Shown here: piece by piece, positions 1 through 35,225 of the stretch | Position numbering within the stretch: the stretch's first letter is position 1 | Layout: every line of letters starts with the position of its first letter | NCBI GenBank assembly: GCA_017545525.1 | Contig: JAFWMT010000005.1 | Span: forward strand, 1 to 35,225 | Origin: Candidatus Saccharimonadota bacterium | GTDB taxonomy: Bacteria > Patescibacteriota > Saccharimonadia > Saccharimonadales > Saccharimonadaceae | Length of the DNA: 35,225 nucleotides | Direction of reading: 5' to 3' | The notes under the pieces: model-generated | Database searches by the model: none | What the model was told of the DNA's origin: nothing | The model's input: only the letters and a program-made list of their open reading frames with translations | Translations under genes and position numbers: made by a program

Positions 1-1
1 A

Positions 2-1492
2 GCTCATAAAACTGGCACTACTGGCTCTACTGCTTCCTCCTTTACTACTACCTATGCTGCCTTTATTAGCGGTACTCAAGCTGCTGATACTTATATAGGT
101 AGAGTTAAATATACTATGGTTCATCCTTATAGTTCTACGGACTCTAATATACCAGTACAACCATTAGCCGATAATCTCTGTGGCTCACAGAAGATTTGTT
201 ATGCACCAAATACTTATGATACGATTGGTTCTATGGATGCTATTAGTACTACCAAGATTAGTTCTTCTCCTACTGCTGGAGTACAGACTGGCGTTAGCAA
301 TAATGGTACCCCTACTTTAATCGCTCCTAATTATTCTAGAAAAGGCTATGGCTTTGCTGGCTGGTCTACTGACTTTGATGCTGAAGCTACTTATAAAGCT
401 GGCGACAGTCCTATTATCTTTGGCCCTAATGAAACTATCACTACTAAAACCGATGGAACAGGCGATGCTAATGTTTCTTCTAAGGGTCTTATTCTTTATC
501 CCGTTTGGATAAAATCTACTGGCGCTATTCAGGGTTGGAACACTGGCGGCACTAATTGTAATGCCCTAACTACCGCCCCTACCGCTACTAGACCTACTTT
601 AGCTAGCGTAACTGCTTTAACTGATGCCAGAGATGGTAATGTCTATACTGTAGCTAGACTGGCTGATGGTAAATGCTGGATGACTGAGAATTTAAGACTG
701 AACTCAGAAAATTCATCTAATGCCAGCTTAGCCCAGGGTTATGGTACTTATTCTGGTTCTGGGACTAACTATGGGAGTTTTATTGGGCTAGCGGAATCTG
801 AAAACGTCAATTTTAGCACAACAGCCCCAACAGCAGCCAATAATGCTGCCAATACTCTTTATAGTTCAGATGGTAGCACAACTATATATATTTATACATC
901 CGGTTCTCCAGCTTATCGCATGCCTCGTTATAATAATAATAATACTAATAGGAGTTTAACTCCTAACTATAATGCCAATAATAATACAGACTATTATCAG
1001 TGGTATGGCTATGGCAATTATTATACCTGGCCAGCCGCTATAGCTAATACGAACAATTATGAGACAAACAATACACCAGTAACTAATACTTCTCTTTGCC
1101 CTACTGGTTGGAGACTACCTCAAGGTGGAGATAAAACTAGAATAGAGTCTAATAATGATAATGATTTCTGGACTTTAATTGTCACTAATCTAAATGGCGG
1201 GACTAATCCTGCCAACTATAGTAGTCAAACGATGCCAAATTATACTGGGACTACTGAAGGTACCCCAGTTTCTAAACTCGTAAGGAAGTTCCCTAATAAT
1301 TTTAATTATTCCGGCTACTGGGATGGCGCTCAGCCCAAATATCGTAACTCTTATGGACGCTATTGGTCGTCTACAGCGTGCAACAGCTACGGCGGTTACC
1401 ATTTATATATCTACAGTTCTTATACCTCCCCAGGAACGAATTACCACAATAGGTACTACGGGGCCTCTATCCGTTGCATAGCTGGAACATAA
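2..1492 (+). CDS. Surface protein fragment with InlB-like repeat and FISUMP domain (5' end outside window)
   Basis: The frame is open from the first bases, so the start lies upstream and 496 residues are visible. The first part is Thr/Ser/Ala-rich. It is followed by an InlB/Listeria-Bacteroides-type repeat with GYGFAGWSTD and, after a gap, LYPVWIK. The rest matches the Fibrobacter major paralogous (FISUMP, TIGR02145-like) domain: NVYTVARLADGKCWMTENL, then CPTGWRLPQ, YWSSTACN and a terminal IRCIAGT. The middle is rich in Asn, Tyr and Gly. Such proteins are secreted and probably extracellular in Saccharibacteria, with no proven biochemical role. No membrane anchor or sorting signal follows the domain; it ends directly at TAA. 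Another protein with the same repeat type begins at 34059. The domain call is firm; an adhesive role is inference. Confidence 0.85.
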   Translation, partial: AHKTGTTGSTASSFTTTYAAFISGTQAADTYIGRVKYTMVHPYSSTDSNIPVQPLADNLCGSQKICYAPNTYDTIGSMDAISTTKISSSPTAGVQTGVSNNGTPTLIAPNYSRKGYGFAGWSTDFDAEATYKAGDSPIIFGPNETITTKTDGTGDANVSSKGLILYPVWIKSTGAIQGWNTGGTNCNALTTAPTATRPTLASVTALTDARDGNVYTVARLADGKCWMTENLRLNSENSSNASLAQGYGTYSGSGTNYGSFIGLAESENVNFSTTAPTAANNAANTLYSSDGSTTIYIYTSGSPAYRMPRYNNNNTNRSLTPNYNANNNTDYYQWYGYGNYYTWPAAIANTNNYETNNTPVTNTSLCPTGWRLPQGGDKTRIESNNDNDFWTLIVTNLNGGTNPANYSSQTMPNYTGTTEGTPVSKLVRKFPNNFNYSGYWDGAQPKYRNSYGRYWSSTACNSYGGYHLYIYSSYTSPGTNYHNRYYGASIRCIAGT

Positions 1493-1528
1493 ATATAGCA
1501 GTCATAGATTCACCTACCCTTCCAACAC

Positions 1529-1549
1529 AAAAAACCGCCCTTCAAGGCG
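1529..1549 (-). terminator. Probable terminator of tRNA-Arg
   Basis: On the minus strand a CGCC/GGCG stem with a 6-nt loop is followed by G and six T residues, 11 nt beyond the tRNA-Arg CCA end. The stem is short, so confidence is moderate. Confidence 0.5.
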
Positions 1550-1559
1550 CTAATCTTCC

Positions 1560-1636
1560 TGGTATGCCCGACACGATTTGAACGTGCGACCTTTTGCTCC
1601 GCAAGCAAACGCTCTATCCAGCTGAGCTACGGGCAC
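1560..1636 (-). tRNA. tRNA-Arg (anticodon GCG), CCA encoded
   Basis: The minus strand folds as a full cloverleaf. The acceptor is GTGCCCG/CGGGCAT, the D stem GCTC/GAGC, the anticodon stem TTTGC/GCAAA around loop TTGCGGA (anticodon GCG, reading CGC/CGU), and the T stem GCACG/CGTGT with TTCAAAT. Discriminator A and a genomically encoded CCA follow. No convincing -10 box sits immediately upstream of the mature 5' end; the nearest clear TATAAT on this strand is about 125 bp upstream. Confidence 0.95.
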
Positions 1637-1660
1637 CCATCATAACAAAAAATGATTCCA

Positions 1661-1767
1661 CCCTCGAACCTTTAGGGTTCTCGGGTAGAAATGTGGATGT
1701 TAGAATATATTCAAACATCCACCTAGAAATTAATGAGCATCACCTAGTAGGTGACATTTTTATTATA
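1661..1767 (-). repeat. Cluster of three dyad-symmetric sequences upstream of tRNA-Arg
   Basis: The 159-bp spacer between tRNA-Arg and the next gene holds no gene but has three inverted repeats. One is an imperfect hairpin at about 1661-1686 (ACCC..CGAACC, TTTA, GGGTTC..GGGT). One is a 30-bp near-perfect palindrome at 1693-1722 (GTGGATGTT..AACATCCAC around GAATATATTC, one mismatched pair). One is a 15-bp palindrome at 1740-1754 (TCACCTA, G, TAGGTGA). A minus-strand TATAAT at 1762-1767 could start transcription through them toward the tRNA. Their function is unknown. Confidence 0.5.
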
Positions 1768-1795
1768 ACATATTTTTTCAAAAATGTTGTAAAAA

Positions 1796-2377
1796 TTACT
1801 CTTTAGATTTCTTGCCTTGCGTTTTATTTTTTCGCAATTTAAAAATATCGCTATGCCCTCGAAACCCATATTTTCCCGTTAGCGGATCTTTAAAAATCAG
1901 ATTCTTTAACGGCTCAAGCGTTAACGTCATATAACACCCAAAGAAAACAAAAGTTAAAATACAAGAGAGATACTGGAAAATCGGCCACATCGGCGCAAGA
2001 TTAATAATCACATAAAAAGTCAGCTGGCTTAAAATAATCGCAATGAAAAAAGTCGCAATATCTATCATAAAAATCGGCTTATGCGAAATTTTCTGATAAG
2101 AATAAAAAACCAACGGAATAAAAAATACTAATACTATTAAACTCATCAATTTCGCACAAAAATAATTCGGGTTAAACCCATAAATAAATCCGTCATAAAG
2201 ACTCCAAAGTATCGTCGGCGTCAAAGCAATTTTAATATGTTCCCAGGTAGATTCATTTACAGCCGTAAACAGCCCAATAATCTTATTCTTCCCGCTCCAA
2301 TCGTAGATAAAATGCGCCAGCGTCCCCACTACCGCAATTACTACTACCCCAAGCCAATAATTATAAACATCATCCAT
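1796..2377 (-). CDS. DUF6512-type integral membrane protein
   Basis: A 193-residue, very hydrophobic protein with about five or six membrane segments and a basic C-terminus (KLRKNKTQGKKSKE). The N-terminal stretch HFIYDWSGKN..IGLFTAVNESTWEH matches the conserved block I associate with DUF6512, a membrane family of unknown function. The frame stays open upstream, but those codons would run through tRNA-Ser. The ATG at 2377 is preferred because TATAAT lies exactly 6 nt upstream on the minus strand, giving a leaderless mRNA. It is divergent from tRNA-Ser, and the two -10 boxes are about 33 bp apart. The family call is by motif memory; the biological role is unknown. Confidence 0.75.
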   Translation of the reverse strand: MDDVYNYWLGVVVIAVVGTLAHFIYDWSGKNKIIGLFTAVNESTWEHIKIALTPTILWSLYDGFIYGFNPNYFCAKLMSLIVLVFFIPLVFYSYQKISHKPIFMIDIATFFIAIILSQLTFYVIINLAPMWPIFQYLSCILTFVFFGCYMTLTLEPLKNLIFKDPLTGKYGFRGHSDIFKLRKNKTQGKKSKE

Positions 2378-2383
2378 AACCCC

Positions 2384-2389
2384 ATTATA
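2384..2389 (-). promoter_or_regulatory. Extended -10 of leaderless DUF6512-type gene
   Basis: The minus strand reads TGGTATAAT, then 6 nt, then ATG (2377). No Shine-Dalgarno sequence intervenes. Confidence 0.65.
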
Positions 2390-2422
2390 CCACTTACGGT
2401 TTATTTTAGGGTAGAAATATGC

Positions 2423-2428
2423 TATAAT
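2423..2428 (+). promoter_or_regulatory. -10 box of tRNA-Ser
   Basis: TATAAT ends 7 nt before the first base of the mature tRNA, so transcription should begin at or within a base of the mature 5' end. Confidence 0.65.
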
Positions 2429-2435
2429 TAAACAC

Positions 2436-2525
2436 GGAAGCGTGGCCGAGTGGTTGAAGGCGCACGACTCGAAATCGTGTGGGCTCGCAAGAGTCTCGAA
2501 GGTTCGAATCCTTTCGCTTCCGCCA
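2436..2525 (+). tRNA. tRNA-Ser (anticodon CGA), CCA encoded
   Basis: A class II tRNA of 90 nt. The acceptor is GGAAGCG/CGCTTCC, the anticodon stem CACGA/TCGTG around CTCGAAA (anticodon CGA, reading UCG). It has a long variable arm, a GGTTCGAATCC T arm, discriminator G and encoded CCA. A run of T residues follows directly and may end transcription. Confidence 0.95.
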
Positions 2526-2552
2526 TTTTTTTGCCCCAATTTTTCTTTATGC

Positions 2553-2558
2553 TATAAT
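2553..2558 (+). promoter_or_regulatory. Extended -10 of leaderless subtilase-PAP2 gene
   Basis: TGCTATAAT is followed by 6 nt and the ATG at 2565. There is no room for a ribosome binding site. Confidence 0.7.
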
Positions 2559-2564
2559 ACGGTT

Positions 2565-4571
2565 ATGCTAAGGCAAAAAATCTTCAAGGTCATACTTCTG
2601 CCAATCATAATTTTCTCAATTTCATTCTTAAGTCCTTTTGCCTCCGTCGTGTTGGCAACCGACGAACCCTCCGCCGATTCTACCATGGCGGACTTTTTTG
2701 ACGATTACGCCGAAATGGAGTCAAATTCAAGCCCAGAAAACATCCTTATTATTAAAAACGAAACCATACCCGAAGACTATGGCGCCGAGCGTATCGTAAA
2801 AGCCTCGGACCAAACTTATTTTTTCCAATATGAATCGGCAGATGCTTTAGATGAAGCTCTCATAAAGCTAAAACAAGACAATCTTGCGGCCATCATCCCA
2901 AACATTATGCTTGAAATTGACGATGGCGAGCAGAACGAATACCCTGAAGCAACGCAAAAATCGTATATGTCTTGGGGCATCGAAGCAATGGGTCTAGACC
3001 ACATCATCGATGCTATCGAAAACAACCCTAACGCCGAGTCTGTTTTAGTCGCCGTCATTGATACTGGCGTAAAGACATCGGTATTTAACGTATATTTCCC
3101 TGACCGTAACTTACGGGGCTATTGCATTATTACTTGCGAAGACGGTATGGACGACACTCAAGGCCACGGTACGCACGTCATCGGTACTATTGCAGAAGGT
3201 ACTACCAATAACGTTGAACTTCTAATGATTCGTGCTGGAGCTAGTGCCAGCTTTTCTATTACAAATCTTTTAACTTCAATCGAGTACGCAGTAGCGCAGG
3301 GTGCAGATGTTTTAAATATCAGCGCTAGTACTTCCTTCAATTTTGATGACGAAACCTACAACGCCCAATTTGATATGACTATGGGTGAAATTTATCGCCA
3401 AGTTTGGGAAATCGAAAAAGAAGCTATTGACACCGCCGAGTCTGCAGGAGTTACTATTGTTGCCTCGGCCGGGAACAGTGGCAACAATAGCGTAGTTTAT
3501 CCCGCCAGCTATGATACGGCAATTAGCGTAGGCGCAGTAGACGAAAATTTGGATTGGATGGGCTACTCTCCGTACAATGAGTATCTTGATTTCGTCGCTC
3601 CAGGCTCAATGATTTATAGCCTAAATTATTTATACACTGGCGCCGAAGGCCAAAGCATCACTAGATGGAACCAAGGTACTTCAATGGCCACCCCTCATAT
3701 CACCGCTGCTGTAGCGGATTTAAAAAGTTTCAATAAAAACTTAACCACGGATAATGTTATTGAATTGTTAAGTTCCAAGGTCATAGACTTAGGCGATACG
3801 GGGAGAGACGATTACTATGGGCATGGTTTTGTCGATTTCTCCGAAGCAGAATTTTGTTTACCAACAAGTGGTTGCGATGGCTATAGGGTTTTCACCGGCG
3901 ACGAACCTTACGCCCCCTTGGAGGAAGACGACGAAGAAGATCCGTTTACGCCTAGTACTCCCGAAACAGATAGTAAAACTTTTGATTCGGAGCTTGACCT
4001 CTTCGTCCCAAACACTGGCATTTTCTCGAATTTCTTAAACTCATGCTATAATGGAAACATGTGGGACTTAGTTACAAATATCATACTTATTCTATCAATT
4101 GTAATTTTAGCGGGTTTTGCCGGCCTCGCCTCTTACCAATGGTTTACGCGCAAATCCCTCAAAAAAATCGATAAACGTTTACTTTGGATTCCTTTACCGC
4201 TAGTTTTATTAGTGATCACTTATTTCTTATTTGATAAAGTCTGGATTTTAAATACTCGTCCGGACGGTTCCGGCGAGCCATCCTTCCCTTCTACTCATGT
4301 CATGGTTGTCTCGACCGTTCTTTTTCTCGTTACCATGAATCTCCCAAAATACGTTAAAGATGCGACCACTCGTATTGTCATCGAAGTTATTATCATGGCT
4401 CTTATCTCGCTAACTTGTATCGGTCGCGTATTAGCTGAAAAGCATTGGCCAATTGACGTCCTCGGTGGCCTCGGCTTCGCCTTCATCTTTACCGAAATCT
4501 ACTATTACTGTATCCATCACGGTAAAAAGAAGAAAGCGAAAAAAGAAAAGAAAGCCGAAAAAGATGAGTAG
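2565..4571 (+). CDS. Secreted subtilisin-like protease fused to PAP2 phosphatase, VPNTG motif between them
   Basis: A 668-residue protein. Residues 1-32 form a signal peptide (basic start, hydrophobic core, SVVLA-TDE). Residues about 60-430 are an S8 peptidase with Asp166 (VIDTG), His201 (GHGTHVIG), oxyanion Asn304 (SAGNSG) and Ser373 (GTSMATPH). An acidic linker (about 452-470) leads to VPNTG at 481-485, resembling a sortase-type sorting motif. From Met499 the protein has about five membrane segments and the three PAP2 motifs: K558-x6-R565-P566, P575-S-T-H578 and R621-x5-H627-x3-D631. It ends in a Lys/Glu-rich tail. PAP2 enzymes act on lipid phosphates or pyrophosphates such as undecaprenyl-PP; the substrate here is inferred. 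The ATG at 2565 is chosen from the signal peptide and the -10 box 6 nt upstream; earlier codons lie in tRNA-Ser. An in-frame -10/ATG unit marks the PAP2 boundary. The end overlaps the HIT gene by 8 nt. Confidence 0.85.
   Translation: MLRQKIFKVILLPIIIFSISFLSPFASVVLATDEPSADSTMADFFDDYAEMESNSSPENILIIKNETIPEDYGAERIVKASDQTYFFQYESADALDEALIKLKQDNLAAIIPNIMLEIDDGEQNEYPEATQKSYMSWGIEAMGLDHIIDAIENNPNAESVLVAVIDTGVKTSVFNVYFPDRNLRGYCIITCEDGMDDTQGHGTHVIGTIAEGTTNNVELLMIRAGASASFSITNLLTSIEYAVAQGADVLNISASTSFNFDDETYNAQFDMTMGEIYRQVWEIEKEAIDTAESAGVTIVASAGNSGNNSVVYPASYDTAISVGAVDENLDWMGYSPYNEYLDFVAPGSMIYSLNYLYTGAEGQSITRWNQGTSMATPHITAAVADLKSFNKNLTTDNVIELLSSKVIDLGDTGRDDYYGHGFVDFSEAEFCLPTSGCDGYRVFTGDEPYAPLEEDDEEDPFTPSTPETDSKTFDSELDLFVPNTGIFSNFLNSCYNGNMWDLVTNIILILSIVILAGFAGLASYQWFTRKSLKKIDKRLLWIPLPLVLLVITYFLFDKVWILNTRPDGSGEPSFPSTHVMVVSTVLFLVTMNLPKYVKDATTRIVIEVIIMALISLTCIGRVLAEKHWPIDVLGGLGFAFIFTEIYYYCIHHGKKKKAKKEKKAEKDE
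4047..4052 (+). promoter_or_regulatory. Internal extended -10 within the subtilase-PAP2 frame
   Basis: TGCTATAAT is followed by 6 nt and an in-frame ATG at 4059 (Met499). This is the same geometry as the gene-start promoters in the window and falls just before the first PAP2 membrane segment. It would yield a stand-alone PAP2 protein of 170 residues. Confidence 0.5.
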
Positions 4572-4947
4572 TGTTTTTACAAAAATAATCAACGGCGAAA
4601 TCCCCTGTTATAAAATCTACGAGGACGAAAAAACTTTTGCCTTTCTCGATATTAATCCTGAATCCGAAGGCCATACTCTTGTAATTCCAAAATTAGAAGT
4701 TGATAAAATTTATGAACTCCCAGACGAAGATTACGTCGCTTTAATGAAAACTGTTAAAAAGCTTTCTAGGCACATGGAAAAAGTTTTAGGCCAGCGCACT
4801 CTTTGGAAAGTCGTCGGCACCGACGTTCCTCATGCCCACGTCCATCTTCTCCCTTATGATGAAACTTGGCAATACGGCCGCAACTTAAAACTCACCCCTG
4901 CCGAGTTCGAACAAATCCGCGAAAAACTAGCTTTAGAAGTAGAATAA
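4564..4947 (+). CDS. HIT family nucleotide-binding hydrolase (HinT-like)
   Basis: A 127-residue histidine triad protein. FTKIINGEIPCYKIYEDEK and AFLDINPESEGHTLVIPK are the usual N-terminal HIT signatures. The active-site triad HAHVHLLPY lies near residues 92-100, with the middle region slightly diverged (LWKVVGTDVP). HIT proteins cleave nucleoside phosphoramidates or related nucleotides in the cytoplasm. The start ATG lies inside the end of the PAP2 gene (ATGAGTAG, 8-nt overlap), so it is probably translated by coupling from that transcript. The frame is open further upstream, but the family start and length (about 110-140 aa) favour this ATG. Confidence 0.92.
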   Translation: MSSVFTKIINGEIPCYKIYEDEKTFAFLDINPESEGHTLVIPKLEVDKIYELPDEDYVALMKTVKKLSRHMEKVLGQRTLWKVVGTDVPHAHVHLLPYDETWQYGRNLKLTPAEFEQIREKLALEVE

Positions 4948-4974
4948 GCGTTTAATTTCCCCTCTTTTTTGTGG

Positions 4975-4980
4975 TATAAT
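4975..4980 (+). promoter_or_regulatory. Extended -10 of valS
   Basis: TGGTATAAT lies 23 nt before the valS ATG. Unlike most isolated genes here it leaves a short leader carrying a GAGG ribosome binding site at about 4994-4997. Confidence 0.6.
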
Positions 4981-5003
4981 AATACCAATAATTGAGGATA
5001 AAC

Positions 5004-7646
5004 ATGACATTTGCAAAAAGTTACGAACCGGGGGATTATGAATCAGATATTTACGCCGCTTGGGAAGCTGCCGGAATTTTCGAACCAACTGTCCCGACCG
5101 TCCCGACCGATGACGACGGCAACGGCATTGACGATCGAGAAAAAATAACCAATTCATCTACTTTCAGTATCGTCATGCCTCCTCCGAACGCCAACGGTAA
5201 TCTTCACATCGGTCATGGTCTCACTATTGCTCTTGAAGATTCTTTAACTCGCTACTATCGTTTAAGGGGTGAATCTACCTGGTACATTCCTGGCGCCGAT
5301 CATGCAGGTTTTGAGACCTGGGTCGTTTACGAAAAAGAGCTTGAAAAACAGGGCCACACGCGTTTCGAATATTCTCGCGACGATCTTTATGCGCGTGTTT
5401 GGGACTTTGTTGCGAAACAGCGTGGAAATATGGAACTTCAGCTCCGTGCTCTCGGTGCTTCTTGCGCATGGGACGACCTTACTTTCACTTTAGATGAAAA
5501 TGTTATTGATCGCGTTTATACAACTTTTGAAAAAATGTGGAACGACGGGTTGATTTATCGAGATGAAAAACTTGTAAATTATTGCCCAAAACATCGCACC
5601 GCCTTCGCCGACATCGAAGTCGAACACAAAGACGAAAAAGGTACCCTCTGGGACATCGAGTACAAACTAGCCGAAGATTCAGATGGCCCAGTCCATTCGC
5701 TCATAGTCTCTACTACGCGTCCCGAGACCCTCTTCGGCGACACTGCTGTAGCTGTTAATCCTGAGGATAAACGCTATAAAAGCCTGATCGGCAAACACGT
5801 CAAATTACCGCTAACCGATAGAACCATTCCAATTATCGCCGACGAACACGCCGATCCTGAATACGGTACCGGCGCAGTTAAAATTACTCCTGCTCACGAT
5901 TTTGACGATTTCGAAGTTGGCGAGCGCCATCAGCTCGAGAGAATCAAAGTCATTTCCGAAAACGGCACCATGATTAATGTCCCTAACGAATACGAAGGTT
6001 TGACTACGACCGAATGTCGTAAAAAAGTCTTAAAAGACCTAAAGGAAGCAGGTTTATTGCGTGGTGAAAAGAAAATTGAACACTCGGTTGGACATTGCTA
6101 TAAGTGCGGGACCGTTCTTGAACCGATGCTGAAGGAACAATGGTTTGTCGATGTCGCGAAGCTCGCAAAAACCGCAATTGTGCATCTCGAAAACGACGAA
6201 ATTCGTTTCTTCCCTGCTAATAAGAAATCCATTTTAATCAATTATTACAAAGGCTTGAAAGACTGGAACATCTCTCGCCAAATTCCTTGGGGTATTGCTA
6301 TTCCGATGTTTAGAAAAGCCGACGATTCTGCAACCGACGAACCAGATTGGATTTTCGATCGTCGTACGAACTTAAGGGAAATCGAAAAAGCCGGCGTGAC
6401 GTATGTTCGTGACGAAGATACGTTCGATACTTGGTTCTCAAGCTCTCATTGGCCAATCGTTTGTACCGACTGGACCGAAGAAAATTATAATCCTTATTAT
6501 CCGTTAAATGTCATGGAGACTGGCGCCGACATTCTCTTCGCCTGGGTCGCCCGCATGATTATGATGGGGCTCTATGTAACTGGCGAAGTTCCCTTTAAAG
6601 AAGTTTATCTCCATGGTCTCGTTCTCGACGAGCACGGCAAAAAGATGTCGAAATCCAAAGGCAACGTCATTAACCCGATGGATCTCGTTACGAAGTATGG
6701 CTCCGACGCCTTTCGCCTTGGCATTCTCCGTGGTCGCTCCGCTGGCATGAACCAAGCTTTCTCTGAAAATTCCGTCATCGCCGGCCGCAATCTCTGCAAC
6801 AAGCTTTGGAACATTTCTCGCCTCGTCCAATCCATTGTCGATAAATCGGAAGATAGCATTTCTGATTCTTATACTACTGAGAACATGGGCGAAGACTGGA
6901 TTTGTCGCGAAATTAACGACTGTTTAGAGCAGGTTGCAGCCGACATGGAAAACTATCGTTTCGCCGAAGCCGTCGAGACCATTTATAGCACGATTTGGGA
7001 CAAATATGCCGACTGGTTCCTAGAGAGTCAGAAACTCTTTAGAAATACTTCTCTACTAAAGCACACTCTCGAAGCCCTCTTAATCGCCCTTCATCCTTTC
7101 GCTCCTTTCGTGACCGAAGTAATTTGGCAGAATTTAAGCTGGGCAGATGGCTTTATCGCTACTAAAAAATGGCCAAAATCCTTTGAATTTGACCCTATCA
7201 GCGCCGAGAACTTTGAAAACATAAGAATTATCGTATCTGAAGCTAGAAGCACGTTAGCGGCCCTAGGAAGCGCTAATAACGCAAAAAAATACGACCTGTT
7301 ATACGATAATGATAGCCTCGTAGAGGATAATCTCCTTTTGATCAAGGCATTATTGAAGGTTCCCGCAATCAACCCTCTGAACGGCGCTCCTCGAGGCCTA
7401 AGATTGGCGCTCGCAAATCACGAAGTCTACCTCGACGTCCCTGAAAAAGCCGTAAACGACTATAGGGATGCCTTGACTGAAAAAATCCTCTCTGTTGGCC
7501 GCGAACTAGATGCTCTTAATCTTCGCATGTCTAATCCAAATTACGTCGAAAAAGCTCCTGAACACCTCGTCAAAGAAACAAAGGACGCAATTACAGAGAA
7601 AACCGCTCTTATTGCCCGCCTTAAACAGCAACTCGAATTGATCTAG
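5004..7646 (+). CDS. valS: Valyl-tRNA synthetase
   Basis: An 880-residue class Ia synthetase that charges tRNA-Val. It shows PPPNANGNLHIGHGL (HIGH at 68-71), a CP1 editing domain with STTRPETLFGDTAVAVNP, a CYKCGTVLEP zinc-like pair, the WNISRQIPWG block, and KMSKS at 547-551. The anticodon-binding domain (residues about 600-760) is followed by a C-terminal coiled coil ending LIARLKQQLELI. Its length is normal for ValRS. The ATG is preferred over an in-frame TTG 12 nt upstream because GAGG lies 6 nt before it. Residues about 30-48 form an extra PTVPTDDDGNGIDDREK segment before the Rossmann fold, reminiscent of Asp-rich calcium loops. It has its own promoter. Confidence 0.98.
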   Translation: MTFAKSYEPGDYESDIYAAWEAAGIFEPTVPTVPTDDDGNGIDDREKITNSSTFSIVMPPPNANGNLHIGHGLTIALEDSLTRYYRLRGESTWYIPGADHAGFETWVVYEKELEKQGHTRFEYSRDDLYARVWDFVAKQRGNMELQLRALGASCAWDDLTFTLDENVIDRVYTTFEKMWNDGLIYRDEKLVNYCPKHRTAFADIEVEHKDEKGTLWDIEYKLAEDSDGPVHSLIVSTTRPETLFGDTAVAVNPEDKRYKSLIGKHVKLPLTDRTIPIIADEHADPEYGTGAVKITPAHDFDDFEVGERHQLERIKVISENGTMINVPNEYEGLTTTECRKKVLKDLKEAGLLRGEKKIEHSVGHCYKCGTVLEPMLKEQWFVDVAKLAKTAIVHLENDEIRFFPANKKSILINYYKGLKDWNISRQIPWGIAIPMFRKADDSATDEPDWIFDRRTNLREIEKAGVTYVRDEDTFDTWFSSSHWPIVCTDWTEENYNPYYPLNVMETGADILFAWVARMIMMGLYVTGEVPFKEVYLHGLVLDEHGKKMSKSKGNVINPMDLVTKYGSDAFRLGILRGRSAGMNQAFSENSVIAGRNLCNKLWNISRLVQSIVDKSEDSISDSYTTENMGEDWICREINDCLEQVAADMENYRFAEAVETIYSTIWDKYADWFLESQKLFRNTSLLKHTLEALLIALHPFAPFVTEVIWQNLSWADGFIATKKWPKSFEFDPISAENFENIRIIVSEARSTLAALGSANNAKKYDLLYDNDSLVEDNLLLIKALLKVPAINPLNGAPRGLRLALANHEVYLDVPEKAVNDYRDALTEKILSVGRELDALNLRMSNPNYVEKAPEHLVKETKDAITEKTALIARLKQQLELI

Positions 7647-7673
7647 AAAAAGCCCCCGGTTAAAACCGGGGGC
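7647..7673 (-). terminator. Strong hairpin terminator between valS and the minus-strand gene
   Basis: A perfect 10-bp inverted repeat (GCCCCCGGTT / AACCGGGGGC, 7652-7661 and 7664-7673). On the minus strand it is followed by five T residues, so it ends the operon coming from 8306. On the plus strand it begins 5 nt after the valS stop and may also slow that transcript, although no T run follows. Confidence 0.8.
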
Positions 7674-7704
7674 CCCGCACTTTGATATTTCTAATAGGAG
7701 GACT

Positions 7705-8178
7705 TTAATTGCCACCCATTGAATTATAAAATTCCTCTTTTGTCATCGCCCAAAAATCTTTGGAAGACCAAATATCTTTATATCTTTTTTCGGATAATCC
7801 GATAGGTTCTCCATAAAGCCACTCGGTGTAATAATAACGGTAGCCTATTTCGAATTTTAATTTACCATCAGAGTATTCAAACGCCTCGCAAAGAGGCTTC
7901 TTAAGACTTAAGTCTTTCCAGAGCTCAACCTCAATTCCGCCTCCATCTCCGTCGAGCACACCATATCTTCGCTCAACTTCGATCTCGTCTTCTTCCCAGA
8001 ACTCATCACAGAGATAAGCCCATATTTCATGAAGCTGTTCCCCGTTTAAATCTCCAACTTCTATCTCGGTCGTCATCGGCTCATCCACCGAATTATATCC
8101 CGCGATAATCTCAAATCTTCTCTCGAGAGCTTCTTTTACAAACTCTCTCACTTGTTCCTTAATTTTCTCTATAGTCAC
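7705..8178 (-). CDS. Unrecognised acidic protein, 157 aa
   Basis: I do not recognise a family. The protein is acidic, has no signal peptide or membrane segment, and starts with an amphipathic helix (IEKIKEQVREFVKEALERR). The rest looks like alternating strands: IEVELWKDLSL, then KLKFEIGYRYYYTEW with many Tyr and Trp. It ends SMGGN. The start is GTG at 8178, with GGAGGTG about 11 nt upstream. It follows a 31-codon gene by 32 nt on the same strand and is closed by the hairpin at 7647-7673, so the two form a small operon. Cytoplasmic location is inferred. It sits in an accessory-looking patch between valS and the FemAB gene. Confidence 0.7.
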   Translation of the reverse strand: MTIEKIKEQVREFVKEALERRFEIIAGYNSVDEPMTTEIEVGDLNGEQLHEIWAYLCDEFWEEDEIEVERRYGVLDGDGGGIEVELWKDLSLKKPLCEAFEYSDGKLKFEIGYRYYYTEWLYGEPIGLSEKRYKDIWSSKDFWAMTKEEFYNSMGGN

Positions 8179-8210
8179 TATTCAAAATCACCTCCATAAT
8201 TTTAATTTAC

Positions 8211-8306
8211 TCACCTTCCCGGTGCCGCTAAAGCAAATGCTTCATATCTATTATTATATAACATCGTCCCATTTTTGTCAATGATAAACAGGGGCCACGC
8301 AGCCAT
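8211..8306 (-). CDS. Small ORF, 31 aa, upstream of the 157-aa gene
   Basis: The minus strand carries AGGAGGT (8316-8322), a 9-nt spacer, then ATG and 31 codons ending TGA. The product begins MAAWPLFIIDKNGTML and ends FALAAPGR. It has no recognisable domain. The strong, well-spaced Shine-Dalgarno site and its place 32 nt before the next gene, which has its own GGAGGTG, support real translation. It could be a small protein or a leader peptide for the gene downstream. Confidence 0.5.
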   Translation of the reverse strand: MAAWPLFIIDKNGTMLYNNRYEAFALAAPGR

Positions 8307-8354
8307 CTCGCCGTCACCTCCTCAGTTTTCTTCCTTAATCGCCCCTATCTATGA

Positions 8355-8360
8355 TATAAT
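8355..8360 (+). promoter_or_regulatory. Extended -10 upstream of the beta-helix gene
   Basis: TGATATAAT is followed by 6 nt and an ATG (8367) that opens only an 8-codon frame. The transcript would continue into the gene at 8436, giving it a leader of about 70 nt. Confidence 0.55.
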
Positions 8361-8366
8361 AAACCA

Positions 8367-8393
8367 ATGGGTAATATTTCCTTACTCACGTAA
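8367..8393 (+). CDS. Possible leaderless 8-codon leader peptide
   Basis: The ATG has the same position relative to its -10 box as leaderless genes in this window. It encodes MGNISLLT and stops at TAA, 42 nt before the TTG start of the beta-helix gene. It may be a regulatory leader peptide or chance; only the spacing supports it. Confidence 0.25.
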   Translation: MGNISLLT

Positions 8394-8435
8394 CTTAATG
8401 TTTAAGTGTTCATATTCTACAAGGAGGAAATAAAT

Positions 8436-8963
8436 TTGGGGATAGAACTAACGAGTAAAGCAAAAAAAGTTAAAACTCCTTCTGATAGAATCGCAATCGT
8501 TTATCAGATTAGGGCAACTGAAGACTTTGATGTTACAATCTTTGATGGTACAGAATACAAAGTCGAACATATCCGTAAAGGTGACCTCGGGGGCTATGTA
8601 GAAAAAAATGTCATGCTCGGTCGTGATGCCTGGCTATTTAAAAATGCCATCATATTTGGCAATTCCCGTTTCAACGGGGTAGCCTGTGGTTTCACTAGAA
8701 TTGATAGCTCGACAATTAATCGAGGAGCTATTATTGCTGGGCGCGCGATTATTATAAGCTCGTTCATCGGCAATTCTACTACCATAGCTGGTACTACCTC
8801 TATTAAAAATTCGCGTATTTTAAGTGGTTCTTTAATTGTCGGAACAGTTATTCGTTTCTCTAAAATTCATAGTGGGACAACCATCAAATGCGCCGGCGTT
8901 ATCGCCAAAGAAGAAGTCTCTGGAGTTCGTACATTAATACCGAGACACTCCAAAAACACTTAA
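8436..8963 (+). CDS. Left-handed beta-helix (hexapeptide-like) protein, YdcK-like N-terminus
   Basis: A 175-residue protein. Residues about 18-50 (YQIRATEDFDV..GDLGGYVEK) resemble the start of YdcK-type and phage-associated beta-helix proteins, which carry an R-A-L-x-D-F..GDLGGYVE signature. After this come short repeats with the spacing of a left-handed parallel beta helix: DAWLFKNAIIFGNSRFNG, TINRGAIIAGRAIIISS and IAGTTSIKNSRILSGS. No catalytic residues can be assigned, so an acyltransferase function is not claimed. The start is taken as TTG at 8436 because AAGGAGG (8421-8427) lies 8 nt upstream; a GTG at 8406 would place that site inside the gene. A terminator follows 8 nt after the stop. 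Probably cytoplasmic. Confidence 0.7.
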   Translation: MGIELTSKAKKVKTPSDRIAIVYQIRATEDFDVTIFDGTEYKVEHIRKGDLGGYVEKNVMLGRDAWLFKNAIIFGNSRFNGVACGFTRIDSSTINRGAIIAGRAIIISSFIGNSTTIAGTTSIKNSRILSGSLIVGTVIRFSKIHSGTTIKCAGVIAKEEVSGVRTLIPRHSKNT

Positions 8964-8971
8964 ATCCAACA

Positions 8972-8997
8972 GGGGTCGCAAACGCGGCCTCTTTTTT
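8972..8997 (+). terminator. Rho-independent terminator
   Basis: An 8-bp stem GGGGTCGC / GCGGCCTC (two G-T pairs), an AAAC loop and six T residues, directly after the beta-helix gene. Confidence 0.85.
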
Positions 8998-9028
8998 CTT
9001 TCCCTATTAGGCGCCATTTGTATATCTA

Positions 9029-9247
9029 TTATACCTCAGTTATTTTTCGATTATATTTATCTAAATTAAATAAAGGCTTTTTATCTCCATCTATAATTCC
9101 CTGTGCCTCACGCATCAACTTCTCTAGCCCGATCTCCGAATTTGCAGACCCTACATGCACGGTTTTCACCACCTTATTCCCTTCCTTGTAGCATACCTGT
9201 ATCCCAGTCGCTCCTGATGTCGTCTTGAATTTTCGTATATAAGCCAT
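9029..9247 (-). CDS. Stand-alone IS1634-type transposase N-terminal domain, 72 aa
   Basis: The product MAYIRKFKTTSGATGIQVCY..VVKTVHVGSANSEIGLEKLM strongly resembles the first 60-70 residues of IS1634/IS4-related transposases (MAYxRKVKTxSGATAVQI..xxHxGSAHxExEL). It stops at residue 72 without the DDE catalytic domain, and I see no continuation of the transposase in the next 130 bp and no terminal inverted repeats. It has its own minus-strand extended -10 (TGCTAAAAT) 6 nt before the ATG. It could therefore be an expressed, retained DNA-binding domain rather than pure debris. A degenerate remnant remains possible. Confidence 0.65.
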   Translation of the reverse strand: MAYIRKFKTTSGATGIQVCYKEGNKVVKTVHVGSANSEIGLEKLMREAQGIIDGDKKPLFNLDKYNRKITEV

Positions 9248-9253
9248 ACCTTC

Positions 9254-9259
9254 ATTTTA
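9254..9259 (-). promoter_or_regulatory. Extended -10 of the leaderless 72-aa gene
   Basis: The minus strand reads TGCTAAAAT, then 6 nt, then ATG (9247). Confidence 0.55.
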
Positions 9260-9288
9260 GCATACTTTAAACAGCCCTAAACTCCATG

Positions 9289-9550
9289 TTATCCACAGAA
9301 CGTTCCGAACCTTAAAAGACTAATTCCCTTATATCTAGCAACCGCTAACCCTGGCAACCGCACTTGACAAATCAAACCACAAGCGCTAGAATCGAACCAA
9401 CAACTATGATGAAGGAGCATAGTTGGGAGAAAATTAGCAACTTTAAATCCGAAAAAAAACAGGGAAAAGTGCTAATTTTTGCAATTTTAGCAACCGCTTT
9501 AAAAAGAAAGTTGGTGTATTTTGCATAAGCATAAAATGTAATGCTTATGC
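9289..9550. repeat. Gene-free spacer with DnaA-box match, short direct repeats and a hairpin
   Basis: The 345-bp stretch 9248-9592 has no credible gene. It contains a perfect DnaA-box consensus TTATCCACA (9289-9297). TAGCAACCGCT occurs twice (9336-9346 and 9488-9498), with a related GGCAACCGC at 9353-9361 and TAGCAACTTT at about 9435. A perfect 10-bp inverted repeat GCATAAGCAT / ATGCTTATGC (9523-9532, 9541-9550) has an 8-nt loop and no T run. A single DnaA box does not make an origin. The hairpin lies about 28 bp upstream of the FemAB -10 box and could be an operator. Confidence 0.5.
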
Positions 9551-9578
9551 TGTCAATAAAACTCACAGGAAATTATGA

Positions 9579-9584
9579 TATAAT
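9579..9584 (+). promoter_or_regulatory. Extended -10 of the FemAB-like gene
   Basis: TGATATAAT is followed by 8 nt and the ATG at 9593; the mRNA should be leaderless or nearly so. Confidence 0.6.
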
Positions 9585-9592
9585 AGAGGGAA

Positions 9593-10516
9593 ATGAAGGT
9601 TCCGATTACCCAGTCTAAATTATGGCAAAAACTCCAAGACGATTTAGGGGAGAAATCTTTTTTAGAAACAGGGGATGACTACCAATACTTAGCGATTTTA
9701 AAGTCTCTTCCGGCAGGGAATTATCTCTATTGTCCTTATGGGCCAGTCGCCGAGAACAAAACTGGTTTTAAGGATGCTCTTCGCTCCCTAGAAGCTCTCG
9801 CAAAAGAGAAAAATGCCATTTTTATTAGAATTGAACCGCCCGAAGCGGAATTATCTCATTATTTACCAAAATCTACCAAAAAGTCTCAAGATTTGAACCC
9901 AAAAGAGACCTGGCTATTAGATTTAACAGGGAACGAAGAGGAATTTAAAGCAAGACTCCCTTCTAGACTGCTCCGTTATTATAAAACTGCCGAGAAAAAG
10001 GGCATTACGATAGAAGAATCGCATAACAAAGAAGATATCCAGTACCTTCTTTCTCTTCAAAAAGCTCTTGCGAAGGAAAAGGGAATCAGCACTTTCTCTC
10101 TAAATTATCTCGAAACTGAATTAAAACAACCTTTTGCTACTCTCTATCTAGTAAGATACGAGGATCCTGAAACGAAAAAGAACGAAATTGTTGCTGCCGG
10201 CCTAGTTTTTGATGACGAGGACACTCGTTATAATCTCCAAGGCGCCCAATCCGAACAGGGAAGAAAACTCCATGCTACCGGTATTTTAACTATTAAATTG
10301 ATTCTCGACGCTAAAGCGAAAAATCTCAAAACTTTCGATTTCTGGGGTATCGCTCCTGAAGACGCCCCTGCCAATCATCCCTGGAAAGGCTTCACCGACT
10401 TCAAGAAGACTTTCGCTGGCTACGAAAAAGCCCGTACCGGAACTTATGACATTGTCTTAAAACCCGTTAAATATCGTCTTTATTGTTTACTTCGTCGTCT
10501 TCGCCGTCTAATTTAG
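9593..10516 (+). CDS. FemAB/MurM-like peptidoglycan branch aminoacyltransferase
   Basis: A 307-residue protein of the FemABX (lipid II aminoacyltransferase) family, which adds amino acids from aminoacyl-tRNA to the peptidoglycan stem peptide at the cytoplasmic membrane face. Visible signatures are WQKLQDDLG near the start, NYLYCPYGPVAE, TWLLDLTGNEEEFKARLPSRLLRYYKTAEKKG (split across the two GNAT-like halves), ATLYLVRYED, and the C-terminal FDFWGIAP..NHPWKGFTDFKKTFAG block followed by a basic tail (RLLRRLRRLI-type). There is no helical coiled-coil arm insertion. It is about 100 aa shorter than Staphylococcus FemA but normal for MurM-like proteins in CPR genomes. The amino acid and stem position are unknown. 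A separate promoter starts the ATPase gene 20 nt downstream. Confidence 0.88.
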   Translation: MKVPITQSKLWQKLQDDLGEKSFLETGDDYQYLAILKSLPAGNYLYCPYGPVAENKTGFKDALRSLEALAKEKNAIFIRIEPPEAELSHYLPKSTKKSQDLNPKETWLLDLTGNEEEFKARLPSRLLRYYKTAEKKGITIEESHNKEDIQYLLSLQKALAKEKGISTFSLNYLETELKQPFATLYLVRYEDPETKKNEIVAAGLVFDDEDTRYNLQGAQSEQGRKLHATGILTIKLILDAKAKNLKTFDFWGIAPEDAPANHPWKGFTDFKKTFAGYEKARTGTYDIVLKPVKYRLYCLLRRLRRLI

Positions 10517-10523
10517 TTTATGC

Positions 10524-10529
10524 TACAAT
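10524..10529 (+). promoter_or_regulatory. Extended -10 of the leaderless P-type ATPase gene
   Basis: TGCTACAAT, 6 nt, ATG (10536), just after the FemAB stop codon. The same TGCTACAAT-6-ATG unit occurs at ftsK. Confidence 0.65.
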
Positions 10530-10535
10530 ATTTTT

Positions 10536-12836
10536 ATGAGCCAAACCGGTCTTACTGCTAGTCAAGTTAGAGAAAAAATCAAACAGGGAAAGATTAATCA
10601 GGCCCCCTGTAAAAACCAGTCTACCATCTGGGGAATTATTCTGAAAAACTCCCTGACGGTTTTTAATCTCGTCAACCTCATTCTCGCTCTTATGATTATC
10701 TCTGTCGGCTCCTATAAAAACCTGCTATTTGTTCTCATTGCTCTTGCGAATACTCTGATCAGCATCATTAATGAAATTAGAGCGAAAAAAATTGTCGACA
10801 AAATGCGTCTTATCTCTGAACAAAAGCCCACCGTCATTAGAAATGGCAAAACTCTTCAAATCGACCAAGACCAAATTGTCGAAGGCGACCTTCTCATTTT
10901 TAGCCTCGGTGACCAAATTCTCGTCGATAGTAAAATAAGAGAAGGTTCAATCGAGGTCAATGAAGCTTTTATCACCGGTGAACAAGACAATGTTGAAAAA
11001 GCCCAGGGCGACAAGCTCATCTCTGGCTCTTTTGTCGTCTCCGGTACCTGTAAAGCTGAAGCTATTGCAGTCGGTGTGGAGAGTGAACTAAACAAAATTG
11101 AATCGAGTGCCCATACGATTAAAACCGCCAATTCGAAACTATTCACTCTTATGAACCAGATTGTTAAATATATTTCCATCGCCCTTATCCCTATCGGCGC
11201 CCTCATGCTTTGGAGCCGTTTTCGCGTTGGCGATGGCGATACCACCACCGCTGTTACGAGTACTGTTGCGTCTCTTATCAACATGATTCCCGAAGGTCTT
11301 ATTCTCTTAACTAGCTCTGTGCTCGCTCTCGCGACCATTAGATTGAGCAAAAAACAGGTTCTCGTCCAAGATCTCTATTCTGTCGAAACTCTCGCTCGTG
11401 TTGATACTATTGCTCTAGATAAAACCGGCACCCTCACTATCGGCAAAATGACGGTTTATGACTATACTTCCTTGAATAAATCGTTTGAGACCGCTCTAAT
11501 ATCGATTCTAAGCCATCAAACTACCGAAAACGCTACCATAAGCGCTTTGAAGCAAAAGTTTGCGAGAGGTGCCAAAATTAAAGAAATAGAGGGTATTACC
11601 GAAACCATTGATTTTTCCTCCGAGCGCAAACACTCCGGCATCAGGACCAAGAACGCCACTTATCTCCTCGGTGCCGTTGATTTCATCACTGACGATCAAG
11701 ACATCATCAAAAAAGTCCAATCCGCCTCCGCCGGCTACCGCACCTTAGCTATAATAAAGCGCGCTTCGTTCCCGGATGAGCTGCTCGGCTATATCCGTCT
11801 CGAAGACGAAATCCGCCCCGATGCGAAGCAGATCATCGGTTATTTTTACGATAACGACATCGAAGTTAAGATTATCTCCGGCGATGATCTTGAGGCCGTT
11901 ACTTCTATTGCCGCTCGCGTCGGCGTCAAAAATCTCGAAGGCATCAACCTTTCTTCTCTTAAATCCCCCAATTACGAAAAATTAGTCCGACAATACTCGA
12001 TTTTTACGCGCGTCAAACCTGCTGAAAAGAAAAACTTGATTAAAGCCTTGAAAAAACAGGGAAGAACCGTCGCCATGACCGGGGATGGCGTGAACGATAT
12101 TTTGGCCATGAAAGAGGCCGACGTCTCTATCGCGATTGGCGAAGGTTCCGATGCCGCTCGTCGCAGCTCGAAGCTTGTTCTCCTCAATTCCGGCTTTGAA
12201 TCCGTCCCCTCTATTATCGACGAAGGCCGCCAATCTATTAACAATCTCGAACGCTCTACCGCCCTCTTTCTCGCCAAAACCGTCTATGCGAGCATCCTCG
12301 CGGTTATTTTCATCATTCTCCCTGTTAAATATCCCTTTTCTTCGCCCGTTGAGATGTCGCTTCTAAACTTCGCTTGTATCGGCTTCCCGGGCCTCATCCT
12401 CGCACTTGAACATAACACTGAACGCATCAAAAATCGCTTCACCCGTAATATCCTGGAATATTCCGTCCCTGTCGGCCTCACCATCTCTATCTCTATGCTT
12501 ACCTTATCTCTCCTTGCCCATTTCGGCGTTTTCCCGCATTACGACCTCGCTACGACCGCCATTTTCGTCACCTTTACCGTCGATCTCATCTTAATTTATT
12601 GGATTTCGAAACCTTTAAACGCCTTGCGCGCCGGACTTCTCATTACAATTATCGGAATTATGGTAGGCGCCTTCCTTATCCCATTTTTCCACGATTTCTT
12701 CGACTTCGTCTTCTTAACTCCAACCGGCGTTATCACCGCACTCATCGCCATCGCCTCCTCAATTCTTCTCTTCGAAATCCTAAAATTCGTCATGAAAAAA
12801 ATCTCCTCCCGCCTTTTCGACCATGCCGATATTTAA
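10536..12836 (+). CDS. Cation-translocating P-type ATPase, CtpE-like
   Basis: A 766-residue membrane pump. It has an actuator domain with TGEQ at 147-150 (TGES variant), a membrane motif PEGL at 252-255, the phosphorylation site DKTGTLT from Asp295, and the hinge TGDGVND at 515-521. There are two N-terminal membrane helices, two before the P domain and about six after it. PEGL in the fourth helix in place of PEGxP/CPC is typical of the CtpE-like group, in which the mycobacterial member takes up calcium. That makes Ca2+ the best guess, but the metal is inferred. The nucleotide-binding domain is short (SERKHSGI..LLGAVDFI). The gene is convergent with tsaD, and their 3' ends overlap by 4 bp. Confidence 0.92.
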   Translation: MSQTGLTASQVREKIKQGKINQAPCKNQSTIWGIILKNSLTVFNLVNLILALMIISVGSYKNLLFVLIALANTLISIINEIRAKKIVDKMRLISEQKPTVIRNGKTLQIDQDQIVEGDLLIFSLGDQILVDSKIREGSIEVNEAFITGEQDNVEKAQGDKLISGSFVVSGTCKAEAIAVGVESELNKIESSAHTIKTANSKLFTLMNQIVKYISIALIPIGALMLWSRFRVGDGDTTTAVTSTVASLINMIPEGLILLTSSVLALATIRLSKKQVLVQDLYSVETLARVDTIALDKTGTLTIGKMTVYDYTSLNKSFETALISILSHQTTENATISALKQKFARGAKIKEIEGITETIDFSSERKHSGIRTKNATYLLGAVDFITDDQDIIKKVQSASAGYRTLAIIKRASFPDELLGYIRLEDEIRPDAKQIIGYFYDNDIEVKIISGDDLEAVTSIAARVGVKNLEGINLSSLKSPNYEKLVRQYSIFTRVKPAEKKNLIKALKKQGRTVAMTGDGVNDILAMKEADVSIAIGEGSDAARRSSKLVLLNSGFESVPSIIDEGRQSINNLERSTALFLAKTVYASILAVIFIILPVKYPFSSPVEMSLLNFACIGFPGLILALEHNTERIKNRFTRNILEYSVPVGLTISISMLTLSLLAHFGVFPHYDLATTAIFVTFTVDLILIYWISKPLNALRAGLLITIIGIMVGAFLIPFFHDFFDFVFLTPTGVITALIAIASSILLFEILKFVMKKISSRLFDHADI

Positions 12837-13969
12837 TTAATCGAAATTCTCGGATAAATATTCAGAGCGTAAGGGTCAGTCGGCTTTACTCCCGACTGAA
12901 TCTCATAATACGCTGCTGCCGCCACCATCGCCCCATTGTCCCCAGACAGTTTTACATCAGGAAAATATGCCTCAGGCAAAGAATCGCGCAAGGCCTTGTT
13001 CGCAGAAACACCGCCCGCAACAACCAAAGATTTTATATCAGGATATTGCTCCTTCGCCATTTCGAGCTTTTCAACTAAAATGTCTACCGCTGTTTTTTGG
13101 AAAGAAGCCGCAAAGTCCGCCACCTGTTTTGGCGTTAATAGCTCTTTCAATTTATGCGACGGACAAGAAATCGGCACCCCAACCTCTTTCTGCACTGCCC
13201 TTAGCACCGCAGTTTTCAATCCCGAAAACGAAAAGTCTAATGCATTGACTTTTGGATGCGGTAACTTATATTTTTTCGCATCACCAGATAGCGCCGCCTT
13301 CGCTACTGCCGGCCCACCAGGGTAGGGAAGGCCTAGGATCTTCGCTACCTTATCAAAACACTCACCTACCGCATCATCATGCGTCGTCCCAATAATCTCA
13401 AACTGATTATGCCCCGGCATATACAAAATCTGCGTATGCCCCCCTGAAATCACCAGCGCCAGCAAAGGAAATGCTGGGCGATGTTCAGAAAGAGTGTTTC
13501 GAGGGAGCTCTCGGAGGCTGCTGCCGAGAGCGCAGGACGCCGAGCCCCGTGAAGACGGGCGCGAGGACGTCCGGTCCCGAGAAACACTATTCTGAACGTC
13601 GGCAAGTAGCCAATTCGCATACACATGTGACTTAAGATGATGGACAGCATATAACGGTTTATCATGCAAAATCGCCAGCGTCCTCGCTGTTAAAGTCCCA
13701 ATCAGAAGCGACCCCAAAAGCCCCGGCGCATGCGTTACCGCAATCGCGTCAATCTCATCCCAACTACACCCCGCATCAGTTAGCGCCTTATGTACTACCG
13801 GCATCATCACCTCTAGATGACTTCTCGCCGCCACCTCTGGAATTACGCCCCCATATTCCTTAAAAATATCAATCTGCGAAACTACTACATTCGACAAAAT
13901 CTTCACGCCGTCTTCTACTACCGCCGCCGCCGTCTCATCACAACTCGTCTCAATCCCTAAAATTTTCAT
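12833..13969 (-). CDS. tsaD: tRNA threonylcarbamoyladenosine transferase TsaD, with a ~38-aa insertion
   Basis: TsaD (Kae1/YgjD) transfers threonylcarbamoyl to A37 of ANN-decoding tRNAs in the cytoplasm. The 378-residue protein shows MKILGIETSCDETAAA, the metal ligands His111 and His115 (VHHLKSH), LVISGGHTQ, YPGGPAVAKAA, FSFSGLKTAV, VAGGVSANKALR and LSGDNGAMVAAA. TsaD is usually about 335-345 aa. The surplus is one block at residues about 126-163, rich in Ser and Arg (SRDRTSSRPSSRGSASC..), encoded by a GC-rich palindromic element at 13483-13597. The frame is kept, so the protein is probably functional with a surface loop between the metal ligands and SGGHT. The ATG at 13969 is chosen because MKILGIETS is the family start and TATAAT lies 6 nt upstream. 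Confidence 0.96.
   Translation of the reverse strand: MKILGIETSCDETAAAVVEDGVKILSNVVVSQIDIFKEYGGVIPEVAARSHLEVMMPVVHKALTDAGCSWDEIDAIAVTHAPGLLGSLLIGTLTARTLAILHDKPLYAVHHLKSHVYANWLLADVQNSVSRDRTSSRPSSRGSASCALGSSLRELPRNTLSEHRPAFPLLALVISGGHTQILYMPGHNQFEIIGTTHDDAVGECFDKVAKILGLPYPGGPAVAKAALSGDAKKYKLPHPKVNALDFSFSGLKTAVLRAVQKEVGVPISCPSHKLKELLTPKQVADFAASFQKTAVDILVEKLEMAKEQYPDIKSLVVAGGVSANKALRDSLPEAYFPDVKLSGDNGAMVAAAAYYEIQSGVKPTDPYALNIYPRISIN
13483..13597. repeat. Palindromic element A, inserted in frame in tsaD
   Basis: A GC-rich block of 115 bp in an AT-richer gene. The outer inverted arms are GTTCAGAA..GTGTTTC (13483-13500) and GAAACACT..TTCTGAAC (13581-13597), with a 1-nt indel between them. The core runs from CGAGGG to CCCGAG (13500-13581). 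It contains a perfect 8-bp hairpin GCTCTCGG/CCGAGAGC (13507-13514, 13524-13531) and CCCGT-GAAG-ACGGG (13547-13560). Positions 13542-13564 match element B (21878-21900) exactly over 23 bp. The element has no stop codon in the tsaD frame. Confidence 0.85.
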
Positions 13970-13975
13970 ATTAAA

Positions 13976-13981
13976 ATTATA
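13976..13981 (-). promoter_or_regulatory. Extended -10 of leaderless tsaD
   Basis: The minus strand reads TGGTATAAT, 6 nt, ATG (13969). Confidence 0.65.
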
Positions 13982-14012
13982 CCATAAAACCCCTGAAATA
14001 ACCATGAAAATA

Positions 14013-14041
14013 TTGACAAATTTAACTATTTATGCTATAAT
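14013..14041 (+). promoter_or_regulatory. Full consensus promoter of the HTH/coiled-coil pair
   Basis: TTGACA (14013-14018), a 17-bp spacer, and extended -10 TGCTATAAT (hexamer 14036-14041). It matches the sigma-70-type consensus at every hexamer position. The leader carries GGGAGGT (14064-14070), 7 nt before the ATG at 14078. Confidence 0.85.
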
Positions 14042-14077
14042 GGAAATATTCTGTGTTTTGCAAGGGAGGTGAAAAAA

Positions 14078-14440
14078 ATGTCAGCAAAACTCAATGAAAG
14101 AACCTTTAAAATGATGGAGAGTTTCATTTCACTCCACAACAAAGGGTACGATATCATTGATATCGCCAAAATGTTTGATTTGTCTTACTCGACAGTATAC
14201 AAACGTTTGGGCGAAATCGCTAAGAAGGCCGGAGTAGCTCGCGAAGAGTTACTTAAAAAGCCTATTGAGGCAGACCATTCGGGGCGAAACTTTACCCCAG
14301 TGAAACCCGTCGACCGGGCAAAGTTCAATGAAAGCTTTGCCACACTCATGGCAGGTGTAGATGCCCTGCAGTCAGAGATTGCGAAAACAATCGAAGACAT
14401 CGAAATCACAAACCAGGTTCTAGAGGAGGAAATGAAATGA
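14078..14440 (+). CDS. Helix-turn-helix protein with C-terminal coiled coil, 120 aa
   Basis: I do not recognise a named family. Residues about 20-50 (KGYDIIDIAKMFDLSYSTVYKRLG) form a resolvase/sigma-like helix-turn-helix. After a Pro/Lys linker, residues about 85-120 (MAGVDALQSEIAKTIEDIEI..VLEEEMK) look like a coiled coil. The ATG at 14078 follows GGGAGGT by 7 nt. Its stop overlaps the start of the next gene (ATGA), so the two are co-translated. The strong consensus promoter suggests high expression. A DNA-binding or nucleoid-associated partner of the next protein is a reasonable inference. No signal peptide. Confidence 0.8.
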   Translation: MSAKLNERTFKMMESFISLHNKGYDIIDIAKMFDLSYSTVYKRLGEIAKKAGVAREELLKKPIEADHSGRNFTPVKPVDRAKFNESFATLMAGVDALQSEIAKTIEDIEITNQVLEEEMK

Positions 14441-15261
14441 AAGATATAACAGCAAAAGATGTCAGGCTAGCAATCAAAAATGGTTTAACTCCAGACGAAT
14501 TAGCCGAAGAGTACGGGCTATCTCTAGATCAGCTAAAGTCTCGCATACGAGCCATCTACAAAGAAGGTAAAGGGACAAAAGCGCAACAAATCTGGGGAGA
14601 GCTAGAAGCTAACCGCAAAAAGGCCCATTGCCGTACTAAACGGAAAGCTCCTACGGTCGTTGAAGGAACTCCGAAGACGATCGAACCTGAAGAAATACAG
14701 GAACAGCCCGAAGCTGAATCCTTGCAGGATTTAAAAGGGAAAGAAGCGACTTTGAGTGCAGAAGTGATGAAACTTGAAAGCGACCACAAAGAGCTTTCAG
14801 GCCAGCATCGCGATTGCATCCACGCTCTTCGTGAGCTGCAAACCCGCATAGACAATGTCCGCAAAGAGTTAATCGCTTGCAATCAGAGCTACAACGAGAT
14901 TGCATCCAAAGCAGACTCAATAGCGACTGAGATGAATACCATATCAACTCTTCGAAGAGAAAAAGTGGTGGTGCTTGAAAGAGTGCGCCAGGAAATCTTA
15001 GAAAAGAGTATGATAGCCGTCTACGTCTATAAGGACGGTATCATTGAAGCCCCGGAAAATCCGGATGTCGCCTTGAACGACGATGGCTACCAGGAACTCA
15101 AAGAGACGATCGCAGAAAGGGAAGAATGCCTGGACCTCAGGGTCCGAGATGTCATTACCCTTGCCCGTCTGCTCAAGATCTGTGAGAGTTTCGATGCTCT
15201 TACACTTGTGTGCGACGTCCCTGAGCTCGAAATAGCCTTCTGGGCCATCCGGAATAATTAA
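14437..15261 (+). CDS. HTH protein with long coiled coil, 274 aa
   Basis: No family is recognised. The N-terminus (residues about 4-42, AIKNGLTPDELAEEYGLSLDQLKSRI) is a second helix-turn-helix, distinct from that of the preceding protein. A basic, then acidic linker follows (KRKAPTVVEG..PEEIQEQPEAE). Residues about 95-195 form a long coiled coil (LKGKEATLSAEVMKLESD, RELQTRIDNVRKEL). The C-terminal 80 residues look globular, starting IAVYVYKDG and ending ELEIAFWAIRNN. The start overlaps the previous stop by 4 nt with AGGAGG upstream, so this is a two-gene operon ending in a clear terminator. The layout (DNA-binding head, coiled coil, C-terminal globule) fits a multimeric DNA-binding complex; the function is unknown. 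Confidence 0.8.
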   Translation: MKDITAKDVRLAIKNGLTPDELAEEYGLSLDQLKSRIRAIYKEGKGTKAQQIWGELEANRKKAHCRTKRKAPTVVEGTPKTIEPEEIQEQPEAESLQDLKGKEATLSAEVMKLESDHKELSGQHRDCIHALRELQTRIDNVRKELIACNQSYNEIASKADSIATEMNTISTLRREKVVVLERVRQEILEKSMIAVYVYKDGIIEAPENPDVALNDDGYQELKETIAEREECLDLRVRDVITLARLLKICESFDALTLVCDVPELEIAFWAIRNN

Positions 15262-15282
15262 TTTTCGGCCACTCCATCAAGT

Positions 15283-15310
15283 GCCACCCAAACATTTGGG
15301 TGGCCTTTTT
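15283..15310 (+). terminator. Rho-independent terminator
   Basis: A perfect 10-bp stem GCCACCCAAA / TTTGGGTGGC with a 2-nt loop (wider if end pairs open), then CTTTTT. It ends the HTH/coiled-coil operon, 21 nt after the stop. Confidence 0.9.
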
Positions 15311-15345
15311 GTTTTAAGCAATTAAATTATATCACCACATGAATA

Positions 15346-15780
15346 TTACTCGTGGTGGTATTTTCCGCCATGGGCAATTTCTTGCGCCCGATACGTCTGT
15401 TCAGCTACTATAATTCGGGCTAATTTATGGGGAAACACTAACTTTGAAAAACTCCATACGAAATCCGCCTTTTCTCTTACCAAGTCCGAAAACCCATACG
15501 CCCCACCAATTAAAATCACCACCTCTTTATTCTCAGAAAATGCCCGTTCTAGCTTTTTAGAATATTCATCTGATGATATATTTTCTCCTCGCTCATCACA
15601 ACAAATTACCAACTCACGCGCTTTTTCAAATGGCCATTCTGCCAGTTTCTTCTCCAATTTTTCTTCTTCGTAAAACTCCCAAACTATCTCGTACGGTTTT
15701 CTCAATCGCTTCGCATACTCTGAAATTATCTCTAATTCCGCCCCTGCATTTTTCTTTCCCCCTGCAATAATCCTTATCAT
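15346..15780 (-). CDS. rlmH: 23S rRNA (pseudouridine1915-N3)-methyltransferase RlmH
   Basis: RlmH is a SPOUT methyltransferase that modifies helix 69 of 23S rRNA on assembled ribosomes. The 144-residue protein has the family start MIRIIAGGKKN, a middle CDERGE..SSDEYSKKLE, the knot motif VVILIGGAYGFSD, FPHKLARIIVAEQTYRA, and the characteristic C-terminus GGKYHHE. The family is about 155 aa. An in-frame ATG at 15804 would add eight residues and lies 1 nt after the stop of the upstream gene, so coupled initiation there is a real alternative. The family alignment favours 15780, although no Shine-Dalgarno site precedes either start. Confidence 0.95.
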   Translation of the reverse strand: MIRIIAGGKKNAGAELEIISEYAKRLRKPYEIVWEFYEEEKLEKKLAEWPFEKARELVICCDERGENISSDEYSKKLERAFSENKEVVILIGGAYGFSDLVREKADFVWSFSKLVFPHKLARIIVAEQTYRAQEIAHGGKYHHE

Positions 15781-15805
15781 ATTACTTAAACCGAAATTAA
15801 TCATC

Positions 15806-16174
15806 CTATATTTTCAATTTATCTATGGCGAATAACATACAGACGCCACCCCCAGTGCTGGCCATTGTTCGGTAATGGTTATCATCGATATATCCTTCAG
15901 CTTTTTTCTTCGCATTTTCTACATAAGAAAAAATACGGATAGCTCTAAACTCGACAATATTATCTGGATAATAGTCATATTTGAAGTCGCAGGGAAGCTT
16001 AATGTTGTTATCTAAATAGTCGGAAGTTATCAAGCAATATTTTGTATTGTCCCTATCATGAAAAAAATATAATGCGGTATCTGGCTCCACCTGCTTGAAA
16101 GTATCAAAAATTAACTCATCGAGCCCATATGAGTCAATTATTTCTTTAAGTTCAGTTTCATCAATTCTATCCAT
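15806..16174 (-). CDS. Unrecognised small acidic protein, 122 aa
   Basis: No family is recognised. It is acidic and probably cytoplasmic, with strand-rich stretches (TALYFFHDRDNTKYCLITSD, FRAIRIFSYVENAKKK) and a C-terminus YRTMASTGGGVCMLFAID. The size, charge and strand pattern resemble immunity or anti-toxin-like proteins, but that is a weak impression. The ATG is placed by a minus-strand TGGTATAAT 7 nt upstream (leaderless). It lies downstream of the coiled-coil gene at 16252-17394, separated from it by a terminator. It ends 1 nt before a possible start of rlmH, so the two may share a transcript. Confidence 0.65.
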   Translation of the reverse strand: MDRIDETELKEIIDSYGLDELIFDTFKQVEPDTALYFFHDRDNTKYCLITSDYLDNNIKLPCDFKYDYYPDNIVEFRAIRIFSYVENAKKKAEGYIDDNHYRTMASTGGGVCMLFAIDKLKI

Positions 16175-16181
16175 ATCTATT

Positions 16182-16187
16182 ATTATA
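16182..16187 (-). promoter_or_regulatory. Extended -10 of the leaderless 122-aa gene
   Basis: The minus strand reads TGGTATAAT, 7 nt, ATG (16174). It lies just beyond the terminator of the 380-aa gene, so this gene is transcribed independently. Confidence 0.6.
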
Positions 16188-16200
16188 CCATTTTTGTAGT

Positions 16201-16229
16201 AAAAAGACCAGTCGAGGATGACTGGTCTT
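16201..16229 (-). terminator. Rho-independent terminator of the 380-aa gene
   Basis: On the minus strand a 10-bp perfect stem AAGACCAGTC / GACTGGTCTT with a 6-nt loop is followed by a run of T residues. Confidence 0.85.
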
Positions 16230-16251
16230 GAGTAAAGTGCATTAAAATAGG

Positions 16252-17394
16252 TTAGATTTTAGTGTGATCGTCTTTATGTTCGTCAATGAGCCACTCTTTT
16301 CCGTGCTTTTGATTTTCATCACGCCACATGATAACTCCATCAGCCTCGTTAATAAGAATATGTCCATGACTTTCTCCTGGGGTAAAATTACCTTTGTTGG
16401 AATAAAGAATATTCTGCCAACCTTCGTGTCCTTGACGCTTATCAGGATAAATTTTGGCGGGTTCTCCGTTGAAAGTTCCGTACTTTGCATCAGTATAGTT
16501 TTGGCTTCCGTGCTCAGAAAACGCATCACGATCATAGGTCTTATTGCCAAACTGATCGAGCGTGGTGTGCCCATGACCAAAACCATCGCCTTTTCCAACT
16601 CCACCATGATAAATCTGCGTCGTGCCATCTGCTTTTTTGACTATTTTCGCATCGTTGCGCTCCGACCAGCGTACGCCAGCCTTATCGAGTGTTCTCTCGC
16701 GTTCGCGTTTGTTTGTAGATTTCACTTCTTCGAGTCTTTTCTGGAACTCCTCCTTCAGACGAGTATGCTCCTCCTGAAGAGAATCGAAGGCGTCTTTCAG
16801 CCGATCGCGTTCAGCTTTGAGACGCTTGAATTCTGCTTGAGCAGATTCGTGACGTGATTTAGCTTGTTCGAAAACGTCTTTCGCCCTATGAAAAGCAGAA
16901 GAATCAGTTCTCGGAGCGCGCCATTCGGCATCTTGTTTTGCCATTTTGATTTCCTGGCAAAGCCTGTGAACTTCTTCATTGATACTGTCACGACGATCTT
17001 TGTGGTCATGTCCTTGCGAAGACCAGTAGGGAGCTTCCGCCTTGTCGCCATACTCGTAGCAATCGCTTGCTCTATTAAAGCAATCGACCATTTCCTGATG
17101 CTCGGAGTCGGCTTCGGCACGAAGACGTTCAATTTCGTAATTGTTTTCATTACGAATTCGCCCATACTCATTCCAAACTTCACGATAATTCTTGCTAGCT
17201 CTTTGCAACTCCTCATATTCACGATTCATTTCTTCTCTTGCGGAGCATCTTTCTTCCCAAGCAGCTTGCATTACGTCATGGGCCTCATTACAACGATTCC
17301 TGGCCTCCGCATAGCGTTCAAATGCTGCTTGCTTGCGAGAAAAAGCGTCTTGCTCCTTAGATTTCAAAGAATCTAGTTCGTAATCTCTGGGCAT
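16252..17394 (-). CDS. Coiled-coil protein with Gly/His-rich C-terminal domain (possible toxin-like), 380 aa
   Basis: Residues 1-245 are almost entirely charged coiled coil (for example LKAERDRLKDAFDSLQEEH). A central CFNRASDCYEYGDKAEAPYW suggests a break in the helix. Residues about 255-380 are a different, compact domain rich in Gly, His and Asp: IYHGGVGKGDGFGHGH, GTFNGEPAKIYPDKR, GESHGHILINEADGVIMW and WLIDEHKDDHTKI. A long alpha-helical stalk joined to a small His/Asp-rich tail is a layout seen in polymorphic toxins and phage-type effectors, but I cannot match the tail to a named nuclease. No signal peptide. The start ATG at 17394 has a weak AAAGG about 13 nt upstream. A strong terminator follows. 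Confidence 0.75.
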   Translation of the reverse strand: MPRDYELDSLKSKEQDAFSRKQAAFERYAEARNRCNEAHDVMQAAWEERCSAREEMNREYEELQRASKNYREVWNEYGRIRNENNYEIERLRAEADSEHQEMVDCFNRASDCYEYGDKAEAPYWSSQGHDHKDRRDSINEEVHRLCQEIKMAKQDAEWRAPRTDSSAFHRAKDVFEQAKSRHESAQAEFKRLKAERDRLKDAFDSLQEEHTRLKEEFQKRLEEVKSTNKRERERTLDKAGVRWSERNDAKIVKKADGTTQIYHGGVGKGDGFGHGHTTLDQFGNKTYDRDAFSEHGSQNYTDAKYGTFNGEPAKIYPDKRQGHEGWQNILYSNKGNFTPGESHGHILINEADGVIMWRDENQKHGKEWLIDEHKDDHTKI

Positions 17395-17484
17395 TCATAA
17401 TCACCAACCTTTCTAAAAGATATAAAAGTACAAGCCTTAGATTAGGCTCGCCTGAATATATTATAACATCTTTATACGTTTTTA

Positions 17485-17561
17485 ACAACAAAAATGGCTA
17501 GGCTGGCAGGATTCGCACCGAGCGTTAGCGAGGTCCGAATCCTCATTTTTTGAATTTTTGT
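17485..17561. repeat. Short palindromic insertion carrying a duplicate of the tRNA-Gln 3' end (element C)
   Basis: Positions 17485-17515 repeat 17562-17593 (the tRNA-Gln 3' end plus its downstream ACAACAAA), identical apart from one A in a run, at a 77-bp offset. Inside the unit an inverted repeat AGGATTCG (17508-17515) / CGAATCCT (17536-17543), extended by ACC/GGT, encloses GAGCGTTAGCGA. The left arm is the tRNA T-arm sequence itself. The copied tRNA piece covers only the CCA end, the acceptor 3' strand and part of the T arm, so it is not a second tRNA gene. The apical TAGCGAGG also occurs in element B. Confidence 0.75.
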
Positions 17562-17572
17562 ACAACAAAAAA

Positions 17573-17647
17573 TGGCTAGGCTGGCAGGATTCGAACCTGC
17601 GAATGACGGGACCAAAACCCGGTGCCTTACCACTTGGCGACAGCCTA
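17573..17647 (-). tRNA. tRNA-Gln (anticodon TTG), CCA encoded
   Basis: A minus-strand cloverleaf. The acceptor is TAGGCTG/CAGCCTA, the D stem GCC/GGC, the anticodon stem CCGGG/CCCGT (outermost pair mismatched) around TTTTGGT (anticodon TTG, reading CAA), and the T arm GCAGG-TTCGAAT-CCTGC. G73 and encoded CCA follow, then six T residues. An extended -10 TGGTAAAAT (17659-17664) lies 11 nt upstream, giving a leader of about 4 nt. Confidence 0.95.
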
Positions 17648-17693
17648 ACGCTACCCGTATTTTACCATACTTTCTTGAAAAATTAAAGTGTGC

Positions 17694-17699
17694 TACAAT
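17694..17699 (+). promoter_or_regulatory. Extended -10 of leaderless ftsK
   Basis: TGCTACAAT, 6 nt, ATG (17706), matching the unit before the P-type ATPase gene. Confidence 0.65.
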
Positions 17700-17705
17700 A
17701 AGGAT

Positions 17706-19877
17706 ATGGCTAATCGAAAACGTAAATCTACTAGATCACGTAAATCTACCAAACGGACAAAAAAGGAAGCTCCCGTTGAACACGAATTGCCTGGTGGCTT
17801 TTGGCGTCAGATTACCGCTGTTTTAATGATTGCTCTCGCTTTCTTTTTCGTTATTACCTGGTTTGGCCAAGGTGGCTCGGTCCTAAACGCTATCCATAAG
17901 TTTATTTATCAAGGTCTCGGTTTCGCTACTTACTTTATTCCTCTTCTTCTCGTCTATCTTTCCGTGAAAATTTTCCGTGCCGAAGATAACCGTGTCGCTA
18001 TTCCCGTTTACATTGCGAGTATCTTAATGATTCTTTGGATTTCCGGTATTGCCGCAATTTGGAAAAGTGGCGGCATCGTCGGGAGTTGGCTTAATTCTCT
18101 CGCAACTAACGTCCTAAACCAAGGTGTCGTCGTCTTTATCTACATCGTTCTCATCTTCATTACCGCTCTTTTCATCCTCCAACTTTCCCCAATTACTTTC
18201 TTTAAAGGGACTAAAAATCTTGCCAAACATAACAAAACTGAAGAGCCTGAACTGAAAAAAGGTAAAAAACTCGGGCAACTTGAAATTAAAGTTAATTCCG
18301 GTCTTACTCCTTCTGAGACCCAGCCCGCTTCATCAAAACTACTTCATAAATCTGGTAAAACTCCGGCCCCGGCTCCTGAACCGGCTAAAGAACCGACTGC
18401 CTTAGTCGCCATCTCCGATCCTGATTGGAAAATGCCTACAACTGATCTTCTAGAAAAGAAACAATCTCCTGCCGACGCTGGTAATATCCAACAAAACGCC
18501 TATATCATTAAGTCAACCCTTGCCGAGTTCGGTATTGACGTTGAGATGGAAGGTGCGAATGTTGGTCCGCGCGTTACCCAGTACACCATGAAACCGCCTG
18601 CTGGCGTCAACTTGAGTAAAATTCTTGCTCGCGACAAAGAGCTTGCCTTGAATCTTGCCGTCGATAAAATCCGCATTGAAGCTCCAATTCCGGGAACGCG
18701 TTCTGTTGGCGTTGAAATTCCGAACGCTCGTTCTGCTGACGTTCGTTTGCGCGGCGTGCTTGACTCGAACGATTGGAAAAAGGCTTCCGACCCGCTTACG
18801 TTCGCCGTCGGTAAAGACATCTCCGGTCATTCCGTCGTCGCCAACCTCGCCAAAATGCCCCACCTCCTTATCGCCGGTACTACTGGTTCAGGTAAATCCG
18901 TTATGACTAATACCCTAATTACTTCGCTTCTTTATAGAAACGCCCCGTCGGACATGAAATTAATCATCGTCGACCCGAAACAGGTTGAAATGGCCCAATA
19001 CAACGACATCCCGCATCTTCTTACCCCGATTATCACCAGCACTGAAAAAGCTCTTTCCGCGATGAAATGGTCAGTCGGTGAAATGGAGCGACGTTATTCT
19101 CTTATGGCGGAAGAAAAAGTAAAAAATATTGCCGATTATAATGCGAAAATGGCGAAAAAAGAGGATCCTGAAAAAGAAGAGAAGATGCCGTACATCGTTA
19201 TCGTTATCGACGAGATGGCCGATCTCATGATGATGGCTGGAAAAGACCTTGAGATGCTCATCGTCCGCATTGCCCAAAAAGGTCGCGCCGCCGGTATCCA
19301 CCTCGTTCTCGCAACCCAGCGTCCAGAAGTAAAGGTCATTACTGGTCTTATCAAAGCGAACATCCCAGGTCGCATTGCCTTCGCTGTCGGTTCCCGCATT
19401 GATTCTCAAATCATGCTTGATCAAGGTGGCGCCGAAAAATTGCTTGGTAAAGGCGATATGTTGCTCCTTACGACTGAAATGATGGGTAAACCTCGTCGTA
19501 TTCAGGGTGCTTGGGCCTCGGACGAAGATATTAATAAAGTTACCGACTTTCTCCGCAGTCAGCGCGCTCCTCAATATAACGACGAAGTCGTTGCCCAACC
19601 GGTCGCGATTAAAGGCATGACTACTGGCGTTAGCGACCTCGGTCGTCGCTACGATCCGAACGATCCAACCGTTCGTAAGGCTATTGAAATTACCTTAAAA
19701 CAGGGCAAGTTTTCTACCGCCTCGCTCCAAACCTGGCTCGGCAAAGGCCATGGTTTTGTCGCCGGCCTTGCTATCTGGCTCGAAGAAATTGGCGTCATCG
19801 GTCCTCAAAACGGCAACAAACCCCGCGATGTCCTCATCTCTTCTATGGAAGAGTTTGACCAGTTGGCAAACGTATGA
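17706..19877 (+). CDS. ftsK: DNA translocase FtsK/SpoIIIE
   Basis: FtsK pumps chromosomal DNA through the closing septum. The 723-residue protein has a very basic N-terminus (RKRKSTRSRKSTKRTKK), four membrane segments between residues about 35 and 170, and a Pro/Ala/Glu linker. The motor has alpha (QQNAYIIKSTLAEFGIDVEME) and beta parts, with Walker A GTTGSGKS at 391-398, the IVDPKQVEMAQY block, Walker B YIVIVIDEMADLMMM and HLVLATQRP. A C-terminal gamma winged helix is present (SLQTWLGKGHGFVAGLAIWL). The length is near the short end for FtsK because the linker is short. The ATG is placed by the -10 box 6 nt upstream. Its 3' end carries the promoter for the rpsF operon. Confidence 0.97.
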   Translation: MANRKRKSTRSRKSTKRTKKEAPVEHELPGGFWRQITAVLMIALAFFFVITWFGQGGSVLNAIHKFIYQGLGFATYFIPLLLVYLSVKIFRAEDNRVAIPVYIASILMILWISGIAAIWKSGGIVGSWLNSLATNVLNQGVVVFIYIVLIFITALFILQLSPITFFKGTKNLAKHNKTEEPELKKGKKLGQLEIKVNSGLTPSETQPASSKLLHKSGKTPAPAPEPAKEPTALVAISDPDWKMPTTDLLEKKQSPADAGNIQQNAYIIKSTLAEFGIDVEMEGANVGPRVTQYTMKPPAGVNLSKILARDKELALNLAVDKIRIEAPIPGTRSVGVEIPNARSADVRLRGVLDSNDWKKASDPLTFAVGKDISGHSVVANLAKMPHLLIAGTTGSGKSVMTNTLITSLLYRNAPSDMKLIIVDPKQVEMAQYNDIPHLLTPIITSTEKALSAMKWSVGEMERRYSLMAEEKVKNIADYNAKMAKKEDPEKEEKMPYIVIVIDEMADLMMMAGKDLEMLIVRIAQKGRAAGIHLVLATQRPEVKVITGLIKANIPGRIAFAVGSRIDSQIMLDQGGAEKLLGKGDMLLLTTEMMGKPRRIQGAWASDEDINKVTDFLRSQRAPQYNDEVVAQPVAIKGMTTGVSDLGRRYDPNDPTVRKAIEITLKQGKFSTASLQTWLGKGHGFVAGLAIWLEEIGVIGPQNGNKPRDVLISSMEEFDQLANV

Positions 19878-19883
19878 TATAAT
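19855..19883 (+). promoter_or_regulatory. Promoter of the rpsF-ssb-rpsR-efp operon
   Basis: TTGACC (19855-19860), a 17-bp spacer and TGATATAAT (hexamer 19878-19883), overlapping the end of ftsK. It gives a leader of about 75 nt, long for this window. Confidence 0.75.
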
Positions 19884-19901
19884 GTAATCTAATATTAGCT
19901 C

Positions 19902-19944
19902 AGCAGGTGTGTCAACCCGAAGGAATCGGAGAACAGCCCCTGCT
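19902..19944 (+). promoter_or_regulatory. Candidate S6:S18-binding leader RNA
   Basis: In the rpsF leader a stem AGCAGG/CCTGCT (19902-19907, 19939-19944) encloses an internal loop and a small hairpin CCGA-AGGAA-TCGG (19917-19929), followed by AGAACA. A leader with an exposed CCG and this stem-loop plan is known upstream of rpsF in many bacteria. There the S6:S18 complex binds it to control the operon. Both rpsF and rpsR lie downstream. The fold was drawn by eye. Confidence 0.55.
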
Positions 19945-19962
19945 TTAACCAAAGGAGTACTC

Positions 19963-20328
19963 ATGAAAGACTATGAACTCACAGTCTTGTTTCATCCCGA
20001 TCTCGAGATGAACCTAGATCCTGCTCTTGATAAGGTGAAAAAACTTATCAATGGCAACAAAGGCGAAATTGTAAAAGAGGAAAACGATGGCAAAAAACGC
20101 CTCGCTTACTCGATTAACGGTCAAGATTTTGCCATTTACTACTACATTGACGCCAAGCTTCCTGTTGAAGCTCCTGCGAAAATTAGTAGCGCCCTTAATA
20201 TTTCCGACGAAGTTTTAAGGCACTTAATCGTACGTACCGATGAGCGCAAAGCAAAAATGCTCTCTGCTCAAAAAGACGAAAAAGAAGAAAAAGAAGACGC
20301 CGAAGTAACTGAAGAAAAAGGAGAATAA
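19963..20328 (+). CDS. rpsF: Ribosomal protein bS6
   Basis: The 121-residue 30S protein S6 binds 16S rRNA together with S18. It shows MKDYELTVLFHPDLE, a middle GKKRLAYSINGQDFAIYYY, the helix PAKISSALNISDEVLRHLIV and an acidic Lys/Glu tail typical of S6. AAAGGAG lies 6 nt before the ATG. The frame continues 18 codons further upstream through the leader hairpin, but the family start and the ribosome binding site fix the ATG at 19963. First gene of the rpsF-ssb-rpsR-efp operon, 3 nt before ssb. Confidence 0.96.
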   Translation: MKDYELTVLFHPDLEMNLDPALDKVKKLINGNKGEIVKEENDGKKRLAYSINGQDFAIYYYIDAKLPVEAPAKISSALNISDEVLRHLIVRTDERKAKMLSAQKDEKEEKEDAEVTEEKGE

Positions 20329-20331
20329 ATC

Positions 20332-20799
20332 ATGCGTGGATTTTCAAAAGCAATTATTACTGGTAATTTAACTAGGGACCCTGAACTTAGAACTACCGCT
20401 AATGGTGCGAATGTCTGTGGCTTTTCGGTCGCTGTTAATCGAGTTTATAAAGACGCTAACGGCGAACAACGCGAAGACGTTTCGTTTATCGATTGTTCCG
20501 CTTGGGGTCGTCTTGGCGAAATGATTAACCAGTATGCAAAAAAAGGCTCTGGCGTTCTTGTTTCCGGCCGTCTTGACCAACGCAGTTGGGAAGACAAAAA
20601 TGGTGGCGGAAAGCGTTCTCGAGTCGAAATCGTCGTCGAAGATTTCAATTTCATTGGTAGCCCTCGCGATAATAATGGTGGTTCATATTCTGGCAATTTT
20701 GGTGCCTCGAATGCAGCTGATTCTTCTGCAGAAGACGTACCTAACGACATCCCAGATGATATTCCAGAGGAAATTGACCTAAGTGAAGTTCCGTTTTAA
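20332..20799 (+). CDS. ssb: Single-stranded DNA-binding protein
   Basis: A 155-residue SSB. The OB fold spans residues 1-110 ([67 protein letters not shown]). A Gly/Asn/Ser linker leads to an acidic tip DLSEVPF, the usual docking site for partner proteins. It coats ssDNA in replication and repair. The start is 3 nt after the rpsF stop, with a GGAG within the end of rpsF. Confidence 0.97.
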
Positions 20800-20828
20800 T
20801 ACTAGTTTTAACGAAGGAGAAGAATTAT

Positions 20829-21023
20829 ATGAAAAAGATTAAAAGCGATCCGAATTTATATTTCGATTATCGCGACGTAAAAACCTTACAACGTTATGTT
20901 GATAGCTATGGCCGAATTGAACCAGTCGCAAAGACCGGTCTTTCCGCAAAACAACAGCGCCAACTTGCTACCGCAGTTAAGCGTGCTCGTCATCTAGCAC
21001 TTTTACCATTTGTCTCAAAATAA
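20829..21023 (+). CDS. rpsR: Ribosomal protein bS18
   Basis: The 64-residue 30S protein S18. [20 protein letters not shown] and [20 protein letters not shown] are core S18 sequence, and LALLPFVSK is a standard ending. It is short because it lacks the N-terminal Cys-containing extension of some homologues. GAAGGAG lies about 10 nt upstream of the ATG. Third gene of the operon; it pairs with S6 on the platform of the 30S subunit. Confidence 0.97.
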
Positions 21024-21036
21024 TTAAAGGAGGAAT

Positions 21037-21597
21037 ATGTACGGACCAACAGATCTAAAGAAAAACACTCTTATCACTTTAGACGGCCAACCGTATAAGG
21101 TGGTAGAATACTCCCAAAAAGTCATGGGGCGCGGTGGCTCAATTGTCAACGTCAAAGTCAAGAATTTAATTACCGGTGCCTTGCTTCCGAAAACTTTTAA
21201 GGGCCAAGAAAAAATTGAACCTGCAGAAGTTACGACAAAAAAAGTCCAATATCTCTATAAGGATGACGAAAAATTTTACTTCATGGATCCTGAAACTTTC
21301 GAGCAATACGAGCTCGCTTCCGACACGGTCGGCGATGCCGTTGATTTTATGAAAGATGGTGACGAAATGGAAATCCAGTTTTATAATGGTACTCCAATTA
21401 ATCTCCAGCTTCCCAAAAATCTCTGGCTCACAGTCACCTATACTGAAACTGCAGTTAAAGGCGATACCTCGACCTCGGTCATGAAAGATGCAACTCTAGA
21501 AACTGGCCTCGTAATTAAAGTTCCTGCGTTTATTAAAGAAGGCGACGTTGTTTCAGTCGATACGGAAACCCATGCCTATCGCGAACGTAAAAAGTAG
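21037..21597 (+). CDS. efp: Elongation factor P
   Basis: A 186-residue EF-P, which relieves ribosome stalling at polyproline. All three beta-barrel domains are visible: KKNTLITLDGQPYKVVEY, VQYLYKDDEKFYFMDPETFE and the C-terminal ATLETGLVIKVPAFIKEGD with VDTETHAYRERKK. The tip of the KOW-like loop reads MGRGG, placing Arg32 where E. coli has the beta-lysylated Lys34 (PGKGQ). No EpmA/B, EarP or YmfI-like gene is present in the window, so modification cannot be judged. AAAGGAGG lies 4 nt before the ATG. Confidence 0.97.
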   Translation: MYGPTDLKKNTLITLDGQPYKVVEYSQKVMGRGGSIVNVKVKNLITGALLPKTFKGQEKIEPAEVTTKKVQYLYKDDEKFYFMDPETFEQYELASDTVGDAVDFMKDGDEMEIQFYNGTPINLQLPKNLWLTVTYTETAVKGDTSTSVMKDATLETGLVIKVPAFIKEGDVVSVDTETHAYRERKK

Positions 21598-22246
21598 GGG
21601 ATATCATAAAATTGAAGGTGCTAGCCGCGCCTTCAATTTTGATTTTCGTGGTAAAACCGTTCTCGATATTGGTTCTTCTACCGGCGGTTTCACCGAATTC
21701 GCGTTAAATCACGGCGCGAAAAAAGTCATCGCTATCGAAAAGGGAACGAACCAAATGCAAAAACCCCTCCGTTTCGACCCCCATATCGATCTTCACGAAA
21801 AAACTGACATTTTTGAGGTTAAAATAATAGGATTACCTTCCGAGGGGATTCCGCAGTTGCTGCGAGGACATAGCGAGGAGCCCCGTGAAGACGGGCGCGA
21901 CGAGCGACCCGAGGAAGGTAATCCTATCATTTTAGATACAACTATCGATGTAGTTTTAGCCGACGTATCTTTTATTAGTCTGACTAAAATATTGGCATAC
22001 GCTAAACAGAACCTATCGAACCAAAATACCGATTTTTTGGTCATGTTAAAGCCTCAATTCGAAGCCAAACCCGAAGACCTGCATAAAGGCGTTGTTAAAA
22101 ACGAAAAAATCCGCCGCGAAATAATTAAAAATTTCGAATTTTGGCTTAAACAAAACGACTTTTTCATCATCAAAAAACACGACAACACTCTCACTGGCAA
22201 AACCGGTAATCGCGAACGTTTCTACTGGTTGAGAAAAGCAAAATAA
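21572..22246 (+). CDS. TlyA-like FtsJ-fold rRNA methyltransferase lacking the S4 domain, with a ~36-aa insertion
   Basis: TlyA proteins 2'-O-methylate 16S/23S rRNA. This 224-residue protein begins almost at the methyltransferase domain: KSRGYHKIEGASRAF, the SAM loop VLDIGSSTGGFTEFAL, AKKVIAIEKGTNQM, VVLADVSFISLTK, VMLKPQFEA and a C-terminal ERFYWL. The usual N-terminal S4 RNA-binding domain of about 60 residues is absent. Residues about 85-120 (IIGLPSEGIPQLLRGH..EEPREDGRDERPEEG) are not family sequence; they are encoded by palindromic element B (21823-21931) and keep the frame. The ATG at 21572 lies inside efp (26-nt overlap), and SRGYHK starts the family match 7 codons later. A TTG at 21548 is an alternative start. 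Likely cytoplasmic and translationally coupled to efp. Confidence 0.82.
   Translation: MPIANVKSRGYHKIEGASRAFNFDFRGKTVLDIGSSTGGFTEFALNHGAKKVIAIEKGTNQMQKPLRFDPHIDLHEKTDIFEVKIIGLPSEGIPQLLRGHSEEPREDGRDERPEEGNPIILDTTIDVVLADVSFISLTKILAYAKQNLSNQNTDFLVMLKPQFEAKPEDLHKGVVKNEKIRREIIKNFEFWLKQNDFFIIKKHDNTLTGKTGNRERFYWLRKAK
21823..21931. repeat. Palindromic element B, inserted in frame in the tlyA-like gene
   Basis: A 109-bp element. The outer inverted arms AATAATAGGATTACCTTCC (21823-21841) and GGAAGGTAATCCTATCATT (21913-21931) pair at 18 of 19 positions. The core runs from CGAGGG to CCCGAG (21841-21913), contains CGCAG-TTG-CTGCG, and shares 21878-21900 exactly with element A. The core has the same plus-strand orientation as A, but because the host genes face opposite ways the two copies are read on opposite strands relative to the core. 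Both are free of stops. Confidence 0.87.
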
Positions 22247-22261
22247 ATTAGTTGATTTTAT

Positions 22262-22290
22262 TTGACATTTTATTTTAAACCGCTTATAAT
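22262..22290 (+). promoter_or_regulatory. Consensus promoter of the pilM operon
   Basis: TTGACA (22262-22267), a 17-bp spacer, TATAAT (22285-22290), then 7 nt to the ATG at 22298. It has a full -35 and no TG extension, unlike the extended -10 promoters. Confidence 0.85.
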
Positions 22291-22297
22291 TATACGT

Positions 22298-23344
22298 ATG
22301 AACTTATTGCATGGCGTGGGCGATTTCTTCTCGCTTGATATCGGGACAAATTCGATGCGAATTGTACAACTTTCTGGCAGTGGCCAGCATGGTTGGACTC
22401 TTCAGAAATATGCTTACGTACCAATCGACCAAAAACTCACCCAGGATTCTTCTGATTTAGGTAAAAAACGCCTTGGCGAAGCTATTTTGGGTGCCGTAAA
22501 TCAAGCCGGCATTAAAACTAAAAATATGGCTCTCGGTCTTCCTGCGAGTAAGACTTTTACTTCGATTGTTGAAACCGAAACCTTGCCAGAAAAAGAATTG
22601 AAAAAATCCTTTAAGTACGAAATCGATAAATATGTACCGATGGCTATGAGCGATGCTAAAGCTGACTATGTTATTTTGGGCCCTAGTCCAAACGATCCCG
22701 CCAAAACCGAAGTTTTGGTTTCTTCTGTTGCAAAGGACTATGCCGAAGCTTCTATGGAAATGATTGAAAAAACTGGATTGAATATTGTTGCTATGGAACC
22801 CGAACCATTAGCTATGGCCCGCGCTCTTGCTGTTCCAGGCGCAATCGACGCTACCATGATTGTCGATTTTGGCGAAAAATCTACTGACCTTGTCATCGTC
22901 TTTAAAAACCAGCCTCGTCTCGTTCGCTCTATTCCAGGCGGTTTCGGCGTCTTAATCAAGGCAGTCGCAAACGGCCTCAATGTTCGCGAAGATCAATCTC
23001 GCCAATTCATCTTGAAGTTCGGTCTCGATGAGCACCAAGTCGAAGGCCAAGTCTTCAAAGTCTTAAACAGTCATCTTGATTCCTATGCCGCTGAACTTGC
23101 TAAATCCGTTCGTTTCTTCCAGACGAAATACCTAAATGGCAAAGTCGGTGGAATTGTTTTGACTGGTTATGCTGGCATGATTCCGCTTTTCGCTGAATTT
23201 ATCGAAGCAAAAACTCGTGTTCCAACCATGAAAGGTAACCCATGGCAACTCGTCCGCACGACGGCCGAGCAACAACGTGCGTTGCTTAGTGTCGCTAGCG
23301 AATTTGCTGTCGCAATTGGTTTATCAGAAAGGAGTAACGACTAA
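22298..23344 (+). CDS. pilM: Type IV pilus assembly protein PilM
   Basis: A 348-residue actin-like ATPase of the inner-membrane alignment complex; it sits in the cytoplasm and binds the N-terminal tail of PilN. ATPase motifs are FSLDIGTNSMRIVQL (phosphate 1), MIVDFGEKSTDLVIV (phosphate 2) and GGIVLTGYAGMIPLF (adenosine). ELKKSFKYEIDKYVPMAMSDA is the characteristic PilM helix region. The ATG is set by the promoter 7 nt upstream (leaderless) and by the family start; in-frame codons upstream lie in the promoter. Its stop shares one base with the pilN start (TAATG). Confidence 0.95.
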   Translation: MNLLHGVGDFFSLDIGTNSMRIVQLSGSGQHGWTLQKYAYVPIDQKLTQDSSDLGKKRLGEAILGAVNQAGIKTKNMALGLPASKTFTSIVETETLPEKELKKSFKYEIDKYVPMAMSDAKADYVILGPSPNDPAKTEVLVSSVAKDYAEASMEMIEKTGLNIVAMEPEPLAMARALAVPGAIDATMIVDFGEKSTDLVIVFKNQPRLVRSIPGGFGVLIKAVANGLNVREDQSRQFILKFGLDEHQVEGQVFKVLNSHLDSYAAELAKSVRFFQTKYLNGKVGGIVLTGYAGMIPLFAEFIEAKTRVPTMKGNPWQLVRTTAEQQRALLSVASEFAVAIGLSERSND

Positions 23345-24651
23345 TGGCTCGCGAAATTAACCTCGTCCCAGATATTAAAGGCGAGATGATTAAAACCCTG
23401 AAACTGCGCAATTTCATTTTCTTCCTTTGTATTGTCGTCGCTTGTGCCAGTGTCGGCGTAACTCTGTTTTTCGGCTTAATCGTAGGCGGTCAACAAATGG
23501 CGCTCGATGGTAAAAAAGCTACACTTAATACGCTTTCTGACAAGTTAAATTCATATAGTGATTTAAATGATTTTCTCACCATTAAAGACCAACTCGGCGA
23601 CATCTCTACATTATCAAACAATAAGAAAGTTCTTTCACGCACATTCGATATTCTCTCCGCCCTTATTCCAACCGGCGCTGACACCATTACTATTTCTGAA
23701 TTAAATGTCAACCTTGCCAGCGAACAGCCTACTTTCACTTTCGATGCTCAAGCTAACGCTGGCAAAGAACCTTTCATTGATTACAATGTTCTTGATGCTT
23801 TCAAAAAGAGTATGCAATATATGCGCTACGATTATGGCAATTATGTTGATAAAGAAGGGAACATTATCCCAGCTTATTGCATGATTGAATCTGGAAGCGA
23901 TGGCTCTCTCTTCAACGATGGCGCCAATAATATCTATGCTTTCTGGACCATTGACGCTGACGGTTGCAACCCCGCAAAATCAAACACAGATTCTAACGAA
24001 AGTAATAAGGAATCCACAGATAATTCCGACAAAAAAGCCGAAAGCAATACCGAAGAAAAATCTTCTACCTCAGATGGCTACACTCGCGAAGATTATGAAG
24101 GTCAACAAGTCGTTCGCATTTGGCGTACACCACAATTCAAAGAATGGTATAAAGAAACTCAAACCAAAGGTAAACCTTACATGAGCCTAGATGGAGCAAT
24201 TTCTGGTGTTCCACACTTCGAAAGTGCTTGTATCAAATACACCGGCGAAAAATCTTCAGATAAAGCTGATATCAAATGGGGTTATTTGAACGAAAACTGT
24301 CTACTTGTTCCTGCTGGCGTTGACGGCATCAGTATTTCCGATTCATCTAACGGCCGTGGTGCTTCCGATGAGTTAGTTCTCCGTTTCTCTGCAACTATCG
24401 CTCTGAACCCCGCTGTTTATTCCTTCGCTAACCACCATGTCATTGCTATTCCGCCTTCCGGCCGTCATAATGTAACCGATTCTTATGTCCAAATTCAGGC
24501 CATGTTCGGTGAACGCGCCGCCGATTGCGATCCTAATGATTCTGCTTGCAATTCTTCTACTAATTCCGGCGAAGATGGTTCTAATTCCGATTCTGGTTCA
24601 AATAATTCTAACACCAACGATGGTACAAATGGAGGAAAACAAAATGGCTAA
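23344..24651 (+). CDS. pilN: PilN-like type IV pilus membrane protein with long acidic/Ser-rich insert
   Basis: A 435-residue protein. It begins MAREINLVPDIKGEM, the PilM-binding INLLP-type motif, followed by one membrane segment (residues about 22-48) and a periplasm-side helix (KKATLNTLSDKLNSYSDL). Standard PilN is about 200 aa. Here the distal half is extended with a Ser/Asn/Glu-rich region (residues about 215-245), four Cys residues and an Asn/Gly/Ser tail. It is probably an envelope component that aligns the pilus machine. Position directly after pilM (TAATG overlap) supports the call. The end overlaps the next gene by 8 nt. Confidence 0.88.
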   Translation: MAREINLVPDIKGEMIKTLKLRNFIFFLCIVVACASVGVTLFFGLIVGGQQMALDGKKATLNTLSDKLNSYSDLNDFLTIKDQLGDISTLSNNKKVLSRTFDILSALIPTGADTITISELNVNLASEQPTFTFDAQANAGKEPFIDYNVLDAFKKSMQYMRYDYGNYVDKEGNIIPAYCMIESGSDGSLFNDGANNIYAFWTIDADGCNPAKSNTDSNESNKESTDNSDKKAESNTEEKSSTSDGYTREDYEGQQVVRIWRTPQFKEWYKETQTKGKPYMSLDGAISGVPHFESACIKYTGEKSSDKADIKWGYLNENCLLVPAGVDGISISDSSNGRGASDELVLRFSATIALNPAVYSFANHHVIAIPPSGRHNVTDSYVQIQAMFGERAADCDPNDSACNSSTNSGEDGSNSDSGSNNSNTNDGTNGGKQNG

Positions 24652-25516
24652 AGAAGTTGCAATTGGCAAACGCGCAAAAATTTCCGAAGCCCAACAATAC
24701 ATGTTGTTGTCCGTTCTTGGTGCCGCAATTTTTCTAGGTGCTGCCATTTCTCTCGTGCTCCATTTTATCAAGCAAATTTCCTTTAACGCTGAAGTAATTA
24801 TGGCCGAAGATGAATCCATCGTTGCTTATTCAAATATCATTAAATCTACTGGTATTTGTAAAAGCCCAAGTGGCTCGGTTTACAACGAAAATGAGCTTAA
24901 AAGCTGCGATCCAGACAGCATTGAAGTTTCTGAAATCCCAGGCACACTCCGTGCAAATATCTTAACTACGCTCGCTGCCAACAAAGCCTTAAACTCCGTT
25001 CAGAAAGAAGATGATTCTAGTTGTCTCAACCCGAACACCGGTAAAAATTTTACCTACAAAGAGCTTAACGAAATTTACCAAAAAGCAAGAGGCAGTGCAG
25101 AACTTCAAAACGCCAGTAATTTAATTAAGAGCTGTTCTGCTTTGCGTGTTATTCCAGATGCTTTACCAGCTTACAAAAACGAAGAGGCTTTGCTCGCGAG
25201 CTTGAATAAATTATTCATTGTTTCTAACTGGGAGCCTGAATCGCTCAGCCCGAGTGGCTCGACTTCATCTTCTTCTCTCGCTACTAATCTTAATACCATT
25301 TCCGTTTCTCTATCAATCGAGGCTGACTCCGGTACGACTATGAACGTATTAAACAACATCGAACGTTCTATTCGCGAATTCGATATTGAACGTGCTACTA
25401 TCGAATGGAGCGGCGATAGCGAACTCACTCTTCGTGCCCAAGCTACCGCCTATTATATGAACGAATCTTCTATTACCGAAACTACACAAACTATTAAAGC
25501 AGAGGAGAATAAATAA
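24644..25516 (+). CDS. pilO: PilO-like type IV pilus alignment protein
   Basis: A 290-residue protein with a short cytoplasmic head (MAKEVAIGKRAKISEAQQYM), one membrane segment (residues about 20-45) and an exterior domain. The C-terminal strand-helix pattern (TISVSLSIEADSGTTMNVLNNIERSIREFDIERATIEWSG split by a turn) fits the ferredoxin-like fold of PilO. Sequence identity to PilO is low, so the call rests on topology and on its place after pilN. The ATG at 24644 is chosen because GGAGG lies about 8 nt upstream. An earlier start would run the gene far into pilN. Confidence 0.75.
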   Translation: MAKEVAIGKRAKISEAQQYMLLSVLGAAIFLGAAISLVLHFIKQISFNAEVIMAEDESIVAYSNIIKSTGICKSPSGSVYNENELKSCDPDSIEVSEIPGTLRANILTTLAANKALNSVQKEDDSSCLNPNTGKNFTYKELNEIYQKARGSAELQNASNLIKSCSALRVIPDALPAYKNEEALLASLNKLFIVSNWEPESLSPSGSTSSSSLATNLNTISVSLSIEADSGTTMNVLNNIERSIREFDIERATIEWSGDSELTLRAQATAYYMNESSITETTQTIKAEENK

Positions 25517-25519
25517 AAT

Positions 25520-25804
25520 ATGAAAACAGATTTAGCTAGTGCAATCGGAGCCGCCATTGCGGGTATTCTTCTCGCCTATTTCATCACTAACCTCTTTATT
25601 CCGAAAATCGAAGATGTTACCTATAAGACCGTCGAGGGAACCATCACAACCGAACTTACCGATCCTAATGTCGAAGTTTTCAATTATAAGGCTCTCAATC
25701 CTACCGTTGAAGTTTACGTTGGTGATTGTGAAAACTACGACAATGATGCCGGGGTCTGTCTTGACGATGTTTCCGGAGGTGACTCTGGCCAGGAGAACAA
25801 CTAA
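25520..25804 (+). CDS. Small single-pass membrane protein of the pilus locus, 94 aa
   Basis: The product has an N-terminal membrane segment (residues about 6-28, AIGAAIAGILLAYFITNLFI), then an acidic exterior part with VEGTITTELTDPNVEVFNYKAL (split here at the turn) and VEVYVGDCENYDNDAGVC. It could occupy the place of PilP, but it has no lipobox and no clear PilP homology. The gap from pilO is 3 nt, and its stop shares a base with the pilB start (TAATG). It is therefore co-translated with the pilus genes. Confidence 0.75.
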   Translation: MKTDLASAIGAAIAGILLAYFITNLFIPKIEDVTYKTVEGTITTELTDPNVEVFNYKALNPTVEVYVGDCENYDNDAGVCLDDVSGGDSGQENN

Positions 25805-27564
25805 TGGCTCTTCTAACTAAAGATGCCGAGGAAAGAATCATTAATCTCCTCTTAAGTGAGGGTTTAGCTGACCAGAACCTAGTTTATACCATCAAGCAAG
25901 AAGCCGAAATGAACGATAAACCAGTTCTTACCGAGCTAATTAATCGTAAAATTATCAGCGACGACATGGTTGCTCACGCTACTGCAATTATCATTGGTGT
26001 CCCGTATGTCGAGCTAAAAAATATCACTATCGACCAAGACACCCTTGCAAGAATCCCAGGCGATGCTTCCGCCCGCGTGCTTGCCATTCCTCTCGGTGAA
26101 AAAGACGGTATGTTAAATGTCGCTATGGTTGACGTAACCAACGTTCAAGCTACTGACTACCTTTCGAATCTTATTAACCAACCTATTCGTGTCTGGATGT
26201 CATCCGAACGTGGTATTCGCGAAATGCTCGAACAGTATCATGGTGATTTTTCAGGTGTCAAAGAAGCTGTTCGCGAGACCGACGAAGAAGCCGCCGAAGC
26301 TCAAAGCAATGTCAAAACCATTGTCCAAGATTCGCCTATCTCGAAGGCCCTTACTACGATTTTAAGTTATGCTGCAAAAACGAAAGCTTCCGATATCCAT
26401 ATCGAACCGCTCGAAGACTCGCTTATCATTCGTTGTCGTGTCGATGGTGTCTTAAGAAAGATCATGGAATTACCAAAAACCGTCGCTCCTGCGCTTGTTT
26501 CTCGTATTAAAATCTTAAGTAATCTAAAAATCGACGAACATCGTATCCCCCAAGATGGCCAGTTTACCGTACTTGTTGATGACCAAGAAATCGACCTCCG
26601 TATTGCTATTTCTCCAGTTACCTGGGGCGAGCAGGTTGTCATTCGTCTTCTCGATAAAACTGGCGTTTCCATGGAAATTGAAAAAATGGGCATGAGCGGT
26701 CGTGCTCTTCGCGATGTTTTGGAAGGTATTAAGAAGCCTAATGGTATGATTCTAACTTCGGGTCCTACCGGTTCTGGTAAATCTACTACTTTATATGCTT
26801 TAATCCAGCAAATTAAATCTGAAGAAATTAACATCGTTACCTTGGAAGATCCGGTCGAATATAAAATGGATGGCATTAACCAAATTCAGGTTAACGTCGA
26901 CGCCGGTCTTACTTTCGCCTCTGGCCTTCGTAGTATTTTGCGTCAAGATCCTGACGTAGTCATGGTTGGGGAGATTCGTGACTCCGAAACTGCCGGACTT
27001 GCTGTCCAGGCTGCTCTTACTGGCCACCTCGTCTTCAGCACCCTCCACACCAACTCTGCCGCCGGTATTCTTCCACGTCTTCTTGATATGGGTATCGAAC
27101 CATTCCTACTTGCTTCGACTTTAAACGTCGTCATCGGTCAGCGTCTTGTGCGTCGCATTACCGAAAAAAGGGAAATGTATAAATCTACCGAAATCGAAAC
27201 CGAAGGCATCAACGAAATCGTTGGTAATCTCTTACCGAAAGATAAGGATTCCGTTGCCGAAGTGAGTGAAGACCTCGGTTATTCAGGTCTCCCAGTTAAA
27301 AACGATGATTATTATATGCTAGCTCGTGGGATGAATTCAAAAGAGACTCCAGGCGGTTATTCTGGACGCGCTGGTCTTTACGAGACTATTGTGGTTGATG
27401 AGGATATCCAGAAAAAGATTATTGAACATGCTACAGCTAATGACATTATGCGTCTTGCGAAGACCAAAGGCACCGTCACCATGCGTCAGGACGGCATCCT
27501 TAAGGTTCTATCAGGTATAACATCAATGGAGGAGGTCAACAGGGTTGCGAGCGATCTATCGTAA
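25804..27564 (+). CDS. pilB: Type IV pilus extension ATPase PilB/GspE
   Basis: A 586-residue hexameric ATPase that powers pilus growth. The N-terminal GspE-N domain (residues 1-150) includes LTELINRKIISDDMVAHATA. The motor has the KASDIHIEP block, Walker A GPTGSGKST at 320-328, the Asp box VTLEDPVEYKMDGINQIQVN, Walker B DPDVVMVGEIRD and the His box STLHTNSA. The usual zinc tetracysteine between the QRLVRR block and GYSGRAGLYE is missing. The stretch is about 90 residues long, acidic, and has no Cys. It starts by overlap with the preceding stop. Confidence 0.97.
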   Translation: MALLTKDAEERIINLLLSEGLADQNLVYTIKQEAEMNDKPVLTELINRKIISDDMVAHATAIIIGVPYVELKNITIDQDTLARIPGDASARVLAIPLGEKDGMLNVAMVDVTNVQATDYLSNLINQPIRVWMSSERGIREMLEQYHGDFSGVKEAVRETDEEAAEAQSNVKTIVQDSPISKALTTILSYAAKTKASDIHIEPLEDSLIIRCRVDGVLRKIMELPKTVAPALVSRIKILSNLKIDEHRIPQDGQFTVLVDDQEIDLRIAISPVTWGEQVVIRLLDKTGVSMEIEKMGMSGRALRDVLEGIKKPNGMILTSGPTGSGKSTTLYALIQQIKSEEINIVTLEDPVEYKMDGINQIQVNVDAGLTFASGLRSILRQDPDVVMVGEIRDSETAGLAVQAALTGHLVFSTLHTNSAAGILPRLLDMGIEPFLLASTLNVVIGQRLVRRITEKREMYKSTEIETEGINEIVGNLLPKDKDSVAEVSEDLGYSGLPVKNDDYYMLARGMNSKETPGGYSGRAGLYETIVVDEDIQKKIIEHATANDIMRLAKTKGTVTMRQDGILKVLSGITSMEEVNRVASDLS

Positions 27565-27573
27565 TTCCCGTGA

Positions 27574-27579
27574 TATAAT
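27574..27579 (+). promoter_or_regulatory. Extended -10 of leaderless pilT
   Basis: TGATATAAT, 6 nt, ATG (27586), right after the pilB stop. Retraction can thus be expressed apart from the upstream operon. Confidence 0.65.
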
Positions 27580-27585
27580 ATAACT

Positions 27586-28680
27586 ATGGAAAACAGTGGG
27601 CAATCTAATACAACAAACAACATCCCGAAAATCGAAAATCTTCTCGAAGAATGTATTCGTCGCAATGCTTCTGACCTTCATCTTCAGTATGGTCTTCCGC
27701 CAATTTTGCGTGTCGACGGTGTCCTTACCCCAGTTGCTGGTACAGTCACTTTAAACGAAGAACTTGTCCGCAGTTTGATTTTTGCTACTCTCGACGAAGA
27801 ACAACAAAAAATTCTCATGAAAGACAAGGAATTCGACTATTCTTTCGCCTTCGGTGACATCGCTCGTTTTCGCGTTAACGCTTTTCATGAACGTGGCAAA
27901 CTTGCTGCCGCTTTCCGTCTAATTCCGAATCAAATTAAAAACATCAATGATCTCGGTATGCCTGCCATTGTCGAAACCTTTGCTGAATTCCCGCGTGGTC
28001 TCGTTCTCGTTACTGGTCCGACCGGTTCCGGTAAATCTACTACCCTTGCCGCTCTTGTCGATAAGATTAACCGTGAGAAATCTACGCATATTATTACTAT
28101 TGAAGATCCAATCGAGTTTACTCATAAATCTGAACGCTCCGTTATTGCTCAACGCGAGGTTCATTACGATACCTTTAGCTTCGCTGCTGCTCTTCGCTCC
28201 GTTCTACGTGAAGACCCGGACGTCGTTTTAATTGGCGAGATGCGTGATCTTGAAACCATTCAGGCTGCGATTACTATCGCTGAAACTGGCCACCTCGTTT
28301 TCGCTACTCTGCATACGAACTCCGCTGCTCAATCAATTGACCGTATGATTGACGTTTTCCCGTCTCACCAACAGCCTCAAGTTCGTACTCAGCTTTCGAA
28401 TATGCTCATGGCCGTTTGCGCCCAGCGTCTCGTTCCAGCTATTGGCGGTGGTCGTGTCGTTGCCGCTGAAATTATGATTGCCAACTCTGCTATCCGCTCT
28501 CTTATCCGTGATGGGAAAACTCACCAAATTGATACCGCTATTCAGACTGGTGCTGACCAAGGCATGCAGACCATGGACCGCACCCTCGCTAAACTTGTCC
28601 AAACTGGTGTGATTACTTACGATTCCGCTCGCGAATATGCTGTCGATTTAATTGAATTTAACCGGTTAGTAAAGGGCTAA
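27586..28680 (+). CDS. pilT: Type IV pilus retraction ATPase PilT
   Basis: A 364-residue PilT. It has the N-terminal RNASDLHLQYGLPPILRVDG, Walker A GPTGSGKST at 144-152, the Asp box TIEDPIEFTH, Walker B DPDVVLIGEMRD, the His box ATLHTNSAAQS and the C-terminal AIRSLIRDGK, the PilT-specific AIRNLIRE-type motif required for retraction. Length is standard (about 345-370). Twitching and DNA uptake are known roles of the family. It ends 1 nt before pilC. Confidence 0.97.
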   Translation: MENSGQSNTTNNIPKIENLLEECIRRNASDLHLQYGLPPILRVDGVLTPVAGTVTLNEELVRSLIFATLDEEQQKILMKDKEFDYSFAFGDIARFRVNAFHERGKLAAAFRLIPNQIKNINDLGMPAIVETFAEFPRGLVLVTGPTGSGKSTTLAALVDKINREKSTHIITIEDPIEFTHKSERSVIAQREVHYDTFSFAAALRSVLREDPDVVLIGEMRDLETIQAAITIAETGHLVFATLHTNSAAQSIDRMIDVFPSHQQPQVRTQLSNMLMAVCAQRLVPAIGGGRVVAAEIMIANSAIRSLIRDGKTHQIDTAIQTGADQGMQTMDRTLAKLVQTGVITYDSAREYAVDLIEFNRLVKG

Positions 28681-28681
28681 A

Positions 28682-29887
28682 ATGAAGCGGTTCAACTATA
28701 AAGCGAAAGAGAAGGACACCGGAAAGCTCGTCAAAGGCTCTATCCAAGCCGAAAACGAGCAAATCGCTGGCCGTCTTCTTATCGACCAGGGCTACATTCC
28801 CCAAACCGTCGTCGAAGAGGGAACTGGTCTTTTCGGCGGCAAAGGTCATGTTACCGGAAAAGATCGCATTATGTTCACTCGCCAGCTCGCGACCCTAATT
28901 GGTGCCGGACTTCCGCTTGCTACTTCGCTTCGTACCGTTGCCGAACAGACCCAAGCCAAAGCCATGAAAACTATCGTCGAAGAAATCCTCACTAACGTTG
29001 AATCCGGTCGTACGCTTTTCGACTCTTTCTCCCAGTATCCCGATGTCTTTAATGGTGTCTATCTCGCTTTGATTAAAGCTGGTGAGACCTCCGGTACTCT
29101 CGATATGGCCTTAAAACGTCTCGCTGACCAGGAAGAAAAAGACGCCGCCATGCTTAGCAAAATTAGGGGCGCACTTGTCTATCCGGCTATTATTCTTGTC
29201 GTTATTATCGCTGTTTTGGCCTTCATGATGATCATGGTTGTTCCGCAGGTCAAGAATCTCTACGAAGATATGGGCGAGGAATTACCAGGCTTAACGCAAT
29301 TTCTCGTCGGTATTTCCGATTTCTTTGCCGAATTTTGGTGGCTCGTCCTTATGATTATCGGCGCTATCGTCGGCGCTCTCTGGTATGCTGTTAAGAAAAC
29401 TCCTGTTGGTCGCAAAACCGCTGACACCTTTAAAATTCATGTGCCTATCTTTGGCGGCCTCTTTCGGAAGCTTTACGTTTCGCGTTTCGCTCGCACTGCC
29501 GAAATGATGCTTGCCACTGGCGTTCCGATGCTTGATTCCATCAAAATCGCTATCGACTCGACCTCAAACGTCGTGGTTGAGGAAGAATATTCAAAATCTC
29601 TCGAAATTATTAAAGGTGGCAAACCGCTTTCAGAATCTTTAAAGGATAGAAACTATATGCTTCCGCTCGTCCCCCAAATGGCTTCTATCGGCGAGGAATC
29701 CGGCAAAATCGATGAAATGCTTGGTAAAGCCGCCCAAGTTTACGAAAACGAACTTGACGAACAGATTAATAGCATTTCTACCATGATTGAACCTATCCTC
29801 ATGGTTATCATGGCCGGCCTCATCGGCGTCGTGGTTGGCGGTACTCTTCTCCCGATTTACTCCCTTGTCAATGCCGTCGCCGTCTAA
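28682..29887 (+). CDS. pilC: Type IV pilus inner-membrane platform protein PilC/GspF
   Basis: A 401-residue protein with two GspF domains. MKRFNYKAKEKDTGKLVKGS is the standard opening. ITFTRQLATLI-type (here RIMFTRQLATLIGAGLPLA) and the second-copy RFARTAEMMLATGVPMLDS mark each domain. About three membrane segments lie at residues about 160-185, 215-240 and 370-395. It anchors the ATPases to the growing pilus. It starts 1 nt after the pilT stop and is the last gene before a strong bidirectional terminator. Confidence 0.97.
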   Translation: MKRFNYKAKEKDTGKLVKGSIQAENEQIAGRLLIDQGYIPQTVVEEGTGLFGGKGHVTGKDRIMFTRQLATLIGAGLPLATSLRTVAEQTQAKAMKTIVEEILTNVESGRTLFDSFSQYPDVFNGVYLALIKAGETSGTLDMALKRLADQEEKDAAMLSKIRGALVYPAIILVVIIAVLAFMMIMVVPQVKNLYEDMGEELPGLTQFLVGISDFFAEFWWLVLMIIGAIVGALWYAVKKTPVGRKTADTFKIHVPIFGGLFRKLYVSRFARTAEMMLATGVPMLDSIKIAIDSTSNVVVEEEYSKSLEIIKGGKPLSESLKDRNYMLPLVPQMASIGEESGKIDEMLGKAAQVYENELDEQINSISTMIEPILMVIMAGLIGVVVGGTLLPIYSLVNAVAV

Positions 29888-29917
29888 AAAGGGAATTAAA
29901 GATTCTATTAAACTGTT

Positions 29918-29951
29918 AATAAAAATACTCCCGCGAGGGAGTATTTTTATT
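29918..29951. terminator. Bidirectional terminator between pilC and the first pilin gene
   Basis: A perfect 15-bp inverted repeat (AATAAAAATACTCCC / GGGAGTATTTTTATT) with a GCGA loop gives T runs on both strands. It therefore ends pilC and the convergent pilin gene. Confidence 0.92.
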
Positions 29952-29964
29952 GGCTTAGCTAATT

Positions 29965-30627
29965 CTACTGATCATCGATACAGTAAGCACCTGCACCTTC
30001 GAGACGATAAAGAACCGCGAAATGGTTCTTAGTAGATTCGACGACATGATCACCTGAACAACGGCCACCTGGAATTATGTAAATCATATGCGCATCAAAA
30101 GAATTACCACCATTGTCTGCGATTGTGAAACCATTAGTCGTATCTCCTTCCAATTGGCTAGTGGTACCAGTTGTCACATTCGTTGGAGCAACCACACCCC
30201 AGTTTGGCGTGATAGTTAAACTATACGATACACCTTCTGGGTCTTCAAAATTGTTTGGTTTACCATCGTTATTAGACGAACCAGTATTCATATAATCTCT
30301 AACAAATTCACATGCTACGTTGCCACCACAACCAGCACTATTCCCAACCATAAAGGACCCAGCATTATTACCAGTAGGAGGAATCCATGTAACCGCATCC
30401 GTTACATTTGGAAGGTTAGGATTTTGATTGCTATGGTTCGTTTGATATTGCACTAACGAAGTATCTACACGAGATAAATCATTACGTCGCTGCGTATCTC
30501 TTTGTGACCTTTGAAGCGCCGGGAGCGCGACGAAGACCATAAGGAAAATCAAACCCGCAATCGCAAGCACGAGCACGACCTCGATAATGGTAAAGCCTTT
30601 TTTAGAGTTGATATTGTCTTTTGCCAT
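29965..30627 (-). CDS. Type IV pilin-like protein, 220 aa
   Basis: A prepilin with a 10-residue basic leader and the processing site KKG-FTIIEVVLVLAIAG (Glu5 kept), to be cut and methylated by PilD. The hydrophobic helix runs to about residue 34. The exterior domain has Cys pairs (SAGCGGNVACEF and GGRCSGD..GAYCIDD) that could form disulfides, and it ends AVLYRLEGAGAYC. The paralogue at 30817 shares the same N-terminal helix and C-terminal VLYKLEGAGVYC. The ATG follows GAAAGGA by about 8 nt. It is a candidate major pilin. Confidence 0.9.
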   Translation of the reverse strand: MAKDNINSKKGFTIIEVVLVLAIAGLIFLMVFVALPALQRSQRDTQRRNDLSRVDTSLVQYQTNHSNQNPNLPNVTDAVTWIPPTGNNAGSFMVGNSAGCGGNVACEFVRDYMNTGSSNNDGKPNNFEDPEGVSYSLTITPNWGVVAPTNVTTGTTSQLEGDTTNGFTIADNGGNSFDAHMIYIIPGGRCSGDHVVESTKNHFAVLYRLEGAGAYCIDDQ

Positions 30628-30775
30628 AAATAAATCCTTTCTTAGATTTAACTTACGCTACATAAACCATCACATAACGTAATCTTTAACTTCATCATAC
30701 CAAATAATCACAAAAAAGCAAGAGCTTTTTAAACATTTTTTAAGCTTAAAAGCCTTTTCATAAGATAGTTTCAAT

Positions 30776-30798
30776 AAAAAAATACTCCCTCGCGGGAG
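30776..30798 (-). terminator. Terminator of the second pilin gene
   Basis: On the minus strand CTCCC-GCGA-GGGAG is followed by TA and a run of seven T residues. The stem and loop are the same as in the terminator at 29918-29951. The spacer 30628-30775 otherwise holds only the pilin leader and AT-rich short hairpins. Confidence 0.85.
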
Positions 30799-30816
30799 CA
30801 CTTTAGAAATTAAATC

Positions 30817-31368
30817 TTAAGTATTATTGCAATAAACTCCAGCGCCTTCTAATTTATATAATACCGCTACTTTTCTCGGGTTTGATGTCCCTACTGCTTT
30901 TTCTCCAGAACATGTCGCCTTCGTTACCACATATATTTTATAATCATTTGGGAAAAGGCTATTAGATAAATTCACATTTTCACAATCCCGATTTGCTGCC
31001 ATTGCCGAACATTTTTTAACCACCAGCGTATAATTTACTCCATTTGGATCCATAAAGTTTTCCCCTAAATAGTCCCTATAGAAATATTCCCAAGTTACTC
31101 CAGTTCCTGCCAAACTACTGTTGTATGAATATTCTTCTCTTCCACCATTATCTTTTGTCGGTAACGCACCTCGATTGTTCGTCTGATATTTCTTCAAATT
31201 AGATAAAAAATTCATCACATCTTCTCTGCGCTCCGTATCCCTTTGCGATGTTCTTAATCCCGGCAATGCGACGAAGACCATAAGGAAAATCAAACCCGCA
31301 ATCGCCAGCACTAGCGCTACTTCTATAACTGTAAACCCCCTTCTAGACTTTAGTTCACCCTTTTTCAT
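30817..31368 (-). CDS. Type IV pilin-like protein, 183 aa
   Basis: A second prepilin. Leader MKKGELKSRRG is followed by FTVIEVALVLAIAG with Glu5 and a hydrophobic helix almost identical to that of its neighbour (GLIFLMVFVALPGL). The exterior domain differs and has Cys residues (KKCSAMAANRDCEN, ATCSGE, GVYCNN). Ends AVLYKLEGAGVYC. A minus-strand TATAAT lies 6 nt before the ATG, so this copy is leaderless, whereas the other pilin has a ribosome binding site. It is transcribed divergently from pilD. Confidence 0.9.
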   Translation of the reverse strand: MKKGELKSRRGFTVIEVALVLAIAGLIFLMVFVALPGLRTSQRDTERREDVMNFLSNLKKYQTNNRGALPTKDNGGREEYSYNSSLAGTGVTWEYFYRDYLGENFMDPNGVNYTLVVKKCSAMAANRDCENVNLSNSLFPNDYKIYVVTKATCSGEKAVGTSNPRKVAVLYKLEGAGVYCNNT

Positions 31369-31374
31369 ACCTTT

Positions 31375-31398
31375 ATTATAAATTATTTATGTTAAAAT
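31375..31398. promoter_or_regulatory. Divergent leaderless promoters of pilin and pilD
   Basis: Only 36 bp separate the two start codons. The minus-strand TATAAT (31375-31380) is 6 nt from the pilin ATG. The plus-strand TGTTAAAAT (hexamer 31393-31398) is 6 nt from the pilD ATG. The two polymerase sites must overlap. Confidence 0.65.
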
Positions 31399-31404
31399 AA
31401 CAAT

Positions 31405-32217
31405 ATGGAAGTTTTGTTTTATGTGTTGTTATTTATCCTAGGCGCTTGCTTCGGTTCATTTCTTTGTTGCCAAGCTCGCCGACTCCATTTAAAACAACAG
31501 AAATCCACTTCTTCTAAAAAACTTCCCAGTCGTTCTGTCTGTCTACACTGTCATTATCAACTCAAATGGTACGATAATATCCCGCTCCTCTCTTGGCTAT
31601 TTCTTAGGGGAAAATGTCGTAAATGTCATCAAAAAATCGGTCTCGCCGAATTTCTCGCCGAACTCGGCACTGCTCTCGCTTTTCTTGGAATCGGCACTAC
31701 TTTTAATTTCATGTCCGCCGATGTCTTGAGCTGGACCGTCTTTCTTTTACTGCTTCTTTTCGTTCTAATTATCGATTTTCTTGCTATTTACGACGGCCTC
31801 TATGGTGAACTTCCGAGCAAACATTTAGCTTACGCCATCATCTGTGCCGCCATTATATTATGTTTAAAAGAATATCAAGCTCTTTCTGTCTCTCCTTTTA
31901 CTCCCGCGTTAATTTACCAACCTGTTTTATCGGTCCTTCTGCTTGGCGGGTTATATTTAATCTTATACAAAGTCTCGAAAGGGAAGTGGGTCGGCGATGG
32001 CGACTGGCTACTCGGAACCGCTATCGCTCTCGCCCTTTTTGACCCTCGCCTCTCGCTCATCACGCTTTTTCTCGCTAACTTCATCGCCTGCCTCGTCATG
32101 GCCCCATTCGTCTATAAGAAGAAACACGCCCGGATTTATTTCGGTCCTTTTCTCGTTATTGCCTTTATTATTACTATTGTTTTTTCCGATTTCTTTTATG
32201 GTATAATAAACATATGA
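31405..32217 (+). CDS. pilD: Prepilin peptidase PilD (A24 family)
   Basis: A 270-residue polytopic membrane enzyme that cleaves and N-methylates prepilins. GACFGSFLCCQARRL and the paired Cys motif (SVCLHCHYQLKWYDNIPLLSW, RGKCRKCHQKIG; two CxxC) form the methylase-side domain. Asp residues in VLIIDFLAIYDG and in WVGDGDWLLG correspond to the aspartic protease pair, the second in place of the usual GxGDxKL. About seven membrane segments. It overlaps the next gene by 4 nt (ATGA). Confidence 0.93.
   Translation: MEVLFYVLLFILGACFGSFLCCQARRLHLKQQKSTSSKKLPSRSVCLHCHYQLKWYDNIPLLSWLFLRGKCRKCHQKIGLAEFLAELGTALAFLGIGTTFNFMSADVLSWTVFLLLLLFVLIIDFLAIYDGLYGELPSKHLAYAIICAAIILCLKEYQALSVSPFTPALIYQPVLSVLLLGGLYLILYKVSKGKWVGDGDWLLGTAIALALFDPRLSLITLFLANFIACLVMAPFVYKKKHARIYFGPFLVIAFIITIVFSDFFYGIINI
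32202..32207 (+). promoter_or_regulatory. Extended -10 of the leaderless pseudopilin gene
   Basis: TGGTATAAT, 6 nt, ATG (32214). It lies inside the last codons of pilD. Confidence 0.6.
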
Positions 32218-32987
32218 AGTATAGAAAAGGCGATACTTTGATCGAAGTTATGCTCGCAGTTGGCATCTTCTCTATGGTCGCCGTTGTGATTGTTTCTGTT
32301 ATGAGTAGTGGCACTTCTGGTGCTCAAACTGCCCTAGAAACGACCCTCGCGCGTGAAGAAATCGACGCCCAGGCCGAAGCCCTTCGTTTTATCCATTCCG
32401 CCTATATCTCAAACAAAAGCACAGAAGATACGCGCTATTCTGCCCTTTGGAAAAGCATTACCAAAAAAGCCGTCAACAATAGAGATTTATCGAATTTTGA
32501 TGGAAACATTCTTCAATATACTCCTTCAGATTGTAGCTCACTTTATGATGTTAACGGGGAAGCTAAATTATATGGTTTCGTTATTGATTATCGTCAACTT
32601 GGCAATACTAACGCTAAGTTCGACGCTCCAGATGACGACAACTCTGTTTTGTTTACCGGCGATGCCTCATCCAAACTTCAAGAGGCTACTACTTACCCTA
32701 GGTTAACATTCAGCAAGACCGAGTATAAGAATGAAACTGTCCTTGCCGATGATCTTGACAACTCCAATCTTTATAAAGCTGAAGGTATTTACGTTATTGT
32801 TGTAAAAGATACTGGTGGCACTCAAATCGTTTATGACGACAATCTTACCCGAGGTAAATCCGCTTTCTATGATTTTTATATCCGTACTTGTTGGTATGGT
32901 ACGGATGCAACTCAACCTTCAACCATTTCTACCGTCATCCGCCTCTACAACCCAGATATCGTTGACGAAGTTAATCCCAACCCTTAA
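32214..32987 (+). CDS. Minor pilin / pseudopilin-like protein, 257 aa
   Basis: The start MKYRKGDTLIEVMLAVGIFSM has a short basic leader, a processing Gly and TLIEV with Glu5, then a hydrophobic helix to about residue 30. Asp takes the +1 position normally held by Phe, as in some minor pilins. The exterior domain (residues about 45-257) is soluble and of unknown fold, with two widely spaced Cys residues (SDCSSLYD and RTCWYG). The start is inside pilD (4-nt overlap) with its own -10 box 6 nt upstream. It probably primes or caps pili. The tail overlaps the convergent recombinase gene by 4 nt. Confidence 0.85.
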   Translation: MKYRKGDTLIEVMLAVGIFSMVAVVIVSVMSSGTSGAQTALETTLAREEIDAQAEALRFIHSAYISNKSTEDTRYSALWKSITKKAVNNRDLSNFDGNILQYTPSDCSSLYDVNGEAKLYGFVIDYRQLGNTNAKFDAPDDDNSVLFTGDASSKLQEATTYPRLTFSKTEYKNETVLADDLDNSNLYKAEGIYVIVVKDTGGTQIVYDDNLTRGKSAFYDFYIRTCWYGTDATQPSTISTVIRLYNPDIVDEVNPNP

Positions 32988-33922
32988 GTAGTCTCTGAAT
33001 GAAATTTTTCGTGAATTTCCTTTAAATGCGCATCTGTCACGTGCGTATAAATTTGGGTGGTCGATATATCCGAATGCCCCAGCATTGATTGCACCGCCCT
33101 TAAATCCGCCCCATTCATCAAAAGATCTGTCGCGAAAGAATGCCTTAGGGTATGTGGCGATACATGCTTCGTAATCCCCGCCAACTTCGCATATTTTTCA
33201 ACAATTCGCTCAACCGACCGCGCCGTCATTCGCCGATAATCACCCGAAGTATCCACCTCCTGTAAATGTCTCGAATTATTTAAAAATAACGCCGGCAGGG
33301 AATCAGTCCTCGCATCAAGATATTCTGCCACCCTATCCGCACACGCCTCACTAATAAAAATCGGTCGGTCTTTCGAGCCTTTCCCCCGAACCATAAATTC
33401 TCGTCTCCCGAGGTTAATCGAATCGCGGTTCAAAGCCACTAGCTCCGAAACGCGTAAACCTCCTGAGTACAAAAGTTCAATGATCGCCCTATCCCGCAGC
33501 CCTGATTCGGTTGAAGTATCAATTTGCTCCAACATATCTTCGACCTCATCAAAATGCAAAAACGTCACTTGCTTTCTATGTACTCGCGGTAAATCTATTA
33601 GCGACGGGTCCAAAGATTTTATCTCTCGCCGTGCCAAATATTTTAAAAACCCTCTTAATGCAATCAAATGATACGCCTGAGTAATTACTTTTAAATCCTC
33701 TTCGCCATTTTCCGACCCTAACCGATTTAATTTCAACCTATATTTCCGTAGCAACTCTTTTGTTATTTCATCCGCATTAAATGATTCTTTATTCAAAATT
33801 TCCTTTGCTACATCATAAAATCGTTCAAGATAAAGCCTGTAATTATCTATCGTTTTCTTTGACCGCCCCGCTTCTACCTCGAGATGTTCTAGAAAATCAT
33901 TAATCAGATCGAGTACTTCCAT
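32984..33922 (-). CDS. Tyrosine recombinase, XerC/XerD-like
   Basis: A 312-residue recombinase. The N-terminal SAM-like core-binding domain is residues about 1-100. The catalytic set is complete: Arg157 (SGGLRVSE), Lys181 (GKGSKDR), His257 and Arg260 (HTLRHSFA), His283 (LGHSD) and Tyr292 (IYTH). The most likely role is chromosome dimer resolution at dif, in step with FtsK at 17706, since many CPR genomes have a single Xer enzyme. A mobile-element integrase is less likely: no element boundaries are visible and the length and spacing are Xer-typical. The ATG is 6 nt from a minus-strand TGATATAAT. Confidence 0.93.
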   Translation of the reverse strand: MEVLDLINDFLEHLEVEAGRSKKTIDNYRLYLERFYDVAKEILNKESFNADEITKELLRKYRLKLNRLGSENGEEDLKVITQAYHLIALRGFLKYLARREIKSLDPSLIDLPRVHRKQVTFLHFDEVEDMLEQIDTSTESGLRDRAIIELLYSGGLRVSELVALNRDSINLGRREFMVRGKGSKDRPIFISEACADRVAEYLDARTDSLPALFLNNSRHLQEVDTSGDYRRMTARSVERIVEKYAKLAGITKHVSPHTLRHSFATDLLMNGADLRAVQSMLGHSDISTTQIYTHVTDAHLKEIHEKFHSETT

Positions 33923-33928
33923 ATTCCC

Positions 33929-33934
33929 ATTATA
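33929..33934 (-). promoter_or_regulatory. Extended -10 of the leaderless xer gene
   Basis: The minus strand reads TGATATAAT, 6 nt, ATG (33922). Confidence 0.65.
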
Positions 33935-33982
33935 TCAGAAATCAAAAACCAAATCCGAGCGAGCTTTTTAATAATTTTCCTC

Positions 33983-34034
33983 TTGCCAAAAATAAAAAAA
34001 TGGTGTATAACCATAAACAGAACAGGTTATACAC
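33983..34034 (+). promoter_or_regulatory. Promoter and overlapping palindromic operator of the surface-protein gene
   Basis: TTGCCA (33983-33988), 17 bp, TATAAC (34006-34011). A perfect 10-bp inverted repeat GTGTATAACC (34003-34012) / GGTTATACAC (34025-34034) with a 12-bp centre covers the -10 box and the start point. This is the expected placement of a repressor site. AAGAAAGGA precedes the ATG at 34059. Confidence 0.65.
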
Positions 34035-34058
34035 AAAAATTCAACAAGAAAGGATAAC

Positions 34059-35225
34059 ATGAAACATTTTAAGGCAGTGGCTTCATCGGCGGTCGTTGGG
34101 CTCTCGGTGTTGGCATTTGGCAGTGCATTGTTTGGTTTTTCTTTCGCTCGTACCCCAGGTACAGGCGAAAAAATCTACGGGCAAGATGCATTTAGCCAAG
34201 AATATTCTAGGGGGGTAGTTTTTTGGAGTGAGGGCAGAAGTAATATGACAAAAGAATTCAGTAAGCCATTGTCAGATACTGTTTGTCCAAATGGTATTAC
34301 GCCCGGAGGCACTGATGTAGCAAAAGAAGCCTTCTGCTATAATAACCATGCAGAAAAAGCGGATGTTTATTATATTGTGAGAAATGGTGCAGTCATGAAT
34401 AATCAGCCGCTTGATGTTCAGGTTTATCCTTGGGTTCAACTCAACGACGGCGATGATGTAGATAAAGGATTTTGGGGTACTTATACTAATAGCGGAGAAG
34501 GCGACACCAATGTCGCTGGGATCAGTTTTCCATCACATGCACAAACTGGCGTTTATAATATTACTACAGGAACCACCACGACCAGAATCATTCATCTGAA
34601 AATACGTTTTTACAAAGCTGGCACTGCCGGCACATCTAATGCTGAAGAAGTTAGCTTTAAAGGCGTCATAGGAACTACTGATCTAGATACTCTTGAAGGC
34701 CTTAATATTGTCCAAGGCTATCATCAGGGCTTTGTCAACGATGACACCGATTTAGCCTTTGATGGCCTGCATACATGGGCTGGTACTACCGGAACGCAGG
34801 GCAAAACGATATTCCGAGCCGAAGTGGAAAGTAATCACGAATATCCTCTTAAGGTTGATTACATCGTTCGCACCGGTCTTGGCACACATTTCTGGGCTAA
34901 TTCTAATACTGTTAACTATAATATCAGCGATGCACCACAAGGCGTAACTACTCCAGGTTCTGACATTGTTGCAAAATATGGCACATACGCGCCATCCTCA
35001 GTCTCTGCAGTTGATGGTTATACCTTTGATGGCTGGTATTTGGACGAGAATATGACCGAAAAAGCAGGCACAACTATCATGGTATCTAGCGATACTACCC
35101 TCTACGGCAAATTCACCCAAAACATGAACACTGTTAGCTACGTAGTCACAGGTGCTCCAGAAGGCTACACTAAACCAGCTAATACTACAGTTGCTCAATA
35201 TAGTTCATATAACCCAGTCGCAGCT
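34059..35225 (+). CDS. Secreted surface protein with InlB-like repeat (3' end outside window)
   Basis: The frame is open from the ATG to the last base (389 codons visible). Residues 1-30 form a signal peptide (MKHFKAVASSAVVGLSVLAF, then a hydrophobic stretch ending FSFA-R). The next 270 residues are Gly/Thr/Asn-rich, probably beta-sheet, with VYYIVRNGAV and LKVDYIVRTGLG marking two similar modules. From about residue 310 an InlB-type repeat begins: ATYAP-like GTYAPSSVSAVDGYTFDGWY, LDENMTEKAG, TTLYGKF, then the start of another (VSYVVTGAPEGYT). The protein at 2-1492 has the same repeat class. A ribosome binding site AAGAAAGGA lies 6 nt upstream of the ATG. Probably extracellular; its ligand is unknown. 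Confidence 0.85.
   Translation, partial: MKHFKAVASSAVVGLSVLAFGSALFGFSFARTPGTGEKIYGQDAFSQEYSRGVVFWSEGRSNMTKEFSKPLSDTVCPNGITPGGTDVAKEAFCYNNHAEKADVYYIVRNGAVMNNQPLDVQVYPWVQLNDGDDVDKGFWGTYTNSGEGDTNVAGISFPSHAQTGVYNITTGTTTTRIIHLKIRFYKAGTAGTSNAEEVSFKGVIGTTDLDTLEGLNIVQGYHQGFVNDDTDLAFDGLHTWAGTTGTQGKTIFRAEVESNHEYPLKVDYIVRTGLGTHFWANSNTVNYNISDAPQGVTTPGSDIVAKYGTYAPSSVSAVDGYTFDGWYLDENMTEKAGTTIMVSSDTTLYGKFTQNMNTVSYVVTGAPEGYTKPANTTVAQYSSYNPVAA

Follow-up and report, generated by a model that had tools for sequence, protein, structure and literature searches.

The window analysed in this study is a 35,225-nt stretch of contig JAFWMT010000005.1 from a Candidatus Saccharimonadota bacterium, and it carries two copies of a palindromic element, one inside a tlyA-like methyltransferase gene and the other inside tsaD (Table 1). 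The initial annotation had described the tlyA copy as a block at 21823-21931 with arms matching at 18 of 19 positions. These arms were recovered at 21823-21841 and 21913-21931, and the true extent of the inverted repeat is wider (21820-21841 / 21913-21934). An exact 23-mer reported as shared, GAGCCCCGTGAAGACGGGCGCGA, was found in both copies on the + strand (21878-21900 and 13542-13564), and the core edges CGAGGG and CCCGAG are present in the two copies alike. The host genes run in opposite directions, as had been noted; tlyA is read from the + strand and tsaD from the - strand, and both frames are open through the insert. Three long inverted repeats of this kind were found in the window versus none in 10 Markov-shuffled windows, and 80 related loci (1.37 Mb) contained 102 versus 9 in Markov controls. 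The inverted repeats of the window are far beyond chance.

Table 1 Positions of the two element copies and of their host genes in the window
Feature	Position	Strand	Basis
tsaD host gene, core read antisense; annotated start may be further in	12833-14005	-	family models
tsaD copy, whole palindrome (arms 13479-13500 / 13581-13601)	13479-13601	+	inverted-repeat search, covariance model
tsaD copy, covariance-model span	13495-13586	+	
tsaD copy, conserved hairpin	13544-13562	+	
tlyA host gene, TlyA/FtsJ-type methyltransferase, insert forms a loop	21548-22246, start uncertain	+	family models
tlyA copy, whole inverted repeat	21820-21934	+	inverted-repeat search
tlyA copy, outer stem 5' arm, private to locus	21820-21841	+	inverted repeat and stem alignment
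tlyA copy, core between arms	21842-21912	+	covariance-model span 21836-21918
tlyA copy, GA/GA internal loop	21842-21843 / 21911-21912	+	
tlyA copy, GGG/CCC pairing	21844-21846 / 21908-21910	+	
tlyA copy, conserved hairpin GCCCCGT-GAAG-ACGGGCGC, GA flanking each side	21880-21898	+	
tlyA copy, outer stem 3' arm	21913-21934	+	inverted repeat and stem alignment

The window also holds repeats of other kinds. An inverted repeat of 21-24 nt with a 213-nt spacer (15324-15584) overlaps the 3' half of an rlmH-like ORF (15346-15804, - strand), and a 213-nt-spacer inverted repeat occurs at the same spacing in relatives L069 (7880-8134), L089 (7708-7966) and L102 (8062-8322). A 41-nt direct repeat (85%; 17479-17519 / 17557-17597) adjoins and overlaps a tRNA gene (17576-17647, - strand) and resembles a partial tRNA copy. 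Near-identical short palindromes, AAAAATACTCCCGCGAGGGAGTATTTT, lie near pilin-like genes at 29921-29947 and 30778-30804 and are terminator-like.

The element spans ~105-175 nt and occurs in several sequence families, and stable folds are predicted for it. From the outside inwards, the core consists of a closing stem of ~6 bp, a GA/GA internal loop, GGG/CCC pairing, a variable hairpin and a conserved hairpin, which reads GCCCCGT-GAAG-ACGGGCGC family-wide and has GA on either side. In alignment A4 (97 distinct rows), 97.4% of the stem cells were paired versus 77.7% in shuffles, and changes on both sides were found for 16 of 17 pairs; this alignment had been fitted to the covariance model and is therefore biased towards the modelled structure. 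Membership of a known RNA family was ruled out, given that the tlyA copy had no match among the Rfam covariance models at E values up to 5; at gathering thresholds, Rfam returned only tRNAs for the whole window.

The genome-wide search proposed in the initial annotation yielded 14 copies in the 0.72-Mb genome of origin with a covariance model built from six copies, and 16 copies with a second model built from 105 copies. The tlyA and tsaD blocks are one repeated element, located in frame in unrelated genes and readable from either strand, as the annotation had supposed. Its alternative, that only two copies exist as the product of a single conversion event, is ruled out by these 14-16 copies and by copies throughout the genus. 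Relatives found via an FtsK anchor are Saccharibacteria, mostly from the ruminant gut, including Candidatus Nanosyncoccus alces. Within the genus (Nanosyncoccus-like Saccharibacteria), the six-copy model detected copies in 58 of 60 sampled genomes, with up to 30 per genome. In an order-wide sample of 247 genomes, the 105-copy model found the element in only 3 of 132 genera, all belonging to one family; outside its own genus, only two other genera of that family carry it. Most of the compared relatives are metagenome assemblies, and several of the statistics reported here count species as independent. No report of such elements in Saccharibacteria was found in the open-licence papers searched.

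Residence in host genes was evaluated in a broad sample comprising all copies of the genome of origin, the FtsK-anchored loci and the loci of high-scoring copies from other genomes. Of the 74 copies in this sample, 70 are located in frame within ORFs of 100 codons or more (44 sense, 26 antisense), and the copies do not routinely break genes, contrary to a possibility raised at the outset. The host genes in the genome of origin encode or comprise an RsuA-family pseudouridine synthase, tlyA, recX, a NifS/IscS-type desulfurase, tsaD, obgE (twice), der, lepA, ychF, polA, argS, leuS and truB, which we take to be core genes. The insertion points are variable loops, of which TsaD has three, TlyA one and ObgE two, and the same loops are occupied by different subfamilies in different species. 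An AlphaFold2 model of TlyA based on a 42-sequence alignment gave pLDDT values of 44-60 for the insert, while most of the remainder scored above 86.

In each of the 69 distinct in-gene copies examined, the host frame continues without a stop. The absence of stops in both directions had been attributed to selection for coding compatibility in either orientation, and this is not supported by the stop counts in the frames that the hosts do not use. The five unused frames of the 69 distinct copies contain 2.29% stop codons versus 1.97% in dinucleotide shuffles, and 2.67 frames per copy are open versus 2.80 expected. Since both measures match the shuffles, two-way openness is merely a consequence of high GC, and only the frame in use is kept open.

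The orientation of the element is set by the chromosome strand and not by the gene. Adjacent copies on one contig had the same orientation in 95 of 120 cases, and within 20-kb stretches the element strand was the G-poor strand for 72 of 90 copies, where GC skew serves only as a proxy for replication direction. After collapsing to host sites, 36 of 41 had the element on the G-poor strand (p = 8e-7). For genes on the G-rich strand, the element is antisense in 9 of 13 cases, and its orientation relative to the gene depends on the strand (Fisher p = 2e-5). Orientation was constant across species at 13 of the 18 multi-copy sites. In the window, GC skew is negative throughout and both copies are on the + strand; the fixed orientation relative to the chromosome strand thereby accounts for the opposite readings, with tlyA reading the core sense and tsaD reading it antisense. 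Stem mismatches on the element strand were G.T rather than A.C in a ratio of 42:23 for sense copies and 21:8 for antisense copies, counts that are modest and retain shared ancestry. Folding of the host mRNA should reverse the ratio in antisense copies, so the excess of G.T in these copies argues against host mRNA as the folded molecule. The mismatch bias and the strand polarity favour folded single-stranded DNA, or RNA read from the element strand, over host mRNA.

The moving unit is the ~85-nt core, while the outer stem of ~20 bp stays private to the locus. Copies at different loci were 0.91 identical over the core, 0.73-0.88 identical over the outermost closing-stem pairs and ~0.3-0.45 identical just outside, and arm identity was ~0.32 among copies whose cores were at least 0.88 identical. 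In genome G003, two copies located 2.9 kb apart have cores that are 100% identical and stems that are unrelated. The nearest core was found at another locus of the same genome 32 times versus 10.1 expected. The private arms are nonetheless complementary, and the stem is extended in 68 of 73 copies (median 17 bp) versus 0.4% of flank-swapped controls. In three sets of orthologous inserts at obgE site 1, variable outer pairs had changed on both sides in 4 of 4, 6 of 9 and 10 of 12 cases; cores have spread, and the stems that surround them co-evolve. Bulges cluster in the 5' arm after pairs 9-14 and in the 3' arm after pairs 6-7, as placed by a custom dynamic-programming alignment, whose positions are uncertain by one or two within purine runs. 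Stem mismatches increase beyond about pair 20.

Comparison of filled and empty sites provided information on the origin of the stem. In tsaD of relative L093, 120 nt comprising both arms and the core are absent from relative L089 (89% identity across the alignable DNA), and neither arm matches the empty L089 gene. One tsaD loop is short in 36 genes (15-18 nt) and longer in 7 others (54-138 nt). At obgE site 1, the conserved host coding sequence for ...LADL forms the right arm, and the left arm is an inverted copy thereof; empty obgE genes have ~5-6 codons at this site (VVYK-DGEVL-ADL), into which the palindrome would not fit. At the other sites, the host-like arm lies on either side or, at most of them, is not identifiable; obgE site 1 alone would suggest a fixed side for the host arm, which the tlyA and ATPase sites do not bear out. 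The arrangement at obgE site 1 supports fold-back copying of the host flank there, and the same process may have operated at the other sites. In the four empty loops tested, hairpins were not in excess over the rest of the gene. Short sites in L056 tsaD and L066 tlyA carry small palindromes without a core.

Other inserts were also observed in these loops. A different insert occupies obgE site 1 of L142, where a 25-nt unit encoding VSAGPVE lies between 20-nt direct repeats of host sequence, and the relative L147 carries two occurrences of this peptide at its obgE site 2. Further insert families, several of them long-armed, share the same loops of tsaD; one is marked by SSAGLEFSSTSYAG... (L055, L067, L070 and L115), another by CRERSGALAQVL... 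(L058 and L082), and the family of L066 and L091 is marked by SDTLKGARPSLRSSE / SDTLRAAQAKSSRS.

Candidate mobilisers and carriers were also sought. The Y1/RAYT transposase (PF01797) occurs in 2 of the 60 genus genomes and is absent from the genome of origin, which excludes it as the mobiliser. Reverse transcriptase (RVT_1) was detected in 40 of the 60 genus genomes, where it perhaps belongs to diversity-generating retroelements, and not in the genome of origin. It is also absent from G000, G003, G035 and G054, in which 13-24 copies were detected at the six-copy-model thresholds, and these element-rich genomes rule it out as an obligate mobiliser. The search for these two enzymes in the 60 genus genomes thus revealed no mobilising enzyme. 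No carrier was found either; the exact element pattern was not matched in viral contigs, and a search with one query copy yielded a single 30-bp match in the phage set and no plasmid match.

We consider these sequences to be genus-specific, mobile, protein-coding palindromic elements whose core spreads as folded single-stranded DNA and whose stem is built at the landing site, and we assign this reading a probability of about 0.6. The structured core of ~85 nt would be the spreading unit and would act as a folded single DNA strand exposed at the replication fork, with a landing polarity fixed relative to that fork. The outer stem of ~20 bp would be made at the landing site, at least partly via fold-back copying of the host flank, and this proposed origin would explain why it is private to the locus and yet complementary. 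Stem complementarity may later be upheld by the same fold-back template switching, by recognition of shape (pairing and bulge positions), or by both; simple fold-back copying would not be expected to place bulges at preferred positions. Insertions that break core genes would be lost, and in-frame, stop-free insertions in surface loops would stay and would probably be translated as disordered loops. A more specific version is held only tentatively, namely that the transposable element is the folded ~85-nt single-stranded core alone, which at each site forms a new shape-constrained ~20-bp stem with extrahelical bases from the sequence present there, on one fork strand and without conserved ends.

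The main rival to a fork-coupled element is core conversion between old insertions, which could yield identical cores in different stems. Differences between the stems would confine the conversion tracts to the core, and template switching or selection would keep the stems. The constancy of orientation across species at multi-copy sites while the core subfamily changes, together with the frequent occurrence of nearest cores in the same genome, agrees with this explanation. We nevertheless regard it as rather unlikely, considering that several loops show clear differences between empty and filled states, so that new insertion with a stem also occurs, and that conversion alone does not create the stem. 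A structured RNA within the host mRNA, with a cis function or a slowing or pausing effect on translation and a stem selected as RNA, would fit the strong covariation and the stable predicted folds. It is improbable because 26 of 70 in-gene copies lie antisense to the mRNA, with G.T again outnumbering A.C on the element strand, and because hosts and sites differ between species.

Still less probable is insertion into pre-existing host palindromes, with the stem older than the insertion. The coreless palindromes of L056 tsaD and L066 tlyA would suit such a history and may equally be scars, and the lack of hairpin excess at empty sites in the four loops tested argues against it. Bulges that occur in both arms of a long stem recall a spliced element, in which the insert would be removed from the mRNA in the manner of archaeal bulge-helix-bulge introns or bypassing elements; this explanation is scarcely credible given a host frame that is open in all 69 distinct in-gene copies, which splicing would not require.

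The closest described kind, by likeness of description, is the Rickettsia palindromic element (RPE), and we do not assign the element to any of the kinds compared here. RPEs and the Wolbachia palindromic elements are palindromic repeats of ~100-150 bp in several families, located in ORFs with the frame intact in small host-dependent bacteria (PMC10969869, PMC3767692). The Saccharibacteria element is likewise palindromic and of similar size, falls into several families and, in 70 of 74 copies, is in frame in ORFs. It differs in occurring in another phylum, in its locus-private stem, in a core formed by covarying hairpins and in an orientation set by the chromosome strand. The repeats of RPEs reportedly become less identical over time, according to a passage in PMC6649704 that cites this, whereas the arms of the Saccharibacteria element co-evolve. 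Integron attC sites are imperfect palindromes with little sequence conservation that are recognised by shape via extrahelical bases, and their folding is favoured on one replication strand (PMC8946536). The variable stem sequence, the preferred bulge positions and the strand polarity of the Saccharibacteria element recall these sites. However, no cassette arrays were seen, copies are scattered in unrelated genes, and the core is branched, whereas attC has an unpaired central spacer and a variable loop; inspection by eye revealed neither an attC-like central spacer nor a conserved triplet. REP/RAYT systems are also short, structured, present in many copies and consistent with a single-stranded DNA logic, but REPs lie between genes, the Saccharibacteria copies lie within them, and the Y1 transposase is missing in 58 of 60 genomes. 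Long inverted repeats with concerted arms occur in coding sequences of Nematomorpha mitochondria, for which template switching has been proposed (PMC6649704). The shared mobile core of the Saccharibacteria element has no described counterpart in those palindromes. MITE copies share conserved terminal repeats with direct target duplications on their flanks, in contrast to the private outer repeats observed here (arm identity ~0.32 at core identity of at least 0.88). MITEs are short non-autonomous inverted-repeat mobile elements and are in frame at times (PMC10969869).

The present results describe a large, active set of elements in tiny host-dependent bacteria of another phylum. To our knowledge, protein-coding palindromic elements are known chiefly from Rickettsia and Wolbachia, and their movement is unexplained. 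The copy number in Saccharibacteria suffices to distinguish the moving part, the core, from the part made at the site, the stem, thereby making concerted stem evolution and fork polarity visible. How coding palindromic elements move and why genes tolerate them can now be tested directly. The element explains why TsaD, ObgE, TlyA, LepA and other core proteins carry loop insertions that differ among species, and is therefore relevant to annotation, phylogenetics and structure work on Saccharibacteria. If true, a single-stranded core with a site-built stem would represent a mode of insertion without conserved ends.
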